Below are positions 1 to 64,000 of a stretch of DNA of 64,000 nucleotides, in pieces. A program made the position numbers and the translations under genes. Position 1 is the stretch's first letter, and every line of letters begins with the position of its first letter. Source of the DNA: Eledone cirrhosa (Eukaryota; Mollusca; Cephalopoda; Octopoda; Eledonidae); assembly GCA_964016885.1 (NCBI GenBank), contig OZ024741.1:33915527-33979526 (forward strand), read 5' to 3'. Under the pieces are notes generated by a model. It was not told where the DNA came from. It saw nothing but the letters and a program-made list of their open reading frames with translations, and made no database searches.

Positions 1-226
1 TACCCTGCTAACAAGGTTTGGATGGGTCTACATAGATCAAGTAAGTACTGAAGCAGGGCTACTGATCTCCCAGATAGACCTATGCCTCACTTATGTATGG
101 TCTCAAGTTCTACCAAGTGCACAGGAAAGGTCATCATGTCTTTGAAACAACTGGGGTCCTCCAAACCCTTTGTTTGGTAAGCTTTCTATGGCTGGATGCC
201 CTTCCTATCATCAACCATAAAGGACA
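1..226 (-). mobile_element. LINE/SINE 3' tail fragment
   Basis: Reading the minus strand, the segment carries the tail motif that recurs through the window (a 'ggcatccagc'-type block followed toward the window edge by 'ctagcaggg'-type sequence). Related copies lie at 1285-1875, 29243-29500, 51704-51815 and 58770-59200. It is cut by the window start, so its simple-repeat end is not visible. No coding content. Confidence 0.55.
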
Positions 227-358
227 TCTGCTTGTAAGATTCTGCCCTTATAGGTATAAAATTGTTGTTCAATCACAGGTCAGCCATGAACAAATACCAC
301 AACGCATTCTATCTGCCATTTTAACGACTCTGACAATTCACCTTATATATATATATAT

Positions 359-1076
359 TTAACCAACCATTTAGCATTTACATTACTCTTTATATACTAC
401 TAGCCGAATTACCTGCGCTTTGGTTTCACACATCTTTTTTTTGTAAGAAAATGATGATTGATTTTAAATCAATGATATAATTTATGGAGAAAAACTCTGC
501 ATTTCAATATTACTCAATGTAAAATGTAATGCATGAAAAATTGGAAAACATTATTTTTTGTAATATATAAAATCAAAATTACATTATTAAATATTATTCT
601 TGTAAATAATTTTTTGAAAATATCAATTCAAAACTTTTGTGAATAGGCATCATATCTTGTCATTTACCTATGGTTTAAATTTCATATAAATCGAAGGGAA
701 AACATTTTCAGATTGGGTTTGTGCCCCTGGGGATCCCTTTGATTAAAATGAAATATACTTATCCAAGTACCCTGGGCAATGTAGTTTCAGAATATATATG
801 GTTATGGGGGTTTATCTCCAAAACCATACGAGGAGTTTGTGAACAAACAAACAAACAGACAGGAACTACAACTTTATATATAGAGATTGTATTTTCACAG
901 TAAAGTCTTTACCTCATAATTACCTCACATAATATCGAATCTATGAGATTTTTGTATTATTTATTTTGAGAACAATTGCTTAATGTCAGTATGAGCAGCC
1001 GGTTACCACTGGTTTGAACAGAAAGAGGTGAGAGAATTCTGGCCAGATACAGCTGGTTTAAATGCTAAAGGGTTAA
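359..1076. mobile_element. piggyBac-type MITE (TTAA-flanked), split by an insertion
   Basis: TTAA at 359-362 and at 1073-1076 bracket an element with a right terminus that reads as the reverse complement of CCCTTTAGCATTT. The left end (about 359-400) and the right part (about 885-1076) match intact copies at 18818-19046 and 45896-46083, but about 485 bp of foreign DNA separates them. The TTAA target site and CCY termini are typical of piggyBac-derived MITEs. No transposase is present. Confidence 0.6.
400..884 (+). mobile_element. Insertion inside the TTAA MITE, possible retroposon
   Basis: An AT-rich segment starting near 'tagccgaattacctgcg' and ending with an 'aacaaacaaacagacagg' run followed by an AT-rich tail. 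That tail style resembles the 3' ends of some RTE-type retroposons, but I cannot assign the family. It interrupts the MITE at 359-1076, so it arrived later. No convincing reading frame. Confidence 0.4.
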
Positions 1077-1284
1077 TAATTACTACATCCCCTCTCCCCA
1101 TACACAAACCAGCCACCCTACCCTTTACTCATCCCTTACCCCTTACCTATCATGTCCCTCACCCTCACCATATTGATCACATCCATAACACCACTACATC
1201 CCCATACATTAATCAGCCACTCCTACTCTTTACTTTGCCAAATCCTCACAAACACCTATAACCATACCTATCTCCCTCACCAGA

Positions 1285-1880
1285 GATGAGGGCTCTACAG
1301 TTGGGTCTATGACCTCTCTAGCGACGGTGCCAGGAAAATGAACCCAGTACACCCTGTTAGGTGGTTGGTGACAGGAAGGGCACCCCACTGTAGAAATCAT
1401 GCCTAAAAGGGTTGAGTGGATCCTTTAGTTGTGTCAAAGACACAACAACCTCTCTGGTGTAGGTGATCTACACAATAAAAGCACCCAGTCCACACTGTAA
1501 AGTGGTTGGTGTTAGGAAGGGCATCCAGCTGTAAAAAGGTTGAGAGGACCCTTTAGTTGTGTAAAGGACATGACACCCTTCCTAATGTTGGTGATCTACA
1601 CAATAAAAGCACCCAGTACACACTGTAAAATGGTCGGTGATAGGAAGGACATCCAGCTGTAGAAAGCTTGCCAAACAAGGGGTTAGGAGGACCCTTCAGT
1701 TTGTATTAAAAGATACAACTTCTCTTCTGTACTTGATATGACCATACGCAAATGGGATACAAATCCCTAAGCCTGTCAGGGAGGTCATTAGCCCTGCTTC
1801 AGTACTGACTTGGTCTATGTAGACTCGTCCAACCCATGCTAGCAGGGAAAGTGGATGTTACATGATGATGATTATATGCA
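1285..1880 (+). mobile_element. LINE/SINE 3' tail region with three tandem monomers
   Basis: Three diverged monomers of about 125 bp (near 1335, 1481 and 1608) each contain an 'acccagt..acactgtaa' block, 'ggttggtg', and 'aggaagggcatccagctg'. The segment ends with 'gctagcagggaaagtgga' followed by a short GAT-type repeat. This is the recurrent 3' tail of the window's retroposons in plus orientation, amplified internally. No coding content. Confidence 0.55.
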
Positions 1881-1974
1881 TGTGTGTATACACACACATG
1901 CATATAATATATATATGTATATATATATACATACACACATATATGTATTTAGACACAGACACATATAATATAAT
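1880..1974. repeat. CA/TA-rich microsatellite
   Basis: Alternating (CA), (TA) and ATGC-type dinucleotide repeats between two retroposon copies. Confidence 0.85.
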
Positions 1975-2323
1975 CATCATCATCATTCATCATCATTTCT
2001 TTTTACGTCCACTTTTCCCTGCTTGCAAGGGTGGGACGGAAACTGATGCTGGCATGATTTCTACAGCTGGATGCCCTTCCTAACACCAACCTCATTTACA
2101 GTGAGTGCTGGGTGCTTTTTTGCCGTGGCACCTCCACGACCACTTTGCAGTGGAATGATAGGGATCCCAGTCCCTATCATCTCATTTCTACAGCTGAGTA
2201 AACTGGAGCAATGTGAAATAAAGTGTCTTGCTCAAGGAAACAACACATCACCCGGTCTGAGAATTGAACCCACAACCTTTCGATTGCAAGGCCAATGCTC
2301 TAACCACTAAGCCATGTGCCTCC
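1975..2323 (-). mobile_element. tRNA-derived SINE with LINE-like tail
   Basis: On the minus strand the copy runs from a tRNA-like head at 2323 (A-box-like 'ggcttagtggttagag', B-box-like 'gttcaattctc') through a central 'cttgagcaagacacttta' block to a tail containing 'ggcatccagctgtagaaa' and 'cccttgcaagcaggg', ending in a GAT-type repeat at 1975. The same structure occurs in plus orientation at 30879-31268 and 51122-51472. The head is too diverged to be a working tRNA gene. Confidence 0.75.
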
Positions 2324-2329
2324 GTTATA

Positions 2330-2716
2330 TATAAATATAATTATGTGTATATATATATTTGTCAGTATTGCTGTTACTGCTATTATCTATATAAAGATCT
2401 CTGCTCTACCTCCACCACATCCCCCATAGATAAGCCAAATTTCTTTCAGTTTGCTTGCTTACCCATAAGGAGGATAGGTAGGGGTTATTTTAAGGAGTTG
2501 GGATGCTTCTGGTGATGGTTGTGGTGGTGGTGATGTTGGTGGTGGTGGTGGTGAAATTTGTTTTTACTATGGGTTCAGGTATGAGGGTGAGAGTTATATA
2601 ATTCCAAATATATATGAGTGTGTGTGTATGAGTGTATGTATGTATGTATGTATGTATATATATACATATATGTACATATACACACATACATATATGTACA
2701 CATATACACACATACA

Positions 2717-2778
<62 letters not shown>

Positions 2779-2900
2779 CAAAGGCATACATATATACATA
2801 CATACATATATATATATGTGTGTGTATACATATATAGTATGTATGGATACACATACATAATATACACACACCCAACAGACATACATACACATCTTATCAC
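2330..2900. repeat. TA/TG/CA microsatellites and a GGT tract
   Basis: GGT/GTG trinucleotides at about 2512-2560, GTAT/GTGT and CATA repeats at 2618-2720, and a (TA)n run at about 2722-2773, then further CATA repeats. Open frames on both strands here are purely compositional. Confidence 0.9.
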
Positions 2901-2924
2901 CCATCTTACAATCTGAACAAAAAT

Positions 2925-3245
2925 CCATGAAATCAGCCACGACTACCACCACCACCACCATTACCACCACTACCACCACTGCAACCACAACTACTGCTAC
3001 TACTACAACTACTACCACCAAAACTATTATAGCTTCCACTGTAATTGTTACCACCACCACCACTTCTACAACTATTACTTCAACTAAAACCACAACTACC
3101 ACCACTACACTGCAACAACTACCACTTTTATAAGCCCGATTACCTTCACACTACCGCCCTAACATCATCACCACACTTACTACCACCACTACAACTATTA
3201 CCACCACCACCACTACTACCACTACAACTAATGCCACCACCAGAT
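2925..3245. repeat. (ACC)n/(ACT)n trinucleotide tract
   Basis: Imperfect ACC/ACT/AAC trinucleotides over about 320 bp. All apparent peptides are homopolymer-like (Thr, Pro/Leu) and not evidence of a gene. Confidence 0.9.
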
Positions 3246-3284
3246 TATAGTTGTGTTGGTGGTAGTGATGGTAGTGGTTTAGAG

Positions 3285-3715
3285 CTGGTGGTGTGTAGTT
3301 GTCTTTGTAATAATGTATTGGTGTGTGCGTGTGTGCATATGTTTTTACATATGTATGTAAGTAAAGGTACATTAATATGTGTGTGTTTATGTGTTGATGT
3401 GTGTTTGTGTTGTGTGTGTATTGATATGTATGCAAATTTCATTTTCAGTATATACATGTGTGTGTATATGTTAGTGTAATGTGTGTCTATATATTTAGTG
3501 AGTGTATATGTTAGTGTAATGTATCTATAAATCTTAGTGTGTATGTGAGTGTTGTGTTTGTGTGTAATGTGTGTCTATATATATATCTTAGTGTGTGTGT
3601 ATCTGTAACTCGTGTGTGTATCTGTAACTCATGTGTGATTGTGTATGTGTGTGTATCTGTAACTTGTTTGTGTGTGTGTATCTGTAACTTGTGTGTGTGT
3701 GTATGGTGATGTGAG
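3285..3715. repeat. GT-rich minisatellite
   Basis: GTGT runs interspersed with short units such as 'gtgtatctgtaact' (about 3590-3700) and 'gtatatgttagtgtaatg' (about 3460-3530). Confidence 0.8.
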
Positions 3716-3959
3716 ATATGGTGTTATGGAAGTTAAAATGCTGGTTTAAAAGATAAAAAGCTAATTGTTTACTTTCTTCATTTAGTAATTCCTTGTATTG
3801 CTGCTCTCCTTCCATGCCCACCTCTACCAAATCACCAACACCACCATTGCAGTACCACACCATTCCCATTATGAGAAACATCACCATTGCCACCACCACT
3901 ACAACACACAATACAACAATGATGATGATGATGAACATATTACTGAGGACTTTAACAAT

Positions 3960-6900
3960 CTTGATCTGTGGGATACCACCATACCATCTACACCACAGCT
4001 GTGGGATACCACCATACCATCTACACCACAGCTGTGGGATACCACCATACCATCTACACCACAGCTGTGGGATACCACCATACCATCTACACCACAGCTG
4101 TGGGATACCACCATACCATCTACACCACAGCTGTGGGATACCACCATACTATCTACACTACAGATGAGGGATACCACCATACCATCTACACTACAGATGA
4201 GGGATACCACCATACCATCTACACTACAGATGAGGGATACCACCATACCATCTACACTACAGCTGTGGGATACCACCATACCATCTACACTACAGATGAG
4301 GGATACCACCATACCATCTACACTACAGATGAGGGATACCACCATACTATCTACACTACAGCTGTGGGATACCACCATACCATCTACACTACAGATGAGG
4401 GATACCACCATACCATCTACACTACAGATGAGGGATACCACCATACTATCTACACTACAGCTGTGGGATACCACCATACCATCTACACTACAGATGAGGG
4501 ATACCACCATACTATCTACACTACAGATGAGGGATACCACCATACCATCTACACTACAGATGAGGGATACCACCATACCATCTACACTACAGATGAGGGA
4601 TACCACCATACCATCTACACTACAGATGAGGGATACCACCATACTATCTACACTACAGCTGTGGGATACCACCATACCATCTACACCACAGCTGTGGGAT
4701 ACCACCATACCATCTACACCACAGCTGTGGGATACCACCATACCATCTACACTACAGATGAGGGATACCACCATACTATCTACACTACAGATGAGGGATA
4801 CCACCATACTATCTACACTACAGCTGTGGGATACCACCATACTATCTACACTACAGATGAGGGATACCACCATACCATCTACACTACAGCTGTGGGATAC
4901 CACCATACCATCTACACTACAGCTGTGGGATACCACCATACTATCTACACTACAGATGAGGGATACCACCATACTATCTACACTACAGATGAGGGATACC
5001 ACCATACTATCTACACTACAGATGAGGGATACCACCATACTATCTACACCACAGCTGTGGGATACCACCATACTATCTACACCACAGCTGTGGGATACCA
5101 CCATACCATCTACACTACAGATGAGGGATACCACCATACTATCTACACTACAGATGAGGGATACCACCATACTATCTACACCACAGCTGTGGGATACCAC
5201 CATACTATCTACACCACAGCTGTGGGATACCACCATACCATCTACACTACAGATGAGGGATACCACCATACCATCTACACTACAGATGAGGGATACCACC
5301 ATACTATCTACACTACAGATGAGGGATACCACCATACCATCTACACCACAGCTGTGGGATACCACCATACCATCTACACTACAGCTGTGGGATACCACCA
5401 TACCATCTACACCACAGCTGTGGGATACCACCATACTATCTACACTACAGCTGTGGGATACCACCATACCATCTACACCACAGCTGTGGGATACCACCAT
5501 ACCATCTACACTACAGATGAGGGATACCACCATACTATCTACACCACAGCTGTGGGATACCACCAAACCATCTACACTACACCACAGCTGTGGGATAGCA
5601 CCATACCATCTACACCACAGCTGTGGGATACCACCAAACCATCTACACCACAGCTGTGGGATACCACCAAACCATCTACACTACAGCTGTGGGATACCAC
5701 CATACCATCTACACCACAGCTGTGGGATACCACCATACCATCTACACCACAGCTGTGGGATACCACCATACCATCTACACCACAGCTGTGGGATACCACC
5801 ATACCATCTACACCACAGCTGTGGGATACCACCAAACCATCTACACCACAGCTGTGGGATACCACCATACTATCTACACTACAGATGAGGGATACCACCA
5901 TACCATCTACACTACAGATGAGGGATACCACCATACCATCTACACCACAGCTGTGGGATACCACCATACCATCTACACTACACCACAGCTGTGGGATACC
6001 ACCAAACCATCTACACTACACCACAGCTGAGGGATACCACCATACCATCTACACCACAGCTGTGGAATACCACCATACCATCTACACTACACCACAGCTG
6101 TGGAATACCACCATACCATCTACACCACAGCTGTGGGATACCACCATACCATCTACACTACACCACAGCTGTGGGATACCACCATACCATCTACACTACA
6201 CCACAGCTGTGGGATACCACCAAACCATCTACCCTACACCACAGCTGAGGGATACCACCATACCATCTACCCTACACCACAGCTGTGGGATACCACCATA
6301 CCATCTACACCACAGCTGTGGGATACCACCATACTATCTACACCACAGCTGTGGGATACCACCATACCATCTACACCACAGCTGTGGGATACCACCATAC
6401 CATCTACACTACAGATGAGGGATACCACCATACCATCTACACTACAGATGAGGGATACCACCATACTATCTACACTACAGATGAGGGATACCACCATACT
6501 ATCTACACCACAGCTGTGGAATACCACCATACCATCTACACTACAGATGAGGGATACCACCATACCATCTACACTACACCACAGCTGTGGGATACCACCA
6601 TACCATCTACACCACAGCTGTGGAATACCACCATACCATCTACACTACACCACAGCTGTGGGATACCACCATACCATCTACACCACAGCTGTGGGATACC
6701 ACCATACCATCTACACTACACCACAGCTGTGGGATACCACCATACCATCTACACTACACCACAGCTGTGGGATACCACCAAACCATCTACCCTACACCAC
6801 AGCTGAGGGATACCACCATACCATCTACCCTACACCACAGCTGTGGGATACCACCATACCATCTACACCACAGCTGTGGGATACCACCATACCATCTACA

Positions 6901-7545
6901 CCACAGCTGTGGGATACCACCATACCATCTACACCACAGCTGTGGAATACCACCAAACCATCTACACCACAGCTGTGGGATACCACCATACCATCTACAC
7001 CACAGCTGTGGGATACCACCATACCATCTACACCACAGCTGTGGGATACCACCATAGCATCTACACTACACCACAGCTGTGGGATACCACCATACCATCT
7101 ACCCTACACCACAGCTGTGGGATACCACCATACCATCTACACCACAGCTGAGGGATACCACCATACCATCTACACTACAGATGAGGGATACCACCATACC
7201 ATCTACACCACAGCTGTGGGATACCACCATACCATCTACACCACAGCTGTGGAATACCACCAAACCATCTACACCACAGCTGTGGGATACCACCATACCA
7301 TCTACACCACAGCTGTGGGATACCACCATAGCATCTACACTACACCACAGCTGTGGGATACCACCATACCATCTACCCTACACCACAGCTGTGGGATACC
7401 ACCATACCATCTACACCACAGCTGAGGGATACCACCATACCATCTACACTACACCACAGCTGAGGGATACCACCATACCATCTACACTACACCACAGCTG
7501 TGGGATACCACCATACCATCTACCCTACAACTGAGGGATACCACT
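3960..7545. repeat. 33-bp minisatellite array, ~3.6 kb
   Basis: About 105 tandem units of 33 bp (11 codons). Two main variants alternate: one with 'cagctgtgggatacc' after 'acacca', the other with 'cagatgagggatacc' after 'acacta'. From about 5575 on, units with an extra 'actac' (38 bp) and a 'tggaatacc' variant appear, and blocks of several units recur (for example about 6100-6300 and 6640-6850), indicating block duplication. Because 33 is a multiple of three, frames on both strands stay open for up to about 800 codons, encoding only repeats of an 11-residue unit. I see no start context, splice evidence or non-repeat domain, so I do not call a gene. Confidence 0.95.
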
Positions 7546-7717
7546 AGCTGGTCAGTATATGTCAGTCAGTAGCTGGTCAGTATTACTCTATCATGTGTTC
7601 TGACAGTTCGAGGCCATGCTGGGGCACCACCATTATCTGTTTATCTCACCTCTAAAGTATATGACAGAGCACCAGAAAATTATATAATACACCATATGAC
7701 TTACAACACCTCTATAT

Positions 7718-7806
7718 CATTGTTATATTCATTGTTTCCATGTTTGCATGGGTTAGGACGTGACCTTTCAGGCAGGTTTTCTACAGCTGGGTACCAACCC
7801 ATATCT
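7718..7806 (-). mobile_element. Short retroposon tail fragment
   Basis: A minus-strand relic of the common tail: 'tgcatgggttagga' followed by 'ggcaggttttctacagctg'. Too short and diverged to assign beyond that. Confidence 0.4.
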
Positions 7807-8149
7807 TATTCTAAGTATGGTATGAGATGTCATTGACATTCCAGCTATCAGACTGTTATGCTTCAAGATATGCTGCTTATGCTGGACATAAAACAAATGT
7901 CACTGCTCTTTTCTGTTGTCTTTTTGTTTTGTTTTTATAAACAGCCTATATGATGTTACACACACATACACACACACATATACACATGCAGATACACACA
8001 CACACACATACACTTCACTTGGTGGTAGAGACAGAAGGAGAATGTTAATTTTTTTTTTTTTTTTTTTATTACATTAGACTTTTTTTTATTGTTGATAATA
8101 TTTTATTTGAAAATACTCAAATATATTTCTAGGATAAAATTACATAAAA

Positions 8150-8222
8150 ATAATTGTTTCTACTTTAGGCACAAGGCCAGCAATTATCCAGTGCATTACT
8201 GGTACTTTATTTTATCGATAAA
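8150..8222 (-). mobile_element. OR1/OK-type SINE 3' fragment
   Basis: The 3' end of the tRNA-derived SINE that is common in this window: reading plus, 'tttctactttaggcacaagg' then 'ccagcaattatcc' and 'attactggtactttatttta'. The tRNA-like head is missing. Confidence 0.75.
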
Positions 8223-8595
8223 AATAATAAAGAATTTCTGTCTCTGTCCATGAAAATCCCTCACAAGACATTTGTCAATAAAGAACTATAGTAGAAGACA
8301 CTTCCTCAAAGTTTCATGCTGTATTATGATTCTAAAGTGAACTTCTTAACCACACAGCCATACTTGTATATATATATATATATATATATAGATAATTTAA
8401 TATATCAACTAACATAAGCGCACAGATGCACGCCCATGCCAGCAAATACACAGGTTATGTCATAGTACCTAGGTGGTTCAATGCAGGAGAATGCAGAACA
8501 ATAATATAAAGGACGTAAAATAAAAAAATATTTTTTAAAAAAAAAAAAAAAATTTAAAAAAAATTTAAAAAAAATGTTTTTCTTACTTAAATTTT

Positions 8596-8679
8596 CACTC
8601 CAACTAATTAGTTTCTGCAATGGGATAAAGACAGTTACGTAATTCAACTGTCGAGAATTCATTGCGTCATCAGGAAGTC
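8596..8679 (-). ncRNA. Hammerhead ribozyme-like motif, unit A
   Basis: Minus-strand copy of the motif described in detail at 10209-10290, with the same box, stems and GUU triplet. The predicted cleavage point lies between 8602 and 8601. Distance to the same point in unit B is 571 bp. Confidence 0.6.
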
Positions 8680-9166
8680 TATTCTCAGTTAAGTCTCCAG
8701 GCAATGCGCGGACACTGGCGGCTCATATAAAAATAATAATAATTCGGTAGATCGAACAGCTTGCGAGGACTGAATTCTATGTACCGAAATTCTCACTGCT
8801 TCAAGTCAAATGGCCGATTCTAAAGAATCAATCACGTGACACAGAGGCTAGTTAGAAGGAATGGGATGGTAAGATGACTGACGCCTACTAACACCCCAAA
8901 AAAAAATTTTTTTAGAAGTGGTTTTGGCAAGTTTGCTCGACAAATCAGTGATTTGGAGATAAATATAGATAATTTAATATATCAACTAACATAAGCGCAC
9001 AGATGCACGCCCATGCCAGCAAATACACAGGTTATGTCATAGTACCTAGGTGGTTCAATGCAGGAGAATGCAGAACAATAATATAAAGGACGTAAAATAA
9101 AAAAATATTTTTTTAAAAAAAAATTTAAAAAAAATTTAAAAAAAATTTTTTTCTTACTTAAATTTT

Positions 9167-9250
9167 CACTCCAACTAATTAGTTTCTGCAATGGGATAAA
9201 GACAGTTACGTAATTCAACTGTCGAGAATTCATTGCGTCATCAGGAAGTC
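9167..9250 (-). ncRNA. Hammerhead ribozyme-like motif, unit B
   Basis: Minus-strand copy identical in its core to those in unit A and in the inverted copy. The predicted cleavage point lies between 9173 and 9172. A self-cleaving RNA spanning units A and B would release a ~571-nt monomer. Confidence 0.6.
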
Positions 9251-10208
9251 TATTCTCAGTTAAGTCTCCAGGCAATGCGCGGACACTGGCGGCTCATATA
9301 AAAATAATAATAATTCGGTAGATCGAACAGCTTGCGAGGACTGAATTCTATGTACCGAAATTCTCACTGCTTCAAGTCAAATGGCCGATTCTAAAGAATC
9401 AATCACGTGACACAGAGGCTAGTTAGAAGGAATGGGATGGTAAGATGACTGACGCCTACTAACACCCCAAAAAAAAAAAAATTTTTTTAGAAGTGGTTTT
9501 GGCAAGTTTGCTCGACAAATCAGTGATTTGGAGATAAATATAGATAATTTAATATATCAACTAACATAAGCGCACAGATGCACGCCCATGCCAGCAAATA
9601 CACAGGTTATGTCATAGTACCTAGGTGGTTCAATGCAGGAGAATGCAGAACAATAATATAAAGGACGTAAAATAAAAAAATATTTTTTTAAAAAAAAAAA
9701 TTTAAAAAAAAAATTTAAAAAAAATTTAAAAATTTAAAAATTTAAAAATTTAAAAATTTAAAAATTTAAAAAAAAAATATTTTTTTATTTTACGTCCTTT
9801 ATATTATTGTTCTGCATTCTCCTGCATTGAACCACCTAGGTACTATGACATAACCTGTGTATTTGCTGGCATGGGCGTGCATCTGTGCGCTTATGTTAGT
9901 TGATATATTAAATTATCTATATTTATCTCCAAATCACTGATTTGTCGAGCAAACTTGCCAAAACCACTTCTAAAAAAATTTTTTTTTTTGGGGTGTTAGT
10001 AGGCGTCAGTCATCTTACCATCCCATTCCTTCTAACTAGCCTCTGTGTCACGTGATTGATTCTTTAGAATCGGCCATTTGACTTGAAGCAGTGAGAATTT
10101 CGGTACATAGAATTCAGTCCTCGCAAGCTGTTCGATCTACCGAATTATTATTATTTTTATATGAGCCGCCAGTGTCCGCGCATTGCCTGGAGACTTAACT
10201 GAGAATAG

Positions 10209-10290
10209 ACTTCCTGATGACGCAATGAATTCTCGACAGTTGAATTACGTAACTGTCTTTATCCCATTGCAGAAACTAATTAGTTGGAGT
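10209..10290 (+). ncRNA. Hammerhead ribozyme-like motif, inverted copy
   Basis: Read 5'-3': stem I strand ACTTC (10209-10213), box CTGATGA (10214-10220), stem II GCAATG (10222-10227) with CATTGC (10265-10270), an inner hairpin ACAGTT/AACTGT (10236-10241 with 10251-10256), GAAA (10272-10275), stem III ACTA/TAGT with a 2-nt loop (10275-10284), triplet GTT (10283-10285), then GGAGT (10286-10290) closing stem I with one G.U pair. Weak point: the pair next to the core (10221 with 10271) is C-A rather than the usual G-C. The box and GAAA match the hammerhead consensus exactly. Type I topology. Confidence 0.62.
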
Positions 10291-10370
10291 GAAAATTTAA
10301 GTAAGAAAAAAATTTTTTTTAAATTTTTTTTAAATTTTTTTTTTAAAAAAATATTTTTTTATTTTACGTC

Positions 10371-10375
<5 letters not shown>

Positions 10376-10420
<45 letters not shown>
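10376..10420. repeat. (TA)n tract
   Basis: About 20 TA dinucleotides between the hammerhead array and the next repeat. Confidence 0.95.
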
Positions 10421-10421
<1 letters not shown>

Positions 10422-10560
10422 GGAAAAATTTGAACAGGAACAAAACAGAGAGGCAGTACAACGAATGTTTATTAATTTCACGCTCTGGAGAATGGGATGT
10501 TGGTGGGGAACGACGTTTCGGGCATAAGCCCTTCCTCGGGTGAGAAGTGTGTAGGAACAG
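10420..10560 (-). mobile_element. TA-flanked repeat with a hammerhead-like hairpin
   Basis: Begins 'atggaaaaatttgaacagg', a sequence found again after a (TA)n tract at 53304-53395. The minus strand contains a GGGC-TTAT-GCCC hairpin immediately followed by GAAAC and GTC (about 10511-10535), preceded by CCGAGGA where a hammerhead would have CUGANGA. There is one extra A before the hairpin and no visible stem I, so I treat this only as hammerhead-like. Confidence 0.45.
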
Positions 10561-11940
10561 AGTTCAAAGGGTGTGTAGGGGAGTGGTGGAGAGACATATA
10601 GCGAAAGGAAACGGTGCGAATGAAATTAAAAATAAAAATAAAGCATGATCAAAATACAAGGAATGAAATAAATTTAAATATAAAAGCATGATCAAAATAA
10701 ACTGAAATTAAAAGGGGAGTAAAACAGGTGGTGGAAGGGTGTTGGGTGTGTAGGGGTGGTGGCGGGTGGAGTGGGGAGAGGGAGACGGGGTGTCCGAGCG
10801 GGGAGGGCTGAAGGTGGTGTGTGTGTGTAGGTGTACGTGTATGTGAAAGTAAGGGTTGGGGGAAGAACGGGGTTGCATGTTCAGGAAGAGGTGTGTGTGT
10901 GTGGGGGGGGGGTTGTAGGTCGGAGTGTCTGTGCGTGTGTGGATAGAGGGGTGGGGGGAGAGGAATCAGGAGGCTGAGGGTGTAAATATGTGGTGGAAAG
11001 CACGTGTGTGTGGGGTTTAAGCGTGTTGTGGGTGTAGGTGGCGTGTGGAGAAAAAAATTTTTTGGGGTGTGTGTGTGGGTGAGTTATATAGGTGATTACG
11101 TAAGAGGATGGTTGAAAAGTTGGTAAAATCCGATGATGTTTAGTGGATTCTGTGCTGGTCAAGTTCTCCGTATGAGTATTCCATGAAGCGATGGTCGGAA
11201 GAGGAGAGATGTGGGGTGCGCGCGCAACAGGAAGTGGTCAAGCAGTAGGAGTGCTGTGTGTCTGTTTGTGCTGGGAGGTGGTCAGAAGGCATAGCAGCAG
11301 TCGGTGGAATGGTAAAGGGGCGAGGATGGGTAGGTGTGAAAGTTGGAGTGAGGAGGGTGTGTGTGTGTGCGTATTAGTAGAGGTGTTAGTGGGATGAGTG
11401 AGTGTGGAGCGAGGGTGTGGGTGGAGCGGGGAGAGAAGGGTGTGTGTAGTTCTATGGAGGGAGTGTGGTGTACTGGTGTGTGTAGTAGTTTGATGAAGGG
11501 GTGTTAGTGGGTGTTAGTATACGGGAGGTGGGGAGGGGTTGAATGCAGGTGTGAGTGGGGGTTAGTGGTGGTAGGGTGTGTAGAGTTGGTGGTGTACGAG
11601 GGTGTGTGGGTACGTGTGCGTGGGGTTGGGGGGTGTTAGTGAGGTTAGTTGCGGGGTGGTGGGATGAAGGTGTGGGGGTGAGAGGTGTGGGGGTGAGGGT
11701 TAGTGGTGGTAGTAGGGTATGTGTTTAGTGTGAGCGCGTGTATATATGTGCCGGTGGGTGTGTGCGTGGGATAAGGAGGGGGGAGGAGGAGAAGAAGGGA
11801 GGGATGTGTATGTTAGTTGGGGAAGGGTGGTCAGATGAGGGGTGTGTTAGTGATGTTAGTGGGGGATAAGTGTGGGGGGAGGGGGGCGGTCGAAGGCTAA
11901 AGGAATAAGGGTGGGGAGTTCAGGCCGGGGGGAGTGTGGG
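10561..11940. repeat. G/T-rich degenerate repeat region
   Basis: About 1.4 kb strongly enriched in G and T on the plus strand ('gtgtgtgtgg', 'ggtggtggg', 'gttagtg' words) without a clean period. It may have grown from the element at 10420-10560. No supported gene. Confidence 0.7.
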
Positions 11941-11954
11941 TCTGTAAGATGAAG

Positions 11955-11984
11955 ATAGTATATATATATAGATAGTATATATAT

Positions 11985-12061
<77 letters not shown>
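11955..12061. repeat. (TA)n tract
   Basis: About 100 bp of nearly pure TA dinucleotides. Confidence 0.95.
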
Positions 12062-12063
<2 letters not shown>

Positions 12064-12109
12064 CTTGGGTCTTGAATATTTGTTCGTCCTCGCTTAGTAA
12101 TTTTTCAGA

Positions 12110-12440
12110 TTTTTTCCAGCCCCCAGCTTATTAAACTTGTTAATCTATCTCAGGTGAAGTTATATTGTAAGTGGTAGCATTCCCGTGACACTTAATTTTC
12201 TTAATATATTAAAAAAAAACATTGTACATGACAAAAAGTACATTACTAGAAATCCCATATGTTATAAAATAAATAGGATGGGTTGGGGGTCTCAATATGT
12301 AAACTAAATGACTAATTCTGGTTTTTAAAATATCAATGGAGACAACCTAGAAAAATTATGATCCCCCCCCTACTTAATCCCCTCTCTCCCCGCTTATTCC
12401 AACTCCCTCCTATTTTGGGGACCTAAGAGTATATTATCAT
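12110..12440. repeat. Dispersed repeat, copy 1 (direct partner at 17640-17860)
   Basis: Shares blocks with 17640-17860 in the same orientation: 'aatatgtaaactaaatgact', 'acaacctagaaaaatta', 'aaaaagtacattac' and a C-rich block ending near 'cttattcc'. About 200 bp is alignable by eye. No family recognised. The 12440-12690 stretch after it is AT-rich with nothing recognisable. Confidence 0.6.
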
Positions 12441-12689
12441 ACTTCTATAGCACTTGTTGTTTAACCCTAGGTCCCAGATTGAGCAGAACTATGATCCACG
12501 ATATTCCAGTATTGACCATACCTGTCATTTATTAATGTAGGAGGACCATATTATACATTGTTGTTTTAATATGGTAGGATATGATTTGAGGGAGATTTGA
12601 CTTCTATTTCTAGCATGTTGAGATCCCTGCATTAGCTAGTTCTATAACAAGTATAGCTGTTGTTATTTGTGGATCAATTAAATAACTCT

Positions 12690-13258
12690 CACTTGAACAG
12701 TATATCTCACCTATGTCCTACATGCCCCACAGGCCCTACATGTCCTACATGCCCTACATGTCCTGCAGGTCCTACATGTCCTGCAGGTCCTACATGTCCT
12801 GCAGGTCCTACATACTCTACATGTTCTACAGTACCTACATGTCCTACATATCCTACATGCTCTACAGGTCCTACATGCACCACAGGCCCTACATGTCCTA
12901 CAGGCCCTATATATCCTGCATGCCCTACATGTCCTACAGTTCCTACATGCCCTACATGGTCCTACATGCTCTACATGTCATACAGTACCTACATGCCCCA
13001 CAGGTTACATGTCCTACATGCCCCACAGGTCATACAGGGCCTACATATCCTACATGCTCTACATGTCCTACATGCTCTACATGTCCTACATGCTCTACAT
13101 GTCCTACATGGTCCTAGATGCCCCACAGGTCCTACAGGCCCTACATGCCCTATATGTCCTACAGTTCCTACATGCCCTACACACCCTACAGGCCCTACAC
13201 GTCCTACATGTCCTACAGGCACTACATGTCCTACATGTCCTACAGGCCCTGTAGCCTG
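12690..13258. repeat. 9-bp CCTACATGT-type minisatellite
   Basis: About 60 imperfect 9-bp units (cctacatgt, cctacaggc, cctacatgc and similar). The unit is three codons long, so several frames remain open; the predicted peptides are simple repeats. Confidence 0.95.
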
Positions 13259-13427
13259 GATGATAGTGTTGCTATGAACAACAGCTGGGGATATTTTCTG
13301 TGGCATTCAATCTTCATTGGGTTTCTCCTTCCTCCTACATGGTAACCTCATGTGGACTTGGTAACCTCATGTGGACTTGGTAGAGGGGAGTACCATCTTG
13401 TCTACTGAGATGAAAACCTTAATAATT

Positions 13428-14200
13428 GTGTGTGGGGGATAGTGTGTGGGAGAGTGTGTGGGAGATAGTGTGTGTGTGAGAGAGTGTGTGGGAGATAGTG
13501 TGTGTGTGGGATAGTGTGTGTGAGAGAGTGTGTGGGAGATAGTGTGTGTGTGGGATAGTGTGTGTGAGAGAGTGTGTGGGAGATAGTGTGTGTGTGAGAG
13601 TGTGTGTGAGAGAGTGTGTGGGAGATAGTGTGTGTGTGAGAGAGTGTGTGGGGGGGATAGTGTGTGTGTGAGAGAGTGTGTGTGGGAGATAGTGTGTGTG
13701 TGGGATAGTATGTGTGAGAGAGTGTGTGTGTGGGATAGTGTGTGTGAGAGAGTGTGTGGGAGATAGTGTGTGTGTGAGAGAGTGTGGGAGATAGTGTGTG
13801 GGGGGGATAGTGTGTGTGTGAGAGAGTGTGTGGGGGGGATAGTGTGTGTGGGAGATAGTGTGTGTGTGAGAGAGTGTGTGGGAGATAGTGTGTGGGGGGG
13901 GATAGTGTGTGTGTGAGAGAGTGTGTGGGGGGGGGATAGTGTGTGTGGGAGATAGTGTGTGTGTGGGATAGTGTGTGTGAGAGAGTGTGTGGGAGATAGT
14001 GTGTGTGTGGGATAGTGTGTGTGAGAGAGTGTGTGGGAGATAGTGTGTGTGTGGGAGATAGTGTGTGTGGGGGGGGATAGTGTGTGGGGGGGATAGTGTG
14101 TGTGGGAGATAGTGTGTGTGAGAGAGTGTGTGTGAGAGTGTGTGTGGGGGATAGTGTGTGTGGGGGGATAGTGTGTGTGTGAGAGTGTGTGTGTGTGTTA
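13428..14200. repeat. TG/AG minisatellite
   Basis: Tandem units built from 'gtgtgtgggagatagt', 'gtgtgtgtgggatagt' and 'gtgtgtgagagagt', about 0.77 kb, with G-runs of up to nine. The minus-strand open frame is His/Thr/Ser/Pro-rich repeat only. 14200-14400 is non-repetitive with nothing recognisable. Confidence 0.93.
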
Positions 14201-14399
14201 GTGGCAGGAAGTACATTGATGTATTTGGTCCTTTTTTGATCTTGAGCTTTAAGCTTTTCATTCAGTGACATAAGAGTTCTCTGTTGCTCCATTGAAATCT
14301 GAGCTTCTATGAGTTTCACACACTGACCCTCTTACCCCTGCACGGATGTGTAGTGGTCATTAAGCCCATAGCTTCCTTCCTTTTTATTTGGATGGCTCT

Positions 14400-17300
14400 G
14401 GTGTTCGCCGTGGTTGTGGTATTGATGCTGGTGGTTGTGATAATAGTAGTAGTAGTGTTGATGGTGGTGGTGATAATAGTAGTAGTGGTGTTGGTGGTGG
14501 TGGTGATAATAGTAGTAGTAGTGTTGATGGTGGTGGTGATAATAGTAGCTGTGGTTGTGGTAGTAGTGTTGGTGGTGGTGATGGTTGTAGTAGTACCAGT
14601 GGTTGTGGTAGTAGTGTTGATAGTGGTGGTGGTGTTGGTGGTGATAATAGTAGTAGTAGTGTTGATGGTGGTGGTGATAATAGTAGCTGTGGTTGTGGTA
14701 GTAGTGTTGGTGGTGGTGATGGTTGTAGTAGTACCAGTGGTTGTGGTAGTAGTGTTGATAGTGGTGTTGGTGTTGGTGGTGATAATAGTAGTAGTGTTGA
14801 TGGAGGTGGTGATAATAGTAGCTGTGGTTGTGGTAGTAGTGTGGGTGGTGGTGATGGTTGTAGTAGTACCAGTGGTTGTGGTAGTAATGTTGATAGTGGT
14901 GGTGGTGGTATTGGTGGTGATAATAGTAGTAGTAGTGTTGATGGTGGTGGTGATAATAGTAGCTGTGGTTGTGGTAGTAGTGTTGGTGGTGGTGATGGTT
15001 GTAGTAGTACCAGTGGTTGTGGTAGTAGTGTTGATAGTGGTGGTGGTGTTGGTGGTGATAATAGTAGTAGTAGTGTTGATGGTGGTGGTGATAATAGTAG
15101 CTGTGGTTGTGGTAGTAGTGTTGGTGGTGGTGATGGTTGTAGTAGTACCAGTGGTTGTGGTAGTAGTGTTGATAGTGGTGGTGGTGTTGGTGGTGATAAT
15201 AGTAGTAGTAGTGTTGATGGTGGTGGTGATAATAGTAGCTGTGGTTGTGGTAGTAGTGTTGGTGGTGGTGATGGTTGTAGTAGTACCAGTGGTTGTGGTA
15301 GTAGTGTTGATAGTGGTGGTGGTGTTGGTGGTGATAATAGTAGTAGTAGTGTTGATGGTGGTGGTGATAATAGTAGCTGTGGTTGTGGTAGTAGTGTTGG
15401 TGGTGGTAATGGTTGTAGTAGTACCAGTGGTTGTGGTAGTAGTGTTGATAGTGGTGGTGGTGTTGGTGGTGATAATAGTAGTAGTAGTGTTGATGGTGGT
15501 GGTGATAATAGTAGCTGTGGTTGTGGTAGTAGTGTTGGTGGTGGTGATGGTTGTAGTAGTACCAGTGGTTGTGGTAGTAGTGTTGATAGTGGTGTTGGTG
15601 TTGGTGGTGATAATAGTAGTAGTGTTGATGGAGGTGGTGATAATAGTAGCTGTGGTTGTGGTAGTAGTGTGGGTGGTGGTGATGGTTGTAGTAGTACCAG
15701 TGGTTGTGGTAGTAATGTTGATAGTGGTGGTGGTGGTATTGGTGGTGATAATAGTAGTAGTAGTGTTGATGGTGGTGGTGATAATAGTAGCTGTGGTTGT
15801 GGTAGTAGTGTTGGTGGTGGTGATGGTTGTAGTAGTACCAGTGGTTGTGGTAGTAGTGTTGATAGTGGTGGTGGTGTTGGTGGTGATAATAGTAGTAGTA
15901 GTGTTGATGGTGGTGGTGATAATAGTAGCTGTGGTTGTGGTAGTAGTGTTGGTGGTGGTAATGGTTGTAGTAGTACCAGTGGTTGTGGTAGTAGCGTTGA
16001 TAGTGGTGGTGGTGGTATTGGTGGTGATAATAGTAGTAGTAGTGTTGATGGTGGTGGTGATAATAGTAGCTGTGGTTGTGGTAGTAGTGTTGGTGGTAGT
16101 ACCAGTGGTTGTGGTAGTGGTGTTGATAGTGGTGGTGGTGGTGGTGATAATAGTAGTAGTAGTGTTGATGGTGGTGGTGATAATAGTAGCTGTGGTTGTG
16201 GTAGTAGTGTTGGTGCTGGTGGTGGTGATGGTTGTAGTAGTACCAGTGGTTGGGGTAGTAGTGTTGATAGTGGTGGTAGTGGTGGTGGTGATAATAGTAG
16301 TAGTAATGTTGATGGTGGTGGTGGTGATAATAGTAGCTGTGGTTGTGGTAGTAGTGTTGGTGGTGGTGGTGGTGATAATAGTAGCTGTGGTTGTGGTAGT
16401 AGTGTTGGTGGTGGTAATGGTTGTAGTAGTACCAGTGGTTGTGGTAGTAGTGTTGATAGTGGTGGTGGTGTTGGTGGTGATAATAGTAGTAGTAGTGTTG
16501 ATGGTGGTGGTGATAATAGTAGCTGTGGTTGTGGTAGTAGTGTTGGTGGTGGTGATGGTTGTAGTAGTACCAGTGGTTGTGGTAGTGGTGTTGATAGTGG
16601 TGGTGGTGGTGGTGGTGATAATAGTAGTAGTGTTGATGGAGGTGGTGATAATAGTAGCTGTGGTTGTGGTAGTAGTGTGGGTGGTGGTGATGGTTGTAGT
16701 AGTACCAGTGGTTGTGGTAGTGGTGTTGATAGTGGTGGTGGTGGTGATAATAGTAGTAGTGTTGATGGTGGTGGTGATAATAGTAGCTGTGGTTGTGGTA
16801 GTAGTGTTGGTGGTGGTGATGGTTGTAGTAGTACCAGTGGTTGTGGTAGTGGTGTTGATAGTGGTGGTGGTGGTGATAATAGTAGTAGTGTTGATGGTGG
16901 TGGTGATAATAGTAGCTGTGGTTGTGGTAGTAGTGTTGGTGCTGGTGGTGGTGATGGTTGTAGTAGTACCAGTGGTTGGGGTAGTAGTGTTGATAGTAGT
17001 GGTAGTGGTGGTGGTGGTGATAATAGTAGTAGTAATGTTGATGGTGGTGGTGATAATAGTAGCTGTGGTTGTGGTAGTAGTGTTGGTGCTGGTGGTGGTG
17101 ATGGTTGTAGTAGTACCAGTGGTTGGGGTAGTAGTGTTGATAGTGGTGGTAGTGGTGGTGGTGATAATAGTAGTAGTAATGTTGATGGTGGTGGTGGTGA
17201 TAATAGTAGCTGTGGTTGTGGTAGTAGTGTTGGTGGTGGTGATAATAGTAGCTGTGGTTGTGGTAGTAGTGGTGGTGGTGGTGGTGGTGGTTGTAGTAGT

Positions 17301-17610
17301 ACCACTGGTTGTGATAGTAGTGTTGATAGTGGTGGTAGTGGTGGTGATAATAGTAGCTGTAGTTATAGTAGTAGTAGCTGTTGTGGTGGTAGTAGTGTTG
17401 GTGGTGGTGGTATTCACGATAGCAATAGTGGTGGTTGTGGTTGGTGTTTGTGGTGATTGTAGTGGCAGTGGTTATGGTAGTAGTAGTGTTGATGGTGGTG
17501 GTTGTGGCAGTGGTGGTAGCAGAAGTGTTTTTGATGGTGGTGGTGGTGCTGCTGCTGATTATTATGTGATTATAGTGGTTGGTTAATCTATTGTTGATAG
17601 TGGTGGTATG
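14400..17610. repeat. ~138-bp higher-order repeat of GGT/AGT trinucleotides, 3.2 kb
   Basis: About 22 units of roughly 138 bp (observed spacings of the 'gttgatagtgg' marker: 138, 135, 141, 138). All changes are in steps of three bases. Units contain 'gataatagtag', 'agctgtggttgtgg' and 'agtaccagtgg' blocks. A run carrying rare variants ('ggtgttggtgttgg', 'agtgtgggtgg', 'agtaatgttgatag') at about 14754-14925 recurs at about 15585-15755, an offset of about 831 bp or six units. The >1000-codon frames on both strands come from the three-base periodicity and do not indicate a protein. Confidence 0.95.
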
Positions 17611-17639
17611 GTTGTTATAGTGTTATGTGGACACACGAG

Positions 17640-17860
17640 TCATTTACCATAGCATTCCTGCAACAATTAATTTTCTTTAGACTTTAAAAAACATTATAAG
17701 TGACAAAAAAAGTACATTACTTGGGGTCTTAATATGTAAACTAAATGACTAATTCTGGTTTTAAAAAAAAATCAACTAAGACAACCTAGAAAAATTACCA
17801 ACCCCACTTATTCCAACACCCCTGCTTATTCTTCCCCTATTATTTGGGACCCAAGAGTAG
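17640..17860. repeat. Dispersed repeat, copy 2
   Basis: Same-orientation partner of 12110-12440; see that entry. The pair brackets the 12.7-17.6 kb minisatellites. 17860-18200 after it shows no recognisable feature. Confidence 0.6.
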
Positions 17861-18205
17861 ACAGAAACTGTCACAACGCACACTGTGTCATGCCGAATCT
17901 CAATGAGAATGCTCAGCCACTTACACATAAATTTCATGGGGTAGGATGTTCTTTTTATCTCTTCACAATTCTTTAGGGTACAGCTTTATTTCGTTTGACA
18001 TGCAGTTTTCTGTATCTATATCATGGTGCATAACTTTTTTTGTTTTCCTTTCTAATCTTTGGTTAGTACAATCTTTGTAATATTTTCACTAATCTACTCC
18101 ATTCCTATTCACCATTCTGATGAATTTCTGAGCCTGCTCTCACTTAGCAAAAGATATATTTTTATTAACTGGGTTATTCACAGCTATGATACGATGAACA
18201 TGTAG

Positions 18206-18430
18206 TTAGAATGTCTTAGGAAAGAGTCGCTGGACAAACTTTACAAGCAAAACCAACCGGCAAGAGACCCAAAGGTAGACCCCAAGCAAGATGGTTGGAT
18301 AACATCCATGAGCTTGGCTGGTCTCACTTGGGAATTCAGCCAGATCAGTTGGAGACAGTTGCTTCTGACAGGACCTGCTGGAAGGAGTGTTTGAGGACTC
18401 TGCCCTCACAACTCTCTCAGGAATAAGTGG
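18206..18430 (+). pseudogene. LINE reverse-transcriptase C-terminal remnant
   Basis: A plus-strand reading gives, with at least one stop, a 'HVVRMS' motif followed by 'GKRPKGRPQARWLD', an 'LGWSHLGI' stretch and 'RTCWKECL', ending at 'LSQE-stop'. This is the usual C-terminal tail of endonuclease-type non-LTR retrotransposons, in which 'GHV.RM' and 'GRP..RW.D' are standard. Only the last ~70 codons are present, followed by an AT-rich tail. It belongs to a different family from the PHD-finger LINEs in this window. Confidence 0.6.
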
Positions 18431-18670
18431 GCAAAGAAGAAGAAGGGTTATTCTTTATATCAACAGTTAAAAACATTTTATTCTACATTAAATGTTTATA
18501 ATAATAACAATAATAATAATAATAATAAATACTTTTAAAGTGATTAAAAAAAACTATTTCCAAAGCTTTGTATGATAATGGTTTCATTTTTTACTCACTT
18601 TGGCTGCAAGACAAAAACATTTTCAATCTGGCCAACCTTCAAAATAGTTTACTGAACACTTCCTAAAGAT

Positions 18671-19085
18671 GGTGGATTGGTACAATTGTTAAAACAATTT
18701 GGTATTTGTTCTCTTTCCATCTCGTGTTCTAATCCTGCCAAGGTTAACTTTACCTTTCACTCTCTTAGGATCAATAACATAAAGTACCAGTCAAGTACTG
18801 GGGTCAATGTAATCAACTTAACTCTTTAACATTTACATTACTCTATATTTACTATTGTATTTTTGCGGTAAAGGCTTTATCTCATATAATTATCTCACAT
18901 AATATCGAATCTATGAGATTTTGAATTTATTTATTTTGAGAACAATACCTTAATATCAGTATGAGTGGCCAGTTATGGCCGGTTTGAACAGAAAGAGGTG
19001 AGAAAATTCTGGCCGGATGCAGCTGGTTTAAATGCTAAAGGGTTAAATGTCACCCCTCAACAAAACTGCTGGCCTTGTACTTAAT
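18671..19085 (+). mobile_element. OR1/OK-type SINE interrupted by a MITE
   Basis: A diverged octopus-type SINE: 'ggtggattgg' head, B-box-like 'gttctaatcctgcc', then 'aaagtaccagtcaagtactg'. It stops at 18817, where a TTAA-flanked MITE begins, and resumes at 19047 with 'ctgctggccttgtac'. The MITE therefore inserted into the SINE. Confidence 0.65.
18818..19046. mobile_element. piggyBac-type MITE nested in a SINE
   Basis: TTAA at 18818-18821 and 19043-19046 flank a ~220-bp element with inverted termini (CTCTTTAACATTTA at the left; the reverse complement of CCCTTTAGCATTT at the right). Interior block 'cacataatatcgaatctatg' is shared with the copies at 359-1076, 32457-32690 and 45896-46083. No coding capacity. 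Confidence 0.75.
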
Positions 19086-19089
19086 TAGA

Positions 19090-19285
19090 AATCAGAACAT
19101 CAGACAACATAATTTGTGGTATTCTCGCTCTTTACATTCTGAGTTCAAATCCTGCCAAGGTCAGCTTTGTCTTTCATTCTTCTTGGGGGGATAAAATAAA
19201 GCACCACTCATGTACGGGGGGTGTCAATATGACTGACTTTCCCCATCCCCCAAATTCCTGACCATTTGCCAATGTTACAATGAAA
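19090..19285 (+). mobile_element. OR1/OK-type SINE, diverged
   Basis: B-box-like 'gagttcaaatcctgcc' and a degraded 'aataaagcaccactcatg' body; the tRNA head is worn. Confidence 0.55.
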
Positions 19286-19314
19286 GAAATTGTTATTATA
19301 ATTTTATAATTAGG

Positions 19315-19520
19315 CAGTGGATTGCCAGTATCGGTAGAGCATCAGACACCATGCTTCATGTCATAAAGTTACGTCCCTTTATGTTCTGAGTTCAAATCTC
19401 GCTGAGGTTAGCTTTGCCTTTCATTCTTACGGGGTCGATAAAATAAAGTACCAGTAATGCACTGAAGTCAATTTAATCGACGTTCCCCTTTCCCCTATCT
19501 TTAATAGAATTAAGGCTCAG
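19315..19520 (+). mobile_element. OR1/OK-type SINE
   Basis: tRNA-like head 'ggattgccagtatcggtag', B-box-like 'gagttcaaatctcgc', 'ggggtcgataaaataaagta' and 'cagtaatgcactg' in the expected order. Confidence 0.75.
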
Positions 19521-19547
19521 AATGTGAAGTTCTGTTGCTTAGAGGTT

Positions 19548-19740
19548 AGAGAATTGGATTCACAATCATGAGGCTGCAAGTTCAATTCCATGGCAGACTG
19601 ATATTGTGTTATGTCCTTAAGCAAGACACTTTATTTTCTATTGCTCTTTCAGCTAGGTGTTCCATATGGTAGATAGTATTATCAATGGAAAGATCAAGGG
19701 AAACTGATTTGACATGTTCCACCCCACTCAGTAAGCGAAT
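19548..19740 (+). mobile_element. tRNA-derived SINE, head-only copy
   Basis: A-box-like 'ttgcttagaggttagag', B-box-like 'aagttcaattcc', then 'ttaagcaagacactttattt'. It resembles the head and body of the SINEs at 30879 and 51122 but lacks the LINE-like tail. Confidence 0.6.
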
Positions 19741-19761
19741 GAGGTCTGAAATCTTGTCGAT

Positions 19762-19968
19762 TTATTGCCATTGGACACTCTGCTTCACGGCATAGAGTTA
19801 CCGCTCTTTACGTCCTGAGTTCAAATCTTGGCAAGGTTAGCTTTGCCTTTCATCCTTACGAGGTTGATGAAATAAAGTACCAGTTATGCACTGAGGTCGA
19901 TTTAATCGACTTTCTCTTCCCCAAAATTGTTGGCCTTGTGCCTAAATCAGAAACCATTATTAGGGCTA
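19762..19968 (+). mobile_element. OR1/OK-type SINE
   Basis: 'ttgccattggacactctgc' head, 'gagttcaaatcttgg', 'aataaagtaccagttatgc', 'gtcgatttaatcgac', and the end block 'ttggccttgtgcc'. Confidence 0.7.
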
Positions 19969-20079
19969 TAGATTAATATATCATTAGAGTAGTGATTAAG
20001 ATGGCCCCTGGTTTCATTCTGTTACAGTCCTTTACATTCTCTTAAAATAAGGCTGACATTGATTTTGTCTTTGTAGTAA

Positions 20080-23000
20080 TATTAAGAAGTTGATAGTAGT
20101 AGTTGTAGTAATAGTGATGGTGGCAGTAGTGGTGGTTGTAGTAGTGATGGTGGCGGTGGTGGTGGTAGTGGTGGTGGTGGTAGTTGTAGTATAGGTGATA
20201 GTGGTGATATTCTGTGGTAGTGGTGGTAGTGGTAGTGGTTGTAGTGGTTGTGTTCTCTGGTAGTGGTAGTGGTTGTGTTCCGTGGTAGTGGTAGTGGTTG
20301 TATTCTGTGGTAGTGGTAGTGGTGGTAGTGGTTGTATTCTGTAGTGGTGGTAGTGGTTGTGTTCTGTGGTTGTGGTAATGGTAGTGGTGGTAGTGGTTGT
20401 ATTCTGTGGGAGTGGTAGTGGTTGTGTTCTGTGGTAGTTGTAGTGGTTGTGTTCTGTGGTAGTGGTAGTGGTTGCGTTCTGTGGTAGTGGTAGTGGTTGT
20501 GTTCTGTGGTAGTGGTTGTAGTGGTTGTGTTCTGTAGTGGTGGTAGTGGTTGTAGTGGTTGTGTTCTGTGGTAGTGGTAGTGGTTGTGTTCTGTGGTAGT
20601 GGTAGTGGTTGTAGTGGTTGTGTTCTGTAGTGGTGGTAGTGGTTGTAGTGGTTGTGTTCTGTGGTAGTTGTAGTGGTTGTGTTCTGTGGTAGTTGTAGTG
20701 GTTGTGTTCTGTGGTAGTGGTTGTGTTCTGTGGTAGTGGTAGTGGTTGTGTTCTGTGGTAGTTGTAGTGGTTGTGTTCTGTGGTAGTGGTAGTGGTTGTG
20801 TTCTGTGGTAGTAGTAGTGGTTGTGTTCTGTGGTAGTGGTAGTGGTTGTGTTCTGTGGTAGTGGTAGTGGTTGTAGTGGTGGTAGTGGTTGTAGTGATTG
20901 TGTTCTGTGGTAGTGGTAGTGGTTGTAGTGGTTGTGTTCTGTGGTAGTTGTAGTGGTTGTGTTCTGTGGTAGTGGTAGTGGTTGTGTTCTGCAGTGGTGG
21001 TAGTGGTTGTAGTGGTTGTGTTCTGTGGTTGTGTTCTGTGGTAGTTGTAGTGGTTGTGTTCTGTGGTAGTGGTAGTGTTCTGTGGTAGTGGTAGTAGTTG
21101 TGTTCTGTGGTAGTGGTAGTGGTTGTGTTCTGTGGTAGTGGTAGTGGTTGTGTTCTGTGGTAGTGGTTGTAGTGGTTGTGTTCTGTGGTAGTGGTTGTGT
21201 TCTGTGGTAGTGGTAGTAGTTGTGTTCTGTGGTAGTTGTAGTGGTTGTGTTCTGTGGTAGTGGTTGTGTTCTGTGGTAGTGGTAGTAGTTGTGTTCTGTG
21301 GTAGTGGTTGTAGTGGTTGTGTTCTGTAGTGGTGGTAGTGGTTGTAGTGGTTGTGTTCTGTGGTAATGGTAGTGGTTGTTGTGTTCTGTGGTAGTTGTAG
21401 TGGTTGTGTTCTGTGGTAGTGGTTGTGTTCTGTGGTAGTGGTAGTGGTTGTGTTCCGTGGTAGTGGTAGTGGTTGTATTCTGTGGTAGTTGTAGTGGTGG
21501 TAGTGGTTGTGTTCTGTGGTTGTGGTAATGGTAGTGGTGGTAGTGGTTGTATTCTGTGGGAGTGGTAGTGGTTGTGTTCTGTGGTAGTTGTAGTGGTTGT
21601 GTTCTGTGGTAGTGGTAGTGGTTGCGTTCTGTGGTAGTGGTAGTGGTTGTGTTCTGTGGTAGTGGTTGTAGTGGTTGTGTTCTGTAGTGGTGGTAGTGGT
21701 TGTAGTGGTTGTGTTCTGTGGTAGTGGTAGTGGTTGTGGTTGTGTTCTGTGGTAGTGGTTGTAGTGGTTGTGTTCTGTAGTGGTGGTAGTGGTTGTAGTG
21801 GTTGTGTTCTGTGGTAGTGGTAGTGGTTGTGTTCTGTGGTAGTGGTAGTGGTTGTAGTGGTTGTGTTCTGTAGTGGTGGTAGTGGTTGTAGTGGTTGTGT
21901 TCTGTGGTAGTTGTAGTGGTTGTGTTCTGTGGTAGTTGTAGTGGTTGTGTTCTGTGGTAGTGGTTGTGTTCTGTGGTAGTGGTAGTGGTTGTGTTCTGTG
22001 GTAGTTGTAGTGGTTGTGTTCTGTGGTAGTGGTTGTGTTCTGTGGTAGTAGTAGTGGTTGTGTTCTGTGGTAGTGGTAGTGGTTGTGTTCTGTGGTAGTG
22101 GTAGTGGTTGTAGTGGTGGTAGTGGTTGTAGTGATTGTGTTCTGTGGTAGTGGTAGTGGTTGTAGTGGTTGTGTTCTGTGGTAGTTGTAGTGGTTGTGTT
22201 CTGTGGTAGTGGTAGTGGTTGTGTTCTGCAGTGGTGGTAGTGGTTGTAGTGGTTGTGTTCTGTGGTTGTGTTCTGTGGTAGTTGTAGTGGTTGTGTTCTG
22301 TGGTAGTGGTAGTGTTCTGTGGTAGTGGTAGTAGTTGTGTTCTGTGGTAGTGGTAGTGGTTGTGTTCTGTGGTAGTGGTAGTGGTTGTGTTCTGTGGTAG
22401 TGGTTGTAGTGGTTGTGTTCTGTGGTAGTGGTTGTGTTCTGTGGTAGTGGTAGTAGTTGTGTTCTGTGGTAGTTGTAGTGGTTGTGTTCTGTGGTAGTGG
22501 TTGTGTTCTGTGGTAGTGGTAGTAGTTGTGTTCTGTGGTAGTGGTTGTAGTGGTTGTGTTCTGTAGTGGTGGTAGTGGTTGTAGTGGTTGTGTTCTGTGG
22601 TAATGGTAGTGGTTGTTGTGTTCTGTGGTAGTTGTAGTGGTTGTGTTCTGTGGTAGTGGTTGTGTTCTGTGGTAGTGGTAGTGGTTGTGTTCTGTGGTAG
22701 TGGTAGTGGTTGTGTTCTGTGGTAGTTGTAGTGGTTGTGTTCTGTTGTAGTGGTAGTGTTCTGTGGTAGTGGTAGTAGTTGTGTTCTGTGGTAGTGGTAG
22801 TGGTTGTGTTCTGTGGTAGTGGTTGTAGTGGTTGTGTTCTGTGGTAGTGGTATTGGTTGTGTTTAGTGGTAGTGGTTGTAGTGGTTGTAGTGGTTGTGTT
22901 CTGTGGTAGTGGTTGTGTTCTGTGGTAGTGGTTGTGTTTAGTGGTAGTTGTAGTGGTTGTGTTCTGTAGTGGTGGTTGTAGTGGTTGTGTTCTGTGGTAG

Positions 23001-24175
23001 TGGTTGTAGTGGTTGTGTTCTGTGGTAGTGGTAGTGGTTGTAGTGGTTGTGTTCTGTGGTAGTGGTAGTGGCGGTAGTGGTAGTGTTCTAGGGTAGTGGT
23101 AGTGGTTGTTTTCTGTGGTAGTGGTTGTAGTGGTTGTGTTCTGTGGTAGTGGTTGTAGTGGTTGTGTTCTGTGGTAGTGGTAGTGGTTGTAGTGGTTGTG
23201 TTCTGTGGTAGTGGTAGTGGCGGTAGTGGTAGTGTTCTAGGGTAGTGGTAGTGGTTGTTTTCTGTGGTAGTGGTTGTAGTGGTTGTGTTCTGTGGTAGTG
23301 GTTGTAGTGGTTGTGTTCTGTGGTAGTGGTAGTGGTTGTAGTGGTTGTGTTCTGTGGTAGTGGTAGTGGCGGTAGTGGTAGTGTTCTAGGGTAGTGGTAG
23401 TGGTTGTTTTCTGTGGTAGTGGTTGTAGTGGTTGTGTTCTGTGGTAGTGGTTGTAGTGGTTGTGTTCTGTGGTAGTTGTAGTGGTTGTGTTCTGTAGTAG
23501 TTGTAGTGGTTGTAGTGGTTGTGTTCTGTTCTGTGGTAGTTGTAGTGGTTGTGTTCTGTGGTAGTTGTAGTGGTTGTGTTCTGTTGTAGTGGTTGTAGTG
23601 GTTGTGTTCTGTGGTAGTGGTGGTAGTGGTTTTGTTCTGTGGTAGTTGTAGTGGTTGTATTCTGTGGTAGTTGTAGTGGTTGTGTTCTGTGGTAGTGGTA
23701 TTGGTTGTTTTCTGTGGTAGTGGTAGTGGTTGTGTTCTGTGGTAGTGGTAGTGGTTGTGTTCTGTGGTAGTGGTAGTGGTTGTGTTCAGTGGTAGTGGTT
23801 GTGTTCTGTGGTAGTGGTAGTGGTTGTGTTCTGTGGTAGTGGTAGTGGTTGTGTTCTGTGGTAGTGGTAGTGGTTGTGTTCAGTGGTAGTGGTTGTGTTC
23901 TGTGGTAGTGGTAGTGGTTGTGTTCTGTGGTAGTGGTAGTTTTCTGTTGTAGTGGTAGTGGTTGTGTTCTGTGGTAGTGGTAGTGGTTGTAGTGGTTGTG
24001 TTTAGTGGTAGTGGTTGTAGTGGTTGTATTCCGTGGTATTGGTAGTGGTTGTAGCGGTTGTGTTCTGTGGTAGTGGTGGTTGTGGTTGTAGTGGTAGTGG
24101 TTGTATTCTGTGGTATTGATAGTGGTTGTAGTGGTACTAGTAGTCATGGTAGTGGTTGTGTTCTGTTGCATATTT
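20080..24175. repeat. ~24/36-bp GTT-CTGTGGTAGTGG minisatellite, 4.1 kb
   Basis: Units of the type 'tgttctgtggtagtggtagt' with 6- and 12-bp step variants. Rare markers show larger duplication: 'tgtggtaatggtagtggtgg' at about 20371 recurs at 21521 (offset 1150), and a 'taatggtagtggttgttgtg' marker at 21364 recurs at 22601 (offset 1237). A third level is three copies of a ~149-bp block marked by 'ggcggtagtggtagtg' (23070, 23219, 23368). Open frames are repeat artefacts. Confidence 0.95.
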
Positions 24176-24254
24176 AAAGGGTTTCTCCTCCATGCTGGAA
24201 TCCCTATAAATTCCTCAGCCAGTGTGGAGTGGAGGTGGTGGAAAGTGATTAGAA

Positions 24255-25080
24255 AAGGGACACAGTGCCCCCCCCCCCCCCCTCTCTCCTTTATAATGGA
24301 TTCATGGAATCAACAAATACATTCCATTGCCCCCTTTTTTCTCCCTCCCTGCTTACACCACCACCACCACTGATGCATACCATTGCATACCACAAACCAC
24401 ATGCTGCATACCACCACTACTGTACCACTACCATGACCACCACATACCATAACACTGTCCTTGCCAACACACACACACACAGATACCTACCACTACCACC
24501 ACCACCACCACTGATGCATACCATCACCACCACAGTACCACCACCATGACCACCACATACCATAACACTGTCCTTGCCAACACACACATTCCTATCACCA
24601 CCACCATCACCACCTCTACTGTACCACCATCACCACCACTAATGTACTACCACCACCACTACTGTACCACCACCACTACTACTGTACCACCACTACTGAA
24701 CCACCACCACTACTGAACCACCACCACCACCACTACTGTACCACTACCACCACTACTGTACTACCACCACCACTACTGTACTACCACCACTACCACTACT
24801 GTACTACTACCACCACTACTTTACTACCACCACGACCACTACTGTACCGCCACCACTACTGTACCACCACCACCACCACCACCACCACTGTACCACCATC
24901 ACCACCACCACCACCACCACCACCACCACCACTGTACCACCACCACCACCACCACCACCACCACTGTACCACCACCACCACCACCACCACCACCACCACC
25001 ACTGTACCACCACCACTACTGTACCACTACCACCACCACCCCTACCACCACTACACTCCCTGCCAACACCAATGCCATCA
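24255..25080. repeat. (CCA)n with ACTGTA interruptions
   Basis: CCA/ACC/ACT trinucleotides with recurrent 'ctactgtaccacc' units. The plus strand turns from G/T-rich to C/A-rich at about 24.25 kb. Confidence 0.93.
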
Positions 25081-25139
25081 TTATTTTTCGTCTTCCTTCT
25101 TGTTACTTCCTAAGAAAGATGGGTCTGTGTTCTTCCCCA

Positions 25140-26035
25140 AGATAGTACACTACACCACATCACAGTACACCACACTACACCGGACCACACTACACCACAG
25201 TACTTCACAGTACACCACACTACACCGGACCACAGTACACCACACCACACTACTCCACAGTACCTCACAGTACACCACACCACAGTACCTCACACCACAC
25301 TACACTACAGTACCTCACACTACACTGGACCACTACCTCACACCACACCACACCTCACCACACCACATCACACTTCACCACACCACCACCACACCATACC
25401 CCACTACACTACACCACACCATACTACACCTCACCACACCACCACCACACCACACTACACTACACCACACCACATCCCACTACACCACACCTCACCACAC
25501 CACATCACACTTCACCACACCACACCACCACCACACCATACCCCACTACACTACACCACACCATACTACACCTCACCACACCACCACCACACCACACTAC
25601 ACTACACCACACCCCACTACACCACCACGCCACCACCACACTACCACACCACACCACCACCACACCATACCCCACTACATCCCACCCCACCCCACTACAC
25701 CACACCACACCAACCACACCACCACCACCACCACACCACCACCACACCATACCCCACTGCACCACACCACACCCCACCCCACTACACCACACCCCACTAC
25801 ACCACCACACCACCACCACCACCACACCACCACCACACCACCACCACCACACCACACCACCACCACCACCACACCACCACCACACCACCACCACCACACC
25901 ACACCACACCACCACCACACCATACCCCACTACAACCCCCCACCCCCCCACCCCACTACACCACACCACACCACACCAACCACACTACACCACACTACAC
26001 ACCACACCACACTACACATCCCACCACACCACAGC
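25140..26035. repeat. (ACACC)n/(CACTA)n array
   Basis: About 0.9 kb of imperfect 5-mers and trinucleotides ('accacactac', 'caccacacc'). 26035-26260 is C/T-rich, non-periodic, with no recognised feature. Confidence 0.93.
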
Positions 26036-26259
26036 TGCACTACAGCCACATCCACCTATCTTTCCAGACTCCACACCACACACTCCACCACACCTCCGTC
26101 ATGCTCCATCTTTCCAACCCAACCTCCTCCTTCCCCTCCATCTTCCTACACCACACCTTATTTTCCTCCACCCCTTCCCTTGGCCACCACCAGACATTCC
26201 ATTGCTGTCTGTCATAGCTCCACATCTTCTCATTACACTTTCCTCCTCTCCATTCTCAT

Positions 26260-26269
26260 CATCTTCCTA

Positions 26270-26304
<35 letters not shown>

Positions 26305-26575
26305 ACTGCTGCTACTACTACTGCTGCTCTGCTACTACTACTACTACTACTGCTGCTACTACTGCTACTACTACTACTACTTCTGCTGCTTCTTCTACTA
26401 CTACTACTACTGCTACTACTATTACTACCACTACCACCTCTACCACTACTACCACCTCTACTACTGTTACTACCACCACCACCACCACTACCTCTACTAC
26501 TACTACTACTACCACTACTACCACCATAACCTCTACTACTACCCCTACCTCACCATTCACCCTTTAGGCAATTCT
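26260..26575. repeat. (CTA)n/(CTG)n trinucleotide tract
   Basis: CTA, CTG and ACC trinucleotides in successive blocks, about 315 bp. Confidence 0.93.
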
Positions 26576-26654
26576 TCTATTACTGCCTAGCTTCTCTCTT
26601 TCCATCATGCTTCATTTCCTTCTATATATACACACATGCATAATATATATATAT

Positions 26655-28960
26655 ATATCATCATCATCATCATCATCACCGTTTAACGTCCATCTTCCAC
26701 GCTTGCATGGGTTTGGACAGGAGTTTTCCCACTTGAGGCAAGAGTGGTTGTCTTGCTTGCATAGGACTGTCTGGCGGGTTTTCTACGGCTGGATGCCCTT
26801 CCTAACACCAACCACGTTTACAGTGTGGACTGGGAGGTTTTTTTGTCGTGACACCTACACGACCTCATTTGTTTCGGACTGGATGTTGTGGTACCAACAT
26901 AACTTTACATTGAAAGGGGTGGCGTGGATGGGGTGAGTGGGGGTAGTGGGACGGGGGTGTATTTTTGTTAGAGGTGCCTACTGACTGTAGTAGGTTTCAC
27001 TTTGTACTTAGGTAAGGCAGGTCTTCTGTATTACTGTGTAGTGCCAAAGATCTCGGTCCAGTGATATTGTCTTGGAGAGGTGTAAGTGTGTGAGGTCGGA
27101 ATTTATCAAGTCGTCCCAGGTTTTTCTGAGTCTGCCTACTCTGTGGCTACCGTCTATTTTTATTGCCTTACACTTTTTTATACAGCTGTCGTCTTTCATG
27201 CGCATCACGTGACCATACCAACGTAGCCTTCTCTCAAGTAAACAACATCTGATCCCTCTTATTTCTAATTTTTCCCTTAGTTCGTTTATGCTTTGCCGTT
27301 CACGTATATTACTATTACACATCCAGCGGAGCATGCAAGCTTCATTCCTCTCCAGTCTACGTATATCCTCTGCACACAATGCCCAAGTCTCACTGCCATG
27401 TAACATTGCTGATCGTATGCAGGCATCATACAGCCTGCCTTTCATTTTTAGAGAGAACCCTTTAGCGGCTAATAGTGGTATAAGCTCTCTGAACTTTTTC
27501 CATCCAGTTCTGACTCTAGCTACTGTACTTTCAGAGCACCCTCCCCCACTGCTGATTTTGTCACCCAAGTAACAGAAGGTGTCCACTATTTCTATAGAAC
27601 CATCTGTGCAATGGAATGAGCTAGTATTCTGTGGGCACTTGCTGCTACTTATTGCACCAGAGCACCGGCCACATATAAAATCTATATTCTTAGTTAGCTT
27701 ACCTGTGATCCCACTACATCTTTTATGTACCCATACTTTGCATTTGGGACATAAAATGGAGTTTCTGCCTACTCCTTTCCTACACACTGAGCATGGCCAT
27801 TTCCCAGATGGAACCGGTGCCCTATTTTCCTTCCTACAAACTAGAACTTTAGTCTTAGACAAGTTAACTTTAAGGCCTTTTGATTCTAGGCCATGCTTCC
27901 ATGTTTGAAATTTCTTCTCTAGTTCAGCCATTGATTCAGCTCATCTGCGTATAGGAGTTCCCATGGGCAGCTGGTCTTGAACTCCTCTGTTATAGCCTGA
28001 AGGGCAATAATAAATAGTAGGGGGCTAAGAACGGAGCCCTGATGAACACTAACTTTTACGCTAAACTCTTCACTATATTCGTTGTTAATTCTAACCTTGC
28101 TGACTGTTTCTTTATACATGGCTTGTGCCATTCATCAACACTTAGTTTTCTAAGAGCCCACCAGATAATGGAGCGGGGGACTCTGTCAAAGGCTTTCTCC
28201 AAGTCAACAAAAGCTAAGTATAGGGGTTTACTTTTAGCTAGATACTTCTCCTGTAGTTGTCGTACAATGAAAAGAGTGTCTGTGGTACTTTTACCTGACA
28301 CAAACCCAAACTGCATTTCATCTAGATCAATTCACTCTCTGATTAGTTGCGCTATAACTCTTTCTGTGACCTTCATAACCTGGTCAATTAATTTAATGCC
28401 TCTATAGTTTCCCCTATCTAGGGCATCTCCTTTACCCTTGTAGCAGTTAATGATGATGCTGCTACACCAGTCATTTGGTATGACCCTATTCTGTATGAGT
28501 TGGTTTACTATCCGGGTGACCATAGTGTGTCCCACCGTCCCAGAAGCTTTCAGCATTTCAGCAACTATTTCCGAAGACCCAGCCGCCTTACCCGTCTTCA
28601 TATCTTTGATTGCCTTACTTATTATACTACCTTCAACTAACACTGCTGGTCCCTCTATTGGATCGATGTGGGGGAGACTGTCTTTCTCCCATTTATTCTC
28701 CTCATTTAGTACCCTTTCGTAGTGACACTTCCAAGCTACCTTCTTATCAGCGTCAGTGATGGCAAGTACACCATCATCATTAAGGACATACTTCTCCCCG
28801 ACAATATCACGGTTTTCCTTGACACATTGCCTAGCAATCCTGAACACCTCACGTTTTTGGTCCTCGCGTTGTAGAATATGCTTGAACTTTCTTTCCTCTG
28901 TTTCCCTTCTTGCTAAGTACACTTGTCTCCTAGCTTTCCTCCTGGCCACTTGAATATATA
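26655..28960 (-). pseudogene. LINE family A, 5'-truncated copy with RT and PHD-like finger
   Basis: Read on the minus strand. From 28949: N-terminal part of a reverse transcriptase, with an 'AAGSSEIVAEMLKASG' region and 'NCYKGKGDALDRGNYRGIKL'. A TGA stop falls near 28332, then 'MQFGFVSGKSTTDTL', 'AFVDLEKAFDRVP', a frameshift near 28125, 'QGSVLSPLLFI', and the active-site region changed to YADE by a small deletion near 27945. The 27931-27008 frame then holds a C4HC3 PHD-like finger (CSVC, CPKC, WVHKRC, CGRC) and the C-terminal 'RLRWYGHVMRM' and 'GRLRKTWDDL' motifs. A 3' untranslated tail ends in a CAT repeat at 26655. The element encoded an RNA-dependent DNA polymerase for its own copying. This copy is dead. 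The clade is not assigned. Confidence 0.85.
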
Positions 28961-29240
28961 TACATGTATTATATATACATATATACGATGCACATATGTG
29001 CTATACATGAACACCACATATGCATTATATATACACACATACACATATGTTCTATACACAAACACCACATACATGCATTTATATATACACACACATACAC
29101 ATTATATATACACATATGTACTATATGCACACATATACTATATACAAACACCACATACATGCATTATATATTTATATATTTACATATATAAAGACATTTA
29201 TACTCATATATACACACACATATATATGCATATAAATGCA
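28960..29240. repeat. TA/CA minisatellite
   Basis: Four or so diverged ~55-bp units containing 'acaccacatacatgcatt' within TATA/CACA repeats. Confidence 0.8.
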
Positions 29241-29242
29241 CC

Positions 29243-29500
29243 CAGTATACACTGTAAAATGGTTGGTGATAGGAAGGACATCCAGCCGTAGAAATCTTGC
29301 CAAACAAAGGGTTGGGACGGCCCTTTAGTTGTGTCAAAGGGATGACAACCTCTCCTGAGCACTCAATGGAACATGAGACTTTACATAATCTCACAGGTCT
29401 CTGGCCTGCCTGGGAGATCAGTGGCTCCACTTCAGTACTGACTTGGTCTGTAAGGACCTGTCCAACCCTTGCTAGCAGGGAAAGCAGACATTAAAACGAC
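29243..29500 (+). mobile_element. Retroposon 3' tail fragment
   Basis: Starts 'cacccagtatacactgtaa', continues 'aggacatccagccgtagaa' and ends 'gctagcagggaaagcagac', the same tail as 1285-1880 in plus orientation. Confidence 0.6.
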
Positions 29501-29599
29501 AACCATGATATCATTATCATTGTTTTTAAGCCCACTTTTATATGCTTGCATTTAGTTTATACCTACTCCTTTTTTACATATTGATCATGGCCACTTCTC

Positions 29600-30430
29600 T
29601 GATATATCATCATCATCATCATCATTTTACGCCTCCTTTTCCCTGCTTGCAAGGGTGGAACGGGTCCTATTCAGCACAACATCTCTCCACTTGTCATGAT
29701 CCTTCGTCATCTTCACCTTGAGCTTCAGCGATCTGAGGTCTGCTCTCACCACCTCTGCCCATGTTTTTCGTGGTCTTCCTCTTCTACGTTATCCTTCAAC
29801 TGGCATTTCTTGGCACTTCTTAACCCATCGGTCATCCTCCATGCACATCACATGTCCATACCATCGCAGTCTCCTCTCTCGCACACTACATTCTATCCCT
29901 CTCAGACACAGTTTCTCTCTCAACACATCCATGCTGGGTCGTTCACGCACATTGACATTGCACATCAACGGAACATGTTTGCCTCATTTCTCTCCAGCTG
30001 TCGCATATCCTCTGCAGTTGCTGCCCATGTCCCACTACCATGCAGCATCGCGCACCTCACACAGTCATCATACAACCAGCCTTTCATATGCAGGGGGGAA
30101 ACCCTTCTTCGTCAGCAGAGGAAGCAGCTCCCTAAACTTCTTCCAACCCATCCTTATTCTAGATATTATGGCCTCGGACCCCCCCCCCCCCTCCCATGCT
30201 AATCTGATCTCCCAGGTACCAGAAGCTATCAACCACTTCTATAGCACCCACCTGCATTTGAAAAATGTGTCTATCAATGCGACTTCTACTGTCTAATTTC
30301 CCTGTACATCTACTGCATACATATTTCTCCTTACCTGTTAGTTTGCCTGCTATCGCACTACATCTCTTGTGTACCCAGGATCTGCATTGTGTGCATTTTA
30401 TAGAATTTATGCCAGTTTTATATATATATC
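29600..30430 (-). pseudogene. LINE family B, 3' part
   Basis: Minus-strand reading gives the C-terminal part of the family B element (compare 41876-43373): a zinc-finger region, 'YLGDQI'-like and 'GWKKFRELLPLL'-like stretches, then 'RLRWYGHVMCM' and a tail ending in a CAT repeat near 29610. Frameshifts break it, and a C-run at about 30178-30190 disturbs the frame. It is truncated 5' at about 30430 by a short (TA)n. Confidence 0.75.
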
Positions 30431-30435
30431 CGTCT

Positions 30436-30870
30436 CTTCATCACTACAGAGGAGTCTGTGCTGTTGTATGGGTCTGAGACTTGGACACTGACCAAGAGGC
30501 TCACTCAGATGGTGGATGGGTGCTACACGAGAATGCTGAGGATGGCTCTGAACATTAATCAGTATACACTGAGGATGAAGAACTCAGAGCTGTACGGGAG
30601 CCTCCCAAAGGTCAGCTCGAAAGTAACACAGAGGAGACTGAGGTTAGCTGGACATACTCACTGACATTCAGAGTTGACACTGCACTCAGTGGTCCTGTGG
30701 GAGCCCCTACACAGACGCACTAGAAGAGGGAGCCCGAGGATGACATATATTAATGTCCTAAGGACAGACACTGGTTTCTGGGAGATGCAAGACATGGCGG
30801 CAGGTGATGAAGGACAGACACCGCTGGAGAGAACTCATCCATGGATCTCGGAAATTTTACTCGCTCTATA
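30436..30870 (+). pseudogene. LINE reverse-transcriptase C-terminal fragment
   Basis: Reading plus: 'SVLLYGSETWTLTKRLTQ', 'DGCYTRMLRMAL', 'ELYGSLPKVS', 'QRRLRLAGH', then frame change into 'SVVLWEPLHRRTRRG' and 'TYINVLRTD'. These are the standard C-terminal motifs of an endonuclease-type LINE that is distinct from families A and B here. It is truncated on both sides and joined to the opposite-strand family B copy through a short TA tract. Confidence 0.7.
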
Positions 30871-30878
30871 TATATATA

Positions 30879-31268
30879 GGCGCATGGCTTAGTGGTTAGA
30901 GCATTGGCCTTGCATTCGAAAGGTTGTGAGTTCAATTCTCAGACCAGGTGATATGTTGTTTCCTTGAGCAAGACACTTTATTTCACATTGCTCCAGTTCA
31001 CACAGCTGTAGAAATGAGATGATAGGGACTGAGGTCCCTATCATTCCACTGCAAAGTGGTCGTGGAGGAGCCACGGCAAAAAAACACCCAGCCCACACTG
31101 TAAAGTGGACGTGGAGTCGCCACGGAGAAAAAAAAAAGCACCCAGCACTCACTGTAAATGAGGTTGGTGTTAGGAAGGACATCCAGCTGTAGAAATCAAG
31201 CCAGAATCAGTTCCCATCCCACCCTTGCAAGCAGGGAAAAGCGGACGTAAAATGAAATGATGATGATA
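30879..31268 (+). mobile_element. tRNA-derived SINE with LINE-like tail
   Basis: tRNA-like head with A-box-like 'ggcttagtggttagag' and B-box-like 'gagttcaattctc', central 'ccttgagcaagacacttta', then two 'acactgtaa' monomers and the shared tail 'cttgcaagcagggaaaa', ending in a GATGAT repeat. A Pol III promoter layout is implied by the boxes; activity is unknown. Confidence 0.8.
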
Positions 31269-31269
31269 C

Positions 31270-31440
31270 ATACCCATTTAGAATTGATCAGATATGGTCA
31301 CTCTTATGAGTATGTCATATAACATTTTATACATCTAATATTGTATTTTGTCTGAAGAAGGCATGCTATAGTTTAGCTTCCCTGAAATATATATAATGAA
31401 ATAAAGAATGATACTATAGTGTTATATCTTACGTTTATTA
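31270..31440 (+). other. AT-rich stretch with a weak hammerhead-like box
   Basis: Contains CTGAAGA at about 31353 followed by 'aggcatgctatagtttagc' and, after a gap, TGAAA. The order is reminiscent of a hammerhead, but the stem is broken and no stem I or cleavage triplet is visible. Not called as a ribozyme. Confidence 0.25.
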
Positions 31441-31549
31441 CTATTATTATCATAATACTCCAGATAAGTATTAATTGTTGAGTACTTCGTATCTGTTATG
31501 AACATAACTCTGTTGATTACATATCAACAAAGTCTGTAACTCATTATTT

Positions 31550-31735
31550 ATGGATTGGCAGTATCGGTAGAGGGTCGGACGCCATGCTTTGACGTATAGA
31601 GTTACGGCCCTTGCCATTCTGAGTTCAAATGCCGCCAAGGTTACTTTGCCATCCTTACGGGGTCGATAAAATAAATTACCAGTAATGCACTGGGTAATTG
31701 CTGGCCTTGTGCCAAACGTAGAAACAATTATTTAT
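31550..31735 (+). mobile_element. OR1/OK-type SINE
   Basis: Near-complete: 'ggattggcagtatcggtaga' head, 'gagttcaaatgccgcc' B-box region, 'ggggtcgataaaataaa', and end block 'tgctggccttgtgcc'. 31740-32100 after it contains no recognised feature. Confidence 0.85.
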
Positions 31736-32219
31736 ATATATATTGACGCAGACATGACTGTGTAATGAAAAAGTTCATTTTGCAGCCATGTTCAGTTCAT
31801 TCCCAGTACATGGCACCTTAGACAAGTGTCTTCTACTAGAGCATTGTGCTGACCAATGCCTTATAAATGAAATTGAGTAAACAGAAATTATACAGAAGTC
31901 CATTGTGTATGTGTGTGTTTATGTTGCTGTTTGATTATATGTCCTATGACTTAGTGGTTTGACAAATAGTGATTGATAAAATAAATAGCAGACTTCAAAA
32001 ATAAGCCCTGGATTCAATAAGACCAACTAAAAATCCTTCAAGTTGGTATCCCAGGATGGCCTCAGTCATTGGACTGAGGCCAGTAAAAGAATAAAATAAT
32101 ATCACATTACACATACAGCATACACATCTCCACACACTCCATATATATACCCACTACATACTCTCTATATCCATTCACACACATATGGTACATATACACT
32201 ACCCAAATCCATACATCTG

Positions 32220-32345
32220 CATATCTCCATCATCATAATAATCATCATCATCAACATCATTGTCATCATGATGATCATTATCATCATCACCAGCACCACC
32301 CCCATCATCACCCCCATCATTATAACAGCAACAGCAGTCAGGGTA
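32220..32345. repeat. CAT/CACC microsatellite
   Basis: Imperfect CAT and CAC trinucleotides. Confidence 0.85.
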
Positions 32346-32456
32346 TAGTGGACCATGATATAACCAGTGATGGTAAATATATTCAGGATGTACATTTGAA
32401 ACTATCTCTCTTCTTTATAATATTGACACTGCATTTGATACCTTATTGATAATACT

Positions 32457-32690
32457 TTAACCCTTTAGCATTTAAACCAGCTGTATTCAGCCAGAATTCT
32501 CTCACCTCTTTCTGTTCCAACCAGTTGTAACTAGTCGCTTATACTGATGTTAAGGTATTGATCTCAACATAAATAACATCAAAATCTCATAGATTCGATA
32601 TTATGTGAGGTAATTATATGAGATAAAGCCTTTATCACGGAAATATAATAGTATATATAGAATAATGTAGAGTAATTTACATCTGTTTAC
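32457..32690. mobile_element. piggyBac-type MITE, degraded right end
   Basis: TTAA at 32457-32460 followed by CCCTTTAGCATTTA, then the family interior in reverse orientation to 18818-19046. The far end has decayed and no second TTAA is clear. Confidence 0.65.
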
Positions 32691-32746
32691 AACTACAGAC
32701 AGTAGATTAATTGATCAATGAATGTTTCTTTGCATGAATTATATAT

Positions 32747-32960
32747 ACAGGTTGTCCCAAAACGATGTATACACACTTTAACAGCATTCTAATAAATAAT
32801 TGTTTCTACTTTTGGCACAAGGCCAGCAATTATCTCAGTACATTACTGGTACTTTATTTTATCGACTCCGTAAGGATGAAAGGCAAAGTTAACTTTGGAT
32901 AAATATTGCCTGTACAGGTAATCAAAGTGTGTATACATTTTTGGGACACCCAGTGTATGT
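32747..32960. mobile_element. mariner-type MITE with a SINE inserted in it
   Basis: Inverted termini: 'caggttgtcccaaaa' then 'atgtatacacacttt' at the left; at the right 'aaagtgtgtatacat' then 'ttttgggacacccagtg'. Both ends are bordered by TA, the target site of Tc1/mariner elements. The interior is mainly an OR1-type SINE fragment at 32800-32900. Confidence 0.7.
32800..32900 (-). mobile_element. OR1/OK-type SINE fragment
   Basis: Minus-oriented 3' half: reading plus, 'tttctacttttggcacaagg', 'attactggtactttatttta' and 'aaggatgaaaggcaaag'. It lies within the mariner-type MITE. Confidence 0.75.
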
Positions 32961-33305
32961 AGATAGATAGAAAGATAGACCAACAGATAGATGGGTAGGT
33001 AAGTGGATGGATGTGTAGGTAAGTGGATGGGTAGGTAAGTGGATGGGTAGGTAAGTGGATGGATGGGTAGATAGTCAGATAGACAGATAGATAGATGGGT
33101 AGGTAAGTGGATGGATGGGTAGGTAAGTGGATGGGTAGGTAAGTGGATGGATGGGTAGATAGTCAGATAGACAGATAGATAGATGGGTAGGTAAGTGGAT
33201 GGATGGGTAGGTAAGTGGATGGATGGGTAGATAGTCAGATAGACAGATAGATAGATGGGTAGGTAAGTGGATGGATGGGTAGGTAGGCAGACAGACAGAT
33301 AGATA
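32960..33305. repeat. GGAT/GATA tetranucleotide minisatellite
   Basis: Tetranucleotides arranged in a larger unit containing 'gggtaggtaagtggatgg' and 'agatagtcagatagacag', repeated about three to four times. Confidence 0.9.
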
Positions 33306-33486
33306 TAGCCAAACACCTTACAGTAATGGATATAACTAGGAAACATAGTCAATGTAGTTAGTTACATCACTTCTTTACTTGAATCATATATACATTTTAT
33401 ATATATATAATATTTCTTCCATGTACTATGCTGTTTGTTTTGTTATTGTTGTTATTACTTTTACACGCACACATATATATATATAC

Positions 33487-33530
33487 CGTCCCACCCTTGC
33501 AAGCAGGGAAAAGTGGACGTAAATGAAATG
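33487..33530 (+). mobile_element. Minimal retroposon tail fragment
   Basis: Only 'cccttgcaagcaggg' plus 'aaaagtggacgtaaa' and a short GAT end remain, between two TA tracts. Confidence 0.55.
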
Positions 33531-33644
33531 ATATATATATATATAATGCAAAATGATAATTTCTTATCCTTGACTTTCTTATTTCTTACACTTTTGTGTG
33601 TGTGTGTATATATATATGTATAGTAATAAATGCAAAGACCAAAA

Positions 33645-33648
33645 TCCG

Positions 33649-33680
<32 letters not shown>

Positions 33681-33810
33681 TAATTAGGTGTGTAACAACA
33701 GTTACAGGCAGCGTGCCATTCGAAGCACTCAATGCTGTGATGAGGTTCGTTTCATTTGGGTTGTATTCCAATTTACGGCTGTAGTGTACACAGTGTAAAT
33801 AGATGGCTTC
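33645..33810. other. (TA)n tract followed by an unclassified short insert
   Basis: TA dinucleotides to about 33671, then ~130 bp of non-simple sequence. I checked it for a hammerhead core and found none. Family unknown. Confidence 0.4.
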
Positions 33811-33814
33811 AACT

Positions 33815-33975
33815 CTTTAAATCTCTCTCTCCCTCTCTCTTTCTCTCTCTCTCCCTCCTTCCTCCCCCCCCTCCTTCTCCCCCCCTCTTTCTCTCTTTAT
33901 CCCTCCCTCCCTCTCTCTCTCTTTATCCCTCCCTCCCTCTCTCTTTCTCTCTCCCTCCCTCCCTCTCTCTATGTG
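33815..33975. repeat. CT-rich polypyrimidine tract
   Basis: CTCT, CCCTCC and TTTATC words over 160 bp; all pyrimidine except a few A residues. Confidence 0.9.
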
Positions 33976-34059
33976 TCAGTGTGTATCAGCATTTAACCTC
34001 TGTTTTTCCATGCTAACATAGGTTAGATAAGTTATCTTGCGCGCACGCACACACACACA

Positions 34060-34910
34060 CAAGTCTTCTGCAGTCAAGGCACTATATGTTGTCACTGCCA
34101 TATAATATTGCGTTCTATACTCAGACATCACACAGTCTACCCTCCACTCTGAGGGAAAAGCCCTTTGTTGTCAGCAGATGTACTAGCTCCCTAAACTTCT
34201 TCCAGCTCTTTCTTATTCTGACTATCGCACTTTCAGAACATTCCCCTCCACTGCTGATTAGGTTACCTAGGTAACAAAAACTCAACAATTTCTAGGAAGC
34301 CTCTCAGGGCATTGAAGCAATCTATTTCACATATGCTGTTAGTGCTTACTTCTCTTGTGCATTTACTGCATACAGTCTAACTTCTTCTTTAATTTGCTTG
34401 TAATCCCACTACATCTCTTGTACTTCCATAGATTACACTGTGTTTCTTATGGAATTTCTAGCCACCCCTTTTGACATATAGAATGGTAATACTGTCTCTG
34501 TCTTCTTACCTGTTTATCAGGACTGCTCCTCACTGTACTCATTGCCAACTTTCACCTTGCTGATTGTGCCTCTATACATGACCTCCATGACCCATTTGTT
34601 TACACCTAGCTTCCTTAGTGCACACCAGATTACATAACAGGAGACCTTGTCAGAGTCCTTCTTTAGATCCACAGAGGCCAGGTACTCTTAACTAAGTACT
34701 TCTCCTGCAGTTGTCTCAAAAGGAAGAAATTATAGATAGTACCCCTACTTGGTATGAAGCCAAATTACATCTTGTCTAGTCTGATTCTGACTCAGATGCA
34801 CCTGGTCCATCAACTTGATACTTTTATAGTTTCCTCTCTGTAGTTCATCTCTTTTGTTGTAGTTGCAGTTTACAATGTTATTGCTGCACTAGTCATTGGG
34901 TATGACACTA
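34060..34910 (-). pseudogene. Old, heavily decayed LINE copy (family A/B relative)
   Basis: On the minus strand, traces of the same order as in families A and B: a fragment equivalent to 'MQFGFVPGKSTT', the 'LEKAFDRVP' region, and near 34280-34086 a 'LGNLISSGGECSESAIVRIR'-like stretch followed by 'KELVHLLTTKGFSL'-like sequence. Many stops and frameshifts are present. It is older than the other copies, judging by its divergence. Confidence 0.6.
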
Positions 34911-36235
34911 TCATGTACTACTTTATTGACTGTCTGTCCTTCCCCTCTAATGGAAGACAGAAGGGTGATCTTCACAATGGACTCAGTTGATAGTCGGCTC
35001 CATCCTCCACGTGACAACAGGTGTTCAACATAAACCCATAAGTCAGCAATAATTGGACACTCGATGAGTGCATGCAGGATGGTTTTGTTGCCTTGCACGC
35101 ATCTCTGACAGACCCAGCTCACGGAAACCTGTAGAGTTTATCTCAAACTGGCAAAGCTCCTTTGGTACCACTGCCAGACAAGGGATTTCTGAAAGTCCTC
35201 TGGAAGAGAGTGGCTAGTTGGTTTTTATTGATACTCAGAGTCTTCCCAAGAATGTCATCATTTTCACCTGCCACTAACCCTCTATAGAATGCCAAGGTGG
35301 AGTTTTCACTGATTGTACTTCTTGATTCATTGAGGGCTGTGAGCGCTTGAAAATATTCCAGTTTCTAGGTGCTACCTCTTAGTCTTCGCTTGACCCAGGA
35401 CTTCAGCTCTGTCAAGGAGAGGAGCTGTGGAAGCACGTACCTAGCAAATGGTGACCACACCTGTTTACCGTCAATGAAAAGCTGGAGATGATGTAGCCTC
35501 AGTGGATAGGTGTGCATCATCAGCCACGGCATGTCCAGTCCTCCTCTCAGTAGGTGTTGGCAGCAAATGGATTACTTGACCATTAGCACATGTCCTTTTC
35601 ACAAAAAGCGAAAGACCAAATGCTCCAGTGATGTCAGACGTGGGCCAGTACAAGGCATGGCGGTCAGTTGGTAGATGATGGATGTGATGTACACATTTTC
35701 CAATAACAATGATAATAATTGTTTCTACTTTTGGCACAAGGCCATCAATTATCCAGTGCATTACTGGTACTTTATTTTATCGACCCCGTAAGGATGAAAA
35801 GCAAAGTTAACCTCAGTGGGATTTGAACTCAGAACATAAAGGGCCATAATTCTATGCTGCAACGCATGGCGTCTGACGCTCTACCGATACTGATGGCTAC
35901 TTTGTAGTGACACATGCTGGTTCATTTAGGGGGAAATCTTTGTCCAATTTTGCACATTTACACTGACTGCGTTCGGCCAAAAACATTCTCATCATGATAA
36001 GGCAAGCACCATAGAGGTCACATATATATATTCCCTCGCAGAACGGGCACTTCAGGCCCATTCCAATATTTTATTTTTCAGTTCATCAAAAAATTCTAAA
36101 TAGATAGTTTTAAATTTTGAGGAGAAAGTGGAATTGACAGATGTGAAGTCATCTGCCATCCATGCCACTACACATAGTCGTAGTAGAGCCAGGAAGTGGA
36201 CCTTGCTGATCCCTCAACTATGGTTATAGAATGGA
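34890..36235 (-). pseudogene. Possible second decayed retroelement ORF, SINE-interrupted
   Basis: A minus-strand frame at 35122-34889 encodes a CCHC pattern C-X2-C-X8-H-X4-C ('CQRCVQG', 'HALIEC'), which is the spacing of the C-terminal zinc knuckle of some non-LTR reverse transcriptases. Further minus-strand coding-like sequence lies at 35761-35471 and 36235-35910, separated by a SINE at 35705-35900. Stops and frameshifts are frequent. The link between the pieces is inferred from orientation and proximity only. Confidence 0.35.
35705..35900 (-). mobile_element. OR1/OK-type SINE
   Basis: Complete in reverse: 'tttctacttttggcacaagg' through 'gatttgaactcagaac' to 'gctctaccgatactgatgg'. Confidence 0.85.
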
Positions 36236-36364
36236 GCCTGACAAAGACAACAATAACAGTAACAACAACAATAACTCACAGTGTAATGACAATATTAACG
36301 ATGTCAATAACACTGTCACCATGGCTACAGAAGGTAGCCACAAGGAGAAAAACTAAAACAACAG

Positions 36365-36567
36365 CAATAATAATTGTTTCTACTTTTGGCACAAGGCCAG
36401 CAATTATCCCAGTGTATTACTGGTACTTTATTTTATTTTATCGACCCTGTAAGGATGAAAAGCAAAGTTAACCTCGTCAGGATTTGAACTCAGATCATAA
36501 AGGGGCGTAACTCTATACTGCAAAGCATGGCGCCCGACCTTCTACCGATACTGCCAATCCACCGCCC
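36365..36567 (-). mobile_element. OR1/OK-type SINE
   Basis: Complete in reverse, ending with 'ctgccaatccaccgcc'. It has a short TTTTA duplication near 36431. Confidence 0.88.
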
Positions 36568-36734
36568 TAATCAACAACAGCAATAATAATGATTAATTGT
36601 GAAGAGATAGCACAAATTAACTGTAACAGAAATAATGTCACTCCTTCATTTGAAAGGAAAATATGGCACCAATCTATTTATAGATTATTGCAGCTCACCT
36701 TCACCAGGGCAAAATAAGCAGTATGACTTACACA

Positions 36735-36965
36735 ACAACAACATTAACAGCTGCAATAGCATCCACCACCATTTCTAACAGCAGCACCACCACCATTTCT
36801 AGCAACAGCACCACCACCACAGAAACATTTGAAAAAAGTAACAATTTCAAACACCTTTCTCAAGCCCACCATTGCTAGCACTGCTACCAACACCAGCACA
36901 ATCACAGCTTCAATGATAGCTGTAACAGGCAGCAACAGCAATAGAAACAACAACAACAACAGCTA
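36735..36965. repeat. CAACAG/ACCACC-rich tract
   Basis: Imperfect AAC, CAG and ACC trinucleotides. Confidence 0.6.
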
Positions 36966-37067
36966 AAAGGTCAGGAAGGGGTTTTTAGCCTTGGTTTGTG
37001 ACCTTCCATGTGGTGGTGTATACAATAAAAACACTGGTAGTGGCACAACCTCATAAATGCATATTTC

Positions 37068-37910
37068 ATGAAAATGACTGAGACAAGAAATATGGATTCA
37101 AATTGTTATAGTGGTGGAACTCTATATAAGAGCCTGTTGGAGGCAATTGGAGGTGAAGTTGTCAGGCAGAGCAAGTGTATCAGGAATAGCTCACCTCAAA
37201 AGGTACATGTGTCCACAAGTCCTCATCATGCAACTGTACCACAAAATGAACCACAGGTTTATAACTGCAGAAAAGTAAAACGACGCAATGAAACCAGAGG
37301 TAGAAGAAAATGGAGCAAAGAAGATAATAAAATCACAACCAAGTGTCATATGAGGGAGGAGCATGTAGTGTGGGTGAATGGGTGCTTCAGCATTGGAGAA
37401 GATGTGGAATGTTTGAAATCAGTGTGAACAGTTTGATGGAACAGATAAGGAAAATTAGATGTAGTAATTGGCTCACCAAGGTTGAATTAAACTCTAGAAG
37501 TTAAAGTTCAAGGTATGAATGTTAATACTGAAGTTGTGATTGGGGAAAGTAGGAATCAGAGATGACAATGAAAATGAATTGACTGAGGAAGAATTAGCCT
37601 ACTAAGAGGGAAAATGATGAACCACTAAATGTGGGGAGAGTGGAAAATCATGTGACTGATGATGTGGTCCTTGAAAGTTTGAATGAAAATGAAGAAGAGA
37701 AAGAAACAAAATTGATTATCAAAAGATTAAGAGGTCCGTTTAATGATTCTGGATTCTATAAGATGTCGCTGAATCTTCGGAATAGAGAGAAAAGTGGTTT
37801 AGCAAGTGAAACAGCCAAGGTAAACTATGCAATGATGTACATAGAAACCAATGGTATCACTGAGAAAGTTAATCAGCACTGCAGAGTTTCTGATAGGTGA
37901 GCAATTAAGT
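37068..37910 (+). pseudogene. LINE upstream ORF remnant with Myb-like region
   Basis: The first frame (37068-37427) contains 'RGRRKWSKEDNK' near residue 80-92, then after frame changes 'EQIRKIRCSNWLTKVEL' near 37440-37490. A third frame (37631-37900) is acidic and charged with 'NENEEEKETK'. Arginine-rich (R)RKW followed by an acidic/asparagine pair and a downstream 'QIRKIR..NWLT.VEL' is the order I know from the region upstream of the RT in PHD-finger LINEs of cnidarians and molluscs, and it resembles a Myb/SANT-type helix set. It is likely the 5' part of the family A/B element, but no RT follows: two SINEs do. Broken by several stops and shifts. Confidence 0.45.
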
Positions 37911-37917
37911 TGATTAA

Positions 37918-38062
37918 ATTGACCCCAATGCATTACTGGTATTTTATTTTATCGACTTTTAAGGATGAAAGGCATAGCTAACCTTGGCAGGATTTGAACT
38001 CAGAATGTAAAAGGTTAGGGCCATAACTCTGCCACAAAGCATGGTATTCGACGCTCTACCAA
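37918..38062 (-). mobile_element. OR1/OK-type SINE, partial
   Basis: Reverse orientation: 'gcattactggtattttattt', 'gatttgaactcagaa', 'gacgctctaccaa'. The 3'-most ~40 bp is missing. Confidence 0.75.
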
Positions 38063-38114
38063 TAAATAACAATAATTATTATTATTTCTCTTTATTTTTT
38101 ATTTTTATGTAATA

Positions 38115-38312
38115 ATAATTTTCTACTTTAGGCACAAGGCCAGCAATTATCCCAATGCATTACTGGTACTTTATTTTATCGACCCCGTAAGAATGAAAGG
38201 CAAAGTTAACCTTGGCGGGATTTGAACTCAGAATGGCAAGGGCCGTAACGCTATGCGTCAAAGCATGGTGTCCAATCCTCTACCGATACTGCCAATCCAC
38301 CGCCATAATAAT
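38115..38312 (-). mobile_element. OR1/OK-type SINE
   Basis: Complete reverse copy ending 'ctgccaatccaccgcc', followed by an ATA repeat. 38340-38640 holds nothing recognised. Confidence 0.88.
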
Positions 38313-38659
38313 AATAATAATAATAACAATAATAATAATTTCTATAAAGTATTATATAACAGTAGTGTTGGTGTAAATATAATCAGAACTGTTAACTCAC
38401 CTGAATGTTTGGACTGGTGTGGTGTTGATTGCATCTTATGCAGGCATTTGCTGCAAAGAGATAACTTGGCTGTAATGTGGGTGGTGGGTGGTAGACAGTG
38501 GGGTGGGAGAGAGAGGGGGGACATAAGATATTAGACAACCGTTTATCTCACTGCACACTGCATTAACCATCAAAGATAACATAATGGTACATCTAAGTGC
38601 ATGGCTTTTACAGTCTGTTTTTCTTTATGTATATTAATCTGTCTGTATGGTCTGTGTTC

Positions 38660-38885
38660 ATATATATCTCTATATATATATATATATATATATCCAAAGT
38701 ATATATATGTATCTCCAAAGTACAAATATATTAAAATATATGTAACTATATATATATATAGTTGTATATATATATAGTTTTATATGTATATATATAGTTG
38801 TATACATATATATATATGTGTGTATGCATATTATATAATTACAAGTAGATAATGTTTAGTGTGTTTAAGAACATATTCTTGTGTC

Positions 38886-38945
<60 letters not shown>
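38660..38945. repeat. (TA)n-rich microsatellites
   Basis: Several TA runs (about 38665-38693, 38746-38815, 38890-38942) with short interruptions. Confidence 0.9.
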
Positions 38946-38946
<1 letters not shown>

Positions 38947-39129
38947 CATGTGTGTGTGTAATATATATTTATCTATACACACATATGCACACATAAATGT
39001 TTATGTTTATAAATGAGAGGAATAAGTAAAAAATATAGTATTTATGTATTTATCTTAAAGCTTAAGCTTCACATAATTGTGAATGTTTAGTTTAAAACTG
39101 CAAAGCAGAAGTAAAACGATGATGATACA

Positions 39130-39144
39130 TAGATGTGTGTGGTT

Positions 39145-39175
<31 letters not shown>

Positions 39176-39235
39176 GGTGTGTGGTTTGTGTGTGTGAGTG
39201 TGTGTGTGTGGTGTGTGGTTTGTGTGTGTTTGATC
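39130..39235. repeat. TG microsatellite
   Basis: GTGT runs with three 'gtgtggtttgtgtgtg' units. Confidence 0.9.
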
Positions 39236-39475
39236 TAGCATCCATAGCTTACAGTTTCCTGTTCTAAAGTTTATAGAATTAGGTTTATTACCAAGAAAAC
39301 ACAACTGAATATTAAATATATGAATTTGTAAAGCCCAAAGAATATCTACTCCAAATCATTCCTCCTGTCTTACTAAAAAGGAAGGCCATATTCAAACCTG
39401 AAATCCTTGATATACAATTTCTGGAAACAAGTCAAGGTAATCACTGACTGATGGAAAGTCTTTAACTCTTTTCAT

Positions 39476-39752
39476 ATCAAACCACTCGAAACTGCCTCTG
39501 TTTTTTTTTTTTATAGCAAAGCTATTTATTTTGATCTCAAACCACCTGAAACTGTCTCTGTTTTTTTTTATAACAAAGCTATTTATTTTGATCTCAAACC
39601 ACCTGAAACTGTCTCTGTTTTCTGATAACAAAACTGTTTATTTTGATCTCAAACCACCTGAAACTGTCTCTGTTTTCTGATAACAAAACTGTTTATTTTG
39701 ATGTTAAACCACCTGAAACTGCCTCTGGTTTTATGATACAAAGCTGTTTATT
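39476..39752. repeat. ~60-bp tandem repeat, about five units
   Basis: Units contain 'caaaccacctgaaactgtct' and 'ctgtttattttgat'. The poly-T segment varies in length. AT-rich unique sequence follows to 39970. Confidence 0.9.
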
Positions 39753-39972
39753 TTAAAGAGTTTATATTTATCTAAAAGCTTTCCAACATAATTTTATGTA
39801 ATAACCTTTGATATGTTCTAAACACCTAAACACCAACTCAATAGTTAGAAAGTTAGAGTAATAAATCCCTCCAAATTCTTGATTATTTTCAAAATAGTTT
39901 GAATATTATATAGGCAGTGTATTTCATTAGAAATATGGTAAGGAAAGGTTTCTGAAATATATTTCTCTATAT

Positions 39973-40075
39973 CAGGGGTCAGCCAACTACAGCTCATGGG
40001 CCAAATCCAGCCAATAAACTTCATTGAATATTTGATGTTGCATATAAAAATACTTTGTTTTGGGTATCAATATTT
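39973..40075 (+). mobile_element. hAT-like terminus, partial element
   Basis: Begins 'caggggtcagccaactac' followed by 'gctcatgggccaaatccag', which resembles the 5' terminus of Charlie-type hAT elements. The partner terminus and a target duplication were not found. 40075-40260 holds nothing recognised. Confidence 0.45.
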
Positions 40076-40275
40076 GGTTAGAAACAATAGAATTCACAAT
40101 TGCCCAAAATGTCACTTTTACAGAGCCCTCAAATAAATCAGTGTTTTATATTAATACAAAAAACAAAATGGTCTCTTCACTCAGTAAATATTTGAAAATT
40201 TGCTCTAGATGAGATTTTAAACAATATTTTCACTCTCTGAAATGACTAGAGCAAAAGAACATACTCTTGAGTCTC

Positions 40276-40277
<2 letters not shown>

Positions 40278-40327
<50 letters not shown>

Positions 40328-40393
40328 ACACACACAAATAACATACAATCTCTATATGTATAGATTTAGACAAGTCGATATGACTTATATTAT

Positions 40394-40424
<31 letters not shown>

Positions 40425-40434
40425 TATATATTAT

Positions 40435-40480
<46 letters not shown>
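40278..40480. repeat. (TA)n tracts
   Basis: Two TA blocks (about 40280-40325 and 40390-40480) around a short non-repeat spacer. Confidence 0.92.
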
Positions 40481-40482
<2 letters not shown>

Positions 40483-40549
40483 TTGTTTAATGTTTACTTG
40501 TTCCGCTCATATATATATATGAGCGGAACAAGTAAACATTAAACAATCT
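40480..40549. repeat. Perfect 70-bp palindrome
   Basis: Centre at 40514/40515. Each arm contains 'tgtttaatgtttacttg' (or its complement) and 'gagcgg', meeting in an ATATAT core. It sits directly after a (TA)n tract. Confidence 0.9.
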
Positions 40550-40590
40550 TTTAAATAAATTAAAATACGATTTAAATATTTACCTCTTCT

Positions 40591-40593
<3 letters not shown>

Positions 40594-40624
<31 letters not shown>
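40594..40624. repeat. (TA)n tract
   Basis: TA dinucleotides immediately left of the foldback element. Confidence 0.95.
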
Positions 40625-40627
<3 letters not shown>

Positions 40628-41860
40628 AACAAGTATGACCCCGACGGCTAATTCTGGACTAAATAAGAATTTTTAGCCTGGTAAATAAATAGCCGAACTT
40701 CTCAGGGGGTAATTCCATATATGGGAAGATAGTAATTGTCAAAAGGATTGGCCAAAAGTTTGTTGCAAAGACGAATGATTCTATCATGGCATTAGTGGGA
40801 GGTAGGGGTGGCTGAACTTGCTGATAGAACAAAGAGGGAGTGGGGGAAACCCAGTCAAGCATTGAAAGTGAAATCTATACGGCAGATTCTTAGGATAGTG
40901 TATAGAAGGTCGAAAAAAGTGTACTGGAGAAGGGGAGGGGGGAAGTTGAAAGAATAGGTAAATCGAAAGGGAGTAAACAAAAAAGCCATTATACAAATGA
41001 GGAAATAAATATATAAAAAGCAATTTCAGGTTACTACTCCATCCCCACAATTACCAAATCTCTCATTGGTATTGCTAAGCTATAGAAAAGTTTAATAGGT
41101 GGAGAAAAATACTAAATACAAGATTGTAGTGAAAGAATTTTATAAAGCCATCTTTACAGGGGGTCTAACACCACTGCTATAGTTAGTAGTAATCAGCCAA
41201 TGCTATCTTACAATGACAGGTTAATAAGTTGAGGACAAACATAATAAAAAACTAATACAAAATATTAATTCAGAATACTAATACAAGAATACTAGTGCAA
41301 GAATACCACTAAGAAATTTAGAAATCACGGAAATGGAGCAGCCACCAGAAAGAAAGCAATTATCTGGGGTCTAACACATCTGCTATAAAAGGCGTAATCG
41401 GCCAATTCTATCTTAAAATTAGGGGGTGGGGGTACTGAGGCTACAGAGGACGGATGTGCTGCATCGGGGTGGGCGAAAAGGTGGAAAAAAAAAAGACAAA
41501 GAATGAGATCTGGAGTGGAAGGACTAGGAAGAGATGGGGGGAAGAAGGAAATATAGAGGAAAAGATAAAAAAAAAAAAAAAAAGACAATCATCTGTCTTT
41601 GCAACAAAGCATCATGTCTTTACAACAAACTTTTGGCCAATCCTTTTGACAATTACTATCTTCCCATATATGGAATTACCCCCTGAGAAGTTCGGCTATT
41701 TATTTACCAGGCTAAAAATTCTTATTTAGTCCAGAATTAGCCGTCGAAACGGCTTGAGTCTCTGCCGTCGGGGTCATACTTGTTCCTATTACCCACTCTA
41801 CTACCCTAAGTATTGAGTACTTTTTGGCGTTATGGTCCATATGGTTTCCTTCGTTATATA
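40623..41860. mobile_element. Foldback element with ~165-bp inverted arms, TA-flanked
   Basis: Left arm about 40623-40780, right arm about 41605-41787, complementary over 'ggaacaagtatgacccc', 'ctaattctggac' and 'cttctcagggggtaa' and onward. An AT/GA-rich ~820-bp interior has no gene. The left arm lacks a 24-bp segment present in the right, between GACGGC-type direct repeats. The right end continues 'tattacccactctactaccc' and runs to a (TA)n tract at about 41856. A relative lies at 52227-52430. The right arm folds as a hammerhead-like motif. Confidence 0.7.
41678..41774 (+). ncRNA. Hammerhead ribozyme-like motif in foldback right arm
   Basis: Stem I ACCCC (41678-41682) with GGGGT (41770-41774); box CTGAGAA (41683-41689; one mismatch to CUGANGA, at the G before the final A); G-C closing pair (41690 with 41745) then CGGCTA/TAGCCG (41693-41698 with 41738-41743); GAAA (41746-41749); stem III ACGGC/GCCGT (41749-41753 with 41764-41768); triplet GTC (41767-41769), cleavage predicted after 41769. 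The mutated G is catalytically important in hammerheads, so this copy may be inactive. Confidence 0.55.
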
Positions 41861-41875
41861 TATATATATATATAT

Positions 41876-43373
41876 ATCATCATCATCACCATTTTACGTC
41901 CGCTTTTCCCTGCTTGCAAGGGTGGGACGGGTCTTATTCAGCACAGCATCTCTCCACTCGTCACGGTCCTTCGTCATCTCCACCGTGAGCTTCAACGATC
42001 TGAGGTCTGTTCTCACCATCTCTGCCCATGTTTTTCGTGGTCTACTTCTACCACGTCTTCCTTCAACTGGCATTTCACCCATCGGTCATCCTCCATGCAC
42101 ATCACATGTCCATACCATCGCAGTCTCCTCTCCCGCACGCAACAATTTATCCCTCTCAGACACAGTTTCTCTCTCAACACATCCATATTCAGTCGTTCAC
42201 GCACATTGACATTGCACATCCAACGGAGCATGCTTGCCTCATTTCTCTCCAGCTGTTGCATATCCTCTGCAGTTGCTGCTCATGTTTCACTACCATGCAG
42301 CATCGCTCTCCTCACACAGACATCATACAACCGGCCTTTTGTACGCAGGGAGAAACCATTCTTCGTCAGCAGAGGAAGCAGCTCCCTAAACTTCTTCCAA
42401 CCCATCCTTATTCTAGATACTATGGCCTCGGAACACCCTCCTCCCATGCTAATCTGATCTCCTAGGTACCGGAAGCTATCCACCACTTCTATAGCACCCT
42501 CCTGCATTTGAAAAATGTGTCTATCAATGCAACTTCTACTGTCTAATTTCCCTGTACATCTACTGCATACATATTTCTCCTTACCTGTTAGTTTGCCTGC
42601 TATCCCGCTACATCTCTTGTTTACCCAGGATCTGCATTGTGTGCATTTTCTAGAATTTATGCCAGTTCCTTTTCTGCATATCGAACATGGCCATTTCCCT
42701 GACGGAATCAGAGTTTTGTCCTCTTTTCTACTCATCAACACTTGTCTTAGCTAGGTTCACTCTCAGTCCTCTTTCTTCCAACTGCTGTTTCCATAGCCAG
42801 AATTTATTCTCTAGCTCCTCTACTGATTCTGCTATAAGAACCAGATCGTCAGCAAAGAGAAGTTCCCATGGGCAGCCAGTCTTAAACTCCTCTGTTATGG
42901 CTTGGAGGACTATAATGAACAAGAGCGGGCTGAGGACCGAACCTTGATCTACTCCTACTTGTATTTGGAATTCCTCACTAAACTCCATTCCTACCCTGAC
43001 TTTACTGAGAGTACCTCTGTACAAAGTTTGCACTGTCCTCACAAGCCATTCCTCAACACCTACCTTCCTTAGGGACCACCAGATGACAGATCGGTGTACC
43101 CTATCAAAGGCCTTCTCTAGGTCAACAAAGGCTAAGTATAGTGGTTTATTTTTCTCTAAGAACCTCTCTTGCAATTGTCTCACAAGAAGAGGGCATCTGT
43201 TGTACTCTTCCCAGGCACAAAACCAAACTGCATCTCATCTAGTTTGACCCTTTCTCTAATTAGTTGTGCTAATATCCTTTCTGTCACTTTCATAACCTGA
43301 TCCATCAGTTTTATACCCCTATAATTGCTCCTCTCCAGAGCATCCCTTTTACCTTTGTAGCAATTTATGAGAA
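41876..43373 (-). pseudogene. LINE family B, 5'-truncated, best-preserved RT
   Basis: On the minus strand: 'NCYKGKRDALERSNYRGIKL', 'MQFGFVPGKSTTDALFL', 'AFVDLEKAFDRVHRSV', 'VEEWLVRTVQTLY', 'VGVDQGSVLSPLLFI' and intact YADD-type 'LLFADDLVLIAES', then a frameshift near 42730 into a PHD-like finger (CSICRKGTG, CTQC, WVNKRC, CSRC) and 'YLGDQISMGGG', 'GWKKFRELLPLL'. The C-terminus has 'RRLRWYGHVMCM' and 'GRRGRSRPRKTW'. FADD fits the reverse transcriptase active site. The 5' end stops at a (TA)n tract; the 3' tail ends in a CAT repeat at 41876. Only a few shifts break it. Confidence 0.88.
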
Positions 43374-43579
43374 TATATATATATATATGGCAGGCACTTC
43401 TCACCATTACTCTACCCACCACCACCACCACCATCCCTACTGTAAGTACTATTCTTCCCCACTACTCCTCCTCTGCCATCACCATTGTACCCCCCCCCCA
43501 TTAACCTTCCATGTAACACTAAAGTTTCTCACTTATACAAGAAGAAACTACAGTTTTTTTTGCAAAACATCTAAAAATA

Positions 43580-44022
43580 GATGTGTGTGTGTGTGTGTGA
43601 TTAGTGCATGTATGTGTGTGTGTGTGATTAGTGCATGTATGTGTGTGTGTGATTAGTGCATGTATGTGTGTGAGTGTGATGAGTGCATGTGAGTGTGTGT
43701 GTGTGTGATGAGTGCATGTGAGTATGTGTGTGTGTGATGTGTGTGTGTGATGAGTGCATGTGAGTATGTGTGTGTGTGATGTGTGTGTGTGATGAGTGCA
43801 TGTGAGTATGTGTGTGTGTGATGAGTGCATGTCAGTATGTATGTGTGTGAGTGTGATGAGTGCATGTGAGTGTATGTGTGTGTGATGAGTGCATGTGAGT
43901 ATGTGTGTGTGATGAGTGCATGTGAGTATGTGTGTGTGATGAGTGCATGTGAGTATGTGTGTGTGTGATGAGTGCATGTGAGTATGTGTGTGATGTGTGT
44001 GTGTGATGAGTGCATGTATGTC
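43580..44022. repeat. TG minisatellite with GATGAGTGCATG units
   Basis: Units of about 28-30 bp, each with 'gatgagtgcatgtgagtatg' and a GTGT run, about 15 copies. Confidence 0.93.
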
Positions 44023-44054
44023 TTTAAAAAAATAGATTTTCTCTTCACAGCTTC

Positions 44055-44610
44055 TTCATACTACCACACCACTACCACACTACCACCACCACACCGCTAC
44101 CACTACTATACTACCACCCCCACAACACAACCACCACACCACCCCCACACTACTACTATACCATCACCACTACCACTACTGTACTACCACCACTACCACC
44201 TTCACAACACCACCACACTACTACTACTACCACTACTATACTACCACTATCACCTCCACAATACCACCACCACACTACTACTATACCATCACCACTACCA
44301 CTACTGTACTACCACCACTACCACCTTCACAACACCACCACACTACTACTACTACCACTACTATACTACCACTATCACCTCCACAATACCACCACCACAC
44401 TACTACTATACCATCACCACTACCACTACTGTACTACCACCACTACCACCTTCACAACACCACCACACTACTACTACTACCACTACTATACTACCACTAT
44501 CACCTCCACAATACCACCACCACACTACTACTATACCATCACCACTACCACTACTGTACTACCACCACTACCACCTCCACAACACCACTACTACCCAATC
44601 ACCCCTACCA
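44055..44610. repeat. CCA-type array with exact 125-bp higher-order period
   Basis: ACC/ACT trinucleotides in four units; the marker 'tactactataccatcacc' starts at 44151, 44276, 44401 and 44526, a spacing of exactly 125 bp. Confidence 0.93.
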
Positions 44611-45175
44611 CACCATCCCCACTCTTTGGAAACACTCAGTTGGACTGTCTATGACTTCTATTTTAAAATATTAGGTAGTAATAACAACAGCAACGACAAC
44701 AACAATAAAATTCAATATTTTCCAAAATTTTGTTTAACTTCTGCACTGTCTTTCTCTTTAGTTATGTTGCACATCCTCACACACACATACCCCCCCCCCC
44801 CACTCACACAGACATGTGCAGTTACTTGCAATGTATGTGGGGGGTATATACATATAATACATATAATATATATATATATTAGCAGTTTTATAAAATTTAA
44901 ATATTCACACACACACACGTACTTGTATATGCATGTACACAGGTGATTACCATATTTTTAAATATCTACACTATCTCGAAACATATATTGAGTGCTATTC
45001 TGATTATTGGTTTTCCTGTTGACCTAACCATAGATGCACTGTAAAAGAGGTTGTTTTGGTTGAAGTATTGTGTAAAATGGAGAAAATAGTTACATTTGGG
45101 GAGGGTCATGTTGTCCTAAAATAGACAAAACTACTAAAACACACTGTTGGTTTGGTTTGGTTTTCACTTCAGTCA

Positions 45176-45660
45176 TCATCATCATCGTTTAACGTCCATT
45201 TTCCACGCTAGCATAGGTCTGGACGGGAATTGTCCCACTTGAGGCAAGATTGGTTGTCTTGCTCAGGACTGTCTGGCAGGTTTTCTACGGCTGGATGCCC
45301 TTCCTAACACCAACCACGTTTACAGTGTGGACTGGGAGATTTTTACCATGTTACCTACACGGCCACATTACAGCATGGACTGTGTGTTTTTTTTGTCGTG
45401 ACACCTACACAACCTCATTTATTTAGGACTGGATGTTGTGGTACCAACATAGCTTTACATCGAAAGGGGTGGTGTAGATGGCGGTGGGGGTAGGGTTATT
45501 AGGACGGGGGTGTATTTTGGTTAAGAGGTGCCTACTGACTGTAGGTTTCGCTTTGTACTTAGGTAAGGCGGGTCTTCTGTATTACTACGTAGCGCCAAAG
45601 ATCTTGGTCCAGTGACATTGTCTTGGAGAGGTGTAAGTGTGTGAAGTCGTCCCAGGTTTT
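45176..45660 (-). mobile_element. LINE family A 3' tail
   Basis: CAT repeat at 45176, then the untranslated tail ('ctggatgcccttcctaacac', 'tacagtgtggactgggag') up to coding remnants at 45600-45650 matching the end of family A ORF. 5'-truncated at about 45660. Confidence 0.78.
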
Positions 45661-45895
45661 ATATTTAAATATTTTTATAAATAATTAGCTGGTAATCAGT
45701 GTTTATCATTGATAGACCAACAGTTAAAATATGAATATAATTTCTCAAAGTTCTTTCGTCACACATTTCTGTGACTTCTTCAGTGATTGTCGCTATGTTT
45801 CCTCCCGTTCTGATTTTATAATGTTTTCTTTTTTGTTTGTTTCTGAATCTGCATGTGTTTGTGTTTATATTGTATCTTTGGACACTGTTGTGTGT

Positions 45896-46083
45896 TTAAA
45901 ATTTAAAATGGCTTTATCCAGAATTCTCTCACCCCTATGTATTCAAACTGGCTGCTCATTCTTATGTTAAGGCATTGTTCCCAAAATAAATAATATAAAA
46001 ATCTTGTAGATTTGATATTATGTGAGATAAAATGTTTACTATGAAAATACAATAGTAAATATAGAGTAATGTTAAAGGGTTAA
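45896..46083. mobile_element. piggyBac-type MITE
   Basis: TTAA at 45896-45899 and 46080-46083. The right terminus is the reverse complement of CCCTTTAACATTACTC. Interior matches the other three copies with a deletion near the left end. Confidence 0.65.
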
Positions 46084-46229
46084 GGTCACCTCTGTTTCTC
46101 TCCCTCTCCAGCCTCTGGAAACAACATGAAGCTTGCCCCTACTCCCCATCTTCTGGAAACCTAGCTGGCCCCCATCCCTCCTCCTCACTCTCAAAGGAGA
46201 TGACACAAGATCAAGACCTCTGCGGTGGA

Positions 46230-46415
46230 TTGGCAGTATCTGTAGAGGGTCGGACGCCATGCTTTGACTCATAGAATTACGGCCCTTGCCATTCTGAGTT
46301 CAAATCCCGCCGAGGTTAACTTTGTTTTTCATTCTTACGGGGGTCGATAAAATAAAGTACCAGTAATGCACTGGGTAATTGCTGGCCTTGTGCCAAAAGT
46401 AGAAACAATTATGCT
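46230..46415 (+). mobile_element. OR1/OK-type SINE
   Basis: 'ggattggcagtatctgtaga' head, 'gagttcaaatcccgcc' B-box region, 'ggggtcgataaaataaagta' and end block 'aaaagtagaaacaatta'. Confidence 0.88.
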
Positions 46416-46489
46416 GTACTGCAGAAGACCTTGTTTCCCAACTCCACATCTTGAAACAAACATGTAGAGGACACGAGTCTGCACCAGTC

Positions 46490-46675
46490 TCAGTCTCCCA
46501 CCCCCTGTAAAGTGGTCGTGCTGGTGACATGACAAAAAAAAACCCAGTCCACCCTGCAAGGTCATTGGTGTTAGGAAGGGTATCCAGCTGTAGAAACCAA
46601 ACCAAAATACAGATCTGATTGAGCAAGATGTGGTCACCTGACCTGTCTCATAATATGACAACCTGTCAGATTATG
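46490..46675 (+). mobile_element. Retroposon tail fragment
   Basis: 'ctgtaaagtggtcgtgctgg', a poly-A, 'acccagtccaccctg' and 'ggtatccagctgtagaaa' in plus orientation. Confidence 0.6.
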
Positions 46676-46719
46676 CATGCGTGTAAATCTGGCCGTTAAA
46701 CTTGGTTGATGATTGTATG

Positions 46720-46729
46720 TATGTATATG

Positions 46730-46801
<72 letters not shown>

Positions 46802-46876
46802 CACACACATATATATATGTATGCATGTTTATATATATGTGTATATATATATGTGTATATATATATAGGTGTGGGG
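46720..46876. repeat. (TA)n/(TATG)n tract
   Basis: TA run to about 46794, CACA, then ATGTATGCATGTTTATAT-type units that reappear at 47257-47390. Confidence 0.92.
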
Positions 46877-47256
46877 ACTGCTGGAAAGCTTCCATTACTC
46901 ATACTTCTCGCCCCCTTCACCACCTCTTCTACGGCTTCGATATAAATACCCCCTCCGCCTCCGTGGTATTTTCTTCGGGGTTATAAGAGGCTTAGCTCTG
47001 TTTCTCGACCGTTATATCGCGTGACTATCTCCCCCTCCGCCTTTTGGGATTCTTTCTCACGTCGTGTAGACGCGTTCTTGAGACTAGTAAAATGAGGTAT
47101 CCTCTTGATAAGTCGGCAGACCTCGCAAGGACTCTATATCTTTATGATGTATTGTTTTTGTTTATGCCACGAAACTACGTAGTCGAGGACTCTAGGAGCA
47201 GTTTAGGTATGATACATTTTATTACTAATTATATCTAAATGTTTCTTCTCTCTTCA
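46877..47256 (+). mobile_element. ~380-bp unclassified insert in a TA microsatellite
   Basis: A segment of mixed composition, with more CpG than its surroundings, sits inside a TATA/ATGTATGCATG microsatellite whose motif continues on both sides. A short open frame (47044-47238) gives no recognised domain. The right half folds as a hammerhead-like motif. I know no family with this sequence. Confidence 0.5.
47100..47189 (+). ncRNA. Degenerate hammerhead ribozyme-like motif
   Basis: Stem I TCCTC (47100-47104) with GAGGA (47185-47189); box TTGATAA (47105-47111), two transitions from CUGAUGA; stem II GT-(C)-GGCA (47112-47118) with TGCCAC (47165-47170); GAAA (47171-47174); stem III ACTA/TAGT with a 2-nt loop (47174-47183); triplet GTC (47182-47184). 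Both box changes are of the C-to-T or G-to-A type expected from decay. Probably inactive. Confidence 0.45.
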
Positions 47257-47371
47257 TAATGTGTATATATATATATATATGTATGCATGTTTATATATAT
47301 GTGTATATATATATATATGTATGCATGTTTATATATATGTGTATATATATATATATATATGTATGCATGTT

Positions 47372-47395
<24 letters not shown>
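47257..47395. repeat. TATATG microsatellite
   Basis: Three copies of a ~36-bp unit with 'atgtatgcatgtttatatat'. 47400-47950 after it is pyrimidine-rich, with no recognised gene. Confidence 0.9.
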
Positions 47396-47402
<7 letters not shown>

Positions 47403-47949
47403 AAGATAAACACATATATATACATGTATTCTTTAGTTTGTTTTAGCCATCACAAATAAGGATGTTGGTGGAGTACTGCATTTTGACACTCTTCTCCCAT
47501 ATACACGTGTGTGCATGTATGCACAGTTCATCTTAATATATGGTGAACTCTGGATTAAAACACTGATTAGTCACAGTGTGTTAGGGTGAAGAGGGGTGGG
47601 TGGGTGGGGGGGGTGATTGTGAAAGCGAAAGTAGACAGTGTGTGTGGACAACATTTTAATTCAACCTAGAGGTCAAGAAGTTCACCTGCTACCACCACCT
47701 ATTCCCTCTCTCTATAGCTATTACCTTCCTTCCTTCTCCTTTCATAACTTGATGTCTTCAAGCCACTGCCTCTTCCTTCTCTTCCCAGCACGCTTCACAC
47801 CATTACACTCACTCCTTCCTCTATCTGTTCCACTCTGTTACACACCTCCACCACCTGGTAAATTACCCTCTCCCCACCTCTCTTAACCAGGCCTGTCTAC
47901 CTTCACTTCCTTCATTTAGTGTGTATGCCCCAATAAATCCTGTAACCTT

Positions 47950-48600
47950 GCAGACAGCACCCAAACACACCACCACCACCACCACCGGCACTAGCACCAC
48001 CAACCACACACCAGCAGCACCTCTCACTCTCAACTGCACAGTACCACCATTACCACCACCACCACTACCAACACTACTGGCACCTCTCACCACCAACCAC
48101 ACAGCACCCAAACACACACAACACCTACTCCCCCACCATAACCAGCACCACCATCTCCACCACTTCTACCACCACCACTACCAGCACCAGCAACTCTCAC
48201 CACCAGCCACCCTTACTGCCACCACCTTACACAGCACAACTCCAGTCTCCTCCACCAAGATTTATCTACCATCCCCCCCCCCCCCTCTCTCACTCCGCCT
48301 CCTTCCTACAATCTGCTCTGCCACCACCACCACCACTGTTGCTGCCTGTTGGAATGGTTCAATGTCACAATATTGACAACACCCTCCCCCACCATCAACC
48401 CTACCACCACCACCAATGCCCCCCCCACTCCTACCTATCACCAACACCACTCCTACTATCACCACCACCACCACCACGACTCCCACAACCACCACCACTG
48501 CCACCACCACACCTACCACCACCACTCCTACCACCACCACCACTCTTACCTCCACTCCCACCACCACCACCACCATCACCACTCTTCCCCCACCCCAGCA
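47950..48600. repeat. CCA/CACC-rich region
   Basis: Imperfect ACC, CCA and CACA words, denser at 48390-48590. Thr/Pro-type frames only. Confidence 0.8.
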
Positions 48601-48839
48601 CCCTCACTCAACTCACTTTCCAACTCTTGTTATTATTTTCATTCTTTGTTCTTCATTTTTTCTTCGTCCTGTTTCTTCATCTACCTTCTTATCTTATCTT
48701 GTGTTTTCTTTTTCTTCTTCATTGTGAAAGAGGAGCAAGGGGTTGCCATGGTGATATTGATTAAGATCCAACAGTCAATGTTGATAGACTTTAATGCTGA
48801 TGTTGTTTACTACCAGAAAAATATTTTGAAGTCATATAT

Positions 48840-49320
48840 CATGGTGTTGATGATGATGGTGGTGGTGATGGTGATGGTGGTGGTAGTGATGGTGATGATA
48901 ATGGTGGTGGTGGTGATTGTGATGATGATGGTGGTGGTAATGGTGGTGGTGGTAGTGATGGTGATGGAGGTGATGATGGTGATGATGATGGTGGTAACTA
49001 TGATAGTTGTAATGATGATGATGGTGGTAATGGTGGTGATGATGGTGGAGGTGGTGATGGTGATGATGATGGTGGCAACTATGATAGTTGTAATGATGAT
49101 GATGGTGGTAATGGTGGTGATGATGGTAGTGGTGGAGGTGGTAACTATGATAGTTGTAATGATGATGATGATGGTGGTGGTATTGACGATGGTGGTGGTG
49201 ATGATGGTGATGATAATGATGATGGTGGTGATGATCATGGTGGTGGTGATATTAATGATGATGGAGGTGATGATCATGGTGGTGGTGATATTAATGATGA
49301 TGGAGGTGATGATAATGGAC
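48840..49320. repeat. GATGGT trinucleotide array
   Basis: GAT/GGT/GTG trinucleotides with a larger unit containing 'ggtaactatgatagttgtaa' (three copies at about 48990, 49074, 49140). Confidence 0.93.
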
Positions 49321-49409
49321 ACTATAGATGGTATATGTCATGGATGGCAGTGGTCTATCTACCTCCAATACAAGACAAACAGCAATACTTCTGAGTAGCC
49401 ATTTGATTT

Positions 49410-49906
49410 GCTAGAAATATTAACCAGATCTTCTTAAAAATCCCATTGCTCTCAACAAGCATCAGTCCGTTGTGCAGTGTTAGCTGGCACATTTTCATCT
49501 AGCAGTTGTTAGTCTTATTTGCTGCAAGTGTATGTTACACCTCAAGATATTTTAGTTGGCTGACATCCAGTCTTTTTGGTGCAGTTTTACCAAATGTCTT
49601 GCACTTGCACTTTAGTCTGACAAATTGCACATGATGTGTATCAGTACATGATCAGTGAAGCAGTCAGTACCCTTCATGGCATGGGTACAGCTTACACCAG
49701 CAAATGTTGTTGCTACAGGGTAGGCACATAGTTCAGCAGATGCAATCGCTTCGACTGGAAGAAGGTATTTGTCATCTCTAAATCATATCTAGTGCATAGC
49801 TCCAGAAGTTGTCCTTTGGAGTTGAAATTTCCTTTTCCAAAGTTATCTAATGCACAGTCTCATGTTTGGCAGTCTCTCTCCAACTCTTGCATTAAGCCAC
49901 CTAGAA
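49410..49906 (-). pseudogene. LINE endonuclease (EEP) domain remnant
   Basis: Minus-strand reading: 'RDCQT-stop-DCALDNFGKGN', 'GQLLELCTRYDLEMTNTFFQ', then in another frame 'DCFTDHVLIHIMCNLSD' and 'LKCKCKTFGKTAPKRLDVS'. The order (G.L.L..LC..Y.L..TNT.F then D..TDH.L) matches the end of the apurinic-like endonuclease domain of LINEs, where the TDH/SDH histidine is catalytic. The intervening WxHPRS region is lost. A hAT-type MITE lies directly upstream at 49907-50435. Confidence 0.62.
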
Positions 49907-50435
49907 CAGGGGTCGGCAACCTTTTGGGGTGTGCAGGCCACATAGCTACACAGTGTCTCGTAGGCAGGCCATGACATCAAATAAGTAATGGGAACATATG
50001 TAAAAATGAATACAATAATATAATAAAATACTCTGACATTTTCAATAAACTGTGACAAAACCACAATACCTGGCGGTGTATTTAGATCAGGGTTGCCATT
50101 TGTTCGATGAAAAAATTTACTTCAAATAATACTGAACACTTTTAACATAGAAAAATAAATAAACATTGATTATTATTGAATACAGTCACTTACAGATGTT
50201 TTACTACCAGACAGCTAACTCAAATGAAAGATTTTGAGGATGAAAATGAAATAACTGTATGTCAAACACGCTGACCTGCTTTGGGTATGTCTGAGTCTTG
50301 TGGCTAGATGTGTTCTCTTGGTATGCTAATCTAAAATAATTCAGAGCACTTTTTTAGGGATTGCTTAGCCTAAGATTGAAACCTGTTGATGGGCCGGACA
50401 AAAATCCTTCACTGGCCGGGGGTTGCCGAACTCTG
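49907..50435. mobile_element. hAT-type MITE, 529 bp
   Basis: Termini 'caggggtcggcaacc' at 49907 and the reverse complement of 'cagagttcggcaacc' ending at 50435. The 8-bp flanks ACCTAGAA and ACTTAGGA agree at 6 of 8 positions, fitting an aged hAT target duplication. No transposase. Confidence 0.68.
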
Positions 50436-50540
50436 ACTTAGGACAAGCTGTTCGTTAGCTGATGAAATCGTGTCTTCCTTCTTACTCTGTATATTTGCCA
50501 TTGTCAGAGTTTAGGCACTGAAAACAGTCATGCTTTAGTT

Positions 50541-50655
50541 TACAATCATGAGGTTGTGAGTTCAATTCTCGGACCAGGTTATGCGTTGTGTCCTTGAGCA
50601 AGACACTTTATTTCATGTTGCTCCAGTTTACTCAGCTGTAGAAATGAGTTGTGAA
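50541..50655 (+). mobile_element. tRNA-derived SINE fragment
   Basis: B-box-like 'gagttcaattctcgg', 'ccttgagcaagacacttta' and 'cagctgtagaaatgag'; the head and tail are missing. Confidence 0.65.
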
Positions 50656-50847
50656 GTCACTGGTGTCAAACTGTATCAACCATTGTCTTTCTCTTGGACA
50701 ACATCAGTGACATAGAGAGGGGAGACTGGTATGTATGGGTGACTGCTGGTCTTCCACAAACAACTCTACTCGGACTTGCACCTCAAAGGGGAACTTTCTA
50801 CGTGAAAATCCTATGGTCATTTCTGACCGAAGGGGTTCTTTACCATA

Positions 50848-51092
50848 TCATCATCATCACCGTTTTACGTCCATTCTTCCACGCTAGCATGGGTTAGATG
50901 AGTTGTCCTGCTATGGGCAATGCTAGGTCAGGTGACCATGCCTTGCTTATACAGAACTGACTTTGGCTTGGTTTCTACAGCTGGATGCCCTTCCTAACGC
51001 CAACCTCATTTACAGTGTGGACTGGGTGCTTTTTGTTGTGATGCCTACATGACCACTTTACAGTGCCGGCTGGGTGCTTTTTGTCATGATAT
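50848..51092 (-). mobile_element. Retroposon 3' tail
   Basis: CAT repeat, 'acgctagcatgggttagat' and 'ctggatgcccttcctaacgc' with two 'gctgggtgctttttg' monomers, in minus orientation. Confidence 0.65.
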
Positions 51093-51121
51093 ATATATAT
51101 ACACATGATATATATATATAC

Positions 51122-51472
51122 ACGAGGCACATGGCTTAGTGGTTAGAGCATTGGCCTTGCAATCGAAAAGGTTGTGAGTTCAATTCTCAGACCGGGTGAT
51201 GTGTTGTTTCCTTGAGCAAGACACTTTATTTCACATTGCTCCAGTTTACTCAGCTGTAGAAATGAGATGATAGGGACTGGGGTCCCTATCATTCCACCGC
51301 AAAGTGGTCGTGGAGGTGCCACGGCAAAAAAGCACCCAGCACTCACTGTAAATGAGGTTGGTGTTAGGAAGGGCATCCAGCTGTAGAAATCAAGCCAGAA
51401 TCAGTTCCCGTCCCACCCTTGCAAGCAGGGAAAAGTGGACGTAAAATGAAATGATGAAATGATGATGATATA
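51122..51472 (+). mobile_element. tRNA-derived SINE with LINE-like tail
   Basis: Best-preserved copy: 'ggcttagtggttagag' and 'gagttcaattctcag' boxes, 'ccttgagcaagacacttta', 'gcacccagcactcactgtaa', 'cttgcaagcagggaaaa' and GATGAT end. TA-rich repeat on both sides. Confidence 0.85.
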
Positions 51473-51703
51473 TACATGATATATATATATACACATGATA
51501 TATATATATATACACATTATATATATATATATATATATACACATACCTACATAAACCTACACAAATGTACACATACCGACATAAACATAAATGTTTTACA
51601 CTACTTTTAACAGTAGGTTTGATTTTGAAATAACATTTCTTTAAATCCTGGATAATGGTGGTATGTAGGTCATTGAAATAATGTTTCTTGATGATATAAC
51701 ATC

Positions 51704-51810
51704 ATCATCAGTGTCATTTTAACGTCTGCTTTCCCTGCTAGCAAGGTTTCGACGTGTTTATATAGACCAAGTATTGAAGCGGAACCACTGATCTCTCAGA
51801 TGAGCCAGGG

Positions 51811-51815
<5 letters not shown>
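51704..51815 (-). mobile_element. Retroposon tail fragment
   Basis: CAT repeat then 'ctgctttccctgctagcaag' and 'gaaccactgatctctcag'; ends at a TA tract. Confidence 0.6.
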
Positions 51816-51844
<29 letters not shown>

Positions 51845-51867
51845 GTATATATATATGTATATATATA

Positions 51868-52208
51868 TAACTAGGATTTAAATTAAATCATTTAATTGAT
51901 TAATGATCGTTTCATTCAAATAACAGGAATATTAATTATAATAATTTCTATAGAATCCATTAAATAAATTGATATTTACCAATACATGTCCATAAAACAA
52001 TCACAGAAGTCTGAAAATATAAACAAATTGAAATACTGTTGGGAAAATGTTAACATTTTATAGAAGCCTAAATATTAAAGTTTACTGATTGGATGAAACT
52101 CTGAACTGTCTTCTACCTATCTTGCTGTGGACTATAAAACCACATTGAGCTTTAAAATGTTCTTTACCTTTATATGGTTGTATTATCAACTCATCTAAAC
52201 TCTTAATA
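51868..52208. other. AT-rich segment between two (TA)n tracts, unclassified
   Basis: About 340 bp of AT-rich, non-simple sequence bounded by TATA/GTAT repeats. I looked for a hammerhead core near its GAAAC (about 52095) and found no complete one. No gene. Confidence 0.4.
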
Positions 52209-52226
52209 TATATATATGTATGTATA

Positions 52227-52430
52227 GGAAAAGAGTCAGGACCCCGACGGCAGAGTTCAAGCCGTTTCAACGGCTATTTCTGTACTGAGTCCAGAAATAG
52301 CCATCGAAACGACTTGAGCTCTGCCGTCAGGGTCCTGACTCTTTTCCTATTACCCACTCTACTACCCATAGTTTCGACTACTCTGGTGTGTTATGGTCCA
52401 CCTTGTTCCTTACCACACATCCTTCGTTAT
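52227..52430. mobile_element. Palindromic relative of the foldback element
   Basis: Arms 52227-52284 and 52292-52350 are complementary: 'aggaaaagagtcaggaccc' against its complement, 'agccgtttcaacggct' against a worn partner, and 'ctatttctg' with 'cagaaatag'. The right side continues 'tattacccactctactaccc' as in 41787 and on to 'ccttcgttata'. Each arm carries a GAAAC-stem III-GTC half core, in opposite orientation, but no CUGANGA box remains. Confidence 0.62.
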
Positions 52431-52433
<3 letters not shown>

Positions 52434-52463
<30 letters not shown>

Positions 52464-53293
52464 TTCGTTTAACGTCCATCTTCCACGTTAGCATGGGTTA
52501 GACGGGAGTTGTCCCACATGAGGCAAGGTTGGTTGGGTGACCGTGTCTCGCTCATATAGGACTGTCTGGCAGGTTTTCTACGGCTGGATGCCTTTCCTAA
52601 CACCAACCACATTTACAGTGTGGAACTGGGAACTTTTTACCGTGTTACCTACACGACCACATTACAGCGTGGACTGTGTGTTTTTTTTCTCGTGACACCT
52701 ACACGATCTCATTATCTCATTTATTTGAACTGGATGTTGTGGTACCAACTTTACAGAGAGAGGGTGGTGTTGGTGGGAGTGGGAGGATAGGGTATGGGTA
52801 GTGGATTGGGGTGTATATTTGGTTAAGAGGTGCCTATTGACTGTAGGTTCCGCTTTGTACATAGGCAAGGCGCGTCTTCTGTATTACTGTGTAGCGCCAA
52901 AGATCTCGGTCCAATGACTTTGTCTTAGAGAGGTGCAAGTGTGTAAAGTCGGAATTTATCAGATCGTCCCAGGTTTTTCTGGGTCTGCCTACTCCGTAAC
53001 TACCATCAATTTTGATCGCCCTGCACTTTTTTATGCAGCTGTCGTTTTTCATGCGCATCACGTGACCATACCAACGTAGTCTTCTCTCAAGTAAACAGCA
53101 TCTGATCCCTCTTATTCCTAATTTCTCACTTAGTTCATTTATGCTTTGCCGTTCACGTATATTACTATTACGCATCCAACGGAGCATGCAAGCTTTGTTC
53201 CTTTCCGGTCTGCGCAGGTCCTCTGTACGTAATGCCCATGTCTCACTGCCATGTAGCATTGCTGTTCGTATACAAGCATCATACAATCTGCCA
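52434..53293 (-). pseudogene. LINE family A, 3' part, cut by an insertion
   Basis: CAT repeat tail at 52434, untranslated tail, then the ORF end on the minus strand: 'GRLYDACIRTAMLHGSETWA', 'RLRWYGHVMRM', 'GRPRKTWDDLI'. It is interrupted at 53293 by a TA tract and the 53304-53395 repeat. Confidence 0.82.
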
Positions 53294-53303
53294 TATATAT
53301 ATA

Positions 53304-53412
53304 TATAATGGAAAAATTTGAACAGGGACAAAACAGAGAGGCAGTACAACGATAACAGTAACAAAATCAAACAGAGGTAATGCGTGGAAGGAAAATATAT
53401 ATATATATAATA
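53304..53412 (+). mobile_element. TA-flanked repeat, relative of 10420-10560
   Basis: Starts 'atggaaaaatttgaacagg' and shares about 45 bp with 10420-10470, then diverges. TA tracts on both sides. It lacks the hairpin seen in the other copy. Confidence 0.6.
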
Positions 53413-53692
53413 GGTGGTTCAGTAGATTTGTGGTTTACTGAAGAAGGTATCACCAATATCATCACTCTATGCTAAGGCAGAGTGGATATTTGGTGGTGTG
53501 TGTATATTGTTTGGTTCAGGATGCTGTTAGATGAGATTTTGGCTTTGCTTGATTAACAAGTCTGATGAGCAGATTGGGTTGGAGTCGGGATATGGCATTG
53601 ATATAGATCCTGAGCCACCCATCTGTGAAACAGTCGTTACTATATATAATCAATAAAGACCTTAATGTGAAACCTCGCTTTGTTTCCAATCA
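53413..53692 (+). mobile_element. Unclassified ~280-bp element with hammerhead motif
   Basis: Non-simple sequence between a (TA)n tract and the CAT end of a LINE tail. It contains the hammerhead-like motif at 53549-53653. No protein and no recognised family. Confidence 0.5.
53549..53653 (+). ncRNA. Hammerhead ribozyme-like motif, intact core boxes
   Basis: Stem I: TTGATT (53549-53554) with AATCAA (53648-53653), an internal loop, then AGT (53559-53561) with ACT (53639-53641). Box CTGATGA (53562-53568), exact. Stem II: G.T wobble (53569 with 53626), CAGAT/ATCTG (53570-53574 with 53621-53625), one bulged T, GGGT/ACCC (53576-53579 with 53617-53620). GAAA (53627-53630), exact. Stem III only 2 bp, AC/GT with loop AGTC. 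Triplet GTT (53636-53638). Internal loops in stem I and a long stem II are usual in natural type I hammerheads, and a very short stem III is known in Penelope-type ones. Confidence 0.62.
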
Positions 53693-54155
53693 TCATCATC
53701 ATCATCATCGTTTAACGTCCATCTTCCACGCTAGCATGGGTCTGGATGGGAATTGTCCCACTTGAGGCAAGGTTGGTTGTCTTGCTCGTATAGGACTGTC
53801 TGGTGGGTTTTCTATGGTTGGATGCCCTTCCTAACACCAACCACGTTTACAGTGTGGACTGGGAGGTTTTTACTGTGTTACCTACACGGCCACATTACAG
53901 CGTGGACTGTGTGTTTTTTGTCATGAAACCTACACGACCTCATTTGTTTCGGACTGAATGTTGTGGTACCAACATAACTTTACAGAGAAAGATGGTGTAG
54001 ATGGGGGTGGGGGTAGGGGTATGGGACGGGCGTGTATTTTGGTTAAGAGATGCCTACTGATTGTAGGTTTTGCTTTGTACTTAGGCAAGGCGGGTCTTCT
54101 GTATTACTGTGTAGCGCCAAAGATCTCGGTCCAGTGACATTGTCTTGGAGAGGTG
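53693..54155 (-). mobile_element. LINE family A 3' tail
   Basis: CAT repeat, untranslated tail ('ctagcatgggtctggatgg', 'ttcctaacaccaaccacg') and the very end of the family A ORF on the minus strand. It joins head to head with a plus-strand copy at 54156, making an inverted pair. Confidence 0.82.
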
Positions 54156-55925
54156 TAAGCATCTAGATCGGTGGGACACACTATGGTTACCCGGATAGTA
54201 AACCAAGTCATACAGAATGGGGTCATACCAAATGACTGGTGTAGCAGCATCATCATTAACTGCTACAAGGGTAAAGGAGATGCCCTAGATAGGGGAAACT
54301 ATAAAGGCATTAAATTAATTGACCAGGTCATGAAGGTCACAGAAAGAGTTATAGCGCAACTAATCAGAGAGTGAATTGATCTAGATGAAATGCAGTTTGG
54401 GTTTGTGTCAGGTAAAAGTACCACAGACACTCTTTTCCTTGTACGACAACTACAGGAGAAGTACCTAGCTAAAAGTAAACCCCTATACTTAGCTTTTGTT
54501 GACTTGGAGAAAGCCTTTGACAGAGTCCCCTGCTCCATTATCTGGTGTGCTCTTAGAAAACTAGGTGTTGATGAAGGCACAAGCCATGTATAAAGAAACA
54601 GTCAGCAAGGTTAGAATTAACAACGAATATAGTGAAGAATTTAGCGTAAAAGTTGGTGTTCATCAGGGCTCTGTCCTTAGCCCCCTCCTATTTATTATTG
54701 CCCTTCAGGCTATAACAGAGGAGTTCAAGATCGGCTGCCCATGGGAACTTCTATACGCAGATGATCTAACGCTCATAGCCGAATCATTGGCTGAACTAGA
54801 GAAGAAATAGTGAAAAAAGATGTAGTGGGATCACAGGTAAGCTAACTAAGAATATAGATTTTATATGTGGCCGGTGCTCAGGTGCAATAAGTAGCAGCAA
54901 GTGCCCACAGAATACTAGCTCATTCCATTGCACAGATGGTTCTATAGAAATAATGGACACCTTCCGTTACCTGGGTGACAAAATCAGCAGTGGTGGAGGG
55001 TGTTCCAAAAGTACTGTAGCTAGAGTCAGAACAGGATGGAAAAAGTTCAGAGAGCTTATACCACTATTGGCCGCTAAAGGTTTCTCTCTAAAACTGAAAG
55101 GCAGGCTGTATGATGCCTGCATACGAACAGCAATGTTACATGGCAGTGAGATATGGGCCTTATGTGCAGAAGATCTACGCAGACTATAGAGGAACGAAGC
55201 TTGCATGCTCCGTTGGATGCGTAATAGTAATATACGCGAGCGGCAAAGCATAAATGAACTAAGTGAGAAATTAGGAATAAGAGGGATCAGATGCTGTTTA
55301 CTCGAGAGAAGACTACGTTGGTATGGTCACGTGATGCGCATGAAAGATGACAGCTGTATAAAAAAGTGCAGGGCGATCAAAGTAGACGGTAGCGACGGAG
55401 TAGGCAGACCCAGAAAAACCTGGGACGATTTGATAAATTCCGACCTTACACACTTACACCTCTCCAAGACAATGTCACTGGACCGAGATCTTTGGCGCTA
55501 CGCAGTAATACAGAAGACCCAAAGCGAAACCTACAGTTAGTAGGCACCTCTTAACCAAAAATACATACTCATCCCACTAACCCTACCCCCACTCCATCTA
55601 CACCACCCCTTTCTCTGTAAATTTATGTTGGTACCACAACATCCAGTCCTAAATAAATAAGGTTGTGTAGGTGTCACGACAAAAAAACACACAGTCCACG
55701 CTGTAATGTGGCCGTGTAGGTAACACGGTAAAAACCTCCCAGTCCCACACTGTAAACGTGGTTGGTGTTAGGAAGAGAACCAGCCATAGAAAACTTGCCA
55801 GACAGTCCTCTACGAGCAAGACAACCAATCTTGCCTCAAGTGGGAAAATTCCCATCTAAACCCATGCTAGCGTGGAAGATAGACGTTAAATGACGATGAT
55901 GATGATGATGACGACGACGACGATT
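54156..55925 (+). pseudogene. LINE family A, 5'-truncated plus-strand copy
   Basis: Order on the plus strand: 'VGHTMVTRIVNQVIQN', 'NCYKGKGDALDRGNYKGIKL', TGA stop at about 54372, 'MQFGFVSGKSTTDTLFL', 'AFVDLEKAFDRVP', frameshift at about 54575, 'VHQGSVLSPLLFI', 'LLYADDLTLIAES', then a deletion of about 200 bp at 54808 that removes the first half of the PHD-like finger, 'RCSGITGKL', 'YLGDKISSGGGC', 'GRLYDACIRTAMLHGSE', 'RLRWYGHVMRM', 'GRPRKTWDDLI'. A ~380-bp tail follows, ending in GATGAT/GACGAC repeats. YADD is kept, but the copy cannot make a full protein. Confidence 0.87.
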
Positions 55926-56214
55926 GCGTGTGTGTGTGTGTGTGTCTGTATGTATCAATATTGTTGCTGTATATTTAAATTCTTATATATATTTTATTGC
56001 TGTATATATAAAAGATTCCATATGCTTATGTTTACAATCTGTTTCTTTTATTTCCAGGTAAGTTACCATATTGGCAGAAAGTTCTTTGATATTTTTACTC
56101 TATTATCTACAGTCTCCTTAGTAAGTACCAGTTTATTATACTATGTCCTCTCTGCTGTCCCCTTGCTGAATACAAGTTGCTTACAGTAGTGGCTTCTAAA
56201 TGTGTTGGTAAAGA

Positions 56215-56480
56215 TTATACTATGCTAGTGTCAGTGGTAGTGGAGCTGGTGGTGGTGGTGGTGGTAGTAGTAGTAGTAATGATATACCAGAGTAGTAGTA
56301 GTAGTAATATACCAGGGTAGTGTCAATAGTAGTGGTGGTGGTAGTAGTAGTAGTAATATACCAGGGTAGTGTCAATAGTAGTGGTGGTGGTAGTAGTAGT
56401 AGTAATGATATACCAGAGTAGTAGTAGTAGTAGTAATATACCAGCGTAGTGTCAATAGTAGTGGTGGTGGTAGTAGTAAC
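56215..56480. repeat. AGT/GGT array with a larger unit
   Basis: GTAGTA and GGTGGT blocks with 'atataccagggtagtgtcaa' repeated about four times (spacing about 55-105 bp). Confidence 0.9.
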
Positions 56481-56619
56481 AAAGACTACAGACCATACAA
56501 GTAACAAGACACTATGACTGGTTATATAAATGGGATGGAGGGAGATGAGGTGTGGGGTGTGGTGGAAGCATTTATAGTAATTAATTAATTGGCTGATATC
56601 GGCATATTTACCTAATTAT

Positions 56620-56870
56620 TGATGGTAGTGGTGGGGATAGTCATGGTGGCATTAGGGGTGGTGGTGGTAGTCATGGTGGCATTGGGGGTGGTGGTGGTCA
56701 TCGTCATGGTGACATTGTTGGTCGGGGGGGGGGGGGTAGTAGCAGCAGTGGAGATGGTGGCATTTGTGGTGGGGATGATATAGGGGTAGGTGGTAGTTTT
56801 AGGGGTAGTGGTGGTGGTAATGGGGTGGAGGTGCCTGGTGGGGGTGGTGGTGGCAGCTGCTTTTGTGGTG
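56620..56870. repeat. GGT-rich tract
   Basis: GGTGGT/GGGGGT words; two 'gtggtagtcatggtggcatt' type units at about 56635-56700. Confidence 0.8.
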
Positions 56871-57061
56871 TTTTAGATTTTATACCCTCCTTCCTTAGAT
56901 TTGTGTAATATACTACATAACTAATACTGGGTACAAAGCACACACACACACATACACACATACACACACTCACAGACTCACATTCATAGACACACATATA
57001 GACACACTCATCGACACACACACATACATATTCACACATACACATACTCACACATACAAGC

Positions 57062-58123
57062 TTTCAATTCTGTGCCACACAAAAAGCTTATGGCAAAACT
57101 CTCTGCAATGGGTGTGAAGGATGATCTTTTTAACTGGTTGAAGTCCTTCATTCTCAATCGAAGAGAGGTAGTCACGGTTCTGGGACAGCATTCCTCACCA
57201 ATGAGATGTCATCTGGTGTACAACAGGGATCTGTTCTTGGCCCCCTTTTGTTTGTGGCATATATTAATGACATAGATGCCAACTTAAAGAATGCCACAGT
57301 AGTAAAGTATGCAGACGACATCAAGCTGTACCTTGAAATAAAAAGGACAGATCCTGAACACTATAGATCTTGCTTGCAGTCTGACCTGGACACAATGCAA
57401 CAATGGATCTCAGACTGGCAACTCAAGCTAGCTGTGGACAAGTGTACCACCATGCATTTTGGGAGTAAAAACACTTCGTCCACATACTCCCTCCACAGCA
57501 CTAATATCAAGAAGTCTTCTTGTGAACGTGACCTGGGCATTACGGTCAGCAGCGATTTGCGTTGGACGAAGCACGTCTCTAAAATTGTCAAGAGGGCTGA
57601 GCGTCTCTTAGTATCACTCAGCAAGACCTTTGTTAGCCGCTCTCCAGCTATCTATTTAAGGCTGTACATGGCTATGGTGCGGCCACACTTAGATTTTGCA
57701 TCACCAGTCTGGAACCCCTATCTTGCTCAGAACATTGACCGCCTGGAAACTGTTCAGAGACGTGCAACCAAGCGAATACTCTCCATCAGGCATCTACCAT
57801 ACTCTGAATGCCTTGCTTCCCTGGGCATGGATACATTGAAGCTCCGACGTCTGGCAACTGACTTGGTAAATACCCACAAAATTGTTAACCATCTTGCCAA
57901 CAACAACCCTGAGTACCTTTTTGATTTCCATGTGTCTAACACACGTGGGCATGCACACAAAGTCAGAAAACCACACAGCTCCCATGACTTTCGGAAACCT
58001 TTTTTCATGCGCAGAGTTGCTGAAGCATGGAACAAACTACCTGCATCAGTTGTTAGCTGTCGAGACGCTGCATCCTTTAAAACCTCCATGCTTCCTGAGA
58101 TTCGCCCACACTACACCTAATAT
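57062..58123 (+). pseudogene. CR1/Jockey-like LINE reverse transcriptase, 3' half
   Basis: The first frame (about 57062-57200) has 'SVPHKKLMAKLSAMG' and 'LFNWLKSFILNRREVV'. A one-base shift near 57200 leads into the main frame (57206-58120): 'MSSGVQQGSVLGPLLFVAYI', 'KYADDIKLY' (the RT active site YADD), 'WQLKLAVDKC', 'DLGITVSSDLRW', 'RPHLDFASPVWNPY', 'RRATKRI', and C-terminal 'VAEAWNKLPASVVS'. This is the standard order of CR1/Jockey-type elements. The 5' half with endonuclease is missing; upstream is a CA microsatellite. Apart from the shift the last ~300 codons are open, so it is fairly young. Confidence 0.88.
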
Positions 58124-58260
58124 TCCCCCTCCATACACATGCACACATGTATATCATGACTCATACACTATTCACTTCCCTGACATTTGTATATTATTCT
58201 ATGTACTATACATGCACCTTTGACGAGTTGTAGTGCACCTGAGCACTTTACACAATAATT

Positions 58261-58291
<31 letters not shown>

Positions 58292-58292
58292 A
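58124..58292 (+). mobile_element. 3' untranslated end of the CR1/Jockey-like LINE
   Basis: Short untranslated region with 'gcacctgagcactttacac' and a terminal (ATT)n repeat at 58260-58290, the type of 3' microsatellite end seen on such LINEs. Confidence 0.7.
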
Positions 58293-58394
58293 AACGTACA
58301 TACACATGCACATATACACACGTGTGCATGAATGCATGAATCCTTATCACACACCTACAATTGCATGTGTATAGTAAAACCCAGGAACACCAAC

Positions 58395-58640
58395 CTAGAC
58401 AAGACATGGTGTTGGTGGTGGTGATAGTAGTGGTGGTGGTGATCATAGTAGTAGTAGTGGTGTAGTGGTGGTGTATTGTGATGATGGTGGTGGTGATCAA
58501 GGTAGTAGTAGTGGTGTAGTAGTGGTGGTGTTGTATTGTGATGGTCGTGGTGGTGATCATGGTAGTAGTAGTGGTGTAGTGGTGGTGGTGGTGTTGTATT
58601 GTGATGGTGGTGGTGGTTGTGTTAACAAGAATAGAACATA
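58395..58640. repeat. ~65-bp GGT/GTA tandem repeat
   Basis: About four units, each with 'gtggtgatcatggtagtagt' or a close variant and 'gttgtattgtgatgg'. Confidence 0.9.
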
Positions 58641-58769
58641 ATGACGATGATGTTGATGTTAGGACAAAGGTAGACAACACACGCACCCTCACACACACAC
58701 ATGTGCATGCATTCTTAACACACATATTCACATGTATCGATGTACATCCATGATGGATACACATACATA

Positions 58770-59210
58770 TATATCATCATCATCGTCATTGTTGATTTAA
58801 CATCTGCTTACCCTGCTAGCAAGGGTTGGACAGGTCCATATAGACCAAGTCAGTACTGCAGCGGAGCCACTGATCTCCCAGGCAGGCCAAGAACCTGTGC
58901 ACTTATGTACAGTCATATGTTCCATTGAGGGCTCAGGAGAGGTTGTCATACCTTTGACACAACTTTGGGTCACACTAACTCTCCGTCTGGCAAGATTTTT
59001 ATGGTTGGATGCTCTTCCTATTTCCAACCACTTTACAGTGTGTACTGGGTGTGTTTATCATGTAGATCATCAACACTAGGGAGGTTGTCATGTCCTTGAC
59101 ATGACTGAAGGGTCCTCCTAATCCTTTGTTTGTTTGCTTGGCAAGCTTTCCATGACTGGAAACCCTTCCTATCTCCAACCACGGAGTGGGGGAAGCTGCC
59201 AGGAAATAGT
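58770..59210 (-). mobile_element. Retroposon 3' tail with repeated monomers
   Basis: CAT repeat, 'ctgctagcaagggttggaca', 'ccactgatctcccagg' and two monomers of 'ggaggttgtcat..ttgacac' type. Same tail family as 1-226. Confidence 0.65.
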
Positions 59211-59515
59211 GTGTGTGTCTGGGCAATGAGGATGATGTTGATGATGATATATATATGTATGCTTTTGATGTTGCAACATTAAAAGAATATTTCCAGTCTG
59301 GCCTTCTGTTGTTTTTTAAATAAATATTTAACTCCATTCCTGCACCAGCCATATGATACCACATCTATGATGAATGAGTTGCATAACATCGAATACTTTA
59401 ACTTATTAAATCATAGTTTACTAACCGGAATGACCAGATCTACCCATTGGTAAACCACACAAACCACACAACATACATGGTATATATGTGTATATAAATA
59501 TATATATATATATAT

Positions 59516-59645
59516 ATTTATTTTATTAAGGCTAAATAGTGAGTCTTGTTACTCTGGAGTTTCGCCTGTTTATCATAGTGTCATCAGACAAGAACTCTAC
59601 TTTGCTATTGAGTATTATTTTCTCTCGGCCGTTAACTACATTTGT
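59516..59645 (-). mobile_element. Short TA-flanked element with hammerhead motif
   Basis: About 130 bp of non-simple sequence between two (TA)n tracts (about 59494-59515 and 59646-59662). It contains the hammerhead-like motif 59541-59600. No coding content. Confidence 0.5.
59541..59600 (-). ncRNA. Hammerhead ribozyme-like motif
   Basis: Minus strand: stem I TCTTGT (59593-59588) with ACAAGA (59549-59544), extended by GAG/CUC across one bulged base; box CTGATGA (59587-59581), exact; GAAA (59563-59560), exact; stem III ACTC/GAGT with a 2-nt CA loop (59560-59551); triplet GTA (59552-59550), cleavage predicted between 59550 and 59549. Weak point: stem II (17 nt between box and GAAA) has only two Watson-Crick pairs, with mismatches beside the core. 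Confidence 0.58.
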
Positions 59646-59662
59646 ATATATATATATATATA

Positions 59663-60315
59663 CAGTGTACTTCCAGCATTTGCAGTTCTTCTTATTTTTA
59701 TTATATTTTATGTTATATTTTATGTTTATAGGCATTTTTATGGACCACGTCCAATATTCATGGTTTTTCTCTTCGTTGGTGCTCTAGGAATGTAATCCCT
59801 GTGAATATCGGGGAACAACTGTATATGGACACAGGCATGGCCAAATTGTTAAGAAGTTCACTTTGCTATTATGAGGTATCAAGTTCAATGAAACTTGTGG
59901 CATCTTGGACATCTCTTTTACCATAGCATTTGGTCACTCCAAACTTAGTGAATGAAATTAAGGAGACGGAAACTGTAGAATCCATTTGGATGCACTGTAT
60001 ACCTGTAATTCAAAGGTTATACTTTATTATACTGATTCCATTTGGGAATTACATTCACTGTTAACATCCTCTAATTATTTAGCAGAACATATTTAAAAAT
60101 GGGCTTGTTAATTCAAATGTTTAAAGTATTTTCACTATTGGTCAGAAAATTATTGTGAAAATTTGCAGTATTAGAGTAAAGTCTGTAACATTTAATCCAA
60201 TGCTGTCATAGTGCTGTTTTATATTTTTCTAGAACATTTTGCTAATGCGGTTTCATGTAGTACAGGATATTTAGTGTTAAGGTTACACGTGTTTCTTTCT
60301 ATATGTTTGGAATGG
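59663..60315. other. AT-rich sequence without recognised features
   Basis: About 650 bp with no repeat, RNA or coding signal that I can support. Confidence 0.5.
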
Positions 60316-60680
60316 TACATCATCATCATCATTAATGTCCACTTTCCAAGCTAGCATGGTTTGTCCCATTTGAAGCAAGTTGGGTCAGGTGACAGTGTCT
60401 CACTCATATAGAATTGTTTCTGGCTAGATTTCTATAGCTGGATGCTGTTCCTAACGCCAACCACTTTACAGTGTGGGCTAGGTGCTTTTTCTTGTGACAC
60501 CTACATGACCACTTTACAGTGTGAACCGGGTGCTTTTTGTCGTGACACCTTTACAGTGTGGGCTGGGTATTTTTTGCCATGACTTATACACAACCACTTT
60601 ACAGCGTGGGTTGGGTGCTTTTTGTTGTGACAGCTACACGACCACCTTACAGTGTGGGCTGGGTGCTTTACATATCAGTA
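60316..60680 (-). mobile_element. Retroposon 3' tail with five ~48-bp monomers
   Basis: CAT repeat, 'ctagcatgg', 'ctggatgctgttcctaacgc', then about five monomers of 'ctttacagtgtgggctgggt' followed by 'gctttttgtcgtgac' variants. Confidence 0.7.
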
Positions 60681-60700
60681 AAAATGGTGCCTATTACTAA

Positions 60701-60890
60701 TTAATTGTTTCTACTTTTGGCACAAGGCCAGCAATTACCAGTGCATTACTGGTACTTTATTTTATCGACCCCATAAGGATGAAAGGCAAAGTTAACCTCG
60801 GCGGGATTTGAACTCAGAATGGCAAGGGCCGTAACTCTATGCGTAAAAGCTTGGCGTCCGACATTCTACCAATACTGCCAATCCACCGCT
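60701..60890 (-). mobile_element. OR1/OK-type SINE
   Basis: Complete reverse copy, ending 'ctgccaatccaccgc'. Confidence 0.88.
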
Positions 60891-60899
60891 TTTGGTCCC

Positions 60900-60975
60900 T
60901 ATTACTAATTAATTGTTTCTACTTTAGGCACAAGGCCAGCAATTACCCAGTGTATTACTGGTACTTTACTAATTA
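60900..60975 (-). mobile_element. OR1/OK-type SINE 3' fragment
   Basis: Second, truncated copy right after the first, with the same 'ctattactaattaattg' flank, so possibly a local duplication. Confidence 0.75.
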
Positions 60976-61315
60976 ATATCAGTAAGAAATGGTTGGGCTG
61001 CTGGGGAAGAAGACTAGGAAGACAAAACAAAAACTAAAAAGTAATGCATATAATAGTCTTTTGACATAAGTAACAGAAAGTGTTGGAGACATGTAAATGT
61101 GTAGAGAAAGGACTACCTTGATATAGGATCTTGATGACAACTGTTGACAAGATATAGCTGGTGGACTATAGAAGTGGTCTATAGATCAACTAAAGACCAA
61201 AAGATTTCATTGAAGAAGAGTGATGTGAACCCTTCAAGAGTCTTTCGAGTATCAAATCAGTCAGCTGGTAACAGAATTACTCAGAAATTCTCTGTTGAAA
61301 CAATACCAACAGTAT

Positions 61316-61507
61316 ATCATAATTGTTTCTACTTTTGGTACAAGGCCAGCAATTACCCAAGTGCATTACTGGTACTTTATTTTATCGACCCCGTAAGGAT
61401 GAAAGGCAAAGTTAACCTTGACGGGATTTGAACTCAGATCGTAAAGGGACGTAACTATGCTATAAAGCATGTCCGACCCTCTACTGATACTGCCAATCCA
61501 CCACCGT
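61316..61507 (-). mobile_element. OR1/OK-type SINE
   Basis: Complete reverse copy, ending 'ctgccaatccaccacc'. 61510-61740 after it has no recognised feature. Confidence 0.87.
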
Positions 61508-61859
61508 AGTCACCGTATATAATAATATTGGTCAATCTGATGCTAGGTTTGCAGAGACACATGTCAAGGTGTTGTATCAAACCTGGAACTAATTCTGTTG
61601 TTACATGAGAGGAATATTGTAGCTAGGATGAATGTCTTCATCCAGGCTTGAGTTATTGTTTCAATTATATATAGGTCATTTGGTTTGTGGCAATATTGAC
61701 CAAACTATACAGGCATTCCTTTCTAATTGGCCCTTCTTCTCCTCCTCATTAATATTATTGTTATTATTATTATTATTAGTTCCTTACAAAATAGATTGAA
61801 ATTACAATAAGAATTATGTTAACGAGAACCTGATTGATGTTTGTATTTCCTTGATGGAT

Positions 61860-62169
61860 ACTAATGGGTATCTTCATCACTACCATCATCATGAACATCA
61901 CCATCATCACAATCACCATCATCACCATTATCAAGATCATTGTCATCACCATTATCACAATCACCACCAACGTCATCATCATAATCATCATCATCATCAT
62001 CACCATCATCATCATCACCATCACCACCATCATCATCGTCATCATCATTATGAATATCATCATCATCACCATCATCATCACCATCACTATCATCATCATT
62101 ACGATCATCATTGTCATTGTCATCACCATCACCATCATCATCATGACGATCATCATTGTCATCGCCATC

Positions 62170-62200
<31 letters not shown>

Positions 62201-62202
62201 CC

Positions 62203-62251
<49 letters not shown>

Positions 62252-62450
62252 CCATCATCATCATCACCATCACCATCATCATCATCACCATCACCATCAT
62301 CATCATCACCATCATCATCATCACCATCATCATCATCACCATCATCATCGTCATCATCATCATGAATATCATCATCATCATCACCATCATCATCATCATG
62401 AAGATCATCATTGTCATCGCCATCATCATCATCATTGCTGTTATTATTGC
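61860..62450. repeat. (CAT)n/(CACCAT)n array, ~590 bp
   Basis: CAT and CAC trinucleotides, with 'gatcattgtcatcgccatca' units in the flanks. His-, Ser-, Met/Ile- and Asp-rich open frames are compositional. Confidence 0.95.
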
Positions 62451-62469
62451 TAATTATGATTGTTAATAG

Positions 62470-63005
62470 TGTGATGGTCATCTTGGCAGTGGAATAAATT
62501 ACCAGGATGTTAATATCCTTCTCAGACCAATCAGCTCCAATTTCTATGAACTCTTCCTTATTCCTGGTTAATCTTGATAATGCTTCTGATATTGTTGTTG
62601 TTGTTGGGGGAGAGGGCAACCTTGACCCCCAGCAGACGTGTTCTCTTTCAGATTTTCTGTCTGTCTAGGACTACATATCTAACATGTACATCCTTTTGTT
62701 TAGGACTGTAATATGTGATGATTTGAAGGATGTTTGGTTGTTATTACTAGCAGGTCAAATAGCCATGTAGATGCTTCTGTCTTTGGTTTGAGTCTACCTC
62801 CTTTTTATCGTGGTGATACTGGTGTTTTTGTCAACTGTTGTTATTAAGTCTCCCTCAGGTTTCACAATTTAGGAGCACCAACTTATTGGTATGGTCAAAA
62901 GTGGGAGCACTATAAGTATTGCTGAGTGTTTCTTTAATTTACAGAGCTCAGTTTGAATCCTACCTATGGTAGTCCTGTATCAAATCCCAGGCCAGAGTCT
63001 TCCAG
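62470..63005. other. Sequence without recognised features
   Basis: Non-repetitive apart from a short GTT repeat near 62590. No coding or RNA signal supported. Confidence 0.5.
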
Positions 63006-63009
63006 ACAT

Positions 63010-63300
63010 TTCAGTTTGTCACCATCATCGTCACCACTATACCATAATAAACACCATCATCACCACTACCATCATAATTGTCATCATGACCACCACTACC
63101 ATCAACATTATCATCATGACCATCACTATTACCACCACCACCACCATCATCATAACAACCACCACCATCATTACAACCACCACTACTATCATCACCATAA
63201 TAAACACCTTTGGTCACCACTACCATCACAATTATCACCATGACCACTACCACCAACACCTCCAAGACAACCCCCCTACTACCACCACCATCACCATTGA
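63010..63300. repeat. CAC/CAT trinucleotide array
   Basis: Imperfect CAT, CAC and ACC units; open frames are artefacts. 63300-63725 after it holds a short GT tract and no recognised feature. Confidence 0.92.
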
Positions 63301-63744
63301 CATTATCAAAACCACTGGATCCATACACAGGTCCTTGTTACAGGTTGGTGTGTATGTGTACATGTGTGTGTGTGTTAGTGTGTGTATGACGGCTGGTGAG
63401 TACTTCTTTCAAAAAGCATGTGGGGTGGGGATTATTCTTGCTGGTGTTTACATATTCTAGTGAGTCATATCAATAAACAATAAACACTTATATACCCAGG
63501 TGGATACCTTCCTCTCCCTATCGGTTTCTGAGGCCCTGAAAAGTATGATGGGTACATCCTTCCCTTTCTCATTAAAACCTTAAATAAACCCTTCCAAGCT
63601 GTTTAGGGATTACCCTCACCCCCACCACCATAAACTATTGCTCTCCTACAGCCCCCATATCACTCCACCTACTTGCCCAAATAAAACCCACTTCTTCAGA
63701 TTATTATTACATGCCCCCTTAGTTACTGTTTCCATGACAACACA

Positions 63745-64000
63745 AGGCTGCATCATCATTATCATCACCATCACCACTGCCACCACCACCGACATCGTCA
63801 CCATCAACATCACCGTCACCATCATCACTGCCACCATCTACATCACCTTCACCACCACCATCTACATCACCTTCACCACCACCACCACCACCACCACCAC
63901 CACCACCACCACCACCACCACCACCATCACCACCACCACCATCACCACCACCATCATCACCATCACCACCATCACCACCACCACCACCATCATCACCATC
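63745..64000. repeat. (CAC)n/(CAT)n array reaching the window end
   Basis: Nearly pure CAC from about 63880 to 63925, mixed CAC/CAT elsewhere, cut by the window boundary. Confidence 0.95.

Follow-up and report, generated by a model that had tools for sequence, protein, structure and literature searches.

For Penelope-like elements, pLTRs are described as head-to-head inverted copies with an optional tail on one of them (PMC3846280). In the anole Penelope-like element, two adjacent internal start sites of reverse transcription are reported 111-118 nt into the ORF and the hammerhead cut at 26 (PMC11167929), which by our own arithmetic from these figures places the start sites 85-92 nt past the cut. 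The same report describes a genomic tail of 30-40 bp lying between the start sites, cleavage of both strands at AT-rich targets and start sites that are not homologous to the cut DNA. According to its results, unprocessed RNA is the main insertion substrate, hammerhead mutants are inserted without reduction, cleavage being unneeded for insertion in vitro, and the ribozyme does not cleave without protein (PMC11167929). As the enzyme source for the spread of animal retrozymes, the account in PMC7229834 names Penelope-like elements as a strong candidate, on the basis of shared features and co-occurrence, and shared junctions within one genome make this candidate testable. With regard to the hammerhead core, loop I-loop II pseudoknots have been predicted in about 40% of hammerheads, and Perreault 2011 at first rejected hits with a mispair at position 10.1-11.1, U-U being given as the best-tolerated mispair there (PMC3088659); U.U exceptions at this position are on record (PMC3088659, PMC7229834).

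The window, i.e. the whole stretch of 64,000 nucleotides of the Eledone cirrhosa genome that was analysed, contains an array at 8391-10378 in which two tandem units and part of a third are followed by an A/T-rich junction and an inverted arm. The initial annotation had described tandem units of ~570 bp ending in an inverted copy, and this description holds. Its features are given below; the 3' ends are named u92 and u214 after their position in unit B numbering from the predicted hammerhead cut, in ribozyme-sense orientation, with boundaries taken from BLAST.

8367 to 8390, no strand: left flanking (TA)n target tract
8391 to 8967, minus strand: unit A, 577 bp, with a u214-type 3' end (ribozyme sense) as its left edge
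8968 to 9542, minus strand: unit B, 575 bp, head-to-tail with unit A
9543 to ~9727, minus strand: partial third unit, extending to the inversion junction
9728 to 9770, no strand: head-to-head inversion junction, occupied by an expanded A/T tract (AAAAATTT)n
9771 to 10378, plus strand: inverted arm, 608 bp, with a u92-type 3' end as its right edge
10374 to 10419, no strand: right flanking (TA)n target tract

On copy-to-copy comparison, the two units, the partial third unit and the inverted arm were found to be identical outside A/T tracts, and the single substitution of unit A is located within such a tract. The GC content of the unit is 0.35. The array sits inside a (TA)n tract, into which both of its outer edges pass. 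No ORF of at least 120 aa occurs within 8391-10378, so that ORFs for reverse transcriptase and GIY-YIG endonuclease are absent from the array, in line with the earlier remark that the element has no reverse transcriptase.

Elsewhere in the window, a 304-aa ORF with a reverse transcriptase domain (57206-58120, plus strand; RVT_1, E 3.6e-15), LINE-like by eye, lies ~47 kb from the array, and a PHD finger ORF is found at 27008-27931 on the minus strand (E 5.9e-07). Near-identical stretches around CTGATGA at 28039 (plus strand) and 54666 (minus strand), in opposite orientation, are probably two copies of a dispersed repeat. A 33-bp minisatellite with ~105 copies and 92% matches occupies 3966-7544, and long open frames overlap it. 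A 45-bp sequence follows a TA tract at both 10420-10464 and 53308-53352 (97.8% identical), and another repeat family may therefore also start at (TA)n. No tRNA was detected in the window by ARAGORN, and BLAST returned no matches to plasmid sequences.

Using 376 bases of unit A as query against the 2.98-Gb host assembly, 42 matches were obtained from the best 40 of 2,117 candidates scored. They correspond to 21 arrays including that of the window, the 20 others being fetched, and the copies sampled are thus the best-scoring, youngest ones. The full units (n=57) measure 548-581 bp and differ mostly in A/T tracts, and the 84 full hammerhead domains, a count that leaves out partial matches and junction copies, collapse into 6 distinct 110-nt sequences. 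Copies of the unit make up a young family, dispersed through the Eledone cirrhosa genome and with no ORF of 120 aa, and the mobility first proposed for it is thereby supported.

The insertion ends follow a simple pattern. Among the 32 readable outer 3' ends, 16 are u92 and 16 are u214 by our own count from the boundary table, and no other 3' end site was seen among them; all 32 lie at TA tracts, the tract being short at locus L161 and interrupted at L179. As the A/T tracts vary in length, the real distances are shorter than u92 and u214 in most copies, and where printed alone they are ~79-95 and ~201-220 nt. When end types were counted for each array by regular expression, with a u92 pattern loose enough to include L179, both ends were readable in 12 of the 21 arrays, only u92 in 4, only u214 in 4 and none in 1, N runs hiding some of them. 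Every one of the 12 two-ended arrays is head-to-head, with a u92 end on one side and a u214 end, oppositely oriented, on the other, an outcome whose probability is 0.00024 if ends are drawn evenly and independently (own arithmetic). The head-to-head form is the usual one in the family (12/21 arrays by readable ends), and the inverted copy in the window fits this.

The 12 inversion junctions differ as printed, and the arrays are therefore taken as separate events. Where an inverted arm is lacking, the 5' side falls at a variable position. By our own reading of the boundary table, each array includes a segment that crosses the predicted cut site; since inserts run across this site, the template would be multimeric or circular. 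At one head-to-head junction (L167:5368-5432), several short tandem copies of a unit segment are seen, as from slippage of a copying enzyme.

The same genome yielded 14 matches to the Rfam hammerhead model RF00163, of which 8 loci were fetched. In these canonical-hammerhead loci stem III is very short, a feature on record for Penelope-like elements. The 9 copies in the 8 loci reach (TA)n either 50-51 nt (5 copies) or 153 nt (3 copies) past the cut, while the ninth, whose (TA)n tract is interrupted, was read as 59 nt past the cut. One end of each kind, in opposite orientation, was found in 4/4 clear two-ended loci (L122, L124, L125 and L128); the end types of L126 are ambiguous, and L129, L180 and L181 have one end each. 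By eye alone, the u92 end resembles the c50 end of these loci (TTTTAC...CTT.ATAT), a resemblance that we do not claim, and no shared 3' sequence between the unit and the canonical-hammerhead loci could be established. An ORF upstream of one canonical copy is a candidate Penelope C-terminal endonuclease region. Searches of Pfam, protein and PDB databases with it found nothing; these loci are therefore presumed, by inference, to be Penelope-like, and they may supply the helper. Judged by analogy, they agree with published Penelope insertion in having two internal ends, a tail, an AT-rich target and head-to-head arrangement.

Considering these junctions together, we regard it as probable that the array arose by a single insertion, the inserted element being retrozyme-like, built of tandem units, non-autonomous and dependent on Penelope-type machinery for its movement. 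The insertion scars match those of the presumed Penelope-like loci in the same genome, which suggests whose machinery moves the element. The likeness to Penelope-like elements pointed out in the initial annotation thus finds backing in the shared (TA)n target, the two end sites and the same end pairing as at the canonical-hammerhead loci. In the mechanism that we propose, a multi-unit (or circular) RNA in ribozyme sense would be bound by a Penelope-like reverse transcriptase/endonuclease and the (TA)n tract would be cut on both strands. Reverse transcription would begin inside the RNA at u92 or u214, past the predicted hammerhead cut, with each DNA strand priming at a different one of the two RNA sites, and the two cDNAs would run through up to several units before meeting head to head. 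If the two strands prime at two different RNA sites, one each, every complete insertion has one short and one tailed end. This one-of-each rule predicts how the protein uses the two target strands. Which strand primes where, the RNA circles and self-cleavage are parts of the scheme that we infer, and circles of the unit RNA are possible.

The hammerhead-like domain is present in both units and in the inverted arm, where it was detected with a covariance model built from this element family. Its parts, for which the inverted arm serves as reference, are as follows.

8585 to 8694, minus strand: hammerhead-like domain of unit A (covariance model match)
9156 to 9265, minus strand: hammerhead-like domain of unit B (covariance model match)
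10193 to 10302, plus strand: hammerhead-like domain of the inverted arm (covariance model match)
10201 to 10206, plus strand: GAGAAU, part of the internal loop of stem I; its complement AUUCUC lies in the internal loop of stem II (10229-10234)
10214 to 10220, plus strand: core CUGAUGA (the same block lies at 8673 in unit A and 9244 in unit B, both on the minus strand)
C10221 opposite A10271, plus strand: position 10.1-11.1, a mismatch
10222 to 10270, plus strand: stem II GCAAUG/CAUUGC, with a 7x7 internal loop and an inner hairpin GACAGUU/AACUGUC
10272 to 10285, plus strand: GAAA, palindromic stem III ACUAAUUAGU, and H17 = U

In ribozyme sense the domain is ordered stem I, CUGAUGA, stem II, GAAA, stem III, GUU and stem I. 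The cut sites predicted from GUU would lie between 8602 and 8601 (unit A, minus strand), between 9173 and 9172 (unit B, minus strand) and between 10285 and 10286 (inverted arm). As sequence, all the constituents of the type I core are present, namely CUGANGA, GAA, A15.1-U16.1 and H17, with three helices in type I order. The first description of a full type I hammerhead therefore stands for the core, GAAA, GUU and the order of the stems, but the domain is non-canonical at 10.1-11.1. The C before GCAAUG and the A after CAUUGC form one base per side between core and stem II; as C faces A here, 0 of the three window copies pass a descriptor in which 10.1-11.1 pairing is required. Stem III, at first drawn as 4 bp with a 2-nt loop, is more suitably drawn with 3 bp and a loop AAUU, both within a 10-nt palindrome, and a distal stem I (ACUUAA/UUAAGU), which had not been recorded earlier, is present. 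The predicted loop I-loop II complementarity, also absent from the initial annotation, extends over 6 nt (7 in the relative at L181 described below), the same strands could form a competing hairpin, and pairing as good was reached in 2,084 of 200,000 shuffles of both loops. A hairpin CCAG/CUGG at 10169-10190 lies just upstream of the domain; it reads CCUG/CAGG in L181 by eye, a change that is possibly compensatory.

Within the family, the core and the C.A mismatch at 10.1-11.1 are the same in 84/84 full copies. One domain variant (3 copies) has C-G in place of U.G in stem I, the stem III loop bears an insertion in a single copy, and one base pair of the loop-loop complementarity is broken in 1/84 full copies. 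With only 6 distinct sequences among the 84 full domains, a covariation test within the family is impossible. The family covariance model gave 94 matches, comprising the 84 full copies, 2 matches to the same relative in L127 and L181, and 8 weaker ones (13.5-125.6 bits) in or near arrays, mostly at inversion junctions. The divergent relative (L181:5242-5346, 74.7 bits) belongs to a locus that had been fetched for its canonical hammerhead.

This relative and five unit variants were aligned with MAFFT and a 27-pair structure was scored, of which 98.1% of the alignment cells are paired. Five pairs differ on both sides in the relative (distal stem I contributing one, stem II two and the inner hairpin two), and no other sequence contributes such a change. 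The relative also has three broken pairs, of which two lie in distal and one in proximal stem I. None of 500 shuffles reached five both-sided changes, and slid structures gave 0-1. The relative is identical to the unit domain at 79/105 positions, and the 26 differences all fall among the 84 positions outside the 21 letters of CUGAUGA and GAAACUAAUUAGUU, i.e. the core and stem III (P 0.0012, with sites taken as independent). At 10.1-11.1 it has A.A, still a mismatch. By the evidence of this one relative, comparison of sequences indicates that the hammerhead-like domain is a kept structure. The relative, one incomplete copy flanked by TA tracts (L181:5139-5475), has a well conserved u92 region; its 3' end, by eye, is neither u92 nor u214 and falls outside the two-site rule.

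Folding predictions give a divided picture. When a piece of 120 nt is folded, the stems that dominate the ensemble are stem II (0.97-0.99) and proximal stem I (0.79-0.92), but not stem III (~0.17) or distal stem I (<0.09). In a 350-nt piece the probabilities drop to 0.08-0.15 for stem II and 0.01 for stem I, and the circular unit is predicted to form neither of these stems, the inner hairpin alone of these elements being present. A 111-nt piece is not unusually stable (z -1.05). The programs used ignore tertiary contacts. The folding energy of the circular unit (z -4.6, 60 shuffles) was set aside, being inflated by A/U runs. The predicted behaviour in long context is evidence against a freely cleaving ribozyme, and self-cleavage of the predicted domain appears doubtful because of the 10.1-11.1 mismatch, the lack of an Rfam hammerhead match and the other folds predicted to win in longer RNA. 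Mismatch and long-context folding argue for weak, protein-assisted or no cleavage. Of the self-cleaving hammerhead proposed at the outset, the hammerhead-type fold gains support from the compensatory changes of one relative, whereas long-context folding speaks against a free ribozyme.

As for the nature of the element, the balance tilts towards a Penelope-dependent satellite with an unpaired-10.1-11.1 hammerhead variant, whose inserts would record a Penelope rule that the strands prime at different RNA sites; it might then stand to Penelope as a SINE stands to a LINE. A hammerhead fold kept with 10.1-11.1 unpaired would test how much change the core tolerates, perhaps with protein help as in the anole element.

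Close to an even chance must be given to the reading that the unit is indeed mobilised by Penelope-like elements, with the hammerhead fold being a non-cleaving relic or a protein-binding RNA structure. The mismatch shared by all 84 full copies and the L181 relative, the predicted success of other folds in longer RNA and the inserts that cross the predicted cut would all be expected here, as would the undiminished insertion of anole hammerhead mutants and the failure of that ribozyme to cleave without protein reported in PMC11167929. Against it, all 21 core and stem III letters are kept while 26 of the 84 other positions differ, and loop-loop complementarity is also kept.

Amplification at the DNA level is improbable by comparison. 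Here a satellite would spread as extrachromosomal circles, join to (TA)n through TATA microhomology and acquire its inversions by fold-back repair. In its favour, the two 3' end sites resemble TATA and agree with (TA)n for a few bases, the copies are nearly identical, and TA tracts, which are common in the window, may be fragile. Such joining does not account for the fact that the sense-3' side alone is fixed and the other side variable, with 0/32 readable ends at another site, nor for the one-of-each rule, which holds in 12/12 arrays and also at the canonical-hammerhead loci. Insertion by Penelope-type machinery remains our preferred reading.

That the resemblance to a hammerhead is a chance hairpin in a satellite repeat is very unlikely, although the Rfam searches and the number of motifs that one window may offer lend this view some weight, and the fold is not the preferred one in long RNA. 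At gathering thresholds, Rfam matched nothing in the whole window, and the check with its hammerhead models recommended in the initial annotation returned no hammerhead match to the domain at E up to 10. Control scans with Rfam covered 8 of the 120 loci that the canonical hammerhead pattern had picked out in viral contigs: 7/8 had a hammerhead match at E up to 1, and 0/7 of those scanned at gathering reached it. Since these loci were canonical by choice, the Rfam negative means "not canonical". MicroRNA-family matches on the inverted repeat or TA tracts, and snoR144 matches overlapping the region of stem II (19.8 bits at E 1.1 and, in a further scan, 18.2 bits at E 0.16), were all far below gathering and were taken as chance.

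A descriptor with every stem of at least 4 bp and the 10.1-11.1 mismatch allowed, set after the motif was seen, gave 1 hit when run on one strand of 800 Mb of artificial sequence from a first-order Markov model of the window. Among 18,261 stem geometries in the window, three, which are the copies themselves, score 11/11 core features, none scores 10 and two score 9. The exact motif pattern had 0 matches in viral contigs, and a single match to the stem-II pattern there was rejected as coding-like by eye and without stem III. As hairpins are more frequent in real than in Markov DNA, the descriptor is post hoc and many motifs could have been noticed, the chance test alone is not decisive. The compensatory changes and core conservation in the L181 relative add to it, as does the location of the domain, which shortly precedes the insertion end here in the same way as it does at the canonical-hammerhead loci. 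Near-identical repeats are hard to assemble and several loci contain N runs, but an assembly artefact as the source of the inverted structure is hardly conceivable, for 12 different head-to-head junctions with a constant end rule occur in unrelated places.

Retrozymes, Penelope hammerheads, tails and head-to-head inversion are known already. As far as our literature search shows, what is new is the element family, a fold that has an inner hairpin and leaves 10.1-11.1 unpaired, and the junctions that tie a retrozyme-like element to Penelope-type insertion with a one-of-each rule; no published account of the family or of this rule was found in the open-access PMC literature.

In comparison with the repeat-type dimeric hammerheads of newt and Aedes, as these are presented in PMC3088659, the unit shares a palindromic stem III with its loop, and the predicted loop I-loop II pairing may be a further likeness. 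Its 10-nt palindrome would be able to form a 10-bp dimer stem, and repeat-type hammerheads are thought to act as dimers (PMC3088659). It differs from them in the unpaired 10.1-11.1 position and the inner hairpin in stem II. With the metazoan non-LTR retrozymes portrayed by Cervera and de la Pena 2020 (PMC7229834), the unit has in common short non-coding tandem units, a type I hammerhead (here in variant form), low GC and dispersal in an animal genome as dimers to multimers. At ~560-575 nt (range 548-581), against ~170-400 nt given there, it is long for an animal retrozyme, as had been suspected from the start, and it has a mismatched 10.1-11.1 position and an extended stem II. Its insertion junctions point to Penelope machinery, whereas the account in PMC7229834 goes no further than to name Penelope a strong candidate.

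Penelope-like elements with pLTR hammerheads, in the descriptions cited above, share with the unit tandem and head-to-head inverted copies, an optional tail, an AT-rich target and two internal start sites past the hammerhead. In contrast to them, the unit has no reverse transcriptase or endonuclease ORF, a larger hammerhead, a palindromic stem III and a (TA)n target. The start sites of the anole element are reported as adjacent and non-homologous to the cut DNA, while those of E. cirrhosa lie ~100-122 nt apart (~122 in the unit) and are TATA-like, and each of the 12 two-ended arrays of the unit that were read combines a u92 with a u214 end.
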